A program made the position numbers and the translations under genes. Below, one piece after another: positions 1 through 64,000 of a DNA stretch of 64,000 bases. Under the pieces are notes generated by a model. The model saw nothing but the letters and a program-made list of their open reading frames with translations. It was not told the origin of the DNA and searched no databases. Positions within the stretch are counted from its first letter, which is position 1, and each line of letters starts with the position of its first letter. The stretch lies in contig NC_061082.1 of the NCBI RefSeq assembly GCF_021917145.1, positions 17,029,682-17,093,681 of the forward strand, given 5' to 3'. The DNA is from Hypomesus transpacificus. Lineage: Eukaryota; Chordata; Actinopteri; Osmeriformes; Osmeridae.

Positions 1-146
1 GGTTGTCAGTTCGATTCCCGGCCGCTGCACATGATGTTGTGTCCTTGGGCAAGGCACTTCACCCTACTTGCCTCGGGGAGAATGTCCCTGTACTTGCTGT
101 AAGACGCTCTTGATAAGAGCATCTGCTAAATGACTAAATGTAAAAA
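1..146 (+). mobile_element. tRNA-derived SINE, 5' end cut by window edge
   Basis: The first bases hold a B-box-like stretch (GTTCGATTCC) followed by the body 'gtccttgggcaaggcac' and the tail 'gctaaatgactaaatgtaaa'. The same body and tail occur in the fuller copy at 13251-13435, so both belong to one family. The A-box half would lie to the left of the window. Tails of this kind are widespread in teleost SINEs. The exact family name cannot be given without a repeat library. Confidence 0.8.
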
Positions 147-964
147 CTATTTTACAAACAGCGAGCGTGTAGTTGCTGTCAAGAAAACCTGCAATAGGCT
201 GAACCCCCATGGGTCATAGCAGGGGTGTGCCTGGGTGGTTTAGACATACCAGGGTGAGTCCTGGTTTAGACAGACCAATAGTCTTGACCAAAGTTAAAGA
301 ACTCCTGGTCTTCCAGATCCCAGGGCCATAAGGAACTTGGATGTGTGCTCTAATTGCTAAGGGCGGCCTCTTCTAACACTTGGTTGTTTTGGGTGAAAAT
401 CAAGTCTCTTAATCGCTGAACTTGTAATGTTACCACCACATGTATTGACACTGTGGTTGTGTCAAGGCCCTGTTTAGGCTGTTAGCAAAGGCTTAGCAAG
501 GTCATCATGGTTACATTTATAGCTTTGTGTTGAGGGTTGTTGTTGTGGAATATCATGGGAAAAGTGTTTCTAAAGCTGTAGGAATGCTTTGTAAACTCTC
601 ATGGAGTATTTCGTCCCAGATAGACCATCATGTACGTCTGTGGCCTGCTTATCACACATGTTGTGTGCACAAACACATTGCTGTCATGGAGTTTTAGGCA
701 GAATGCTGTGATTATACACCAGTAAAGGACTGTTGCTGTGTCACTGTTTCCACATGGGGCTCTGACATATGCTTCTTTCCATTGTGCTTGAATGCAGATA
801 GTGTTCCTCAAGATAAGATTGTTAAAGTGAGATCACACCCTGAGAAGCTAAGTATATGGCTAATCTGATGTGACTGAGTGTCCACTGCCTGACCACTCCT
901 AGACCATAAGCCACCTGACCGCGCCGCGTCCTAACACTTTTTTGGTTTGTGTGTGTCTCCGCAG
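147..964. other. upstream flank or intron of lats2; no gene seen
   Basis: No coding exon or RNA gene is recognisable here. The stretch ends in a good acceptor (pyrimidine and GT-rich run followed by 'tctccgcag' at 956-964). It is therefore best read as lats2 promoter-distal flank or a 5' UTR intron. An upstream non-coding lats2 exon, if present, lies here or outside the window. Confidence 0.5.
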
Positions 965-1445
965 GCGCAGATGTGCATCAGCATGGTTTGGGGCGAGGGC
1001 ACCCTGACGGACCCTCACATGTGTGGTGCTGAGGGGGACCTAGACCCCTAGACGCACAGCATGGGATGCCAGTAGGTTTCTGACCAGGAGACAGAGACCC
1101 AGAAACACACCCCAGCCCAGAGCCCAAGCTCTACAGAAACACACAGCTCTCGGGCCTACCGAAACACACAGCTCTCAGCCCTCCAGAAACACACAGCTCT
1201 CAGCCCTCCAGAAACACACAGCTCTCAGCCCTACCGAAACACACAGCTCTCAGCCCTCCAGAAACACACAGCTCTCAGCCCTACAGGAATCTTTGTCTGT
1301 CCTCTCGCCTGTCCCCACAAGTCAGAATCACCTATCAGATCTGGCTAACTAGAGAGCAGAGGTCAGAGAGCTCAAGAGGGCTCTTTTTCGCGGTGTGTGT
1401 CTGTGAGGGCGCCCCCCACGAAGGAACCCTAACCAGGGGAGTGCC
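965..1445 (+). other. lats2: probable 5' UTR portion of the lats2 first coding exon, with a uORF
   Basis: An acceptor at 961-964 and the ATG at 1446 bound this leader. It contains an upstream ORF of 26 codons (ATG 971, stop 1049-1051) and a 25-bp tandem repeat (1136-1285). No in-frame extension of the LATS2 protein is visible upstream of 1446. The start codon is fixed by the conserved N-terminus MRPKTFPA, which is identical in human LATS2 as I recall it. That the uORF regulates translation is inference. Confidence 0.5.
1136..1285 (+). repeat. 25-bp minisatellite in the lats2 leader
   Basis: Six near-identical copies of a 25-bp unit built around 'gaaacacacagctctcagcc' stand head to tail. The copies differ mainly in the last few bases (ctacc, ctcca, ctaca). 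They lie in the predicted 5' UTR, so copy-number variation could change leader length. Confidence 0.85.
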
Positions 1446-4400
1446 ATGCGGCCCAAGACGTTCCCAGCCAGCCCGTATGTGGGCAACACACGCCAGCGCC
1501 TCCAGGAGATCAAGGAGGGGCTGAAACAGCCGGCCAAGCTGGTGAGCCAGGCGCTGCTGGGGGGCAGTGCCCGCGGCGAAGGTGGGCGAGGGGCCGAGGG
1601 CAAGGGCAAAGACCCCGGCAGCCGCCAGCAGCAGCTCAGACCCCCCCAGAAGTTCAACAACTACCAAAACGCGCTGCGCGAAATCCGCAAGTCCCTCATG
1701 CCCTTCGCCAACGAGTCGGGACCGTCCTCTGGCTCTGCCCACCCAGTCGGCGACGTCAACAGACAGATGCTGCAGGAGCTGGTCAACGCTGGCTGTGACC
1801 AGGTGAGGTTTGGTGTGTGTGTGTGTGTGTTCGCGTGTGTGGGGAGTGTGTTCACTGCCAGGTGATTTTGTGTGTTCTGTGTTCATGCTTGTTTTTCTGC
1901 CAGACTGGTGGTTGGACTGTGTCAACCTCTCAGTGCTGTGTGAACCTCAGTCTTTGTCACTGCTGTGTGTTGCACTCTGGGTTGTTTTGGTCATAGTGTG
2001 TGTGTGCGGTATTTGTGGAGTGAGGAGTGTACTTACAATAATAGTTTGTCCTTGAGCATAACTACAAAGTGCCTAGTATAACCGACTTTTAATAAAAGTA
2101 CAAGGGAGCAGTTCAAAATGTACAATACAATGCATCCTTTCTGTGCCAAGGGTACATTGTAATAGTGAGTTACACAATGCCAAGTGCATGAGATGTTGAA
2201 ATATCAGTTTTACGTTTTTTTTCTCTCTCTGGGAGTGAGAACTCTGTGGAACATCAACGCGCAGAGGGACGAGGAGAAGCGGGAACGTTTCCGCAGGAAG
2301 CCAAAGGGTCTCGAACCTTTGGCCCAGAGAACACACGAGTGACAATGCTATGTAAGACTGGAAAATCGTAGTAAAAACCAGACTGGCTAGTCAAATCTGT
2401 GAGGGTCTAGCAAACACGAAACCGAAACACACAAACTGGTGGCCACAGAGCTGCCTGCGAGGATCTCGACAGATGTGAGGGCTAACTGAGAAGCTGATCT
2501 GAAAACAGGCCGTGTGAAGGTGCCCGGGATGTGGAGAATGCTTTTCTCAAGCCCATGCACAACACTATAGAGAAATCCACACTACAGAGGAATGAAGAGC
2601 GCTGGCGAGATGGAGAGATTTGAGGCGAGCCAAATAGATTTAGGCCATCAGAAGGCTGCTGTGTGCCTGCTGTGGAGGCCTATGGTCTTCTTCTGGTCTT
2701 TGTAACAGATCCGTCTGTTCTGCTTCTTCTCCAGTATGGATTGTAGAACTTCTAGTGGGATGTAGCTGTCCTGGTTTATTTTGGAGTAAGGTTGTATCAG
2801 ATTTAGACTTACGGATTCTATCGTGTGGTTCAGAGCAATGAGCAAACAGCCTCAAGAAAATAATTTACAAAACACTCTTACCTCTACAGGGGATCACTAA
2901 AACACCCAAACAAAATATCCAGAATTATTACAGTTACTATTATCGTGGATGTGCTCTAATTTGACAAGTTTAGCCCCATGTAGCCACAAACCAAGTTACA
3001 TAGTACATGGGTGTATTTTTATTGAAATGATATAATGCTGTTGGACCGGGAGTGCGGTTTTGGCCTCCAGTCTGTCTGAGTGGGCCAGATGAGGGAGGGG
3101 CCTGTCAATACAAACAGGAAGTGGCCATTCAATGGCAGCTGGGTGGAACAGTTCCTTCAGCTACCATCGTGTCGCCACCCAGAATGTGGCCCTGCGTCTG
3201 CTGGCCTCCCTGCCTCTCTTTCCTTCCCCAAGCTCTCTCAGCAGCATATAGACTACACAACTTTGATCAAGCTCTTAGAAGTGCATTGAACCTTACCAAA
3301 GGCTGTATATAATTATTCTCAAAACAATACATGTTAGAACTGCTTTGCTGTGGATACAAGTGCCTGAGAATTGACAGTAATCCTCATTGATATTCATTCT
3401 TTACTACTCAACCAATACCAGAAACCTCCTAGTCATTTCTGCCTGGCCGTCTCCCTTAAAAGTGATGAATTAGGGTACATCTGTAAAGTAGTGGACCTGT
3501 GTGTGTGTAATGGAAATGTTGTGTGTGTGCACTCACGTTTACAAGGCCAGCTTCCTCTCTGTGACCCTGTAACTTTCCCAGACCAGTGTATGTGACTGTT
3601 CCCACAGTAAAAGACAACCTATCACAGCAGTTCAGCATGTCACTCTGCCCTCCCGATTCAAGCACTTGTAGCTCCCCTTCTAAACCTTTTATGCACGTTG
3701 TGTGATGGGACAGGGTCGGTATTTTTAGTCTTCTTGTGACTGGGCGAGGATGAAGGGGGGCACTGGACAGACCATGACTGTGGGGCCTACCCCCCTCCCA
3801 CCACATTACATTCCAGAGAATACTGGCTGCCGTGTAATTCCGCCCCCCTGCCCCTTTGGCTTGACTCTTATCTACCTCCTCCCCTGGCCGCAAATTACAG
3901 AGCAATGTGAGCGTTACATAATCTTAGAGGAGGATATGTTTTTCTTTGGGGGGGGGGGGGGGGGGGGGCTTTGAGGATGCGGAGGTGGAGGAGGGGGAAA
4001 GGCGAAAGGGGAGGAGGAAGGAGTCTCCGCCCCCTGCATCAGGACAGGCGCTGCAGTGTACGGCGTGGGCAGCAGGAGACGGAAGGCCTTCCTGAGCTCA
4101 CTAGGCGTATTTACGCTCTGATCTAGGAAATAACAAACATTGCCATTTATGTAACTGTAAGGTTGATAGAACATGTCTGTGTGTGTGTGGGGGGGGGGGG
4201 GCGGGGGGGGACGTACGTAGTCACGTATACATATGACTGTGTGTGTTTGCGTTAGTGCTTTCTCAGGGTAGAGCATGCATGTTCATCATCTGGAGTTGAA
4301 GATGATAAGATAAAGGCTGACACTGAACAGCCCTGTTGGTGTCCCACTTGAGTCTATCTAAACTGTCTCTCTCCAGGTTTTCCATATGGCTTTCATTTGC

Positions 4401-7400
4401 AGGGTCCCGTGGCGGAATGCGGTAGGGAATTGGGTCAAAGTGAAAAGTAATATAAAAAAAAAACGCTTTTGTTCATCTCTCTGTAACAACGATGGCTCTG
4501 TGCTGTCACTACGCCCTGGGAATGTGTTTTGTACATGTTTCCCTTCAGTGTGGGGTACGTGTGAGACACTTTCTGCCACAATGTGTTTTGTGCCTGTGTG
4601 CACTGTCATTAGTCGGTGAAGTGTGTGTGGTGTTTGGGACAAACAGACTTGGAGATTTAACCATCACAACAAGGTTGAAAATGCGGTCGATATTTTGGGC
4701 TGAAAGCCATTGTAAACACACTGCAGACGGTGTGTGAGAAAGAGATCGAGTCTGAGAACTCGATTGACAGCTAAAGGAAAAGACGGACACAAAAGGACAG
4801 ATTTCAAAATGGCTTGAATTCCTGCTTCCTGGCCTGTGGAATGTTGGGAACATCTGTCGCCGTGACAGCCGGGGTCAAGGTTGGAAGGCACCAACCGGCC
4901 CATCCACAGCCTCGTCCACCCAGCCTCTCAGAGGAGGGAGGCTGACGCTCACACAGTGAATGAGAAGAAGGGGAATGGTAGTCGAGAGGAAGGGAGGCTC
5001 GACGACGTGAAGGTGATTCAGGAACATGGCTAGGAGGAGGAGGCAGCCAGGCAGCGTCCTCCCTAGTTAAGACGGGCCCCTCACTGAGAGTGACCATAAA
5101 CACACACTGATGTTTATACTCCGTTTCCTGTGTGTGCGCACGTGTGTGTGTGTGTGGCAAAGTGTGTCTTTGTGCCTGCGTGTTATTGATGGGTGTGTGT
5201 ATAATGAGTGGGCGAGTGAGAGGGAACAGGACAATGCATGTGTGTACTCCAAAAGTATATTCGAGTCTGGTTGTACGAACACACACACACAGAATGTGTA
5301 GAATGTCTGTGGCTGTGGTGTTTCCTGGCTTAGAGCTGAATATGCCCACGGTTGCTATGCAGCGCTGTTCTTTAACCCTCTGGTGTCCAACTGGGATTCT
5401 TCCCCAGAAATAGTCTGGCAGGCAGAATAGGAGACGTAGCCGTCCCACTGCACACGAGCATGTTAGTGAACTGCTCATAGTAAGTAAGCACGTGTATATA
5501 TTACATTTTTACGTAAATAAATCAATTTGTTGTCCATGACAGGGGATGTTTGTTGAAGTTGTCAAAATGTGGTTGCTGTTCCACTTATGACCAGAGGTGG
5601 CAGCGCGAGCAGGAATGCCTGTCTGCGTGGCTGAGGTTTGGCTTCCATGACTTTAGGGTGAGGTCATCTGCCATTCAGGGGGATTTCCTCATGTAGGTGT
5701 GGGTCCTGGTAGGACTGGACTTATAATACTGTTATTTACAGTGGAGTATGTCTGGAGTTGGGACCAGCTTACTGGTTAAATACAGGAGGACTCATGCCAG
5801 GTCATATTGGTACTGGGAATGTAAGTGAAACTAGGCCTCTGACTGTAACAGTGACTAGAACAGTTACTATTTGTAGGTCGCTTTGGATAAAATTAATGAC
5901 CGAATGGTCAAATGTAATTGTGTGTTGTTGCCTACAAGACCTTACAAATGTTACCTACATTCATCGTTTGTTTTAGAGCGAAACGACAGGAAACGGACGA
6001 AGGCTAACATCCGTGTTCGTAGCAGACAGAGAGGGGAGACCCTGGATATGAGACCAGGGTCAGCGCAGAAGTCTGTTACCAAAATCCCCTCTGTGCTCCG
6101 TGTTGTTGTGTCCAGCACAGGAAGTGCCTGGTACATGACCCCGAGACGGAGAGGATGCAGGTGCACAAGCGCCTTGCGGGGCAGTGTTTTAACCGTCACC
6201 TGACTGGTGTGTGTGTGTTTCAGGAGATGGCGGTGCGAGCCCTGAAGCAGACAGGAAGTAGAAACATTGAGGCAGCGCTGGAGTACATTAGCAAGATGGG
6301 CTACCTGGACCCCCGCAACGAGCTCATCGTCCGCATAATCAAACAGACCTCGCCAGGTAACTATACCATGCAGAATGCCATTACACAAGTGCTCATAATG
6401 ATATGGAATAATCATAATGATATGGAATTTATTCATAGAAGTTCAATAGTAATTCAGTTCATTTGTTCACAGGAAAAGGGGGAATGCCAAACTCAATGGA
6501 CCACCGGCCTTCGTTGGAGGGGACAAGTGAGGGTGCCATGCCTGCATACCATCAGATGGGGGCACCAATGTACGAAGGTTCCCAGTACGGACCTGAGGGG
6601 GAGATGCCTCGACCATACATGGGCGCTCCCCCTGTCATGAACTACATGATGCCCCCCACAGGGGCAGCGCAGGGTGCTGCCATGGGCAACCCTCTGGGCC
6701 GGCCCCCCAGCATGGGGCCCTACCCCCCTGCAATGTCGACCCAGAACAACCCCGGCAACCCCATGTACACCCCAGGGCCGCAGCAGAAGGCCTACCCTGG
6801 CAGCATGGAGCAGCATGGGCCCATGCTGAGCTACAGCGTCCCTGGACAGCCCCTGCAGCTCCAGCCCCAGCCACCAGGGGGCCCCGGCCCTCACTACGAC
6901 TACAGTCATGCCCGGCCGCACATGATGGAGCCTTCAGGGTACGGGGTCCAGAGGAGTGCCTCCTTTCAGAACAAGATGGCCCCCATGGCGCCGGACAACT
7001 ACATCAGCATGCAAGGCAAAGGGGGGCTGGGGCAGAACGGGGGGGTTTACCCTCCTAATCTGTACCTCCCGCCCCACTCTCACCCCCGCCAGTCCAGCCC
7101 CACCTCCCACCAGGTCCACATGATGTCTCGCTCCCCCGGGGGGGCCACTGCCATGGGCCCTGACTTCTCCGACATCCCCCAGGGCCTGTTGACGCCCTCC
7201 AGGGCCAGCCTCAACCTGGACCTGTACGAGCACCACTGGGTCGGGCCCCAGGGTCCAGACGGGGCCCCTCCATCCAGGCAGCCCCAGCCTCAGGGGCCCT
7301 TCCGGGGGGAGGTGCGTGTGCCCAGCAGGACCAACTCATTCAACAACCGCTCCACCCCCAACAACGTCCGGCCCACCATGGCCACACCTGCAACCAACAA

Positions 7401-8939
7401 GCAAGAGTCCACCCTTGGCCCTCCCAACACCATCACTGCTGTGACGTCACCCCCTATCCAGCAGCCGGTGAAGAGCATCCGGGTAATGAGGCCTGAGCCC
7501 AAGACAGCAGTAGGGCCATGTCACCCTGGCTGGCTGGCTGCCCAGGAAGCAGCCGATCCCCACTCCTACATACCCGAGGAGACCTACACCTTGGAGCCAG
7601 CCCAGGAGCCCCGCTGCCCGCCGCCACCCTATCCCAAAACCCTGCTGCTGCCTGGGGCTGCTGGTGAGTCTGGGGCGCTGGAGGGGGCTGGAGCCATGGG
7701 CGGGGTGCCTGACCTCAGCGGCCCCACCCGGTCTGCGCACGGCAGCGGAGGAAGCGGAAAGGGAGAGGAGGGCAACGTGAAGGAGAAGACCAAGAAAGGA
7801 GAGAAGGCAGTGAAGGACAAGAAGCAGATCCAGACATCGCCGGTGCCGGTGAGGAAGAACGGCCGTGACGAGGAGAAGAGGGAGTCGCGCATCAAGAGCT
7901 ACTCGCCCTTTGCCTTCAAGTTCTACATGGAGCAGCACGTTGAGAACGTGATGAAGACCTACCAGCAGAAACTGAACCGCAGGCTCCAGCTGGAGCAGGA
8001 GATGTCCAAGGTGAGTTTAGAAACCAAACTTGTCCTATTCCCTCATGGAGTTGGTAAGTTGATTGGACTGGTTGTATTTAAACTGAGCTTGTGGTGTTTG
8101 TTGTAAGTGTGATTGAATGTCACCTGGTGGTTTAGACCTGAGCCATAGATGTTGACAACAGTATAGGACACAGGGCTCTGCTCATATCTTAGCCTGAGGT
8201 CCTGGAGGTCAAATGTCAGGAATTCACCCAGGGGCTAAATCTCTCAGACGATACCCAAAGCCACAGAGTTCATGGTTGTTTTTGCTTGGGCATGTCCAAA
8301 ATCATTGCTTAAGCTTCTGACCTTGGAACACCTTGTTTGACAAACAAGAAAGTCAACAAAAACCAGCTGCGTCCAGTTTTTTTTTTGTCTGTTCTTGAGT
8401 CATGCATCTATTTTGGTATTCATCCCTTTGCTCCGTCTTCCCCTCCCTGTATACCCCCCCCCCCCTCCCTCCTCAGGCTGGCCTATCAGAAGCGGAGCAG
8501 AAGCAGATGAGGAAAATGCTCAACCAGAAGGAGTCAAACTACAACCGCCTGCGGCGTGCCAAGATGGACAAGTCCATGTTCGTCAAGATCAAGACGCTGG
8601 GCATCGGCGCCTTTGGCGAGGTGTGCCTGACGCGCAAGGTGGACACGGGCGCCCTGTACGCCATGAAAACGCTCCGCAAGAAGGACGTGCTCAACCGCAA
8701 CCAGGTGGCCCACGTCAAGGCTGAGCGCGACATCCTGGCTGAGGCCGATAACGAGTGGGTGGTGCGTCTCTACTACTCCTTCCAGGACAGGGACAGTCTG
8801 TACTTTGTCATGGACTACATCCCCGGAGGTGACATGATGAGCCTGCTCATCCGCATGGGGGTGTTCCCCGAGCCGCTGGCACGCTTCTATGTGGCGGAGC
8901 TGACGCTGGCCATCGAAAGTGTTCACAAGATGGGCTTCA

Positions 8940-8970
<31 letters not shown>

Positions 8971-10267
8971 CATCGACCTGGACGGACACATCAAGCTGAC
9001 GGACTTCGGCCTCTGCACGGGCTTCCGCTGGACACACAACTCCAAGTACTACCAGAAAGGTGAGTGACTTGAGTCCCTTTTTAAGTGAGTCACGTGACCC
9101 GTGGGCCGCAGTATTTCATGGCCTGTGTGTGTGGTCTCCAGGGAGCCACGTCAGGCAGGACAGCATGGAGCCCAGTGACTTCTGGGACGATGTGTCCAAC
9201 TGTCGCTGTGGCGACCGCCTGATGACCCTGGAGCAGCGCGCCAGCCGCCAGCACCAGCGCTGCCTGGCCCACTCCCTGGTGGGAACGCCCAACTACATCG
9301 CCCCAGAGGTGCTGCTACGCAAAGGTGAGTCAGAGAGAGCCAGGCTGGGGGATCGCAGAGAGAGACGGTGGTATTCAGGCTGGGTTTGATGGAAAACATC
9401 CCCAGGGAACTCCAGGGGCACCAATAGGCAGCCTTGATGCACACCATTTAGGTGTCTCATAGCGAGGAACACGCTAGTGACGCTAGCTGTGCGTGAAGTT
9501 GTCTACCGTTGTGGTCTCTGCAGGCTACACCCAGCTGTGTGACTGGTGGAGTGTGGGAGTGATCCTGTTTGAGATGCTTGTGGGACAGCCGCCCTTCCTG
9601 GCCCCCACCCCCACTGAGACGCAGATCAAGGTTGGTCGAACTTCTCTCCCTGCCTGCCTTCTGATCATTCACAATGTGAAGTTGGGAAGGCTACAATATC
9701 CTTACCTCCCTCTCCCCTCTCCAGGTGATCAACTGGGAGAGCACGCTGCAGGTGCCCCCCCAGGTGAAGCTCAGCCCGGAGGCCGTGGACATCATCGGCC
9801 GTCTCTGCTGCTCTGCCGAGGAGCGTCTTGGCAGGAACGGCGCTGGAGAAATCAAGGCCCACTCATTCTTCCACCAGATGGACTTCTCCAGCAACCCGCG
9901 CACCCAGCCAGCCCCTTACCGACCCAAGATTGCCCACCCCATGGACACGTCAAACTTCGACCCTGTGGAGGAGGAGGGGGGACCCGGGGCGTGGAGTGAC
10001 AGCGGGGACAGCGCTCGTGCCTGGGAGACGTTGTGCTCCCCTCACGGGAAACACCCGGAACACGCCTTCTACGAGTTCACCTTCCGTAGGTTTTTTGACG
10101 ACAATGGTTGCCCCTTCCGCTACCCTAAGCCCCCCGAGAACACCCACGACCCGTCCAGCAGCAGGGCCGGCAGCCTGGGCCCTGAGGAAGAAGATGAGGA
10201 GGATGAGGAGGAGGAGGATGAGGAGGAGGAAGAACAGGCAGAGGGCTGTGAGCCTGTGTATGTGTAG
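1446..10267 (+). CDS. lats2: LATS2, large tumour suppressor kinase 2 (Hippo pathway)
   Basis: Seven coding exons: 1446-1802, 6224-6356, 6473-8010, 8477-9059, 9142-9324, 9524-9630, 9725-10267. All join in frame with GT-AG sites and give 1147 aa (human LATS2 is 1088). LATS2 is an NDR-family AGC Ser/Thr kinase; activated by MST and MOB1, it phosphorylates YAP and TAZ so that they stay in the cytoplasm. Seen in the protein: the N-terminal LATS-conserved block with an Aurora-site-like 'LREIRKSLMPF'; a UBA domain (about 103-147); 'VPSRTNSFNN', the Chk1/14-3-3-type site; a PPPPY WW-binding motif at 546-550; and a MOB-binding basic helix before the kinase. In the kinase: GIGAFGEV loop (718-725), catalytic K740, HRD at 832-834, DFG at 852-854, a long NDR-type insert, activation-loop S915 in 'AHSLVGTPNYIAPE', and hydrophobic-motif T1086 in 'FYEFTFRRFF'. 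The C-terminus is EPVYV, as in vertebrate LATS2. An acidic run (1121-1137) precedes it and is not in human. LATS1 is excluded by the start MRPKTFPA and the C-terminus. Confidence 0.97.
3949..3968 (+). repeat. poly-G run in lats2 intron 1
   Basis: About 20 consecutive G bases lie in the first coding intron, next to a GGA-rich stretch. A second G-rich run (4190-4210) lies nearby. Homopolymers of this length are prone to sequencing and assembly length error. Confidence 0.8.
5868..5925 (+). mobile_element. degraded SINE tail in lats2 intron 1
   Basis: The stretch 'taggtcgctttggataaaat' followed by 'aatggtcaaatgtaat' resembles a decayed copy of the family tail 'gtcgctctggataagagc...gactaaatgtaa'. 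No body or A/B boxes are recognisable. It is probably an old fragment of the same SINE or of a LINE sharing that tail. Confidence 0.45.
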
Positions 10268-13250
10268 GACATACTGGTTGGCCTCTCCTCCAATCAACAA
10301 CCCACAACTGGCCGTTTGTCAATGCTCTACTCAGAAGCGTGCGTGTGTGTGTGTGTTTTTGTGAGATTGAGAGTGAAATTGAGAACAGGATGACCTGACA
10401 ACTGTTTAACAACTCAGCCACTACTGTGTGGAATCTCCAGCGTTAGGAGACAGAGCGAAGCAGGACTCCCCCTGACCAGGACCAAGAACCTCCATACTGT
10501 GTATGACTGAGCAAGGTGTGGGACATACTACCTTGACCAGAGAACAGATACCTGAACAGAAGGTCAAAGGTGTTCCGCGGTCAGAACATCAAGATTAAGA
10601 GTTTGAACCTGGGACCATGACTCATTGTAGTCTTCATGGTCCTAGTGCTCTGTGATTCCCATTCCTTTCACTGCGGGTCTTATCGAGATCCCTGGAACTC
10701 CAGACTGGCCTGTGGGTAGGAAGCTTACGCAAACACTTCCTACTTCCTGTTTCAACACTCCCTCCTCTATTGGTGACTGGTGATCCGGAACCAGTATCTT
10801 TCCTTTGAGGTTAGAGATGGACTGAACTGACTGGTAGTACAGCAAACTGGGGAACTATTCAAATATTACAAATGTCTCACAGTAGAGCCAAAATAATCTA
10901 CCAAACATTCTCACGCACACACATAAAAACAATCTATACAGGACTCTCTGTGAATGTTGCATTAGGTGTTTGAAATAATGCTCCAGTGTTTCCAAAGATT
11001 GTTGTTGTCAAATCAGACAATCTCAGCATAGTCATATGTTGTTTTGACCCTGCAGCCCCACAGTCAACCGGAGTCCCTCTAGTGGTAACGCAAGCACTGT
11101 GACCTCTTGTGCTGTAAACTACCAATGAAAATTGAGATTCAGAATGAGTGTTAATATTTAGCTGAAGACACAATCTCTATATGTAAAGTATGGAGTTTTG
11201 ATCAGTCTGACTGTTTGGGTTGATGAGTCAATCAATGCAAATTATTCTCCAGCTGATTGTGTTCAGTTCCAAGGATATGTGGGACTGAAAGTGTGGGCCG
11301 TGTTTTTTTCTGTGGGCAGGAGCCATTCTTCCCCTCGGTTGTTGACTGTCCTTCTTCATACTTACACTAATCACATTTTATCCACCTTAACATTTCAAAG
11401 CTCCACCCACACACGCGCGCGCACGCACAAACACATGCGTGCAGACACACACAGGCACACACTCTTTCAGTATTACAGACGTGCAAGTGGCACTGCTGTC
11501 CCGCCCATGGTGATCTGAGCGCTGAGTTTTCTAGTTTGGAGACAGATGCCTGAATAATGAATAACTGAATTAAAAGTTAAAAACATGTGATAGCGTTACC
11601 ATGTGCAATACAGAAAACACAATATAGTTTTCTAAACACTTAATATCCTTTTGAACTTTTAATACTGAAATACGCTATGTACAAATATATTGGTTTATAT
11701 TATATCTGTGTAGTTACATGACCCCCCATGCTGCTTATTTTTGTGATTAATATTATTTACATTATTATCATTTCAGTTATACAAGTGTTTTTGGTGTGTG
11801 CAGAACAAGTGTGGGTTTGACTGTGTGTGTGGTTTGGAAAGTGAGGAACTATGTGCCTTCTAGTAGAATGTTGGTGCGTGTTCACCTCATGGCACTCAGT
11901 GTTGAGGCTGAGTACCGACAGTAGTGATGGCTACCCCCCCCTCTCTTTCTCTCTCTCTTTCTCTGCATCCAGGCTGGCCCTGTATGTAAGAAGGGGGGGT
12001 GGGAGGTGGGGGGGTCACAGGTAGGGGTGAGGTGGGAGGATTACAGGTAGAGGTGGGGGGGTCACAGGTAGAGGTGAGGGGGAGGTGGGGGATCACAGGT
12101 AAGGGTGGGGATCACAGGTAGGGGTGAGGGGGAGGTGGGAGGTCACAGGTAGGGGTGAGGGGGAAGGGGGCGGTGAACAAGGAAACCAAGAAGGGACACA
12201 AGTTAGAGAGGCAGCAAGAACGAAGAATAGAAGCAGGGTTGAAATGTGAGAAGATCGATTATTATCTCAGTATTTCTAGACCATGTGACAAAGAGTTTGG
12301 TACATTTTAATTTATCCACAAGTTTATTAGGCTATTGTGTTGCAAAACTATGTTTGTTCCGGCCTCAGAGCAGGAAATTGTTTTCTCCAATATCTCTGTG
12401 CTCATTGACAATCAATAATGTTGTTCTTTATATCACATTGAACATCATTTTTCGCTTTTTATATCAAACTTCAACACCATTCTGTTTTTTGATGTTCCAT
12501 GTCAGTTTGCCAGCACCTTATCCGAAAGGTGAAAGTAATATTTGAAGCAATTACAAATGTGTTATTCAGACATGCTATTGTTTTAGCTCGCTCCCAGCCT
12601 GAGCTGCAAAGTTACTTATTTGCTTTAAAAAATCATGATTTCCAATAATTTGATCATCCTCAAAGCAGGAAATCACCACACCTGTTCACATTCACATGGG
12701 TGGTCTACTCAGTGAACAATAGCTTTATATTAGAATACTTCTCTCTGGGTCAGGTCTTAGAGTGTGTGAGAGCATGTGTGTGATGTTTGTTCTGGATTAG
12801 GTTGGCTCCCTGTTTGAGTGATGACTGACAATCTTTGACTGCCTTGATATCCTTAGATCTGATTCATGTTGGGACTTTCTTACTTATGAACCTTTTTTGT
12901 AGTTTTACTGTGGGGAGTTTCTCATGGTCTTGGTTCTCCTTAATGTATAATACCATTCTGTTACTTTTGAATATATATTTATACAGATATACATATTTTT
13001 TGTATCTTTATTCTTTTTCATTTCTTTGACCTAATGTTCAAACCTCTGTGTCTACTCAGTATTATAGGCAGCATCATTTGACAACATATATCTCTTTTTT
13101 ACATTTTATGTATGAACTGAGAATTTGTAAAGATTCCTTCACTGTCCTCACATGTAAAATATATGTATAAATTAAATTAAACTTTGACTAGTGTTTTTAT
13201 TTTCATTCTCTACAAACATGTCAGCAGCACATTGTTACATTCTAAACACG
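10268..13250 (+). other. lats2: lats2 3' UTR and downstream flank
   Basis: No further exon is found after the stop codon. An ATTAAA at 11569-11574 is a candidate poly(A) signal, but the true end of the 3' UTR cannot be fixed from sequence. The stretch includes CA-rich tracts around 11405-11460 and a G-rich minisatellite (11990-12170). The rest is AT-rich DNA with no coding signal. Confidence 0.5.
11990..12170 (+). repeat. G-rich minisatellite downstream of lats2
   Basis: Imperfect copies of a unit around 'ggtcacaggtaggggtgagg' repeat about eight times. The plus strand is strongly G-rich, with several runs of three to seven G bases, so G-quadruplex formation is possible. Whether it lies inside the lats2 3' UTR is unknown. 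Confidence 0.7.
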
Positions 13251-13435
13251 GGAGTCAGGTGGCTGAGCGGTTAGCAGTCGGGATCGTAATCAGAAGGTTA
13301 CCGGTACGAATTCTGGCCGTGCATTATGACATTGCGTCCTTGGGCAAGGCACTTCACCCTACTTGCCTCAGGGGGAATGTCCCTGTACTTACTGTAAGTG
13401 GCTCTGGATGAGAGCGTCTGCTAAATGACTAAACG
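13251..13435 (+). mobile_element. tRNA-derived SINE, near full length
   Basis: The head 'gtggctgagcggttagcag' is an A-box-like tRNA start, and 'ggttaccggtacgaattc' is a degraded B box. Body and tail match the copy at 1-146 ('gtccttgggcaaggcac', then 'gagcgtctgctaaatgacta'). A possible 8-bp target duplication TAAACACG flanks it (13243-13250 and 13436-13443). The tRNA-like part is a retroposon head, not a functional tRNA gene. Confidence 0.85.
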
Positions 13436-13485
13436 TAAACACGCCATACACACAGGGTATAAGCCTATACTGTACATTGTATGTA

Positions 13486-15146
13486 CAGTGCCCTCCAAAA
13501 GTATTGGAACAGTGAGGCAAATTCCTTTATTTTTGCTGTAGACTGAAAACATTTGGGCTTGACATCAAATAATGAACGTGAGACCAGAGATCAACGTTTC
13601 AGCTTTTATTTCCAGGTATTTACATCAGGATCTGATGCACAACTAAGAAAATATCACATTTTGTTTGAATCCACCCATTTGTCATGTGAGCAAAAGTATT
13701 GGAACAGATATACTTAAAACATATTTAAGTGAATAAGACTTAATATTTAGTTGCAAATCCTTTGCTTTCAATAACTGCAGCAAGTCTGTGACCCATTGAC
13801 GTCACCAAACTTTTGCATTCTTCCTTTTTGATGCTTTCCCAGGCTTTCACTGCAGCCTCTTTCAGTTGTTGTTTGTTTTGTGGGGTTCCTCCCTTCAGTC
13901 TCCTCTTAAGCAGGTAAAATGCATGCTCTATAGGGTTTAAGTCTGGAGATTGACTTGGCCAGTCTAATACCTTCCATTTCTTGCCCCTGATGAACTCCTT
14001 TGTTGTTTTGGCAGTGTGTTTTGGGTCGTTATCTTGCTGCATGATGAAGGCTCTACCAATCAGTTTGGTTGCATCTTTCCTTAAATTGGCAGACAAAATG
14101 TTTCTGTAGACTTCCGAGTTCATTTTGCTGCTGCCATCATGTGTTACATCCTCAATGAAGATTAATGAGCCCGTCCTAGAAGAAGCCATGCAAGCCCAAG
14201 CCATGACATTACCTCCACCGTGTTTCACAGATGAGCTTGTGTGTTTGGGATCATGAGCAGTTCCTTTCTTTCTCCAAACTTTAGCCTTTCCATCACTTTG
14301 GTAAAAGTTAATCTTTGTCTCATCAGTCCATAAAACTTTGTCCCAGAATTTTTGAGGTTCATCTCTGTACTTTTTGGCAAATTCCAGCCTGGCCTTCCTA
14401 TTCTTCTTGCTAATGAGTGGTTTGCATCTTCTGGTGTAGCCCTTGTACTTTTGTTCATGAAGTCTTCTGCGAACAGTAGATAGTGATACCTTCACTCCTG
14501 CCATCTGGAGGTTGTTGCTGATCTCACTAACAGTTGTTTTAGGGTCTTTCTTTACAGCTCTCACAATGTTTCTGTCATCAACTGCTGATGTTTTCCTTGG
14601 TCTACCTGTTTGACGTCTGTTACTTAGTACACCAGTTGTTTTCTTCTTCTTCAGGACATTCCAAATGGTTGTACTGGCTATGGCCAATGTTTCTGCAATG
14701 GCTCTGATTGATTTTCCATCTTCTCTAAGACTCACAATTGCTTGTTTTTCACCCAAAGACAGCGCTCCGGTTTTCATGTTGTTTTCACCTCTGAATACAG
14801 TCTGCATAGACAAAACCTATCTTACCCAATCTGAACCTGAGTGTAGACATTCAGTGGTATTTATTGATTGAATAATGTATGTAATAGGACACACCTGGGC
14901 AACAAAACACACCTGTCAGTCACATGTTCCAATACTTTTGCTCACGTGACAAATGGGTGGGTTCGAACAAAAAGGTGATATTTTCTAATTTGTGCATCAG
15001 ATCCTGATGTAAATACCTGGAAATAAAAGCTGAAACGTTGATCTCTGGTTTCACATTCATCGTTTGATGTCAAGCCCAAATGTTTTCAGTCTACAGCAAA
15101 AATAAAGGAATTGGCCTCACTGTTCCAATACTTTTGGAGGGCACTG
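13486..15146 (-). mobile_element. apparently complete Tc1-like transposon with IR/DR ends
   Basis: The element starts CAGTGCCCTCC at 13486 and ends with its complement at 15146, flanked by TA on both sides (13484-13485 and 15147-15148). Inverted repeats are about 220 bp (13486-13706 and 14925-15146). Each contains an outer and an inner copy of 'aaaagtattggaaca', which is the IR/DR arrangement known from Sleeping Beauty-type Tc1 elements. It carries one uninterrupted transposase on the minus strand. It sits between lats2 and xpo4. Confidence 0.95.
13740..14813 (-). CDS. Tc1/mariner transposase, DD34E type, uninterrupted
   Basis: This single ORF of 357 aa encodes the cut-and-paste transposase of the surrounding element. 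An N-terminal paired-like double helix-turn-helix is followed by a GRPRK motif (70-74) that separates the two DNA-binding halves. The catalytic triad is D164 (in LWTDETK), D261 (in QQDNDPKHT) and E296 (in LNPIEHAF), with 34 residues between the second D and E; this is the Tc1 signature. No stop or frameshift is seen, unusual for fish genomes where most Tc1 copies are dead. The first ATG gives MSMQTVFRGENN; the usual Tc1-type start may be the next ATG at residue 13 (MKTGALS). Whether it is expressed or active cannot be told from sequence. Confidence 0.95.
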   Translation of the reverse strand: MSMQTVFRGENNMKTGALSLGEKQAIVSLREDGKSIRAIAETLAIASTTIWNVLKKKKTTGVLSNRRQTGRPRKTSAVDDRNIVRAVKKDPKTTVSEISNNLQMAGVKVSLSTVRRRLHEQKYKGYTRRCKPLISKKNRKARLEFAKKYRDEPQKFWDKVLWTDETKINFYQSDGKAKVWRKKGTAHDPKHTSSSVKHGGGNVMAWACMASSRTGSLIFIEDVTHDGSSKMNSEVYRNILSANLRKDATKLIGRAFIMQQDNDPKHTAKTTKEFIRGKKWKVLDWPSQSPDLNPIEHAFYLLKRRLKGGTPQNKQQLKEAAVKAWESIKKEECKSLVTSMGHRLAAVIESKGFATKY

Positions 15147-15148
15147 TA

Positions 15149-15722
15149 TTTCACTACCAGGGAAAGGATGTGTATTTTGGTAACTACTGTCAGGAACATC
15201 ATTGTAACTCAATCAATGTTTTACTTAATTCCTATGAGGTGGGATGTATGTAAAGATAAACACTTAAAAATGGTTTCACAAAACTTTACACCCCACTTTT
15301 GGCAACTATCAATAGGTTACTTGAATAATAAGACAATGCTAGTAAGATTGGTGGAACCTTGTGCCAAGTATTACTTTTGAATTGATATCATGTTTGATAT
15401 GCAATTGAAAAGAATCAGTCATAAGTTAGACATTTAGACACAATTCCTGAACCATCTTCTGACATTGCTGACACTGTTTTCTGTGTATCAATGAAACATA
15501 AACAATAATACAGCATATCCCATTTTAAATTGTATTTGCAGACGTCCTTGTCAGGTCAAGACACACACTTTGAAATCTTTTGTGGCTATCTTTTAGATTA
15601 CGTAACCTCCATGGGGCACGCAGCGTTCTGAAACTCTCAGCCAAAAGTGTATCATGAACCCATTGGCCCGGAGTGCCGCTTAACCCATAATGCAGCGCAT
15701 GGCGCGTCATTGAAGGGAGACG
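15149..15722 (+). promoter_or_regulatory. xpo4: upstream flank and likely promoter of xpo4
   Basis: No gene is seen between the Tc1 element and the xpo4 ATG. The last about 100 bases are more GC-rich. They run into 'gatgatggcggcggtcgg' at the start codon, which resembles a YY1-type ATGGCGGC site, common at starts of housekeeping genes. No TATA box is evident. The transcription start is not determinable here. Confidence 0.4.
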
Positions 15723-18700
15723 ATGATGGCGGCGGTCGGTGCACCAGAAGTGATTTCACAGCTGGAAAGCGCTGCCAAAGTTTTAATGGTGAGAAATAAA
15801 ATGTTGTTTTTGTTGTGTGTGAGGGTATGTGTTCACACTTGGTTCTATAAAGAGTTGTAATACGACGACTCGTGTGAAACGGCTTAGTTATTTAACAAAT
15901 GAGGGGATAGCGATGCGTGGCGCAGTGCTTGTCTCCATCCCGCAAAAATCCAGCATAGCCATCATCAGACCCCCGAAAGACCCCATGTGTGACACGATTG
16001 GTTGTGTCGTTGGTTATATAAACTTCACTAACAAAACATAAAGGCTTTAAAATACAGACACAGTTGTCAAGTTTGATATAAAACCAAGTAGATATCTCAG
16101 TAGACATTCTGAATAGACTGAGCATCACCATGGCTGCCCATGTCGATGCTGATAAAACACGCTGTTGATTCATCCATGTTAGTCTGATATCTGAGTAGTT
16201 TTAGCACCGGTGTTGAGTAACTATCAAGAAAAGTGCCAGATCGACTTTGCTTCCAATTTCTAATGGAGTAGAGAACTATTACTCTTTCGGATGAAACTAG
16301 TCACAATGCGGCACATGTCAGAAACACTTGGCTAGGTTGCTAAAAGTTAGTCACGCACCATGCTTGACGTTAATGTTGAACAGCGCTCGTCTGAAATGGC
16401 CCAGTCGCCAACTTGTTCATTGTTTCCATTCGAACGAACTTGTACTGTGTTCCACCATTCTCAAGCCACAACTGTGTTATATGACCTGACTGTTGCTAGC
16501 TACCAAATACAGTCGTCTGTTGTTTACAACACATTTGAATCAGCTGGTTTCTTTTATGTTTTAGGAAAGCTAAATCCATTCAGTTAAACTAATTTAGATT
16601 AGGATACACGGCATAGGAAGAACTCAATATTTAGCCTACCCTAATCTCTTCCCATTCTATAATATCAACATTGTGTGGATACGACCCCTTAACGTTGTTG
16701 GAGATACTTAATATGTTAGTCAGACCTATGCTAAGTCAATTTACAGTACATTTATGGTTAAGGTATATTTATGTTCATAATTTTAATACTTGGCTAAAAT
16801 AAAGTTGTAAGTCTTATGAACTATGATATGTTTGATTAGTACTGAAGATACTGGAGCAGAATATTATTAATCTGGAAGTGGTTATAGTAGATCCTTTATG
16901 AGAAACACCAAAACAAGGAGAATTAATAATGTTCCTCCTTGGCCCTGACCACTACTTTTGGCAGATTGATCATCCCAGATGTTTTAGTTTTACTATTTTG
17001 TGTGTTACATCATGATTTAGCTTAAAATGTGATATAGCCGGTCCAATAACAGCCTATCTGCTAGCTATTCACGTTGTAACAGTAGCCTGTCTCTCTCAGA
17101 TTATATCTAAATAGCCAATGGGCCCTACATATCATCGATACATCAACGGTATTGTTTTAAAACAGGGTGGGTCAGCAATTTGAAAATGTAACAAATTAAT
17201 ACAGGTTAATCATAGGAAGATATGTCAGTGCAGATGACTTTAATGAGTTGCTGTCCATAGTGTCAATAGTGCTGTCCTAATCCTGTTAGGCCCAGACCTG
17301 CCTGTGCTGAGCCAGCATTGTGAGACCTAAGGAAGGTTAAGTCAAGGCTGGGATTGATTGATGTGACCACAGGGGTAGTAATAAGTGTCTGTTACTATAC
17401 TATTCGCCAGGCTGCTTCCAGAGCCAAGTAATCATATAAAATTCAGAGTTCAGGGCTGTAGTGTGTTAGTGATGTTCAGGGCTGTAGTGCGTTAGTGATG
17501 TTAAGGGCTGTAGTGCGTTAGTGATGTTCAGGGCTGTAGTGCGTTAGTGATGTTCAGGGCTGTAGTGTGTTAGTGATGTTCAGGGCTGTAGTGTGTTAGT
17601 GATGTTCAGGGCTGTAGTGTGTTAGGTGTTAGTGATGTTGAGGGCTGTAGTGCGTTAGTGATGTTCAGGGCTGTAGTGTGTTAGTGATGTTCAGGGCTGT
17701 AGTGTGTTAGTGATGTTCAGGGCTGTAGTGTGTTAGTGATGTTCAGGGCTGTAGTGTGTTAGTGATGTTCAGGGCTGTTAGGTGTTAGTGATGTTCAGGG
17801 CTGTAGTGTGTTAGGTGTTAGTGATGTTCAGGGCTTCAGTGTGTTAGTGATGTTCAGGGCTGTAGTGTGTTAGTGATGTTCAGGGCTGTAGTGTGTTAGT
17901 GATGTTCAGGGCTGTAGTGTATTAGTGATGTTGAGGGCTGTAGTGTGTTAGTGATGTTCAGGTTGCAGGCCTGCGAAAGGCCCTGGTTCCTGTGGTCAGG
18001 GACAGATGAAAGGGCCTTTCTCTCTGTGCTCACAAACTCTGGGCGGCGTTCACTGCAATTAGGTATGGAATGCGATCTCCCCGCTGAGCCGTGTATGAGA
18101 GGGGCAGCCTTCCTCTGAGATGAAGGGCTGCCGTCTTGCGCTGGATCTTGTGATTAGCATCGATGTTTTGAATCACATGCTTTATGTGTACGGGACATGC
18201 TGTCTTTGTGTTGGTGTGTCATTTATACTGTACTGTGTGTGTTTGCAGGCACCGCCGTCCATGGTCAGCACAGAGCAGAGACAACATGCAGAGCACATAT
18301 TCCTCTCCTTCAGGAAGTCTAAATCCCCCTTCGCTATCTGCAAGCACATTCTTGGTAAGAGGTTGATTGACATATCAATTTATATAGATTGTAGCACCTT
18401 ATAGCTTGTTGATTTTAGCTATTGGGTTGTATAGTACTTTATTTATATATTGTTTTTTGGTCTGTTTTGTTTCGTAAATGTTGTATCATTTTTTAATCTA
18501 AAGTAAAATATTCTTCATCATGAAACATTATTTCTGAGATGAGCTGGTCTCCGACCTACAAACAGCCGTCACATAGACTGCATACATGTACCAACAGACT
18601 AGTCACAGAGCCTAGCGACAGACCCTCAGAGAGCTGCACACATGTACCTTACCAACAGAGTAGTCCCAGAGCCTAGCGACAGACCCTTAAGAGAGCTGCA

Positions 18701-21700
18701 CACATGTACCTTACCAACACACTAGTCACAGAGCCTAGCGACAGACCCTCAGAGAGGACACTCTTAGAATAAGGCCCGTTCAGACATCTAACAAACTACT
18801 AATACCCTATTAGTAGTTTAATACCCTATTAATATTATCCATATAGACTATACCAATATACTACTCAAATACACTAGTAATAGAACACTGAAATATCTAC
18901 TAGAAATATATTAGACTACTACTAATACATTTCGTTCATTTAGCATAAGCTTTTTCCAAAGTGACATACAAATAGTGCATGGAGAAAGTACAGAATAAAG
19001 TTAACAATCAGAGCTTCATACTAGACTACTAACAGAAGACTAAGAGACTACACACAGAGCTGCCCCAGAACCCTGACAGCTCCCCCTCTACTCCACAGAG
19101 ACCAGTAAGGTGGACTATGTGCTGTTCCAGGCGGCCACAGCAATCATGGAGGCCGTGGTGAGGGAGTGGATCCTGCTGGAGAAGGCCAGCATCGAGTCTC
19201 TACGTACATTCCTCCTCACCTATGTTCTACAGAGACCCAAGTATGTTAACGTGTATGTGTGTGTGTTTGTGTTGGCAGTATGAAGCGAGGACATACCCCA
19301 TACCCTCTAAGAATAGGCTGGGAATCAGTTCATAAATGCTGCTGTCTCTGCTTTGTAACAGGCCTGCCTATGTTACGCTGTGAATCCTTGCGATTGGGCC
19401 TGCTTATGTTGTTTTGAATCCTTGTGATTGGGCCTGCTAATGTTGCTGGGAATTCTTGTGATAGGCCTGCTAATGTTGCTGGGAATTCTCGCGACCATAC
19501 CTGCTTATGATGCTGCTTATCCTTGTGACCGTACCTGCTTATGATGCTGCTTATCCTTGTGACCAAACCTGCTTATGATGCTGCTTATCCTTGTGACCGT
19601 ACCTGCTTATGATGCTGCTTATCCTTGTGACCGTACCTGCTTATGATGCTGCTTATCCTTGTGACCGTACCTGCTTATGATGCTGCTTATCCTTGTGACC
19701 GTACCTGCTTATGATGCTGCTTATCCTTGTGACCGTACCTGCTTATGATGCTGCTTATCCTTGTGACCGTACCTGCTTATGATGCTGCTTATCCTTGTGA
19801 CCAAGCCTGCTCATGTTTCTCTCCTCGTCCTCAGCCTGCAGAAGTACGTGCGCGAGCAGATGCTTCTGGCCGTGGCCGTCATTGTGAAGCGCGGCTCCCT
19901 AGACAAGTCCATCAACTGTAAAGGCATCTTCCATGAGGTCAGCCAGCTCATCAGCAGCGGCAACCCCACAGTGGTGAGAGAGCTCTAGACTGGGACTAAC
20001 CTGACCCTAAACACACTGCTACTGTTCTAAGGTACTGTCCTGACCCACACTGGTACTGTCCTGTCCCACACTGGTACTGTCCTGACCCACACTGGTACTG
20101 TCCTGACCCACACTGGTACCATCCTGACCCACACTGGTACCGTCCTGACCCACACTGGTACTATCCTGACCCACACTGGTACTGTCCTGTCCGGACATGC
20201 AGGTACTATCCTGTCCGGACATGCAGGTACGATCCTACCTGGGCCTGGGCGATGAAACGATGCGTACCGCTGTTGACGCTTCATCAGTAGCAATAAGAAA
20301 TGTATTCAGTAGAATGTTTGATAGTTTCAATTCATTTAATTCAAACCTCAAGGAAAGAACATAGCAAATACGCTACATTCCCAAGCGTGCTCCCTTCCTG
20401 ATTCATAAACGGAGGAATTTGACAATAAAAAAGGACAGGTCAGCTTGCCGGAATGTCAGTTAGTCTGAACGATACCAGAACACTGGTTGTTGTAAAATTT
20501 GCAGGAATACCGCTCCGACCAAGAGCTGGAAGACCACAAACGTATTTTCTTTAGTAGTAGGCAGCATGTTGTCAGTCACAACCTACTTCTGCCATTTATC
20601 TCAAGATAAAATTAAGTGGTTACATTTAAATAAAGGTGGTTAAATAATGTTTTAACCTGTTAATTAAAGAGTTAATTAAATGAAAGCTAATTAAAAATGA
20701 TTTATATTGACATTAATGAAACATTTTAAAGTGAACCATAATTTGGTTATATTGGCCAGCTCTAATCTTACCCCACACTGGGTACTGTCTTATCTTAGAC
20801 TGGGATGATCCTAGTCCACACTGGGACCAGCCCTAGACTCACCAGGATATGTAGCACACACTGTCTGTACACCACTATTATCATATGAAGATTTCATGAG
20901 AGAGATCATGAGATTCACACCCAAGACGATATAGTTTCAGCCTACATCGAATTTGTCTGGTAAGATGAGTGTGCCTGGTGTCCAGCAGGTGGCAGTGTCC
21001 TCCAGATGGTAGACCCTCCTGCCCAGTTATGGGTTATGTTATGTGCTTCCTGTGACCTTTGCCCTGTGCCCCCTGCAGCAGACCCTGGCCTGTTCCATCC
21101 TGACGGCTCTGCTCAGTGAGTTCTCCAGCTCCAGCAAGACCAGCAACATCGGACTTAGCATGGAGTTCCACGGCAGCTGCAAACGCATCTTCCAGGTCTG
21201 CTTCTCGTGTTTGTGTCTCACTTTCCTACTGGTCTGTGTGTACGTCAAATCTAATTCTGTGTAATGATGAGTGTGTGTGAAAAGTCAGTGTGTTTATTGA
21301 CAAGTGTGTGCGCTGTTATGCGTGCATGTGTGTACTGTCTGTGTGTGTACTGTTGAGAGTGTGTAACATCAGAGTGTGTACTGATGAGTGTGTGTGTGAC
21401 AGTGTGTGTTCTGATATGTGTGTGTAAAAGCGTGTGTTCTGATGTGTGCGTGTGTAACAGCGTGTTTACTGATGACAGTGTGTGTAACAATGTGTGTACT
21501 AGGGTTGCAACAATTCAACAAGCCCACGGTTTGTATTGCGGTTTATGGGTTTCGGTTCGGTTTGTTTAGCACATTAGGGGGGGGGGGAAACATTACCATT
21601 TCAGTTTCTCAATTTTTTTTCTAATCATACTCATGCTATTTAAAGCAAACATAAACATTCTTCAATCTCTGTTTTTCCTTCCATCAAAGAGTAGCGTCGC

Positions 21701-24700
21701 ACATATGTAATCGTTCAAATGCGGGTCTCACAGCGTAACGTCGCAAATATGCGATTTCGAACATTCCAATTGAATATTTTCCGATAGACAAAAACTAAGC
21801 GACAAACGCTTTAGTATGGCTTCAAAATGTACTTCTGAGAAGGCTAACAAGTAACACTAGCATGGTATTAGCATTGCTACGAGTATTATGCTAGGTTATT
21901 TAGCCCGGAAGCTAACTAAAGCTAGCTAGCTACCGCTTCGGAAAAATAACTTGCGCTGTAGGGACTTTCGAAAAAAAATTGAACTCAAGCATCTAAAGGT
22001 TTATTGCAAAAATAACAAATAAAATAACATTATATAACAGGTAATCTTTCTAAATACGTAGCTCTCTTAGTACTCTCCGGGAAAGTGGAAGGACAAAGGG
22101 TATTAGGTTGTGTTTTCTCGGTTTTGCACCCCTAGTGTAGCCTGGCTGCCAGCCCAATTTATCCCCGCCCACAAAAGAATTTGGTCGGGAAGTTGGGTCT
22201 GGAGGGGCTCGATTGCGGTAAAACTATATCCGAACAGGAGCTCTTCGGACCAATTAAATTGTCAGGGCGGAATTTATGCGATGATGGACAGATGATCAAC
22301 AGTAACATAATCAACAACGTCAAATTCGTTTTCAACAATTCGGTTGAATTCGTTTTCAACAAACAACATATTACGTTGCTCTGATAGGTTGTAGGTCTAT
22401 CCATTTGAGCGAAGAGGCATTTGTTTTACGAGCTCGGTTGACACAGGCCCCGTAGTCACAGCCCAACGTAGAGTTTTCAGACTCATATTCTGACTAGAAT
22501 TATTAGTATGACAACGTCAGGCTACCCCTAGTGTGTACTGATGGTTTTGCACCCCTAGTGTGTACTGATGGTTTTGCACCCCTAGTGTGTACTGATGGTT
22601 TTGCACCCCTAGTGTGTACTGATGCCTGTGTGTCGCAGGAGGAGGACCTCCGGCAGATCTTCATGTTGACCATGGACGTTCTCCAGGAGTTCAGCCGCAG
22701 GGAGAACCTCAACGCCCAGATGTCCTCTGTGTTCCAGCGCTACCTGGCCCTGGCCAATCAGGTGCTCAGTTGGAACTTCCTCCCGCCCAATCATATCCTT
22801 TTTCACATCCCAGACAGCAAGACTGGCACTGTGGGCCTTGGGCCCCTGTGCGATAGGACAGCCTTTATAAGGTTGCTAGGGATATTACATTTGTATCGGA
22901 TTATTAACTTATAGTTAATATGGTCAGCACAAGTTTGTATTCTACATGACAGGTGATTTGTATATCAGTTTAGTTGTAATAGAAGGGTTGGGAAGGGAGA
23001 CGTGAGGGTCAGGGTTAAGTAGGTGAGTAGCAGGCTGGGACTGGGGCAGACTTGGTCGTTGTGTTACGGTAAGAGAGGTGAATCGGGGGGGGGGGGGGGG
23101 GGGGGGGGGCAGAGTTAGGGTCAGGGTCAAGGAGGTGAGTGGGACTAGGGCATGGGTTTACTGTTTGACAGCTGGTTTACTGGGATCAGAAGTGGGGGGT
23201 CAAGGATCACTGGGCTGTTGGCTTGAGGGTGCGTGCTTGCACAAGCTCTGACCAGCTCCTCACGAGCAGGTCTCCTCCTGGAGGGTTAGCGGGCCCCTCT
23301 TAACCCCACAGCTTGCTGAGTGTCTGTCAGGAATGGCTGGCATGCTCAATTTGGCATGCGCGTCTGTGATTGTGTATGTTTGCGTGTGTGCATGTGTCTG
23401 TGATTGATTGAGTGTGTCTGTGACTGTGTGTGGAACTGTGTTGGCTTGTGTAATTGCAGTGGGGGTGTGCCCAAGGGACTTGGTTGGAACTGAGAACAGA
23501 TTTATGAAGGCCGCTGGGAAGGAGAAGTGTGGTCGTCAGATTGTCAGAACATGTTGTGTGTGTGTGTGTGTGTGAGCGAGCTCAGGGACCGCTACTAATT
23601 AAATGCCTGACAGCCGCAGTTGTCTCCCCCCCAACACGCGCACACACACACTCCACCATCCCAAAGAGCCTTTTTAAAACGCCACACGTCCTCCATCCTT
23701 CAGAGCCCGACCGCCCGGCATGCGAGTCATCTGTCCTCGCCGCGGCCCCGCCACTCGTGTCATCTGTCCAAGACACGCTCCCCGAGCGTTTGTCGGACAG
23801 CGCGTCTCTCCTCGCCGCCGTTGACCCCGGAGGGGGGCGGGGTCACGGCCAGTCCCCGGCTCTCCAGCACAGAGGGCAGCTGCTGTGAATGGCTGAAGCA
23901 GATGACAGACAGGACTAAGCCCAGCCCCGCTGTGGAGATGAGTCTTAAGGTCCTATTGGCTTGGCTGAGTTTGGGTTGGGTGGGGCGTGGTCTGGTCAGT
24001 CCACTGGTCTGGGCTGGGGACGCCATCGGCGGGGGCTGGCCTCGGGTGTGAGGCCGGAGAAGGCCTGGCTCAGGGCCTGGGCGGCAGCCCCCTGTTTGAA
24101 CAAGCAGGACAGGATTCCTTGGTGACAACTGTCCAAACTGAAGCCAGACAGAGTGTTATATTATGTGTAGGGGCAGGGTTGGGGTGGTGGAAAGGGGTGG
24201 GGGGAGGGATGTTGAAGGGACATTCCTGGACTGTTTTTGCACATGGCAAGGCAGCAGGCAGGACTTAAAGAGGATGTATCACTTAAACCCTCCGCTCTCC
24301 TTAACATAGCACTGCTCCCTGAGCTCAGTGTGGGCCAACACTGCCTCAGCACAGGCCTGGCCAGCCTCAGGCTATTACTATGCCTACTATGGGGGCAAGA
24401 CACACTGGTCTTCCCTCCTGCTCACCTGAACATGGGAATAACTGATAGACATGTCATCTCTCACATACCTACACCTCGGGTTAGGAAAGTATCTGGAACA
24501 GGAGTCTATTCCCACCAGGCGGCGTTTGGTTTGACGATGTTGTTTGAATAGCGGGCCATGAGTCAGAGTAGTCTGCTATATGTATTAAGCAGGATACCGA
24601 CATTGGTCCTTCACTGGAGATGTGGCACTGGAAAGTATTCAGAGCCAGTGTGGTGTTATTTTGGAGGGTTCTGGAAGAGATCATGGCAGGTGAGCTCGAG

Positions 24701-25500
24701 AAAGGTCGCACCAGACCACAGCCCATGTGTCACTAGTCAGTCTGGGCTCATTAGTCAACTTGTAGGCATGCACACACACCAGGATTGGATTCATTGATGT
24801 GGGGTCGGACTCCGGGGTCTTCATATCTTCATATTAGGGCCTCCCTCTCTCGCTTTCTCAATCTCTCCTTTCTCTCTATCTCTCTTTCTCTCCTCCTCTC
24901 AATTTCTCCTCTCAATTTCTCCTCTTTCTTCCTCTCAATATCACCTCTCTTCTCAGTGTCTCCTCTCTCTCTCTCTTTCTCACATACATAAGAAGGTTCA
25001 CTCAGAGTTCTGATGCTGGACCAGGGCTATTTATAACCAGGCCATAAAGACAAGGCTGCTGGAAGCAGTGAGCAGAGTACGCACACATGCACACCGCCAA
25101 AAAGCTGGCACCTGTCTCAATGAGCTGTGTTTGTTGTCTGTGTGAGTGTAAGTGTGTGTAAAGTGTGGTGTGGGGCTGTGTGTGTGTGTGCGTGTAGGGG
25201 AGTAGGGTGCTGTGGCGGGTGTAGGGGAGTGACTGGGTTTGGCCTCGCGGAATGCTTGGCCTGAGCCGATGACTGGCTTTCATCTTGCATTCCTGTGGGA
25301 AGTTCCTCACTCTGTCTGCCTCACGAGACCTGAGGGGGAGGCCACAGGCGACACTGAGGGCACAGGGAGAGGGAGGGAGGGAGGGAGGAGGAGTGTGAGA
25401 CACAGGCCAGGAGCTCAGTGGCGATGCAGGCAGAGCAGATGGGACAGAGCTACTGAGAGAGTTACAGCTACTTTCCACTGCCACCACAGAGCAGCCAGAC

Positions 25501-25565
<65 letters not shown>

Positions 25566-28500
25566 ACAGAGAAAACACACCCTGTGAGGGAGACAGCTAG
25601 TTGACAGACCTGTGAGCGAGCAAGTGTTCCCCATGCTGCTGTTGTCCTTGACCTGCGGTGCACTGGGACGCCACTACATCGCCATGTTCGAGTCCACCCA
25701 GAACGTGATGCTGAAGCCCACAGAGACATGGAGGGAGGCCCTGCTGGACACGCGCGTCATGGACCTCTTCTTCACAGTGAGTATCTCCTGGTCATGGACC
25801 TCTGGTCTTCTTCACATTCGGCGCCTTCTCAAACAGGCCTCCCAAAAGAGGAAACATGGCTAGATTGTTGGTTTTAGTGAGCTAAGGACATTTCTTTTAC
25901 CTGGTGCCTTAACTGTATAAGTTCAAGTGAAAAAGAATTGTGAGTAGAGCTGGTTAAAGTGATGCTGATGCTGACAGTGAGGTCTTTGCTGTCAGGAAAA
26001 TAGGTTATATATCTCCAGGCTGTCTGGAGAATGGGTTATAGACCTCCAGACTGTCTGGAGAGTGGGTTATAGACCTCCAGACTGTCTGAAGAGTGGGTTA
26101 TAGACCTCCAGACTGTCTGGAGAGTGGGTTATATACCTCCAAACTGTGAGGAGTGGGTTATAGACCTCCAGACTGTCTGAAGAGTGGGTTATAGACCTTT
26201 AGACTGTCTGGAGAGTGGGTTATATACCTCCAGACTGTGAAGAGTGGGTTATAGACCTCCAGACTGTCTGAAGAGTGGGTTATAGACCTCCAGATTGTCT
26301 GGAGAGTGGGTTATAGACCTCCAGACTGTCTGGAGAGTGGACTTTAGACCTCCAGACTGTCTGGAGAGTTGGTTAAAGACTTCCAGGCTAAGTGGGGTGG
26401 CTGGAACTACCCAGTCAATTGTCCCCTCATTATCTCTCTACAGATACATCAGCATCTCTGCCACCACATAGTGTGCCACTGACATCCATGTCTCCAGCAT
26501 GTCTGCTGCCACATACTGCTCCTTAGTTTTTTTTTGGTGGCATCCAGTACGCAATACATGTTCATTGCGTACATCCGAAATGTCACATTTGAAAGCAAGG
26601 GGGAACACAAATTGACACCAATACTGATCATCGTAGTGTTAACAGTATGGAGTGCCTAGATGGATGTTGAGCTGTAGTCAGCTGTCCAGTGCTGGACATC
26701 ATCTGGAGGTGTGCAGAGGGTCCAGGACCGGAGCTGGGTGCTCTCCACACGGGAAACTAGGTTCTGATGTGGTCTTTCAAGACAGACTTTCAATCCGTAG
26801 ACCTGGGGATGCTTGGTATGTTGTTTTGTGCGTGCCCATTAACCGCTGTTTAGAGTTCATAGTAATCACATCCTCACAGTGCCACAACATCACATCTATA
26901 ATGCCATGGAGCCACGCTAGGAAATAACTGTATAATTATATGAGAGCGAGTTACATTACCAGAGGGCCAGTGCAGCTTATCAGCTGTAAGACGACCTGCT
27001 GATGGCTACATAGTAGCAGAGTAGTCTTACCTCCTGGTATTTGTGGAGGCTTTGGTGTTTGTTATTGTAGTTGGTCGAGTCGCTATCAGCTGTCTGTCTC
27101 TGTGAGTGTGTGTGTGTGCGCGTGTTTATGTGTGTCTAAGGGCCTGTCTGTGTGTGTCTTTACGTGTGCTTCTTTGTCTGTGCATCTGTGGGCCTTTCTG
27201 TGAGTGTGTATCTGTGGGCCTGTATATATGTGTGTGTGTTTGTGTGTGTCTATGGGCCTGTCTGAGTGTGAGTGTGTGTGTGTGTCAGCTGCCAGCCCTC
27301 ACTCCTCAGCTGTGAGCAGCGTCCAGACACGCGCCGCCAGGGTCAGAGTGTGGAGCGTCCTGGTGGTAGGATTAGGGCCTAACCCCCGGGATTAGGGGCC
27401 CCCGTTAACGGCAGCCCCCCCACCTCCCTCACCCTCCTCTGGGCCTCCTCCCCCCGGCCGCACCCCCCTAGTGGGTGTCAATCTCCCCTTAAACAGCTCC
27501 ACTCAAACAAAGTTGTCTTCAAGGGGAGAGAATACGTTTGTCAATTGACGCCTCACTCAGAACACTGTCTGCCTGTTGAGGTTTTGAGAAAGGCAGCTCA
27601 TTAGGAAGTTTGGTTGCACTCACTCTGATGAAACAAGTCGAGCTCCAAGTCAACTGTCTACAAGTCTGGGCCGAGAGGTGTTGGCAGAGGAGAGAGACAG
27701 CGAAGCCCCTTGTTCCTTAAACACTTGACAGACATATGTCATTTGGATTGAACAGTTTTGTGGCTGGACATGGTTTAAGGATGACTTCATTTGAGTCAGT
27801 TGGATCTGTTATTTAATGTGTGTGTTTGTGTGTGTGCGCGCTTAGATTTCCCAGGCATACTTGTGTCAGTGTGAATAATCAAATATATATATACTCCACA
27901 CGCACACAAGCCACATCTGTGTTGACTAGGTAAACTCAATCTGGCTGATTCGAGAGAGCTGGGTCTGATGAGGTTGTCTATGCCCAGGGCGCCAGTAACC
28001 GCATCCCAACGAACCAAAGAGTGATAAAGAGGCAGGAGACAACCAGTCGAAAGCACGGTGTCGATTTGAAAAAAGAGAAACCTTGAAAGGCGATCCTCTG
28101 ATTCCCCATAGGAAGCAGACACTAGGCTTTGTCTCCTTCTATAAATACCCGGTCTCATTCTCTCTGGGCGAGGAGGAGTGCCCGGTCTTGTTTTGATTTA
28201 CCCCTCTCCGCCCCCCTGCCCGTCTCTAACTATAGGGCAACTCAAGGCGATAGGCATAGCTAGCGTCGCACGGATTGTTAGTTGGTGCAGCTGTTTTTAG
28301 AGCGCGTGCAGCAATCCTTTGGCCTTGCGCTCTCTCTCGCTCTCTCCTCGTCTCCTCTCTCTCTCTGTCCCCCACCCCCCCTTCCCCTCTCTCCCCCCTT
28401 TTCCCTCTCTCCCTCCCCTAGCCCTCTCTCTTTCCCTCCCCTTCCCTCATCTCCTCCAAAGAATGACTTCACACTCTGGAGGCCAGCGCTACCCGACGGC

Positions 28501-28781
28501 TCGGAGCGTTGCAGCGACGCTAGGTTAGCATCGGGGCCAGCTCACACCCTGCCGCTCCGGCTGCAAACGAGGGGGAGGAAAGGAACAAGGGAGGGAAAGG
28601 GAGTGAGACAAAGACTCGGGGTGAGGGAGGTCTTTCCCTCAAACCAGACGGAAGAGTTGTGCTGGCTCTGTTGTGGGACTGTAAGATTAGAAGAGAGACT
28701 GGAGAGACTGGAGAGACTGGAAAGAGAGAGAGAGAGAGAGAGAGAGGAAAGGGAGGGAAAAGGGAGGGGAGAGAGAGATAA

Positions 28782-28819
<38 letters not shown>

Positions 28820-31800
28820 AAGGGGGGGGGGGAGGGGAGAAAGGGGGGGGGGGGAGAGGGAGGGGAGAAAGGGAGGGAGGGAGTGCGTGAGCATAGGGGA
28901 GTGTTTGGGTCCAGACCTCACCATTGTGCTGTCAGTGGAAACACATGTTGGAGAGAGGAGCTGGAGCCTGGCTGTGCTGGCGTGCTTACCCAGCCCCACC
29001 ATGCCCTCACCCTCACAGACAATAACACGTCTGACCCTCTGACTTCAGCTCTCACTCTGGGCTCCGCCGGGACTGTCTGTGGAGACATTCAGGCGGCTCA
29101 GTGATCGATTGAGTCGGGAGTGTGGCGGCGGCGTCTCGGGCTGAAGTTTCTCGGTCCAGACTTGTAGACAGTTGACTTTCCGCTTGACTCGTTTCATCTG
29201 ACGGTGAGTGCATCCAAACTTCTCATCTTTTTTACTGATCTGAGATCAGGGTTGACGTCTCCCCGTGTTTGTCGGAATGCCCTGGGGGAGATCTGTAGGA
29301 ACTAGCCTGTTTGCCTCTTTACGCGCAATCTCAGTCATGATCGCGGTCTGCAGTACAGCAGTGATCTCAACAGTCAGGGCTGAGTGGAGACAGCCTGGTT
29401 GCCATGCTGGCTTTTGCTGGAGCAGGAACACAGCTTCCAGGTCGAGTCATGGGGTTGTGAAGCCAAATGGGATTTTTTTACAAGCAGAGGGCTACACACA
29501 GAGGGCTACACAGATGCCCACAGATCAGCACCGTTAACCAACCTGAACCCCTCAAAGAAGACAAGGGGAAATACTCCCCAAAGCTACGGACGAGCAATTG
29601 ATCAACGGATGGTGGTGCAGACCGTAGGCTTGGGAGACAATTATACCATGGCAATCAAACAGCCATTCACATTCAGATCCTGTGTGTCCATGACCTCACC
29701 CTTCACAGTCACTCAGCGTGGCCTTAAGTTTCCCTGGCGGTTAAGACGGTTACCTCCAGAGGCTGTCCATGAAATCCCAGTTTCCTAGATCGAAGAGTTG
29801 TATGAACAGACGATGGTTGCCTTCTGGGAGGTATCTGAGGCACTGGCAAGCCTGACTTGGCCTCAATTGTTTTCTTATTCAACTGCAGCCTTTCAAGGTT
29901 TTCCACTGTTTCCAGTTATCAACAAACCGATCTTCCACTATGATGTCTTCAGCTCAGTATGGCTGGTAAATCTACCAAGAGGATAGGTGTGTCTGAGTTC
30001 TGCCTAATTCAACTGGAGCACTATTTCCTGGCAGTTGATGTTCCGTATTCCGTTCCATAGATCACTGTGTTTACCCTGGCCTACCTGTGTGTCAAACAGC
30101 TGTGTTTGCCTGCAGAGCTAAAGCCTCAGCTAGGGTTTCTCAGTGTTGTTGGAATGAGGCAAGGCGACATTCTCACTCCACAACAGTTCCAGTTTGATTC
30201 CCCTCCGTCACGCTCGCCCCAGCTGACTCGCCGATAAATCGAATAACCCTGACAGACTCGGATGTCGAGGTCATGTGTAATAATGTTGTCTGTCTGCGGT
30301 GCGTCTCTGCTCAGGTGCACAGGAAGATCCGGGAGGACTCAGACATGGCCCAGGACTCGCTGCAGTGCCTGGCCCAGCTGGCCTCCATGCACGGACCCAT
30401 CTTCCCCGACGAGAGCGCCCAGGTGTCTTACCTGGCCCACCTGGTGGAGGGGCTGCTCAGCATGATCAACGGGTGAGCTACCTGGACACACACACCCGGA
30501 CACACACACCCGGACACACACACCCGGACACACACACATGGACACACCCAGACACACACACACACCCGGACACACACACCTGGACACACACGCACACACC
30601 TGGACATAGGCACACACACCTGGATACACCTGGACACACACACACCCGGACACACACACACCCGGACACACACACACCAGGACACACACACCCGGACACG
30701 GACACACCCGGACACACACCAGGACACACACACACCCGGACACACACATACCAGGACACACACACACCTGGACACTTACACACACACTTGGACACTCACA
30801 CCTGGGGCTCGTCAACCTAGGTCTTCATCTGATTCGTTGGGTGAATTTAATGGTCTTGAAATTGTAAACGCTGAGGTTTATCAAAGTAGTAAATTTATGT
30901 TTTTACACTCACCAGGTACAGAAATCCTGTTTTACCCTGGGATGTAAACAATCAGGGATTTTAAGTAGCTAGCCCCACTGTCAAAGGGGAAGGCAAGGAG
31001 TGTCAAATCTATCTGCATAATATCTTTAGTGTTGCAGTTAAAATTGCAATTGACTGTTATTGAACAGTGTTTAAACTGGCCTTAAATCTATGAAGGAGGA
31101 GGATCCTTTAAAACAATGAACAATGTTTTACCAGCAATGGGTTATTTACAGTGTGAGTTGATGTGCCAAAGGGTTTTGTGATCTGTTGTGATAGGGAGGT
31201 CATATTTGAAAGGAAGTGCCAGCCAATCCATTCCCATGGGCACAACTACCGCCATGTCCTTAATCATTATAACGGGATGCGTGTGTGTTTTCTGGTACTT
31301 TAAGAAGTGAGCACTTGGGATTTGAATAATGTGTGTGTTAATGTGATTTGTTGTTTTATAGTTTGTGGCCTTAGTAGTAAATTCAGAGGCCTTTGATTTA
31401 TAAATAACAGGCACACATGCTGGAGCCTGGAACGCCTGAGTCAGTAAGCCAAGTGGGTCTCTCTCTCTCTCCACACCTCTCTCTGGCCCCTCTCTCTCCC
31501 TCACCCCTCTCTCTTTTCCCCCTCTTTCTCTGCCTCTCTCTCCCTCACACCTCTCTCTGTTCCCACTCTCTCTCTGCCTCTCTCTCCCTCACCCCTCTCT
31601 CTTTTCCCCCTCTCTCTCTGCCTCTCTCCCTCACCCCTCTCTCTTTTCTCTCTCTCTCTCTGCCTCTCTCTCCCTCACCCCTCTCTCTTTTCCCCCTCTC
31701 TCTCTGCCTCTCTCTCCCTCACCCCTCTCTCTTTTCCCCCTCTCTCTCTGCCTCTCTCTCCCTCACCCTTTTCTCTGTTCCCACTCTCTCTCTGCCTCTC

Positions 31801-34800
31801 TCTCCCTCACCCCTCTCTCTTTTCCCCCTCTCTCTCTGCCTCTCTCTTTCTCTGTAATCACCTATTCTTGGAGCTTTTTTCCAGTTGCATCATGTGAAAG
31901 CCATGCGGGACAGGAGGGGGTGTCCACAGTGATTGAGCAGCTCTGCTAGTGATTTACCCCCATCTCATAGAGGTCAGGGGGCCGCTGGGAGGCCGGCCTC
32001 TAACCGGGGCTCTGGGAACACAGCCTCCCCAGAGACTAGAGATTGGATCAGTCGAACCTGGGGATTGATGTATAGAACTCTGTGTAAATTCATTCATAAA
32101 AGTATGCGCATCGTGGAAACAGGAAAACTCTGAACATGACCGGTACTCATGGTTATTTTCACGGATCCCAATTTACTTGTGCTTGACTCGCCAACTCCCA
32201 CATTTAACCTTCAATGGTTGTTGAAACCGTTCGGAATTTTCTTTCAAGAGAACTCCCCAAAACGTTACAAATGCTAATTCTGAATACAAAAAAATTCTCG
32301 TCTTCAGGACTTAGGTCGACTTAGGTCGATAGGTCAGTGGTGACTGAGAAGTGCGTTGTTAAAAGGGGAGTTTTTTCGACCACTGGAGAGGATGGAGAAG
32401 GGTTAGGGTTAGGGCGCTTGAGAATCCTCCTCTTTAATGAGCACAGCTTCCATTAATTGGTCACATATTAAACATACTTTTAGTCGTCCGAAACACATCT
32501 TCTTTCACACTCAAAACATTTTATCGTTAATGGCTACATGGATACATTAACAAACAACCATTGTAGGCCAAGCACCCTCATTAATGATTTGATTGATTGG
32601 TTTGACTCGAGGACAGATCAGGCCTAGGTCACAACTTCCTCTCCTCCCACATGGACTTTCTGATCAGATGAAGCTGTCATGTGTTCCGTCTGTGTTCCGT
32701 CTGTGTTCCGTCTGTGTTCCGTCTGTGTTCCGTCTGTGTTCCGTCTGTGTTCCGTTTGTGTTCCGTCTGTGTTCCGTCTGTGTTCCGTCTGTGTTCCGTC
32801 TGTGTCCTGTCTGTGTCCCCTGGCGTCTGTTGTACTGAGCTGGTGCGCTGGTTCCTCCTCCCTCACAGAATAGAGATCGAGGACTCTGAGGCCGTGGGCA
32901 TCTCCAACATCATCTCCAACCTCATCACTACGTTTCCCAGAAGCACCCTGACGGCCCTGCCCAGCGAGCTCTTCACCTCCTTCATCAACTGCCTCACTCT
33001 GCTCACCTGCTCCTTCGGGCGCAGCGCCGCCCTAGAGGAAGTGGTGAGTACCACACGTCTACAATGTTACGTAAAAAGTAAAATGGCTTACTCATTTCAT
33101 TTTTTTCATTTCATTTTCATTTGGATCCCCATTAGCGGCCAGTTTAATGGCAGCTAATCTTCATGGGGTCCTCTGGCTTACTCCATTTGCCTCATGCCAA
33201 ACACACCTTTAGAATGACCACATTATTCATAAAATGCACGCCCGTCACTCAGGAAGGATTCCACAATCTGTTCACTCATAATCAGTTTTCTTTGACTCAC
33301 TACCTTTCTCCTTCTCCCACCCTTTACACCCTTCCCCCCCCCAGCTGGACAAGGATGACATGGTGTACATGGAGGCGTATGATAGGTTGCTGGAGTCGTG
33401 GCTGACGCTGGTGCAGGATGACGAGCACTTCCCTCGCGGCTGCTTCGTCCAGCCGGCCGTGCAGGTCTTCAACTCCTACATCCAGTGTCACCTGGCGGCC
33501 CCCGATGGCACGCGGAACCTGGTGAGCTGTCACTACCCCCCCCCCCACCCCACCGTTCCTCTCTTCTCCTTCTCTCCGCTCCATCTCCGTCTCTCTCCTC
33601 CCTGTCTCTCTCTCTCTCTGCTGTCTTTCCCTTTCCAGTTTCTTTGAAGATGTTAATTGAATATACTCTTTATATTTAGCAAAAAAATAACTTAGTTTAT
33701 TCTGCTTTACAGTAACTCTGCTTTATAAGACTGTTCAACTAATCTACCTCTGTCAGAGCCACCATCACAGAACTGCACTAAACCTGTCTCCTTGCACTTT
33801 ATTCTATTGTATTGTATTTTATTGTATTCAAATATACCGGCTGCTATGACAACTTAATTTCCCTTCGGGGATGAATAAAGTACTCTATCTATCTATCTTT
33901 ACAGTAACTCTCCGTCCTCATTCCTCCCTCTCTCTTCACCCTCTTCTCTGTTCTCCCTCCAGACAGCGAACGGCGTGGCGTCGCACGAGGACGATGAGAT
34001 CAGTGAGCTGCAGGAGGATGACAGGGAGCTGTTTTCTGATCAGCTGGCCAGCATAGGCATGCTGGGACGCATCGCAGCCAACCACTGCATCCCCCTTCTG
34101 ACCAGGTACACACTCTCACTCACTCATTCAATGCTGATCATTACATCCCCTTGACCGCTGACCCTTGCCTGTGATTGGCCAGTCTGCTGGAGGAGCGTGT
34201 GACTCGTCTGCACGGGCAGCTCCAGAGGACCCAGCAGCACCTGCTGGCCTCGCCCCACGCTGGCTCTGTGGACCGCAAGGTCCTGGATGACCTCTACGAA
34301 GACATCCACTGGCTCATACTGGTCACAGGTCAGTAGCTCTGCACTGGTCAGTAGATCTGGACAGGTCAGTAGCTCTGTACTGGTCACAGGTCAGTAGCTC
34401 TGTACTGGTCACAGGTCAGTAGATCTGCACTGGTCACAGGTCAGTAGCTCTGTACTGGTCACAGGTCAGTAGCTCTGCACTGGTCAGTAGATCTGGACAG
34501 GTCAGTAGCTCTGTACTGGTCACAGGTCAGTAGCTCTGTACTGGTCACAGGTCAGTAGATCTGCACTGGTCACAGGTCAGTAGCTCTGCACTGGTCACAG
34601 GTCAGTAGCTCTGTTCTAGTCACAGGTCAGTAGATCGGTACTGGTAAAACAGTTAAACACTGAATGGACCCCCACCCTGGACAGGCCCATGCTAGCAGTA
34701 GACCCTACCACTCCTGCTACGCTAGGCTGCTGCATATCTGAATAACATCAAGCTTCTCACCAGAGCCAACTTGGTAATCTGTTCATTACCTGACAGTTAT

Positions 34801-37800
34801 AGCATTCAGTCGTGTTGGAATCCGTCAGCCCCGAGAACAGGCTGCTGTGTGCCCAGGGGGCCGGCCCCCAGCTTAGCGGCGCGGCAGAGCTAAGTTTAGC
34901 CTGAGGATGAAGGCCGGCTAGGTCTGTGCGCGAGTGGAATCTGATGTAAGGAAGGGAGAGCTACCAGCTGTGTGACCCTGCTTTTGTTCTGGGGATTTCT
35001 GTCCATCTATTGGGAATAAATGTTCTTTTGTGTGGAGATTTTCCACTGTCAGTCTGCCTCATACCACCATTGTAGCGTTTCAGAACAAAAACCGTTCAAG
35101 TGGAGGTGAAAATAAACGCCCCCTGTTGACAGCCTGTTTTCCAAGGATAATTGATGTTCTATACCATGTTCTCCAGGGTACCTACTGATAGATGAGGTTC
35201 TATACCATGTTCTCAAGTGTACCTACCATTAGATGAGGTTCTATACCGTGTTCTCCAGGGTACTTGCTGGCAGACGATGCCCAGGGCGAGACACCGCTCA
35301 TCCCCCCGGAAGTGATGGAGTACTCCATCAACCACTCCACGGAGGTGGACATCAACAGCACCCTGCAGGTCCTGGGCTCCCCCGGAGAGAAGGCCTCCTC
35401 CATCCCAGGATGCAACAGGACAGACTCTGTCATCAGGTAAGGACCCGCCCAGTCCATGGGGATTGGTTGAATCTTGTGGCCTGTCGGTTGTACCCTCACT
35501 GTTGGGTTGCTGTGGGTGGGCTGGAGGAATTATTGGAAGGCTCCTCTAGATCCCAGCCGGGGCTGTTCAGTCACGCTTCCATGAGACCCCGTCTGGACGG
35601 CACACAGCTCTGCTTTCCCTGTGGGGGTGACGGTCCCAGGGAGGGAATTTCCTGGCCATGCCCCACACACTGACCCATCCATGCCCCACACACTGACCCA
35701 TCCATGCCCCACACACATGCCCCAGCCATGCCCCACACACTGACCCAGCCATGCCCCACACACATGCCCAGCCATGCCCCAACACACTGACCCAGCCATG
35801 CCCCACACACATGCCCAGCCATGCCCCAACACACTGACCCAGCCATGCCCCACACACAGCCCCAGCCATGCCCCACACACTGACCCAGCCATGCCCCAAC
35901 ACACTGACCCAGCCATGCCCCACACACAGCCCAAGCCATGCCCCACACACAGCCCCAGCCATGCCCCACACACAGCCCCAGCCATGCCCCACACACAGCC
36001 CCAGCCATGCCCCACACACAGCCCCAGCCATGCCCCACACACAGGCCCTGCCTTAGAACAGCCGCGGTGCTGGTCAGTCAAGCCCCTGGACCACCCTGGC
36101 ACCACTATACGTTTACATTTTTAAACCCACAAACAAATAGTGCATATAAAACGTTAAGCCGAAAATCAAGGATCAGAAGTACATAGTTCAAAAACACCTT
36201 TTTGTGGGTATGGTCTAGAAACAGTATGTATTTACCAGGCATCGTACAAAATAACATCTCAACCACGAATTATGGTGTTACAAACTATGTAATATCATAA
36301 GTGCAACATTAAACAATTCTTACAAGACAGTGGTACATCAGGATCTTAAAGTCAACATACAGAGACAAAGACACATTTTCAGGCACTTCAAGAACTATTG
36401 TACTGCACTGCTAAGTGCAGCTTCCATACATGCTATATAAGGATGGGGCAGCTGCTGGTAGAGCAGGGTCAGTAAGGCAGGGTCGGACTGTAGGGTCCAC
36501 ACTCAGGTGGAGAGGATAGAGTGTTCTGTAGGGTAGGGTAGAGTTTAGGGTGGAGAGGGGTAGAGGGTTCTGTAGGGTAGGGTAGAGAGGGTTCTGTAGG
36601 CTAGGGTGGAGAGGGTAGAGGGTTCTGTAGGCTACGGTAGAGAAGGGTAGGGGTTAGGGTGAAGAGGGTAAAGAGTTCTCTTTGGTAGGGTACAGAGGGT
36701 AGGGGGTTATGTACGGTAGGATTGCAGGGTAGAGGGTACAAGAAGGGGGAGGATGTTCCGTGAGCGAGACATGGAGACATTTGGCATTTTTGGCGTGGTT
36801 GGCGGTGTAAGATGATTGTTCCTAGCCGGGCATGTGGAGGTGGCCGACAGCAGAGACAGGGGATTGGAGGGACAGGGACACGGGCATCAGGTTTCCTAAT
36901 AACTGCACTTGAACCCGCCTCCGTCAAATGTCAGTGGGGTTTTGTTTTCTGCAAACAATGTGAAACAGTGCACTGTCCGACAGCAAAGGGGCCTCTGACA
37001 CAGATTTCTAAGCTGATTTAAGCCCTGCTGTCCTGTGTGCCTGTGTGTAATAATGTTTAAACCATGCGCAAAGAATAATGTGTGTTGAGCTTTTTGTTAT
37101 GTCGCCGGGCAACTGAAACAAACAGCTGTTGTCTCCCATCTCTCTTTTGTTCTGCCATTCTTTCCTCCCCCCCCCCCCCCCCCCCCCCCCCGGCTCGTGC
37201 TCATCCCGACCTTGGCTTTCTCTCTTCCCTTTCTCTCATTCCCTCTGCCTCTCATTCTCTTCCCCCTCCTCTCTCTGCCTCTCTTCCCCTCTACCCTCTT
37301 ATCCTTCTCTTCCACTCCTTCCCTCTCTTCTCACCTGCTCCTTCCTCTATCCTTTTCCTCTCTCTTCCTCGTCCTCCTGGTATCGGCAGGTTGCTGTCTG
37401 CGGTGCTGAGGACATCTGAGGTGGAGTCCAGGGCCACCAGAGCCAGCCTGACCGGCCTGCTCAGCCCTCAGATGGGGAAGGACATCGTCTGGTTCCTCCG
37501 TCGCTGGGCCAAGACCTACCTGCTGGTGGACGAGAAGCTGTATGGACAGGTGTGACACAAAGTCCAAGCCCGCCTTCAGCTCTAACCCCTAGCCCAGCCC
37601 CCATATCTAACCCGGGCCCAACCCCAGACCTGACTCTAGCCCAGCCCCATATCTAATCCTAGCCCAGCTCCAGACCTAGCCCCCCTTCCTCTGTCATCCT
37701 CTCATCTCTCCATCTTCTCCTCCATCATCCTCTCATTTCTTTACTCCCGTCTATCATTCTTTTTGTTTCATTCTCCCCTCCATCTTCCTCTCATCTCCCT

Positions 37801-40800
37801 GTCCTCTCCTCTTCCATCATCCTCTCATCTCCTTGTCCTCTCCTCTTCAATCATCCTCTCATCTCCCTGTCCTCTCCTCTTCCATCATCCTCTCATCTCC
37901 CTGTCCTCTCCTCTTCCATCATCCTCTCATCTCCCTGTCCTTTCCTCTTCCATCATCCTCTCATCTCTGTCTGCTCCTCCATCATCCTCTCATCTCTCCG
38001 TTCTCCCATCCAGATCAGCATGGCTCTTAGCACGGCCTTCGGGGCAGACACTGAGGGGGCCAAGTGGATTGTGGGATACCTGCTGGAGAAGGTGATCAAC
38101 AACCTATCGGTGTGGAGCTCGGAGCCGGAGCTGGCCAATGAAACAGTGGAGCTGCTGGTGACCCTGGTGGAGAAGAGGGAGAGGTGAGGAAGGCTCCCCC
38201 TGGTGGTGGATGGGGCGAATAGACTTCTATAAACTTGGCCATGGAGAAATACTTTTAGCAGACACAAGCCGTGTTGCGCAGGAATCTTTAGAAAGGTTCA
38301 CTGCATCAGATTTTAGTCTCGCTGCGGCCATATCTGTTTGTCCTTGGTGCTGACACATATCTAACTGATCCTTCTCTGTCCCCTCTCCCCTTTCCCTCCT
38401 TCTCCACCCCTCCAGGGCCAACATTGTGGTGCAGTGTGAGAACTGGTGGAACCTGGCCAAGCAGTTTGCCAGCCGCAGCCCTCCCTTGCACCTGCTGTCC
38501 AGCTCCGTCCAGAGGACCCTGATGAAGGCTCTGGTCTTGGGGGGCTTCGCCCACATGGACTCTGACACCAAGCAGCAGTACTGGACCGAGGTACACACAC
38601 ACACATGCACACGCACAACCCGGGGAGGACAAGGCATGGGTTTAGCCCTGCACATCGTTTCAGACCTGTTTCAATGTCTCCATCTCCCTTGGTTTCTCTC
38701 TCCATCTCTCTGTCTCTCCATCTCTCTTGGTTTCTCTGTCTCTCTCCATCTCTCTTGGTTTCTCTCTCTCTGTGTCTCTCTCCATCTCTCTTGGTTTCTC
38801 TGTCTCTCTCCATCTCTCTTGGTTTCTCTCTCTCTGTGTCTCTCTCCATCTCTCTTGGTTTCTCTGTCTCTCTCCAACTCTCTTGGTTTCTCACTCTCTC
38901 TGTCTCTCTCCATCTCTCTTGGTTTCACTCCCTCCATCTCTCTATCCTCCCCCAGGTGCTGCACCCCCTCCAACAGCGTTTCCTCAGCCTGATCAACCAG
39001 GAGAACTTCGCCCAGATTAGCCAGGAGGAGGGAGTGAAGCGGGAGATCGTCGCCACGCTGGAGGCCCTGTGCGGCATCGCCGAGGCGACGCAGATCGACA
39101 ACGTGGCGTCGCTCTTCAGCTTTCTCATGGACTTCCTGTCCAGCTGCATCGGCCTGATGGAGGTGTACCGCAACACCCCGGAGACCATCAACCTCATCAT
39201 CGAGGTGTTTGTGGAGGTGGCCCACAAACAGATCTGCTACCTGGGGGAGGTGAGGGCCCATCCTAACCCTAATCCTCTTCTTTTTGCACTTCTGGTTAAA
39301 TGCTAACTGCATTTCATTGGCATTGTTACCTGTACTCTGGACAATGTTGAATCTAGTCCTGTACCTGCAGTGTTTCCCACAGATTAGAAACCTAATTGTG
39401 GCGGGGAGGGGTGGGGGTTGTCAGACCGGGGGGGGGGGGGTACAGTTACAGTTAATTTGTTAGTAATTTGTTACATTAAATATTAATCCAAAATGATTCA
39501 CACCTTCACAAAATTAACAACAACTAACATATTATTTCTGCATTATGCATGTAGCAACCCTAGTGCTAAACAACTATTTAACTGGTCGGCTCCATGACGC
39601 CGGGTAAGCTAGCTCTTGAGACTTCTCACCAAAAGAACGAAGGGGAAACTTCGAGTACTGTAATTCGCTCTGGATAAGAGCGTCTGCTAAATGACTAAAT
39701 GTAAATGTGAGTAAGGTACCTCGCGAAAAGTAGCCTCAACTTTTCTCGACTTTTAGCTACGGCACTAATGCTGAAGGCTCGCTGATATAGCTGTCGGTCT
39801 TACTAGAACGGCATATGTATGCGTTGTTGTTGCTAACGTGTGCTGACGTTGTGACTGTGCATATGTGAGAAAGACGCATGAGTGACAGAGAGACGGAGGG
39901 AGAGCAGGGGAAAGGAAATGCAGCTGAACGAATACGCTGCGTGTTTTAACCTAAATAGCGATAAAAACAAATATTTTACGAAACGCAATGTGTGGCGGCC
40001 GGTGTTGATTCTGTGGCGCACCGCCACAAATTAGTCTATGTGTGGGAAACACTGACCTGGATGCTCTTCCTACTGCTCTGCCACAGGGACAGTAATCTGC
40101 AGCACCTCTCACAGTACTGACATCCCTGTCCTGTCTCTCACCCCCCCCCCCCCCACCCACCCCCCCCCCCCCCCCCCCCCCCCCAGTCCAAGTCAATGAA
40201 GCTGTACGAGGCGTGTCTGACGCTGCTGCAGGTCTACTCCAAGAACAACCTGGGCCGCAAGCGGTCGGACGTGGCGGCGGAGGAGGACCAGTACCAGGAC
40301 CTGCTGCTCATCATGGAGCTGCTCACCAACCTGCTCTCCAAGGAGTTCATCGACTTCAGCGACACCGGTGGGTCAGGTGTGTGTTGAGTACAGGGGGGGG
40401 GGGGGGGGGGGCGGAGGGAGGGAGGGAGGTGGGTCAGGTGTATATTGAGGAGGAAGCGTGAGGGGGAAAGGGAGGCCGGGAGGGAGGTGTGTTGAGGAAG
40501 AGGGAGGGGGATAGAGGTGAAGGGGGGGGGTTGTGCACCATGTTACAGGGTAGAGGGCTGTTTATTTAGTCACAGTCCAACATTGTCAGTTCTAATGAAG
40601 TCTTCCTATGTGTGTTTATTTTGATATATATACAAATATATATATACGTGTTTGTGTGTAGATGAGGTGTTCCGGGGCCAGGAGCAGGGTACAGCAGCGT
40701 CGGGTCGCTCTGTGTCTGCTGCAGACGTGGTTCTGTTTGGAGTCAACATCGTGCTTCCCCTCATGTCTCAGGACCTGCTCAAGGTCAGGCCGAACTCCAA

Positions 40801-42037
40801 ATGCAAATCCAAACAGAATGTCAGGATGACACTTTTACATTCCCATCGATTTCAAAGGCGTTTTTCCTGGTCTTCACTCCTGTGTGTCGATCTGCTTTCT
40901 ATGCTCCAGTTCCCGTCCCTGTGCAACCAGTACTACAAGCTCATCACCTTCATCTGCGAGATCTTCCCAGAGAAGATCCCCCAGCTGCCTGAGGAGCTCT
41001 TCAAGAGCCTCATGTTCTCCCTGGAGCTGGGGATGACTGCGTATCCTTTTTTTTTTGGTGGTTGGGGTTGAGTGTGTTGTGCGTCCATGCATATGTACCT
41101 CTGTTGGTCTTCTTCTGGTCAGGCAGTGCATGACCTATAGCCTAGCAGTCCAGCTCTCCCTGTATACAGCCTGTAGACCAGTGTGTGTGTTGGCCCTTGA
41201 CCCCGAGTGTGCAGGATGAGTTCAGAGGTCAGCCAGTTGTGTCTGGAGGCTCTGTCCCCATTGGCGGAGCAGTGTGCCAAAACCCAGGAGAAGGACACGC
41301 CCCTCTTCATCGCCACGCGCCACTTCCTCAAGGTCAGACACGGCCCCTGGGACTCGTCACTCGCTTGTCGTTCCTTGCACACTCCCCCCCCCCCCGCCCC
41401 CCCTCACACTCTCTCAGCCCCTCACAAACACTCGCATTCTCTCCCCCCCTCACACTTTTTCCCTCTCTCCACCTCACTCTCTCATTTTTCTTCAACTCTT
41501 TCTTTCTCTCCCCCCCCCCCCCACCCATCTCCTTCTCTAGTTGGTGTTTGACATGCTGGTTCTGCAGAAGCACAACACAGAGATGACCGTGGCTGCAGGA
41601 GAGGCTCTGTACACTCTAGTCTGCCTGCACCAAGTGAGTACCACCGCCCTCATGTCCTTGGGCAAGGCACACGTCGGTCGAAGGGGAATCAGAACATCGA
41701 TTGCCCCTACATAAACATTACATAACACGCCGATTTGATATCTGCTACTTTATTTTTCGCCCAGACAGTGTGGCAAAAGAAAATGTGTGCTCCGTGTTCA
41801 TATGTTTACATGAAGATGTGTCACTGTGTGCCCCGTCAGACGGAGTACTCTGAGCTGGTGGAGTCTCTGCTCTCCACCCAGAGAGACGCCGTCATCTACC
41901 AGCGTCTGGCCGACGCCTTCAACAAGCTGACTGCCAGCAGCACGCCCCCCAGCATGGACCGCAAGCAGAAGTTGGCCTTCCTCAAGAGCCTGGAGGAGTT
42001 TGTGGCTAACGTGGGGGGGCTGCTCTGTGTCAAATAA
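15723..42037 (+). CDS. xpo4: XPO4, exportin-4 (nuclear transport receptor)
   Basis: Twenty-three coding exons: 15723-15788, 18249-18354, 19099-19240, 19835-19973, 21079-21195, 22639-22792, 25664-25776, 30315-30472, 32869-33043, 33345-33521, 33963-34105, 34183-34328, 35259-35436, 37390-37549, 38014-38183, 38416-38590, 38956-39249, 40187-40367, 40662-40783, 40910-41040, 41215-41332, 41541-41633, 41840-42037. All join in frame and give 1151 aa, the length of human XPO4, starting [15 protein letters not shown] and ending [12 protein letters not shown]4 is a karyopherin-beta of HEAT repeats. With RanGTP it exports eIF5A and SMAD3, and it has reported import cargoes (SOX2, SRY). Near-identity with the human protein from memory covers all exons, e.g. 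[36 protein letters not shown]. Two introns are U12-type: 22793-25663 (AT-AC) and 41041-41214 (GT-AG). Introns are packed with minisatellites and transposon pieces, and intron 12 repeats its own splice junctions. Tandem ATG codons at 15723 and 15726 give MM as in human. Confidence 0.98.
17451..17962 (+). repeat. 26-bp minisatellite in xpo4 intron 1
   Basis: About 19 head-to-tail copies of a unit around 'gggctgtagtgtgttagtga' plus 'tgttca' are present. A few units carry an extra 'gtgttag'. The array is long and homogeneous, which suggests recent expansion and likely length polymorphism. Confidence 0.9.
18580..18760 (+). repeat. three-copy tandem repeat of about 65 bp in xpo4 intron 2
   Basis: The phrase 'cacagagcctagcgacagac' recurs at a spacing of about 65 bases, together with 'gctgcacacatgtacc' and 'accaacagactagt'. 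The last copy is partial. No function is indicated. Confidence 0.75.
18930..19020 (-). mobile_element. possible retroposon tail, antisense, xpo4 intron 2
   Basis: The stretch 'tttagcataagctttttcca' followed by 'aagtgacatacaaatagtgc' resembles the reverse complement of the fish retroposon tail 'gtcgctttggataaaagcgtctgctaaa'. A similar 'caaatagtgcat' context occurs near 36138. It is too degraded for a family call. Confidence 0.35.
19360..19802 (+). repeat. 34-bp minisatellite in xpo4 intron 3
   Basis: From 19489 on there are about nine nearly perfect copies of a 34-bp unit containing 'gtacctgcttatgatgctgc' and 'ttatccttgtgacc'. Degenerate units precede them from about 19360. The array ends 32 bases before the exon 4 acceptor. 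Confidence 0.9.
20028..20235 (+). repeat. 22-bp minisatellite in xpo4 intron 4
   Basis: About nine imperfect copies of a unit around 'actggtactgtcctgaccca' lie about 55 bases after the exon 4 donor. Confidence 0.85.
21500..22530. mobile_element. non-autonomous hAT-like element, interrupted by a second hAT-like element
   Basis: The left terminus TAGGGTTGCAA and the right terminus TTGCACCCCTA (22124-22134) are near-perfect inverted repeats. The 8-bp sequence GTGTGTAC flanks the composite at 21492-21499 and 22531-22538, as expected for an hAT target duplication. The body is about 635 bp without transposase coding potential. Its right end is split by the insertion at 22138-22524, which duplicated 9 bases of the terminus. 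Confidence 0.75.
22138..22524. mobile_element. 387-bp hAT-like MITE nested in the first element
   Basis: It begins TAGCCTG and ends CAGGCTA. It is flanked by a 9-bp duplication CCCCTAGTG at 22129-22137 and 22525-22533, copied from the right end of the host element. No coding potential is seen. The nesting shows that it inserted after the outer element. Confidence 0.75.
22531..22638 (+). repeat. 27-bp minisatellite abutting the xpo4 exon 6 acceptor
   Basis: Three full copies and one partial copy of a 27-bp unit reading GTGTGTACTGATGG plus TTTTGCACCCCTA. The unit joins the hAT target duplication to the last bases of the hAT end. It runs straight into the acceptor 'tgtgtcgcag' of exon 6 (exon begins 22639). 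Each unit contains a 'cccctag' that could act as a decoy acceptor. Confidence 0.85.
23083..23109 (+). repeat. poly-G run in xpo4 intron 6
   Basis: About 27 consecutive G bases, preceded by a G-rich stretch. No other meaning is seen. Length is uncertain in any assembly. Confidence 0.85.
25505..25562 (+). repeat. (GA)n microsatellite in xpo4 intron 6
   Basis: An uninterrupted run of about 29 GA dinucleotides lies about 100 bases upstream of exon 7. It gives a purine-rich stretch just before the U12 branch point region. Confidence 0.95.
26000..26395 (+). repeat. 31-bp minisatellite in xpo4 intron 7
   Basis: About 13 copies of a unit around 'gtctggagagtgggttatag' plus 'acctccagact' are present, with scattered substitutions and short deletions. 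Confidence 0.88.
26650..30314. other. remainder of xpo4 intron 7; simple-sequence rich
   Basis: No exon or RNA gene is recognised. The stretch holds GT-rich DNA (27100-27290), a pyrimidine-rich run (28320-28450) and a long GA and G-rich run (28690-28880). It ends at the exon 8 acceptor (30311-30314). ORFs found here are low-complexity. Confidence 0.6.
30478..30800 (+). repeat. CA-rich minisatellite directly after the xpo4 exon 8 donor
   Basis: Units built on 'cacacacacccggacacaca' and 'cacctggacaca' begin within ten bases of the GTGAGC donor at 30473 and continue for about 320 bp. The start of the intron is therefore almost wholly repeat. Confidence 0.88.
31440..31855 (+). repeat. pyrimidine minisatellite in xpo4 intron 8
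   Basis: A unit of about 45 bp alternates 'ctctctctctgcctctctct' with 'ccctcacccctctctctttt'. There are about eight copies, all C and T on the sense strand. This creates a long polypyrimidine stretch without a nearby exon. Confidence 0.88.
32679..32818 (+). repeat. 11-bp minisatellite before xpo4 exon 9
   Basis: About twelve copies of TGTTCCGTCTG stand head to tail, ending about 50 bases before the exon 9 acceptor (32868). The array is nearly perfect, implying recent expansion. Confidence 0.93.
33094..33173 (-). mobile_element. 5'-truncated LINE tail in xpo4 intron 9
   Basis: On the minus strand it ends in 'gctaatggggatccaaatga' followed by an A-rich (GAAAT) tail. It is flanked by a 10-bp direct repeat TGGCTTACTC (33084-33093 and 33174-33183), the mark of target-primed insertion. 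At 80 bp it is only the 3' end of a retroposon; the family cannot be fixed from so short a piece. Confidence 0.7.
33720..33896 (+). mobile_element. 5'-truncated LINE tail with (ATCT)n end in xpo4 intron 10
   Basis: The 3' end reads 'aatttcccttcggggatgaa' then 'taaagtac' and a short ATCT repeat, the typical 3' end of fish L2/CR1-type LINEs. A perfect 15-bp target duplication CTTTACAGTAACTCT flanks it (33705-33719 and 33897-33911). The 177-bp insert is strongly 5' truncated and has no coding sequence. Confidence 0.85.
34319..34645 (+). repeat. minisatellite reiterating the xpo4 exon 12 donor junction
   Basis: The last ten bases of exon 12 plus the donor (CTGGTCACAG/GTCAGTAG) are repeated about nine further times downstream, mostly with a 25-bp period and with some variant units containing 'ctggacaggtcagtag'. 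Each copy keeps CACAG/GTCAG, a plausible donor. The true donor is the first copy, at 34329, since it alone keeps the reading frame. Confidence 0.9.
35156..35280 (+). repeat. 41-bp triplication covering the xpo4 exon 13 acceptor
   Basis: Three copies begin at 35156, 35197 and 35238 with 'gttctatacc(a/g)tgttctc'. The third copy carries the true acceptor TTCTCCAG at 35251-35258 and runs into exon 13. The first copy also has CTCCAG/GGTAC. The duplicated unit therefore includes about the first 20 bases of the exon. Confidence 0.85.
35655..36050 (+). repeat. minisatellite 'agccatgccccacacaca' in xpo4 intron 13
   Basis: About 16 units of 23 to 30 bp share 'agccatgccccacacaca' and differ in short linkers (ctgaccc, tgccc, gcccc). 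The long low-complexity reading frames over this interval are artefacts of the repeat. Confidence 0.9.
36500..36745 (+). repeat. G-rich minisatellite in xpo4 intron 13
   Basis: Degenerate copies of 'gtagagggttctgtagggta' and 'agggtggagagggtagaggg' repeat about ten times, forming a G-rich strand with many GGG runs. No coding signal. Confidence 0.75.
37165..37192 (+). repeat. poly-C run in xpo4 intron 13
   Basis: About 26 consecutive C bases are followed by a CT-rich 190-bp stretch that leads into the exon 14 acceptor at 37389. The whole forms a very long sense-strand pyrimidine tract. Confidence 0.85.
37770..37990 (+). repeat. 34-bp pyrimidine minisatellite in xpo4 intron 14
   Basis: About six copies of a unit around 'catcatcctctcatctccct' plus 'gtcctctcctcttc' end about 25 bases before the exon 15 acceptor (38013). 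It is likely to serve as, or extend, the polypyrimidine tract. Confidence 0.88.
38690..38945 (+). repeat. pyrimidine minisatellite in xpo4 intron 16
   Basis: Repeats of 'ctccatctctcttggtttct' alternating with 'ctgtctct' fill most of the intron and run into the exon 17 acceptor at 38955. Reading frames through it are low-complexity. Confidence 0.88.
39368..40054. mobile_element. 687-bp non-autonomous hAT-like element in xpo4 intron 17
   Basis: The ends are inverted: CAGTGTTTCCCACA at 39368-39381 and TGTGGGAAACACTG at 40041-40054. Inner similarity continues (TAATTGTGGCGG against TAATTTGTGGCGG on the other strand). A short direct repeat ACCTG lies on both sides (39363-39367, 40055-40059); an 8-bp hAT duplication is not evident, so it may have decayed or the class may differ. 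A SINE-type tail lies inside at 39660-39705. Confidence 0.7.
39660..39705 (+). mobile_element. SINE tail fragment nested in the hAT-like element
   Basis: The phrase 'cgctctggataagagcgtct' followed by 'gctaaatgactaaatgtaaa' is the same tail as in the SINEs at 1-146 and 13251-13435. Only the 3' end is present. Confidence 0.7.
40141..40186 (+). other. xpo4: poly-C 3' splice-site tract of xpo4 exon 18
   Basis: The 44 bases before the acceptor AG are all C except for two A bases (40155 and 40159). The tract contains no T, unlike a standard U2AF-binding polypyrimidine tract. Exon 18 begins at 40187 and its frame is confirmed on both sides. Confidence 0.9.
41041..41214 (+). other. xpo4: U12-type GT-AG intron 20 of xpo4
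   Basis: The intron starts GTATCCTTTT, the U12 consensus donor. A branch-like CCCTTGAC lies at 41194-41201, with its A 14 bases before the intron end (GCAG at 41211-41214). The phase-2 splice gives LELGMTAMSSEV, matching exportin-4. It is only 174 bp long. Confidence 0.88.
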
Positions 42038-43310
42038 CCACTGTTTCCTCAACATCCCCTCCCTTATCCCCTGCCACCTGACTACCCCCTGCTGGTCCTT
42101 TGGACTGCCTGCCTGGTCTTCTGCACCTCCCCCCCCCCCCCCCCCCAGGCCCCTGCGGACTGGGCCTGAACACTAAGGAGACAGGGGACCTTGTAGCTCT
42201 GGATCCTCCAGGGCGGATACTGACGGGGTAGAGGTGGGGTGGTGGCCTCCAGGACTGAGGGGGTGGAGATGGGGGTAGGACTGGGGGTGGAGGGGGCAGG
42301 GTAGGTTGGTAGTCAGGCCTCTTACCTTTCCAATCATTGTTTACTTTATTGGTGCTGGGGTGAAGGCAGGAGGGAGGGGGATGATCTGTTCCAGGAACAC
42401 CACGCCCCTCCTCCCCTACCTCTCCCTCGCCACTCCGACCCTGCCCCCCTCCCTGAGTGCCTTTGTTTTCTTGATTGTGTCGTGTGTCGACTCCTGCGTT
42501 GTCGCCGTGGCGAGCTGGAACAAGTCTCCCCATGACGTTGGTGCCTGTCATTCAAACTGCAAACTACGCACGCATCACAGATCGCCATGACAACGAGGCC
42601 TCACTGGCTTTTTCCAGACTGTCTAGGAGGGTCGGGTGTTTTGGAGGGTCGTCGACAGACAAACCAAATCACTTTGTGTTTCATTAAGGGTGTATATATG
42701 TTTTCAACAAAAAAAAGGAGAAAAAAATTAGTTTCAAAATTATGACTGAAAGGTTTTTATAAGATAATTGATAAAAGAGAGGTTGACCAGAGGAAGAGGA
42801 GGGGTGAGTTGTGAACTCGGGATGTAATCTTCCTCCTCACTGGAGGTAAGTTCTATCCTGTGCCTCCACTCTCTTCCCCAGCGAAACAGCAGGGGGGTGG
42901 AAGCCTTAGAAACGCTCAGCCTCTCAACTTTAGCATAAACTCTAGTTTTATTTTTCTACGACACATTCACTCTTCTACACTTCAAAAACACACTGGATGG
43001 ACAAGACAAGACCCTACAATACCGAAGAAAGCAATAACAAACCAAAAAAAGGAACGAGCCACTTGTTTTAACTATGGCATTGAAGATGGACCTTCAGATC
43101 TTCTTGTTGAGAGCACTACCCTGGTTGTTTTGGAATGCCTGAATGAATTGTAACGAATTGTAAAAGTGTACATAAACTTATTATATAAAATGTCCAGACG
43201 TATGTATTTCATTTCTTCGTTTACCGTTGCCTTATGTTAACACTTTCTTTCTGTTAGTTTCAAGTGGATTAGTGTCCATCAGACGGATAATGTGGAAATA
43301 AAACCGTTAA
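42038..43310 (+). other. xpo4: xpo4 3' UTR with candidate poly(A) signal
   Basis: No coding exon follows the TAA at 42035-42037. An AATAAA at 43297-43302 is a good candidate poly(A) signal, giving a 3' UTR of about 1.3 kb. A C-run at 42130-42146 and an A-rich stretch near 42708-42728 lie within it. ORFs here are not conserved-looking. Confidence 0.6.
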
Positions 43311-43905
43311 GTATTAGCATAATTTAGATATGTATTGAAGCATGAATGTGCAGGCTATGTAGTATTTTGTCTTGTGTGAAACGCGATGTCAAAGCTTGTT
43401 GGTACGAGAAAACGTCAAACAAGTTTGCTCTTTGGCGGATTGTCGCCTCTCGGGAACCGTAGTTTGGCCAGTTATACGTGCTGCACATGGACTCTGAAGG
43501 CTGTGAAGTACCAGAAACAACCGAGGTAATAAACTAACTCAATACTAACCAATCCTTATCATACGAAATACCAGGTAGTATAGTGTTAGTCCGCCTTATC
43601 TTTACATTACTTAAAGACTATTTAGCCAGATGTACTATAGTTAGCTATACTACCAACCATCCCGTGTCGTTTTGCTGTAACTAGTAAGCTAGCTATGAGT
43701 CGCAACTTGCAACTGTGACAGCTGGGAGACACTGATACTTTATAGCATAATATGTATCAGGTATTCAGGCTAGGTTTCTTTTGTATAATCAAAGTTTTCA
43801 TTCCAGTCTAGGTTTCCATATGACTAACCAGCTAACATACTCTTGGCTAACTTGCTAGTTAGCCACCACCCTATAGGTCTATAGAAATTCTGACCGACCA
43901 CTAGG
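43311..43905 (+). promoter_or_regulatory. eef1akmt1: promoter and 5' UTR region of eef1akmt1
   Basis: The coding start at 43906 is preceded by a possible acceptor (ACTAG at 43900-43904). An upstream short exon ending at 43525 with donor GTAATA is plausible and would hold an ATG at 43487. Joined to 43905 it would give a short uORF that reads past the main start in another frame. This transcript structure is inference. Confidence 0.4.
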
Positions 43906-44344
43906 ATGAGTGACACTGACGATGATGTCCCTCAACTGTCCGCGGGGGCTTTGGCTGCCTTGCAAGAGTTCTACGACGAGGAAAAGAACGGTGTAACCCA
44001 CAGCACTGTGCCGGTGGACAAGTATTCAGTTGGAGCTGTGGAGGAGGACTGGGTAGGGTTGTAGAACGTTATTAATGCAGTGTTGTATCAGTAAATACAT
44101 GTTGTTAATGAGCTAATTTGTACCCGAATACTCTTCTCTCCATAGGGGATGAGCCAGTTCTGGTACAGTGATGACACGGCCACACGGCTGGCAGAGGAGC
44201 TCATTCACGAAGCAGGAGAGGGCGGCAGGTGAGCAAAATGACTGGCGCATGCACTGTACTCAACACGCATTCTATCACTCCCTTCCAACCTCTGGAGATC
44301 TGATGTCCATCTCTGCCCGATGCTGTACCATCTCTAACAAGGTG

Positions 44345-44383
<39 letters not shown>

Positions 44384-44970
44384 AGGATAGCCTGTCTGAG
44401 CGCTCCGAGCGTTTACCAGAAACTCAAGCAAGGTGTGGTGGCAGGCTCCGACCACGTGACGGCCGTGGTGCTGGAGTACGACCGGCGCTTCTCCGCCTAC
44501 GGACAAGACTTCATCTTCTACGACTACAACAACCCTCTGTCCCTGCCGGAAGAAGTGACGCGGCAGAGCTTCGACATTGTCCTGGCGGACCCCCCCTACC
44601 TGTCTCTGGAGTGCCTCAGCAAGGTGGCAGAGACCATCCAGTACCTCAGCAAGGGCAAGGTGCTGCTTTGCACAGGTCAGTATCTTCCAGTCATACGTTA
44701 CTGACCAGTCAACTGTGGACATTTTGAACCCAGTGTCTTAGTGGTAGTCTTGAGGAGAAGCATGGAGCATGGTCGAAGACACAGTTAGGATCTTAAGAGT
44801 TGTTGTGCTGCTGACGGTGTTCCTTGTCCCTCGCGTGTCCAGGAGCCATCATGGAGGAGCCTGCGGAGCAGCTTCTGGGGCTGAAGATGTGCAGCTTCCT
44901 CCCCAAACACAACAAGAACCTGGCCAACGAGTTCCGCTGCTACGTCAACTACCCCTCCTGCCTGTCTTGA
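43906..44970 (+). CDS. eef1akmt1: EEF1AKMT1, eEF1A lysine methyltransferase 1 (N6AMT2)
   Basis: Four coding exons: 43906-44052, 44146-44228, 44386-44675, 44843-44970, giving 215 aa (human 214). The enzyme is a seven-beta-strand SAM-dependent methyltransferase once annotated as N6-adenine DNA methyltransferase 2; the family trimethylates Lys79 of eEF1A. Visible landmarks: the N-terminus [20 protein letters not shown]; the FWYSDDTA segment; SAM-fold strand [13 protein letters not shown] (78-90); FIFYDYNNP (119-127); the catalytic motif ADPPY (144-148); and the C-terminal [11 protein letters not shown]. All junctions keep frame with GT-AG sites. The exon 3 acceptor is preceded by 33 consecutive C bases (44351-44383). 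It lies tail to head with xpo4 and tail to tail with il17d, as in human. A candidate poly(A) signal is AATAAA at 45312-45317. Confidence 0.97.
44351..44385 (+). other. eef1akmt1: pure poly-C tract forming the eef1akmt1 exon 3 acceptor
   Basis: Thirty-three uninterrupted C bases are followed directly by AG (44384-44385), and coding sequence starts at 44386. The frame on both sides is fixed by the conserved protein. The tract is the whole pyrimidine stretch of this acceptor. Confidence 0.92.
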
Positions 44971-45440
44971 GGGAGCGCTCTGTGTGTGTGGGGGGGGGGG
45001 GGTAACAGCGCCCCCTGGTGGTCTGGAGGGAACACATCTAAACCCCTCTGCAGAGATACATGCTCCTGATGCTGGGGATGTCTGACAGACAGACATATCA
45101 CTGATCTTCGACTGGTGATGTCTGTTTCACTGACGTTAGAGGGACGTCTGGCTGGAATCAGGTCCCATGTTGGTGACCCAAATGATTCACTGTGCCTGCG
45201 TTACACTTTTAAAGACTTGCGACTAATCATTTAATATAGAACATAATTATGCAGTGCAATGATAAAAGAAGCTATTCATGTTTGAATTTGTAAATATTTC
45301 ATATTACAGTAAATAAAGACTTGACATGTACGTTGTGGAAAATTAGGTTACATTTTGAGACATCTTCCCCATCCTTGTTTTTTGGCCATTTAATAGTGTC
45401 CCCATGGTGACAGGTACTTCTAGATAACACATTAGGTATA
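44971..45440 (+). other. eef1akmt1: eef1akmt1 3' UTR and flank
   Basis: No coding signal after the TGA at 44968-44970. AATAAA at 45312-45317 probably ends the transcript, giving a 3' UTR of about 360 bases. Confidence 0.6.
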
Positions 45441-45702
45441 ACCAACTGTTCAAAAGTTTGGGTTCACTTACAAATGTCCATGTTTTCTTAAACAAAAATG
45501 CAAATTCTTGGTTATTAAAATGACATCAAATTGATCAGAAATACAGTACAGTGCATTGTTTTACATATGTATATAACACAGGACTGATGGTTGCTGATAA
45601 TGGACCTCTGTACGCCTATGTAGATACTCTAAATATTATATTAAATATATCTGGCTTTTATTGTTATTTACAACAGTCAGTCAAACTTCTGAACGGTAGT
45701 AT
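45441..45702. mobile_element. Tc1/mariner-type MITE relic
   Basis: The left end 'ctgttcaaaagtttgggttc' and the right end, read on the other strand, 'ctaccgttcagaagtttgac' are degraded forms of a Tc1 terminal repeat common in fish ('ACCGTTCAAAAGTTTG'). The interior of about 210 bp has no transposase. TA lies at both edges. It is an internally deleted, non-mobile copy. Confidence 0.7.
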
Positions 45703-45799
45703 ACTTGTCGTGACCCATATGGAGAAGGAGTGCTCAGATGTTGACCCTCAATGATGGAACAAACATAAACATGCAATGAATCAAGTGAAACAGTAGAAA

Positions 45800-46120
45800 G
45801 TGAAATGTATAAAGAGCTACAACGCATATATGGGAGGTGTGGACCTGCACGACCAATGAGTGAACTGTTGCCGGATTGGCATTTGATCAAAGAAGTGGTG
45901 TCCATGCTACAGCTGGGCACTCAACAGTCCTATGATCCTCTCCTCCTGGTGTTACAGGTCCATGGGGGTGTAATGGGAAGAGGGAGGGGAGGCTTTGGGT
46001 GGAAGGGTGGGGTCTATATCTTTGGTGGTATGACACCCAAAAAAAAACTGTATAATTTCATTCATTCAAAACCCACCAAATATCCATTCATACAGGTCAT
46101 ATGAAGAGGGAGACCAATCT
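45800..46120. other. intergenic stretch with an unassigned short ORF
   Basis: An open frame from about 45805 on the plus strand begins MYKELQRIYGRCG and turns into low-complexity sequence after about 50 residues. Its first part is not simple sequence and could be a transposon remnant linked to the piggyBac-like relic that follows. I cannot assign it. Confidence 0.3.
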
Positions 46121-46127
46121 CCCTCTC

Positions 46128-46345
46128 CTTTAAAAGGTTGGTTGCCCAGAGTCTCCTCCAGCACCATGGGATGAGGCCACAGGGGCTTGGAGGAAGGTCA
46201 GCGTTGGGCTCTGCAATGTGAGGCGGAAAGATTTGACCATTTGAACCACTGTCGAAAATGTGATGGAAAAACTCCCTTTGCATGTGAGAAATGTGATGTT
46301 GCTTTGCATGTTGATTGCTTCAAGGTCTTTCATGTGAAACAGTAA
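46128..46345 (+). pseudogene. piggyBac-like transposase C-terminal relic
   Basis: The stretch 46226-46345 encodes HCRKCDGKTPFACEKCD followed by VALHVDCFKVFH and a stop. Cys and His spacing fits the C-terminal cysteine-rich domain of piggyBac transposases (CxxC...CxxC...LHxxCFxxYH). Just upstream in another frame (46128-46217) is 'RLVAQSLLQHHGM', broken by a stop, so the copy is frameshifted. No catalytic DDD core is recognisable nearby. It is a dead fragment, sense strand plus. Confidence 0.55.
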
Positions 46346-47149
46346 AACCACCCGTAGGGAGAGGAACAGAGGGAGAAAGATAGATGGAAAGGTAGAACAG
46401 GTACGACACGAGACAACTTCCTATTATGAATTTTAATAATTTTCTCTTCAATTTATTTTCATTTAACTTTTTGATACACAGTGGCCTGTTGGGGCAACTT
46501 AATGTCTGCATTTTGTGCTGTACTATGTTATACCACTGTTATACCCAGACAAATGGGTTTGTTGTTGACTGTTTAAATCCCCATGTATTCAAGAAGATTT
46601 TGAAATGTTTGTGTTTTCATATTCAAAAGATTATAAGCTAGAGGCAGCTTTTTGGGGTTAGCAGACAATGTTCTTACACTTTTATACTAAATGTGTTTAT
46701 GAATAAAGATGGGGTCAACTGAAAGCAGTTATTTTTAATTAGATGCCAAATGTTCTCCTATTCAAATTTGACATTGGAGGGGTGCGTACAACGTAGGCCT
46801 ATTTGCCCACCAGCAACTATAGTTGCTGGACTGATAGCTGTGCAGTCAAGAAAGAAAGGAAAAAAACTGGGGGAAGTGTTTGCAGAATATGTTCTTATAG
46901 GACACTACACGACTATGAAACCTTTTAGAAACATTTTGGCACAAATGGGAAATCTAGTTCCTCTCCAGGTGGCAGTGTATGTAGATAAGTGCAGTTTGGC
47001 TTTTGAATTGATGAACGACTGGCTACTAAGTCTGCCGTGGTAAGGAGAAGGGGGGAAAGTATTAGTATTGGCGCAGGCATATATTACACAACTCTATTCC
47101 AACATCTTCTTATAGGGTTCCTCTTGACGCACACGGCCTATACTGTTCG
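46346..47149 (-). other. il17d: il17d 3' UTR or flank
   Basis: No gene is recognised. On the minus strand an AATAAA equivalent lies at 46452-46457 (tttatt on plus), a possible but distant poly(A) signal for il17d. An ORF on the plus strand near 46750-47043 shows no known domain. Confidence 0.4.
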
Positions 47150-47869
47150 TTAAACGTTCTTATCATTGATGAGCGGTTTGGCCTGCGCTCGTTCCAGACT
47201 CTGGTTGCTAGTCTGTACGTCCCTGTCTTTCGCCAGCAGCGGGACGCACGTGCAGCCCACTGGGATGGAGACATAGCTCTCGGTGTAGGAATGACGACCC
47301 CCCACGCAGGAGCCAGTGCGTTGCAAGATGACGGACGGCATATAGACCGGGGTGCTACGGTACTGGTCACTCTCCTGTCCGAAGGGACCCGTCAGGCAAC
47401 CTTTACATAAACAGTAAGCTTCTGGAATGAACCGGGGGTACCTTGCTGGGTCGTGGGAAATCCTGTCAATATACATTGAACAACAATATATTGAATATTT
47501 CTGAACGGGGTTTCAGCATTAAATACATTTCTTATCCATGCCTTATCATAATTTTTTGTAACCTGCGTACCTGTATGCCCATGGAGAGAGGCTGAGAAAG
47601 TTCACTGGGATCCGGGACTTTCTATCGGGAACCGGGCGGCCAGCGGATGGGCAGGTCAGATTTTGTCTCTCCAGCGGCGCCAGCTGCAGAGTATGGTGGA
47701 ATGCGCTAAGGACACCGACCGAAAGTCGTCCGAACATTTGTTCCAGGATCTCCTCCGGTAAATCAAGACACGAACGACTTCGGGTAGTTTTCCTGGATGT
47801 CCTGGCTGCCAGAACCCCCTCGCTCAAAAGGACAAGATGCAAAAACATAGGGAAAACTCGATAAAACAT
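47150..47869 (-). CDS. il17d: IL-17D, interleukin-17 family cytokine
   Basis: Two coding exons on the minus strand: 47869-47571 and 47462-47150. They join in frame (SPWAYR/ISHDPARYP) to give 203 aa (human IL17D 202). IL-17D is a secreted cystine-knot cytokine that induces inflammatory mediators; CD93 has been reported as a receptor. Seen: a hydrophobic signal peptide (about 1-21), the D-type core LSAFHHTLQL and 'EAYCLCKGCLTG', and 'CTCVP' near the end. Cysteines are at 34, 73, 117, 119, 122, 152, 170 and 172. N-glycosylation sequons lie at N70 (NLT) and N186 (NQS). Within the family, the conserved 'SPWAYR..DPARYP' and the lack of a long N-terminal extension favour IL17D. It follows ift88 on the same strand, about 1 kb downstream of that gene's stop. 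Confidence 0.96.
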
Positions 47870-48914
47870 TGTTGCGCACTAGATTGCAACCTGCGAACGG
47901 CTTAAAATAGTATAGCAAAAACTTGGGGTAAAAAACTACGCAGAATTTAGAAACTATTCACACGTGACGTCACATTTGAAATGTGGTTGACCAAGTAGTC
48001 CGACTTTTTCTCACAATATGCCAAATACTTGTCTAATCTACTTTCTTGCGTGTAAATCTTTTAGCGGTCTCTGCGTGTGATCGCCAAGTGACAGTTAATA
48101 AATGTACACAGTATAATGAATAATATACTGATAAACGATGAAGCCGTCCATTTTAAGTGTCCTGTTTCTCCCGAGTTTCTGCAGAGCAGGAGAAGGTTTG
48201 TGCTCTCAGGAGAGCAGGGGGTAGGACACTTGGCGCTGGCTTTTTGTCGTCTCTGCAGAATAATACGCACAGATCTTTCTTCTGACACATATTTTCCGAG
48301 TTGAGAACAGATGAGTTATAGGACCAGAATGCTTCGTAAAGGATTCTCCCACCTGCGCTATGGGAAGACTTTCCAGTGACTTAACTGCAGTATAACTGTA
48401 AAGAGGAGCTCTTAATTAACCTGCCATGTCATGGAGATAAAGGTTATGTAAAGTTGAAGTCATTCTACATACCGTTCGCATTTGTGTAGAAGTGCAGCAT
48501 TCAATTTATAACCTTTTATTTAACAAGTCCTTGAGTAGAAAAAACGAACTGACTTGTGATTGAAAAATAACATTTGATCTTGCATAAGAAAATAAGAAAA
48601 AGACAATCAAGAACTGTTGCTGTAACTTCACTCAAAGTTACACAAAATATACTCACACACAATAAATAATCCATTTGTTACAACTAATATAAACTGTATC
48701 AAGCATTCCATGAAATATGATGACTGACTCTTCTATGATACATGGAGCTCTATAGATATAATGATGACAGAATTTCCATTGATGCCTTCCAGCTGATGAA
48801 TGCCTTTAGAGTCACATAAGGAAAACGTATCGTTTCAGTTGGCCCGTGTCAGTGCTGTGGAGGTGTCACGTGGTGTGCTGGAGCGTGCTCCTCTCTGGGA
48901 GAGGAGGTGGCGGG
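47870..48914 (-). promoter_or_regulatory. il17d upstream region and ift88 3' UTR
   Basis: This gap holds the il17d promoter on its left and the ift88 3' UTR on its right. A poly(A) signal for ift88 on the minus strand (AATAAA, plus-strand tttatt at 48515-48520) lies about 400 bases after the ift88 stop. No other gene is seen. No specific il17d regulatory site is claimed. Confidence 0.5.
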
Positions 48915-49718
48915 CTACTCTGGCAGGAGGTCCTCTCCCAGCTCCTCATCCGCAAACTCATCGTCTTCCATGCGCTTTTTGGCCGCAGTCTTCGGTCTCT
49001 CCATCTGTGGCCCCAGAGGGTCCACGTAGGAGGCATCTAGCACACAGACACCATCCGTCAACACGGCTGACATTCACCACACTGGCTACTGCATGGTAAC
49101 ATCTGTAGTAACGAGACTGTGGCAACCACTACTGTCACCTCAAGCCCATTGAGGTAATAGTGGTGTAGTAGTGGCCAGACAGACAGTTTGTCTCTCTTTC
49201 TTAATAATACTTTGGCTTTGACGAACAAAAAACACCTTACTTTTTCCAATCCTTCTTTTAAATCTACCATTCTGCTGCAGTAAAGTAACTGCTGTGTATT
49301 ATGGTGTGATGGTTTAGCAGTGTGGCCCATCATTACACAGGCTGACATATGTATGTAGCAGTACGTAACAACATAGGAAGAGAGCAGCTCAATGTGATGG
49401 GTTACGACATACACCTGCGGGGGAAGACGGAGGTGAGAGGTCACCAGAGGTGACGTGATTGGCCGGCTCACCTATGTCTCTCTGGCTGCTGGCCTCGTAG
49501 GGCTCGTTGGCGCCGGGCAGCGCCCTCAGCCTGGCGCTCAGACGCTCTCCTTTGGCACTGGCACCATGGCTGCTCTGCCCGCTGTCTGAGCGTTGAGGAC
49601 AAACACAGTGTTAACACTGAGGATGCACGCGCACACACACACACACACACACACCACACACACACACATACAGGGCAACTCAGCCTTGAGGACAAACACA
49701 GTGTTAACACTGAGGATG

Positions 49719-49766
<48 letters not shown>

Positions 49767-52700
49767 AACACTTTAAACAGTGAGGACACACACACAGACA
49801 AACAAATACACTGTGTTAACAGTGAGGACACACACACACACAGGGTCAATGTTGTCTAAATACACAAACACACACAGGGTTAACTATGAGGACAAAAACA
49901 CACAAGATTAACGCTGAGGACAAACACACAGGGTTACAGCGTTAATTAAATATGAATATATTAAATTAACGGATATACAACAAATATACAAACACACACA
50001 AGGTTGACGTCATCAGGTTTCTGGCTAACTGGCTGTGTGTGGGAGTGTGTGTGTGTGTGCGTGTGCGTGCGTGTGAGCTCTAGGCCCACGTGGCAGTTTA
50101 GAGAAATGGGGGACAGGCCAGACTCCCCCACACCCCACATCTGGCCACCATGTAGTCGTGGAAACAAGTCCAGGAAGCTAGGAAAACAGGAAGGAGCACG
50201 AGCATTCCCCTGTCCTCCCTCTCCTCCTGCAGATGAGCCCCAACCTGGAGGCCCTGTTCCCTTCACATCCACCAGCTCCACACATCCCCCCCACCACGGC
50301 CAGCTGCCTGCACCGTCCCATGGGTAGGGACAACTCTACAACACGGTTGTTTATGACCCTCTTCACCCTTTGGATGAAACGCACACAGCTGTACACACTA
50401 AGCTGAGAGCGCACTGCGTGTGGGAGTATCACAACGCCCTCCACACAGTGTGGAGCGTGCCCGCTCTGAGGACGCGGCAGCTACACGGCAGAGTCGTGCT
50501 TTTCACAGTCGTCGCCTGTCTAAAAGGTTTAAGCCGGAGTTGTACGCGTCCTGAGTTTACAGCCCACCGGGTCTAAGGGGGCCCATTCCTGTGGAAAGTG
50601 TTCCTGAAAGCTTTTTCAGTCGTGGCTCTCGCACCTCTTTGCAGAGTGCTCAGTGCAAACACTCAGAGGAGGGAGGGGAGGGGAGGGAGGGAGACATTCT
50701 TGGCAAACAAGGATGACAGCAGCCTGTGAGAGATTTCTGGGATGATGTGAACTGAAGAACGTGCTAGTTGAAATCCAGGTGGACACATATTTTTTATGGG
50801 TATCTGTTTTTACTGAGGACATAATGTACCTACTTGTCACATTAACGTCTAAAATAAGTCCCTGTCCAAGATTCTATCATCTCAGCAGAGGCCCAGCCTG
50901 CGTGCTACATACCTCTGCCTGGCTCCAGAACTGGACTGTGTTTAGTCTCAGAGACCGACACTGAGCAGACCCAGAGAGAAAATCAGGGAGAACAGAGAGA
51001 GGAGACAGATACATGCAAGACCGGGTTAAGAATAGAAGGTTAGACAGCTCTCTAGTGTAGAGGACAGGTGGAGGGACATGGAGAAAGAGAATTGATGGTC
51101 TGTGTGCGCGTGTGTGTGCACGTGTGTGTGCGCGTGTGTGTCTGCTCACCTGCTTTGTTTTCCACATCTGAAGCAGTGTGAGAGGAGAGAGAAGAGGAGA
51201 ATGTAGAGTTGTAGCTTCAGGCAACAGCTGTCTGGCTGCACTGGTGACTGCAACCTCATCACTACACAAATCTGGGCCTGGTTAGAGAAGCTGCAACTTT
51301 GCCTGTCTCCCATACACAACGCTGATGGTGAATCTGGTTTCCACTGTCAGAGCCAGAGGAACCACGTGTGCTTGCTCTAAGCACACAGAGAAGCAGAAAG
51401 AAAAAGAATCTACTCTGCCTCTACAAACACAGATTCAACTCTGGCTATAAACAGAGACTATACTCTGACTCTATACAGTCTACTCTGACTCTATACAGTC
51501 TACTCTGACTCTATACAGTCTACTCTGACTCTATACAGTCTACTCTGACTCTACAGAAGTAGGCTCTACTTTGACGCTACACACAGATACACTACTCCGA
51601 CATTACAAACACAGAGACATGATTGTACCTATGGCCTTCTTGGGAGAGGTTTGGACAGGCTTCGGGGTACCCAAAGGGGTACCCACTGTCCAGGAAATGC
51701 AAGAACCAACAGGTAAGAAAAGAATGTTGGGAAAATGGAATATCATCTGTACTGGAGGTGGCTAGTACTGAAAGGTTATAGCTGAGGATGTGTTGTCAGG
51801 CATATTTGAGGGGATTGGATGACGTCAGGAGTGAAGATGTGTAGGGTCCGATTGTTCACTCACCACTACTGGCACTGCCCTCTCTGCGGCCCCTGGCACT
51901 GCCCTCCCTGGCCGACTTCACCCTCTATCACACACAGACACACACACATACATCTTGGTGAGCTTTAGGGCTGTGCCACAGTGTAATAATACATCATCAA
52001 GGGTCACCCCCCCCCCCCCCCCCCCCCCCTCAACATTTCTACAAAATCCTAGGATGAGGTGTTTAGTTGGTCTCTACGGTCAGCAATCAGTATAAGAGAG
52101 ACCTGCAGGCTGTGGCCAAATAGTGGAGTTAGTTGACGACATCATGCTGGCCTGAGCCAGAGAGCAGAGCAGGCCTCCAGACCCATCCTAATGCAACAAC
52201 ATCTCAATGTGGATTTAGCAAACAGCTGCTTCTAATTCCAAGAGAGGTTTATCTCAGGATCTGTCTGTAGGGGCTCGGGTGTGTGTGTGTGTGAGTGTGT
52301 GTGTGTGTGTGTGCGTGAATGTGTTTTTGAGTGAAAGGGGGGGGCACGCCAGTAGAAGTACGTGCTTTGACAGCAAAAATGATCCCCTTATAGAGGGTTA
52401 AGGAGTAGGATGGAAGTACCTGCTCTCTGATTTCCTTCATCTTCTCCACTTTCTTCAGTTTGGTGGCATAGTCCTGGACCTCCTTCAGCCCCATGTCTGT
52501 GCACAGCCTCACCAGAAAACGAAGACCTACACGAACACACACGCACACACACGTCCACAGTTACACAATAACTGAATTCCTATTTGGAAGCCAACATCAT
52601 CACAGAGATAGAGAGTGATGGCGGAGAGCTTACATTCAACATTCTCTGGGAACTTCCGATGTATGTCTTTGTATGTCTCCAGAGCTCTCTGATAGTTTCC

Positions 52701-52874
52701 TGGAAAGACAGAGGGGTGTTGTTCAACACTGGTCTGCTAAGCTGATGTTGTGGTACACAGCATGCATATTATGATGAGGTGAAACATAGAGACTCACCAC
52801 TCCTCCTGTAACAGCTAGCCACCATCAGCTGCCACTTCACCTGGGTGGGTCTGGAAGCACGCACACACACACAC

Positions 52875-52946
<72 letters not shown>

Positions 52947-55900
52947 TGTTCACACACGCCATGTTCAGGCACACAGCCAACTGATCATAGTGTGGTCGTA
53001 CTGTCGACTTACTGGATGAGTGTGGCTCTCTCAAAGTACTGGATGGCCTTCTCACAGAACTGGGTGTCGATGTAGTAAGCTCCCAGCCACTCTATCACCT
53101 CCATGTTGGAGGGGAAGTATCTGAACGACTGCGCAGGAGGAGGGAGAGCAGAGAGACAGGCTTCAGAGAGAGCAGAGAGACAGACATTAGAGAGAGCAGA
53201 GAGACAGACAGACTTTAGAGAGAGCAGGGAGACAGACTTTAGAGAGAGCAGAGAGACAGGATTTAGAGAGAGCAGAGAGACAGGCTTTAGACAGAGGAGA
53301 TAGACAGGCTTTATAGAGAGCAGAGAGACAGGCTTTAGAGAGAACAGAGACAGGCTTTAGAGAGAGCAGAGAGACAGGCCTTAGAGAGAACAGAGAGACA
53401 GGCTTTAGACAGAGGAGATAGACAGGCTTTAGTGAGAGCAGCCTCTTTAGTGATGTGTCTGTGTGAGTAAACCACCGCGCTCAGCCATCGTCCTAATCTA
53501 TAGTGTGTTCCTTATTTGTGTCAGAGAGGCAGGCTCCCCCTACAGCATGGCAGGGTGTACTGCACCTCATAGTAGTACTGGAAGGCCTGGGATTTATCTC
53601 CCTCGCTGTCATACAGCTCCCCCAGCTTGGCCAGCACGTGGGGGTCTGTGGGCGTCACGCTGATCAACTGCATCAGCCACTCGATAGCCTGGTGGGGGTC
53701 CTCCAGCTTCTCATAGCTGGGGGGGGGGGGTCAAGGATTACACACACACCCCTAAACACACGCACATAACCACACACGCATGTGCTGTATACCTTAATAC
53801 ACACACACCTAAACACACACACATAACCAAACACATGCACACACATAACCCACACACATGCACGTATACCTTGGCGCACATGCACCTAAACACGCACATA
53901 ACCACACACATAAGCACCCCCACACACTTCCACGTATACCTTAACACACACAGATAACCATGCACACCCATAACCACCCCAAACGCATGACCTCACACAC
54001 ACAACCTCACACAAACATAACCATTTTCAAGTGTGCCTAAGCCCAGCCCAGATGGTTGGGTGTGTGTCAGGATACAGGCTGGCCAGCTGGTGCATAACCT
54101 GAGCGCTGTTCCGGAGGATGGCGTGCAGTTTGAGGAAGCAGTCCAGAGACTCCTCCAGACGAACCAGGTGCTTATAGGTCAGACCTGCAGGAGGGGAGGG
54201 CCTTCAGTCCAGAGTAGCTCACCCTCATCTCTGCTTCGACTAGGACCTCTGACAACACTACCAGCCAATGAGGTCTTTCCTGACCTTACTCAGGTTGTAG
54301 AGGACCAATCAGCAGTTAGCTTACCCAGGTTATAGAGGACCAATCAGCAGTGAGTTTACCCAGGTTGTAGAGGACCAATCAGCAGTGAGCTTACCCAGGT
54401 TATAGAGGACCAATCAGCAGTGAGTTTACCCAGGTTGTAAAGGACCAATCAGCAGTGAGCTTACCCAAGTTGTAGAGGACCAATCAGCAGTGAGCTTACC
54501 CAGGTTGTAGAGGACCAATCAGCAGTGAGCTTACCCAAGTTGTAGAGGACCAATCAGCAGTGAGCTTACCCAGGTTGTAGAGGACCAATCAGCAGTGAGC
54601 TTACCCAGGTTGTACAGGGCCTCGGTGCAGGAGGAGTCGTTCCTGAGGGCCTCCTTGTAGAACTCAGCAGCCTTTGCGTAGTCATGCCTCACGAACACCG
54701 TGTTGCCCTTGTTGATCAACGCGGCCGGGTTGTAGCGGTCCGCCGTCATGGCCAGGTCGGCGTAGCGGTCCGCCTGGGCGTAGTCCTTCTCCTGAGGGGC
54801 CAGAGGTCAAAGGTCAGAGTGACAACCCCTTTAGAAGGTCTCTCTGTGTCTCGAGTCTGCAGCTGTAGGGTCACCTCCAAGTCGTTGACTTGAAGACTTA
54901 CCAGGAAAAACAGGAAGGAGAGGTTGGTGGCAGCAGCGCTCTTCACTCGGCTGTCTTTCTTCTCAAAGGTCCTCAGGGTTTCCACAGCCTGTACAAGCAC
55001 ACCCCCAGACCCCAGCCCAGGGTCAACACAACTCAGGTCCTGCTCACACGCTGGCATGACCACCACACTGTAGGATGTAGGTCATTTAATGACATTATTT
55101 TAGCATGAAGCTAATTTAATGAGAGTATCCAATGTAGGATGATGGTACTTTATTAGTAACATCAGCAAAAGCAAATCCAATGACTTGAAAGGAGGTCGGA
55201 AGACAGAAGACACACATACCTCAACCTCAGAGGCCATGCAGGTGGAGACAAGGAGAGCAGGACAAACAAAACAGTGGAAGTGAACAAAGCGAACTGTATG
55301 GAAACCGGTCTGAACCGGCCACAGGCCATGCAACATGACGTTTAAATGGACCAGCAACACCAGCATGGAGAACAGGGGACGGAGGAAACGAAGGAGCCTC
55401 TGGCTTTGTGACGGAGGAAGAAGGCGGCACACTCACTTGGTTGAAGTCCCTCTGTCGGAGGTAGGTGATGGCTTTGTTGATCTCCAGATCATTGGCCAAC
55501 TCCACGTACTGGGAACTCTTCACCATCTCCACACACCTGCAGGAAAACACGCCCGACCGTTACCATGGAATTACATCACCTACCATAACCTATATCACCC
55601 TCCTCAATAGACCACGACAGCTAGCTAGCTAGCTAGCTTGGCCAGGACAATTAGTCTAGCAGACAGATGTGCAGCCAGTCGGTCTGCTGCTGAGGTTTGC
55701 TGCAACGCACCAGTCAAACCCAGCAGCAAAGGATGTCTCGATGGCTGGAGCAATGAGCTTGGCAGACGTCATGATGAACTTCTCAGCCAAGGCTTTCCTG
55801 TGAAGGAGAGGAAACACAGGACAGCCAGAGAGAACAGTCAGAGGAAGGTGGCAGATGCTGTTTGCTGTTTGAGCTGGAGGAAGAGAGGAGTCGAAGGAAA

Positions 55901-58851
55901 CAAAGAAGACAGTTACCGCTCTCTTTCCATCTGGTGCAGCTTGTCGTTCTTGATCGCTTCGATCACCAGGTTGGCTTTGGTGTCGTCCTGAGAACCACAC
56001 AAGGGAATCGATCACCAAGTTATGATTACAACCGTCCTCGGGATTCCGACTCTTTAGGAAGGCAATGCACCTGACCCAAAACCAGGAACATGAATCCTAA
56101 CCCCAGACCGGTAACATGAACACAGACTGACATTGGGAAGAACTGCTTCGACATGGTCAGAACTCCACCACATCGTCACTGTGCTGATCATGGATAAGGC
56201 AGTGCTCACGTTGGTGGGGATGTACTTGTCTTCCTCATCGATGCCCAGAGGAACGCAGATGAGCTTCTGGAAGGACTTCTTCATCCTCTCCCTGTCTCCG
56301 ATGGCGTAGTAGCACAGGATGAGGTTGAAGCCCGTCTTGATGTTTGGGCTTTCGCTCATGATGTGTTCAAAGGAGGTGATGGCATCCGAGTATTGGCCCA
56401 TACGGATGAAGCCGATGCCGATGTTCTGCATGATCTTGATCCTCATCTCCTTGTGGGCGTTGGAGATCTGGTCCAGGGCCATGCGGTAGAACTTGATAGC
56501 CTTGGGGTAGTTCTTCTGCTTGAAGTAGATGTTGGCCATGTTGACTTTTAGCCTTCCTGGAGGGATACAGTGGAACGTGTGTGAGATGCTACTAGCTTTA
56601 GCTGTAATCTGTCTTTCTTATATATTGAAAGGGCAACAATAAAAAAAATATGGGTGTACGGTTGGTCTATCACAGTTATTATTTGAAACTTTTTGGGGAT
56701 ACGGTGGCTAGAATGAGTTATGTCATCAGTCATTGACGTGGCATCGACCTGCGTTAGTGAACATCTTGTTCTTCACAATGACCTGGTACGTGTTCAGGGC
56801 TTCTGGGTACATCTCATTGTTACCATACTGGGTCGCCAAGTTGAACAGAACCTGGGGAAAACCAGACATCTCAGTCAGGAAGACACCAGATGTAGAATGA
56901 GCCCCAGGACCCGCTGCAGGTGAGGTGACGGGGGCGGGGAGTGTAGTTAGAATCAGAAGTAACTTTACACAAACAAGGAATATACTCTGGTGGGCAGGTG
57001 CATACAGTAAACGTATGGTACAAATGTAGAATCTTGAAATGTGCGTGCAATGTGTTAGTGTCAGGGGTAGAGAACTGACGTGCCACTTACAGAGTAGGTG
57101 AGGTCCAGGTTGATGTGGTCAGCGTTGCCTGACTGCTCTCTCTGTCTCGCAAGAGCTCTTTCCTTTCGACCTGCTTCTTTGGCCTTCTCCAGAGACTGGA
57201 ACACAAACACACCAGATTAAAGGTCAGGCATGAGGCATCTGCAGTGAGTAGCGGGGTCCGTAGCGCTGGGAGCTTACCAGCTGCAGGTCCCCTCGGCCGT
57301 GAGCCAGGCAGCTCTCCTCGATCAGATCATTCACGTTCTTCTCCAGGAGCTTGTTCTTCTCCTCAGGCCTGGGCAACAGGGCAATCACATCTACTATCAT
57401 GTACAGAGCAGCATGATATGGGCCTATGACATAACATGCAACCGTCAACAACAGGAACAGACACTGAAACATACGTATCCTCATTTTTGGCCTCCAGAGG
57501 GGGGGCGGGTCCCTTGGACTGACCCAGAGGGTCAAAGGTCGAACCTGAAAACGCATATTTATATCAATCAGGACATGTCACCTGCACATATGCAACTTTC
57601 ACTATGATGCACGTGACTGTGCCTTAGCATTTTGATCTCATGTCTGTGTCTTTCGGTAGTGTGAGCTCACCTCTGCTCATGGTTGATGTGTAGCCGGCAG
57701 CTCTAACAGCAGTCATAGGCCTGGCCGCTCCATCCTGACACACACACACAAACAGCTAAGACTTAGGCTTCATTCATAATGAGAGGGAAACACTATCACT
57801 AAGCACCAAGCTCTGAGTAAGGGTAATATTATATATTACCCTTTATATTATATGCATATATATAGTTTGAATAGTCTTCAAATATACATAGTAGTATCTG
57901 AAGACTATTCATTGGGACAAGCAGACCAGGCTATTCTCTCTGTGTTCCTCCTCACCTGTACAGCTCCTGTCATGGGTCGACCCATAGAAGAGGCCATGGG
58001 AATCCTGGACTGGAACGCGTAACACGGTCAAATGAATTAAAACGACAACAAACCTTGTCTGAACTATACCTTCTTCCATTATTCTAGTTTCATAAGTGGA
58101 GATGTGTGTCAGGAATCCTGTAACAGCTGCTGATCTGGAATGTAACCTTTCTTTCATGTGCGTATCATGTCCTGTTTCTATGTCTTATCTCACCTGCAAA
58201 AGCCTGCTCTCCCTGCCAAATCTGCTCTCAACCTAACATTTTGAAATATCACACTTGCTCAGATACATGTGACAATACAATTATAATGTAATGGAGGTCT
58301 CTGATGCACAGCATACCTGGATTCCTGTCTTCAACTGATACACAGACCATATTGATCTAGATGTTCACATATTTCATTTAATTCATAACTCACTCCAAAA
58401 GCTGTCCCCAAAGGTCGTCCTCCAATTGCAGTGCCTGGGAACTTAGCAGTCATCTGGAATATGAACAAGCAGTTTATTATAACGCATTCAACACAATTAA
58501 CACAAAACCTGTAGCTGGACAAACACAAGCATAAGGTTATACATCATGTGTGTATAGCAAAATACATATATTGTCACTCACTGGAGGTCTTCTACCATGA
58601 CTGGTTTTGACAGCCTGCTGGAAACCAGCATCATTGTCAAGCTCCTGGAATAAACAAAACACAGGATGTTCTTTGAGTTTTAACAAATTAATGAGAAATC
58701 TCTCTATGAAACATGGAACCTCGCTTAGTTTTAGTTGCAGGTTGGCTAGCAAACGACGTTACTGTACCTCCGAGTCAAACGTTGGGTTGTAGTCATTGTA
58801 GCCCGAGTACAGGTCATCCTCCTCCTCTCCAGCAAGATGCACATGCTCCAT
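48915..58851 (-). CDS. ift88: IFT88 (Polaris), intraflagellar transport complex B TPR protein
   Basis: Twenty-four coding exons on the minus strand: 58851-58768, 58644-58582, 58453-58394, 58009-57956, 57734-57671, 57544-57475, 57368-57278, 57195-57091, 56851-56749, 56556-56210, 55987-55917, 55797-55711, 55536-55437, 54988-54902, 54791-54605, 54184-54076, 53716-53566, 53128-53013, 52850-52798, 52699-52634, 52526-52420, 51924-51864, 49585-49472, 49036-48915. They give 823 aa (human 824 or 833 by isoform). IFT88 is a core IFT-B subunit needed to build cilia. Start EHVHLAGEEEDDLYSGYNDYNP, central TPR arrays (e.g. NIYFKQKNYPKAIKFYRMAL, NKGNTVFVRHDYAKAAEFYK, EWLGAYYIDTQFCEKAIQYF) and the acidic C-terminus ELGEDLLPE all match the human protein as I know it. 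Intron 16 (54075-53717) is U12-type. The exon 9 donor (GTCGAT) is weak. Intron 15 repeats the exon 15 donor. Confidence 0.97.
49585..49850 (-). repeat. tandem duplication reaching the ift88 exon 23 acceptor, plus CA repeats
   Basis: On the plus strand 'ttgaggacaaacacagtgtt' followed by 'aacactgaggatgcacgc' occurs at about 49602 and again at about 49685, with CA repeats between. On the transcribed strand the first copy carries the true acceptor (CTCAACGCTCAG) and the second a near copy (CTCAAGGCTGAG). Further decayed units continue to about 49850. Confidence 0.8.
51449..51555 (+). repeat. 20-bp minisatellite in ift88 intron 22
   Basis: Five nearly perfect copies of TCTACTCTGACTCTATACAG, with decayed relatives on either side. 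No relation to a splice site. Confidence 0.9.
52862..52944 (+). repeat. (CA)n microsatellite in ift88 intron 18
   Basis: About 40 CA units, nearly uninterrupted, begin 12 bases from the exon 19 acceptor. On the transcribed strand this is a (TG)n run immediately upstream of the acceptor. Confidence 0.95.
53141..53440 (-). repeat. minisatellite abutting the ift88 exon 18 acceptor
   Basis: Units around 'agagagcagagagacaggct' plus 'tt' on the plus strand repeat about 12 times. On the transcribed strand they form a pyrimidine-rich run ending in 'cctcctgcgcag', the acceptor of exon 18. The array thus supplies the intron's polypyrimidine tract. Confidence 0.85.
53717..54075 (-). other. ift88: U12-type GT-AG intron 16 of ift88
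   Basis: Read on the minus strand, the donor is GTATCCTGAC directly after a phase-2 exon end. TCCTTGAC is an exact U12 branch motif, its A at 53731 and 14 bases from the intron end. Only C bases lie between the branch motif and the AG. The splice restores QLASLYEKLEDP, matching IFT88. Confidence 0.85.
54286..54615 (-). repeat. 35-bp minisatellite reiterating the ift88 exon 15 donor junction
   Basis: Ten copies at an exact 35-bp period begin at 54286, 54321, 54356, 54391, 54426, 54461, 54496, 54531, 54566 and 54601. The last is the true exon 15 end. On the transcribed strand each reads (c/t)acaacctgg/gtaagctcac or a close variant, so exon end plus donor are copied. Eight of the nine extra copies keep GG/GTAA. 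Confidence 0.92.
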
Positions 58852-59660
58852 CACACCCTACAAAACTTTCGAAAATATGTCAAAAACTAATGTAATTGGT
58901 AATTTTACAAAGATGGCATTCGTTTTGCAAGCTACCCTGGTTATCTGGCTGGTACAGTAGCAGTAGCTTTCTAGTTGACTACAGAAGGTTTCACTGTACA
59001 GAAGTTTAGCTAGCTAGTGCTAGTTAGCTAGCCACTGTTTTAGTAGCTAGTTACCAACATAAAACGCCAGCGAGCTACATTCACCTACATATGCTATTGG
59101 ATAACTGCAAAAAAAAAAAAAAAGATGACCTAGCGTTATGTTATTTCGGATTTTAGCTAGCTAGACTAGCTTGCTATCTGTGCGGAATTGTTTGTTGTCA
59201 TTTGATAATCGTCACCAAACTGGGCGGTAAAGTATTTTTCCAAGGACCCGGTTGGTTAAACACATGTCTATCATTTATTTGAGGTAATGCAATTGGATAC
59301 GATTTCTGATGTAGTTGCTAGGATACGATACGGCTAAAGGGTTACTCCAGAAACATCTAAGCTCGTTCGGTATGAAATGTATTAGTGCACACTTTTCCGC
59401 GTCCTTGTGATTGTTTTTAATTCATTAAAATGTAGAAATGTACTACAGTTACTACTAATAATCAATCAAATGTTTAACAAAATATATTTACCAGTTGTGG
59501 ATTTTTATTTGGTTTTCTACAGCATTGTTTTGAACCTTTCGAGACACCATACAAATTAGACCCTACGCTCAGCTTGACTGGAAGGGGCGTTCCAGCTAGA
59601 TTTTTGATACAATTCTCTTTTTGTTAATAGTGAAAGAACTTGCTCAGCTTCCATATTGCA
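58852..59660. promoter_or_regulatory. head-to-head intergenic region of ift88 and cryl1
   Basis: The two coding starts point away from each other with 809 bases between. The stretch is AT-rich, with no large GC island. A candidate RFX X-box (59314-59326) is present. Both 5' UTRs must lie here, or in upstream exons not recognised. A shared bidirectional promoter is inference. Confidence 0.5.
59314..59326 (-). promoter_or_regulatory. candidate RFX X-box upstream of ift88
   Basis: On the ift88 strand the site reads GTATCC-T-AGCAAC, an imperfect inverted repeat with a 1-bp spacer that resembles the ciliary X-box (GTNRCC, spacer, RGYAAC; one mismatch). It lies about 460 bases upstream of the ift88 start. 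RFX factors are known to drive IFT88 in vertebrates and worms. A single 13-bp match can arise by chance. Confidence 0.4.
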
Positions 59661-62175
59661 ATGAGTTCGTCTAAAGGGAAAATCATTACGGTCGTTGGCA
59701 GGTGAGAATAAACGTTTGAAATGAATTTGTTTCGTGGTCATAATGGTCATTGGTGGTAAACTGCCTTCTGCAGTCATGCACCACAAGTTAAGTCAGAAGT
59801 TTGGTCTTGAAAATCGACCTGTAATCTTAACGCAAAGCCTTATGATTGACAAAATAATATTTTTATTCTGATTTAATATGTATTTCATTAGCATGACCTG
59901 AGAGTGTTTCATAAACACGGCTGTTACTTGATTATATATGTTAACAAACTCAATTTGTAAGATTGTGTTTACATAACTAAATAACATCAGTGTTAATGGT
60001 ACCAACACAGATTTGTACAACAATAAAGCAATATAGTCCTACTGATGTCATATTTAGTCAAAAACACCTTTATGTATATCCTTCCGTTCAATGAGTTGTT
60101 CTTGTCTAGGAATCATTTTTAGGGGATTAAATTCCTGAATGTGTTTTTCTGGCGTAAACCTTCAATGAAAACCATTCAAACACGTCGACCTGGGCTAAAT
60201 TTTAGCTTAAATTGTAAGACCTTCTTATCTTCTACTTTGACTTTAACCTTATGTCTCATCCATGTAGTTCCTCATTAAAAGACGTTTTTGACTCGTCACA
60301 CTGAGCTCTGACGAACACCATGGATAGTGAGTGTAGCCAAGGCAGGTACAGTCTCAGAGACTGCAGGCCTGTCATATGAAGGTAGTGTTATTTCAAACTG
60401 ACATTTCTACATTCTATGATGTTCAAATGTCCATATTCAATGATCAATGTCCATATTCAATGATCAAGGAGGAGGAAGGGTCCGAGCCAGAGAAAAGGGG
60501 AGGGAGAGAGACAGAAGGATGGAGGGAACAGGAAGAGGGGGAAATGAAGGGAGAGGGGATATGATGGAGGAAGCTGGAGGAGGAAAGAGGGTTGTTCAAT
60601 GGGAACAAGAAAAGAGCCTGTTTGACCGGGCTAAGACTGTTGGCCCTGTTGGTGCTTGGTGTGTTCCAGCGGGCTGATAGGCCGGTCCTGGGCCATGGTG
60701 TTCCTGAGTGGAGGCTACAGGGTGCAGATCTACGACAACCAGGCGGGCCAGGCCGCCAGGGCACTGCTGGAGGTCAGGTCAGTGCAGCGGAGCCTGGGAG
60801 AAACATTAACCAAACGTGAACCAAATACGCTACTGCACTCACACAGAGTTGCATGGACAAGTACACTGTGCTCTCGATGTTAATAAAGACACTTGACGAA
60901 CACAAATCTTCTTCACTGCCTTTGTCTTGTGCAACCACAGGACAGGACACACTGAAAAACAAGATGACTCAGCACCTCTGCCGTACGCCCCTGGGTTTTA
61001 GTTTGTTAAACAATAGGTATCTGGGTAGCACATGTAATTAATCACCATGTAACATTATAGTAATACCTGTGGTACCAGCATTATAGTTACATAGCAGTTT
61101 CTACAGGCATTAGCATGACATTACATTGTAATCATTCAAAGCTCAAGATGTGGTGTGTAGTCTTACCAAAGTGCTTTTCAGAAAAGGGAAATGGATCATT
61201 CTATGTATCAAGCATCCAGCAGAGGTAGATGTTTGACTACAAACAAACTGCTCTTGCTACACTGAGAGTGATTCTCCCAGCTGGGCTCATGGATATTGAG
61301 TCTAAACTAAACTAAAATACAATACTTTGTATTTAGGTCTTCCAGTGCTTTGGGTAATCAATAGATTTATGCAGATTTTCTGCTTCAGGAAAAGTGCTCC
61401 TCTATGTACTTTAAACTGACCTTGATTCCCAAATCGCATACTTAAAAAAAACATTTAGTATGTACTGCAGCTTCTCTTAGAAAGTACACAATTTGGCATG
61501 CAGTAAGTATGCATACATTGGGACACTACTTTCTTCAAAAATTGTGCCTTAAACTTTGACCTTGCTCATACATCCGTCACAGTGCGTAGTGCAAAATGTC
61601 TGAATTGTTGAAAAAATTATTGTTCATTGAGTTATGTATATTAAATGTTTATGTAACCATAGGAAATATAGCATAACCAGTCTAGGTCAGAAACAGTATA
61701 CACTGGAACCAGCATAGACTGCAACTGGTGTTGACTGGAATTTACTAAGCATTTAGAGAGTATGTAGTCAGAGATGTTGACAAGCCACTTCCATAGTTAC
61801 TGTGCTCCCTGACACCTGACATAATAACAGTACTCAGGGTTAGCAGGCCTGGTCTCTGGTGTGTCTGGAAAGCTCTAAGGGTGTGCGTGTGTTGATTTAT
61901 TATTTGTCAAAGTAGTTTGTGCTGTGCGAATGGACTGTCAGAATGTATCATTATCATAATATCATAATAATGTATCATTAGTATTGTGTGGCATTTGACC
62001 AATGTTTATCCACTTGTGCAAGTTGACCCCTGGTTTCCTGTTGGACAGGAAGCAGTTGGAGGAGCTGCAGGAAGCTGGCATGCTGAGGGGTGACCTGAGT
62101 GCCACACAGCAGCTAGCCCTGCTGACTAGTCATGATGACCTCCCCCAGGCCTTAAAGGGAGCCTTCTTCGTCCAG
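59661..62175 (+). CDS. cryl1: CRYL1, lambda-crystallin / L-gulonate 3-dehydrogenase, 5' part only
   Basis: Three coding exons: 59661-59701, 60670-60777 and 62049-62175, giving 92 in-frame codons. The human protein is about 319 aa, so the rest lies past the window. The enzyme oxidises L-gulonate to 3-dehydro-L-gulonate with NAD+ in the uronate cycle, in the cytosol. The N-terminal Rossmann motif GSGLIG (13-18) is split across the first intron, followed by GRSWAMVFLSGGYRVQIYDN, close to the human start. The third exon contains 'QEAGMLRGDLSATQQLALL' and ends KGAFFVQ, where the human sequence continues with a Glu-Cys-Val segment. The next exon was searched for in 62176-64000 and not found. Confidence 0.92.
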
Positions 62176-64000
62176 GTACTGAAGGAGGACTGAAGTAGCC
62201 TACAGAATGCCATGGGCCCTGTCTGACTGCCCTTCCTGTTTGTCTCCTTCATAGATGTGTAAGGTCAGGGTTAAAAGCTTGTGATTTGTTCTTTGGCATC
62301 TAGCACTTTTGAGAGGTGGGGAGGGACACTTTCTAAGAGGAGGAGGGAGGGAGACTGTCGAAGGAGAGGAGGGAGAGAGTAGATACCATCAGTGTAGCGC
62401 TAAGGGTGTCCTGCCACAAGACGGATGATGCATGGGTAACAGTCACATGATTATTAAATCCATTAAGCATGTCAACACCCGCCATGTCTTAGTCATGCTC
62501 CCTGCACACACAAGCCGAGGAGACACCATACTTAAAAAAGAGTCATGTTGCATTCCGACTCTGAAATGCAGTGGTTTTCCTCAAGGTTCAGGCATATTTG
62601 TCCCTGTCCCTGGGTTGGCATGGCCAGGTATAAGGTGTCACATAGGCTTAATCATTACCGTGGATCTATCCAGCATCCAGGAGGACACTGACACCGATGT
62701 CAACAGAGGGTTTGTTCGATATGAGGAAGTGGTGGGCAAAAATAACCTTTTTCCACAATGAAACACTTGTTTGTCAGGGAAACCCCAGTTTTACACTATC
62801 ATCAATCAATACATACAGTTTTGCCTGAATGTGATTCATATCCATAAGTGTACAACAACAACAAAAATGATAGAATAACTTAATACGCATAAAATCCAAA
62901 TAATGCCATAACTGTGTGAAAATACGGAGTGAATATGCAGTGAAAAAGACATAGAGCTGTAGAGAGGTTGTTTGTACGGAAACAAAAGACTATTCACAAT
63001 CAAATTTTTGTTGCTGTTTTTTGGGGGGGACATTTTCTCAGGCAAAAACAAAGTACTTTCAATATTCAGCAGTACTCCACTGTACTCCACCCCCCCCCCC
63101 CCCCCCCCCCCCCCCAACCCCATGCCCCACTCCTAACTCATCCACACCAGATGCGCTTCTATGGCCAGTTACTAAAAGGCGGGTCTTCTGGCAAGTCTGA
63201 AAACAGAACACTCTTGGTTGCTCCAATTAAACAAACAGAGATACTGTATCATCTTCAGCACAATGTTTACAGAAGGTCATTTGTAGTCTCTTTTTTATCA
63301 CGGTGATATGATAGCTATGATTCTCACCCAGCCATTTTCTGAGAATGACACATTTTTTAGAGAAGAGCGCTAGAAGGAAATTCCTGAAGGCCTGCAGAGT
63401 TTAAACAGATTTGTTCAGATCAAAGGTGTATGCTGACTGTTCTGGTGAATTTGTACTTGTAGACCTCAGTCGTGATGAGTTGGAGGTACAGGCGTTAAGA
63501 GAGTGTGTTCCAGTCGATCCGTTCCATGTTTGTTTTTACCGTGTCGAGAGAGTTTTAGTCATTCAACTTCTCACGTGAGCGTTCCACCCCACCTCAGACC
63601 AGAAGATGCTCCTGGCAACATCCAAGTTTCTCTTCTTCCTGAATGAATGAGAAATGGGGAATTTAAATACGAATTATGATTCAGTAGCACTACGTGTCTA
63701 CTCTGTCTCAAGATAGTGGTGTACTGTAGTCACTTATTATCTTTCCTATCCTAAACAGCCACGTCTTTGTGCTGCAACTGTGTGGCTGAGTAATGTGGCG
63801 AAGATGGCACCATTTTTTAAATGGCTGCACAGCATGTCTGCACAAGAATGTTGTAGTCAGCAGTAACTGATAGTTTTGCTTATTCTGGTTTGAATGTTAA
63901 GCCTCTGTGTCTTGATACTAGACTTTCTCTGAACCGACATGTTCTAGCATAAGTTGATCCTCACATACCTAAATGTGTGTAACATACTGCCACTTTACCC
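62176..64000 (+). other. cryl1: start of cryl1 intron 3 (gene runs off the window)
   Basis: After the donor GTACTG at 62176 no cryl1 exon is recognised to the window end. A poly-C run lies at 63090-63114. An ORF at 62432-62761 has no known domain and no clear coding signature. The rest is AT-rich intron-like sequence. Confidence 0.6.

Follow-up and report, generated by a model that had tools for sequence, protein, structure and literature searches.

The boundary between exon 15 and intron 15 of ift88 in Hypomesus transpacificus carries a 35-bp minisatellite that repeats the exon's own splice donor, and we establish directly the array, the register of its copies, the direction of copying from exon to array and the frame outcome of every donor. 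The best explanation, to which we give a probability of about 0.8, is that this is an ordinary minisatellite whose founding duplication fell across the junction by chance and whose growth went intronward, with the first donor being the one used and transcripts that leak to later donors being destroyed.

The window, by which we mean the whole 64,000-nucleotide stretch that was analysed, lies in a genome of 437 Mb and 376 contigs, and from its open frames we take it to contain a lats2-like kinase gene, xpo4, a methyltransferase-like gene, ift88 and a cryl1-like gene, a gene order consistent with a vertebrate. Models of ift88 (24 coding exons, minus strand) and xpo4 (23 coding exons, plus strand) were built by spliced alignment with query proteins. 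A solved IFT88 structure, chain 8bd7, supports the ift88 model (E-value 2e-185 for the predicted protein), and residues 1-605 of xpo4 match Exportin-4 chain 5dlq with an E-value of 0. The relevant features of ift88 are the following.

54605..54791, minus strand: ift88 coding exon 15 (gene model), with the donor TGG/GTAAGC after 54605
54076..54184, minus strand: ift88 coding exon 16 (gene model); LGL across the junction matches the solved IFT88 chain
54281..54618, minus strand: ift88 35-bp minisatellite (TRF and copy register), nine full copies and a degenerate tenth
54290..54570, minus strand: nine extra ift88 donor-like sites, all leading to a premature stop by reading frame

In the gene model exon 15 ends CAACCTGG/GTAAGC at 54605 on the minus strand, and TRF places an array at 54281-54618 with a period of 35, 9.7 copies, 93% matches and no indels. 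The initial annotation had described exact 35-bp copies of this donor, ten in number. The array and its period stand, but exactness does not extend to the sequence, for only three of nine copies equal the consensus while the remaining six differ from it at one or two bases; nine full copies are in register, from 54614 down to 54300, and the tenth is degenerate, matching over about 18 bases with two mismatches and having GA/GTAAGG in place of the donor that copies 2-9 repeat. On the sense strand the unit reads TACAACCTGG/GTAAGCTCACTGCTGATTGGTCCTC, or 10 exon bases followed by 25 intron bases, and the exon share reaches up to 14 nt when near matches upstream are counted, beside an intron share of about 25 nt. 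Copies 1, 2 and 4 have one and the same sequence, copy 6 is identical to copy 8, and two of the five variant sites fall within the 10 exon-derived positions. The mean difference between copies is minimal at lag two (1.00, versus 1.50-2.00 at other lags), which suggests that the array may have grown partly through 70-bp steps. All array copy numbers given here come from one assembly and may be wrong.

The 10 exon-derived nucleotides cover the codons of YNL plus the first base of the G codon, and YNLG stands at the equivalent place in the solved IFT88 chain; therefore the exon was copied into the array, and not the reverse. A search of the genome with the 330-bp array, by a method that skips very common words, returned one match, its own locus, and a dispersed element was rejected as the source on that ground. 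RNA structure was also rejected as an explanation of the array, because 100 of 100 shuffles folded at least as stably.

Among the ten ift88 donors only the exon-edge donor at 54605 keeps the frame. The last exonic bases of the nine extra sites are 54570, 54535, 54500, 54465, 54430, 54395, 54360, 54325 and 54290, and none of these sites has an open frame into exon 16, as judged by reading frame only. Two earlier statements about them were confirmed: eight of the nine keep GG/GTAA, the exception being GA/GTAA, and use of the first extra donor would add 35 nt, remain open for 12 codons (KLTADWSSTTWV) and then meet TGA where exon 16 begins. With k as the number of copies passed, the frames of k=1 and 2 stop within exon 16, and those of k=3 to 9 meet a TAA inside the array. 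The nine donor bases of the true site were found identical in six extra copies, and the true site itself ranks 23rd among the 45 donors of ift88 and xpo4 when these are scored with home-made weights.

The same kind of amplification had been reported for a second gene on the other strand, which we take to be the exon 12 donor array of xpo4. That array is indeed present, and a third junction-spanning repeat within the window was found at the acceptor of exon 13.

34183..34328, plus strand: xpo4 coding exon 12 (gene model; Exportin-4 chain 5dlq)
34317..34645, plus strand: xpo4 exon 12 donor-spanning minisatellite with a 25-bp unit and 13 extra GT[AC]AG sites, all leading to a premature stop
35152..35263, plus strand: xpo4 array of 41 bp x 2.7 that spans the exon 13 acceptor and overlaps the exon by 5 nt

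Exon 12 of xpo4 ends GGTCACAG/gtcag at 34328 on the plus strand, where the array overlaps it by 12 nt, and none of the 13 extra donors keeps the frame, each stopping at codon 547. Since all extra donors in ift88 and xpo4 lead to a stop, no full-length protein variants can arise from them, and any leakage could only lower output. Elsewhere in the window, intron 6 of xpo4 (22793-25663, plus strand) has the AT-AC ends ATATCCTTTTTC ... GTGCAC, which we take to be of the U12 type from the U12 consensus, and splicing it out preserves the reading PNL/GRHY. Between the lats2-like gene and xpo4, repeated donor-like TCACAGGTAG/AAG units occupy 12001-12160 on the plus strand, where no exon was noticed.

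A search for exon-end-spanning repeats was run on 226 exons, consisting of 47 from gene models and 179 ab initio predictions from a caller of limited accuracy, and it gave junction arrays at five donors and one acceptor. The caller was home-made, and one window gene served to train it, the other to test it; at a threshold of 20, 5 of 8 predictions in one test and 11 of 14 in the other were exact, but no more than 5 of the 22 and 11 of the 21 true exons were recovered exactly. Survey calls used thresholds of 18 and 14 and more training than the test run. The survey comprised 20 ten-kb stretches, one from each of contigs C1-C20 at 2.0 Mb (an arbitrary choice, not a randomised one), which held 112 arrays with a period of at least 10, covering 30.7 kb of 200 kb, although one satellite block supplies 10 kb of that total (L014 1-10000, of which 9,964 bases are tandem repeat). 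The caller predicted 77 exons in these stretches, and 73 were kept after removal of four in coding-like repeats, namely two in L012, with donor and acceptor alike inside the array, and one each in L018 and L006, with the acceptor inside the array. A 15-bp x 76 array at L012 7537-8524 encodes an open NYPTSNTR-like repeat and may belong to a gene for a repetitive protein. A candidate donor array at L009 571-608 was rejected, as it sits within an open reading frame.

To these stretches we added six pieces of 8 kb from dynein heavy chain genes obtained by family search, in which one donor array (L043) was found among 106 predicted exons. They represent one family, chosen for its many exons and after a dynein-like gene had given the arrays L038 and L039; these two came from a motif search, in another dynein-like gene, and are kept outside all counts and rates. 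Donor arrays outside the window that entered the counts are listed below.

L007: CTACCTGCAG/GTAAGACTGG, 31 bp x 6.4, donor array in a gene for an MFS-like transporter
L011: CTACCACCCCAGTCTACAT/GTGAGTACAC, 29 bp x 6.1, donor array in a PH-like stretch with a score under the Pfam cut-off
L043: CACATCCTCAGGAA/GTACGA, 40 bp x 9, donor array in a dynein gene

In both L043 and L007 the first donor joins the exons openly, with an AAA_5 (dynein-related) match across the junction in the former (E 6e-16) and an MFS_1 match across it in the latter (E 6e-17). The exon caller took the second donor in L007, an example of the mis-annotation to which exon ends in array-rich genomes are prone. The exon at L039 matches Pfam AAA_9; the peptide at L038 has no Pfam match and is presumably dynein-like, judging from its closeness to L039. 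Three extra units of L043 would insert 40 residues in frame. At L038 480-701 a 15-bp array at an exon donor reads VRAGQ in frame, with no stop over the 180 nt read, and extra donors there could add steps of five residues. Therefore frame-breaking is not a rule for donor arrays, as L043 (by three units) and L038 can stay in frame.

The initial annotation had also proposed a tendency for minisatellites to arise at donor sites. Their recurrence there is borne out by L007, L011, L043, L038 and L039, but a tendency beyond chance is not, as 1.68-5.35 donor-spanning arrays are expected against the five seen. These expectations come from a null in which arrays were re-placed at random with exon overlap kept small, under four non-independent settings and with the 14 of 20 stretches in which exons remained. 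For donors the expected numbers were 2.90, 1.68, 5.35 and 3.16 (P 0.163, 0.027, 0.629 and 0.206, uncorrected). For acceptors, 1, 0, 1 and 0 arrays were seen versus 2.89, 1.66, 5.32 and 3.12 expected (P for so few 0.210, 0.188, 0.026 and 0.038, uncorrected). A null restricted to the window expected 1.06-1.66 junction-overlapping arrays versus three observed (P 0.09-0.23), and 11.4 when exons were left unprotected. An excess of donors over chance is thus neither established nor ruled against, and the placement null gives a hint of an acceptor deficit.

This hint bears on the strongest rival to our reading, which holds that arrays arise equally at both junctions, and that selection on splicing then purges upstream acceptors, which are used, and tolerates downstream donors. 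We consider it credible, if somewhat short of even odds. The shortfall of acceptors speaks for it, as does the selection against in-frame tandem splice sites in human genes described in the available text of PMC2279118; however, five donors versus one acceptor, taken alone, is not significant (P 0.22), the caller may miss repeated acceptors (the removed L006 and L018 exons had theirs inside an array), and the sole acceptor array counted belongs to the protein-based models. The observed rate of coding exons that end in a donor array is 5 of 226, or about 2% (95% CI 0.7-5.1%). It is a tentative proposal, and as a whole a rather doubtful one, that about 2% of this genome's coding exons end in a minisatellite repeating their own donor, with donors tolerated, acceptors purged and a spliceosome that reliably takes the first. 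If the rate held genome-wide, thousands of introns would, by extrapolation, form a natural experiment on splice-site choice, and if rows of identical, evenly spaced donors were common, RNA reads alone could show how donors are ranked by position.

It seems unlikely that donor sites are hot spots of minisatellite birth, as features of replication or transcription at exon ends might, for instance, make them. One of the four placement settings agrees with this idea, in that arrays of at least three copies give five donors and no acceptors among the 226 exons where 1.68 donors are expected (P 0.027), but the other three give P values of 0.16-0.63. The donor-like motif CAGGTRAG in triple tandem had 3,435 genome matches, and four control motifs, frequency-matched to it on 264 kb, had 1,137, 1,478, 1,285 and 989, all being overlapping matches in which large arrays count repeatedly. 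The motif is therefore 2.3-3.5 times commoner in this form than its controls, yet counts vary widely between motifs, the reversed patterns giving 394 for CAGGTRAG and 47, 768, 38 and 211 for the controls. The matches listed, out of the 3,435, included 19 distinct CAGGTRAG arrays, which were read in three frames over the 180 nt that precede the first motif: L038 and L039 clearly have their start at a coding exon, in 11 no exon is apparent, L030 appears coding over its whole length, and five could not be assigned, as L026, L027 and L035 extend further upstream, N masks L037 and the open frame of L031 is ambiguous. Because 2 of 19 is close to the proportion of donors among ordinary CAGGTRAG places (2 of 17 and 2 of 11), the excess of the motif mostly does not come from exon ends. 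The one nominal P of 0.027 (uncorrected) and the tandem excess leave some room for a donor-linked origin of arrays.

A function for the extra donors, whether as decoys, as U1 landing sites or as a splice leak tuned by copy number that sets the level of ift88, is improbable. Premature stops at all nine extra sites are what a level-setting leak would require, and in the available text of PMC5954066 longer arrays in human ABCA7 accompany lower expression and more exon skipping. Against such a function, the variants of the ift88 array lie in its exon-derived and intron-derived parts alike, no special RNA structure distinguishes it from the shuffles, and retention of the ABCA7 unit is constant across array lengths in the same source. 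Least probable is the AGGT intron-gain model (available text of PMC4974935), which would fit a tandem duplication derived from a junction and the AG/GT contained in the xpo4 exon 12 unit but was rejected for ift88, where AGGT is absent from the unit and from the joint of two units and the gene model requires no additional intron.

We favour an ordinary minisatellite of chance origin. A minisatellite-rich genome would have been the setting in which the founding tandem duplication fell by chance across the exon 15/intron 15 boundary; the array would have expanded into the intron, partly by 70-bp steps, while coding selection held the exon-side copy. The exon-edge donor would then serve almost every transcript; splicing from a downstream donor would occur now and then, adding 35k nt and a stop codon, and the resulting transcripts would probably be removed by nonsense-mediated decay. 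Copy number is likely to be polymorphic. Certain test constructs are reported to favour an intron-proximal donor copy, and the identical downstream donors of ift88 could be used more than is assumed here.

Donor-repeating arrays are a kind known from human genes, where donor-spanning VNTRs are known singly and one is a disease risk factor, and ift88 adds a new example. Among the titles listed from the open-licence literature, no report was found of donor-repeating minisatellites occurring on a genome scale. A donor-spanning VNTR has a unit of 10-100 bp in several copies, the functional donor of a coding exon lies within that unit, and normal protein comes from the first donor while the extras give stops; ift88 has 35 bp x 9.7, the 54605 donor within copy 1, and this pattern of outcomes by reading frame only. 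Further marks of the type are a copy number that differs among individuals and low-level use of the extra donors in RNA. By its structure the ift88 array belongs with the donor-including VNTRs of human ABCA7 intron 18 and of CBS, the latter at exon 13.

Two further systems share some of these features. Internal tandem repeats in human segmental duplications are likewise minisatellites at exon-intron boundaries, with units averaging 30 bp and altered splicing, but in the available text of PMC2812944 they are scored by differences between paralogues and reported to form new introns. The minisatellites in introns 1 and 3 of the Sparus aurata growth hormone gene are intronic, in a fish gene and polymorphic in length; the available text of PMC3045353 makes no mention of their spanning a donor. 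The human CBS VNTR, c.1444_1467+7(16_21), has by its name 24 exon and 7 intron bases; like that of ift88 its unit spans the donor, with a length of invariably 31 bp and point differences between units, whereas its exon share is larger and its 16-21 copies are a known polymorphism (available text of PMC2630376).

ABCA7 offers a direct parallel, according to the available text of PMC5954066. Its 25-bp VNTR at exon 18 includes the donor, so that in both genes a minisatellite sits directly at the exon, although the ABCA7 unit begins with the donor GT and that of ift88 also holds 10-14 exon nt. The ABCA7 array is a human one, rich in C, with about 12 to 427 copies and a tie to disease risk, unlike that of ift88, and its RNA was measured, whereas ift88 is read from sequence. 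Use of the ABCA7 donor one unit downstream retains 25 bp and brings a premature stop, in an isoform present at 2 +/- 1%; cycloheximide increased the premature-stop transcripts, and skipping of exon 19 rises with array length while one-unit retention does not. On this precedent, with its measured RNA, single-unit leakage that ends in a premature stop is expected in ift88.
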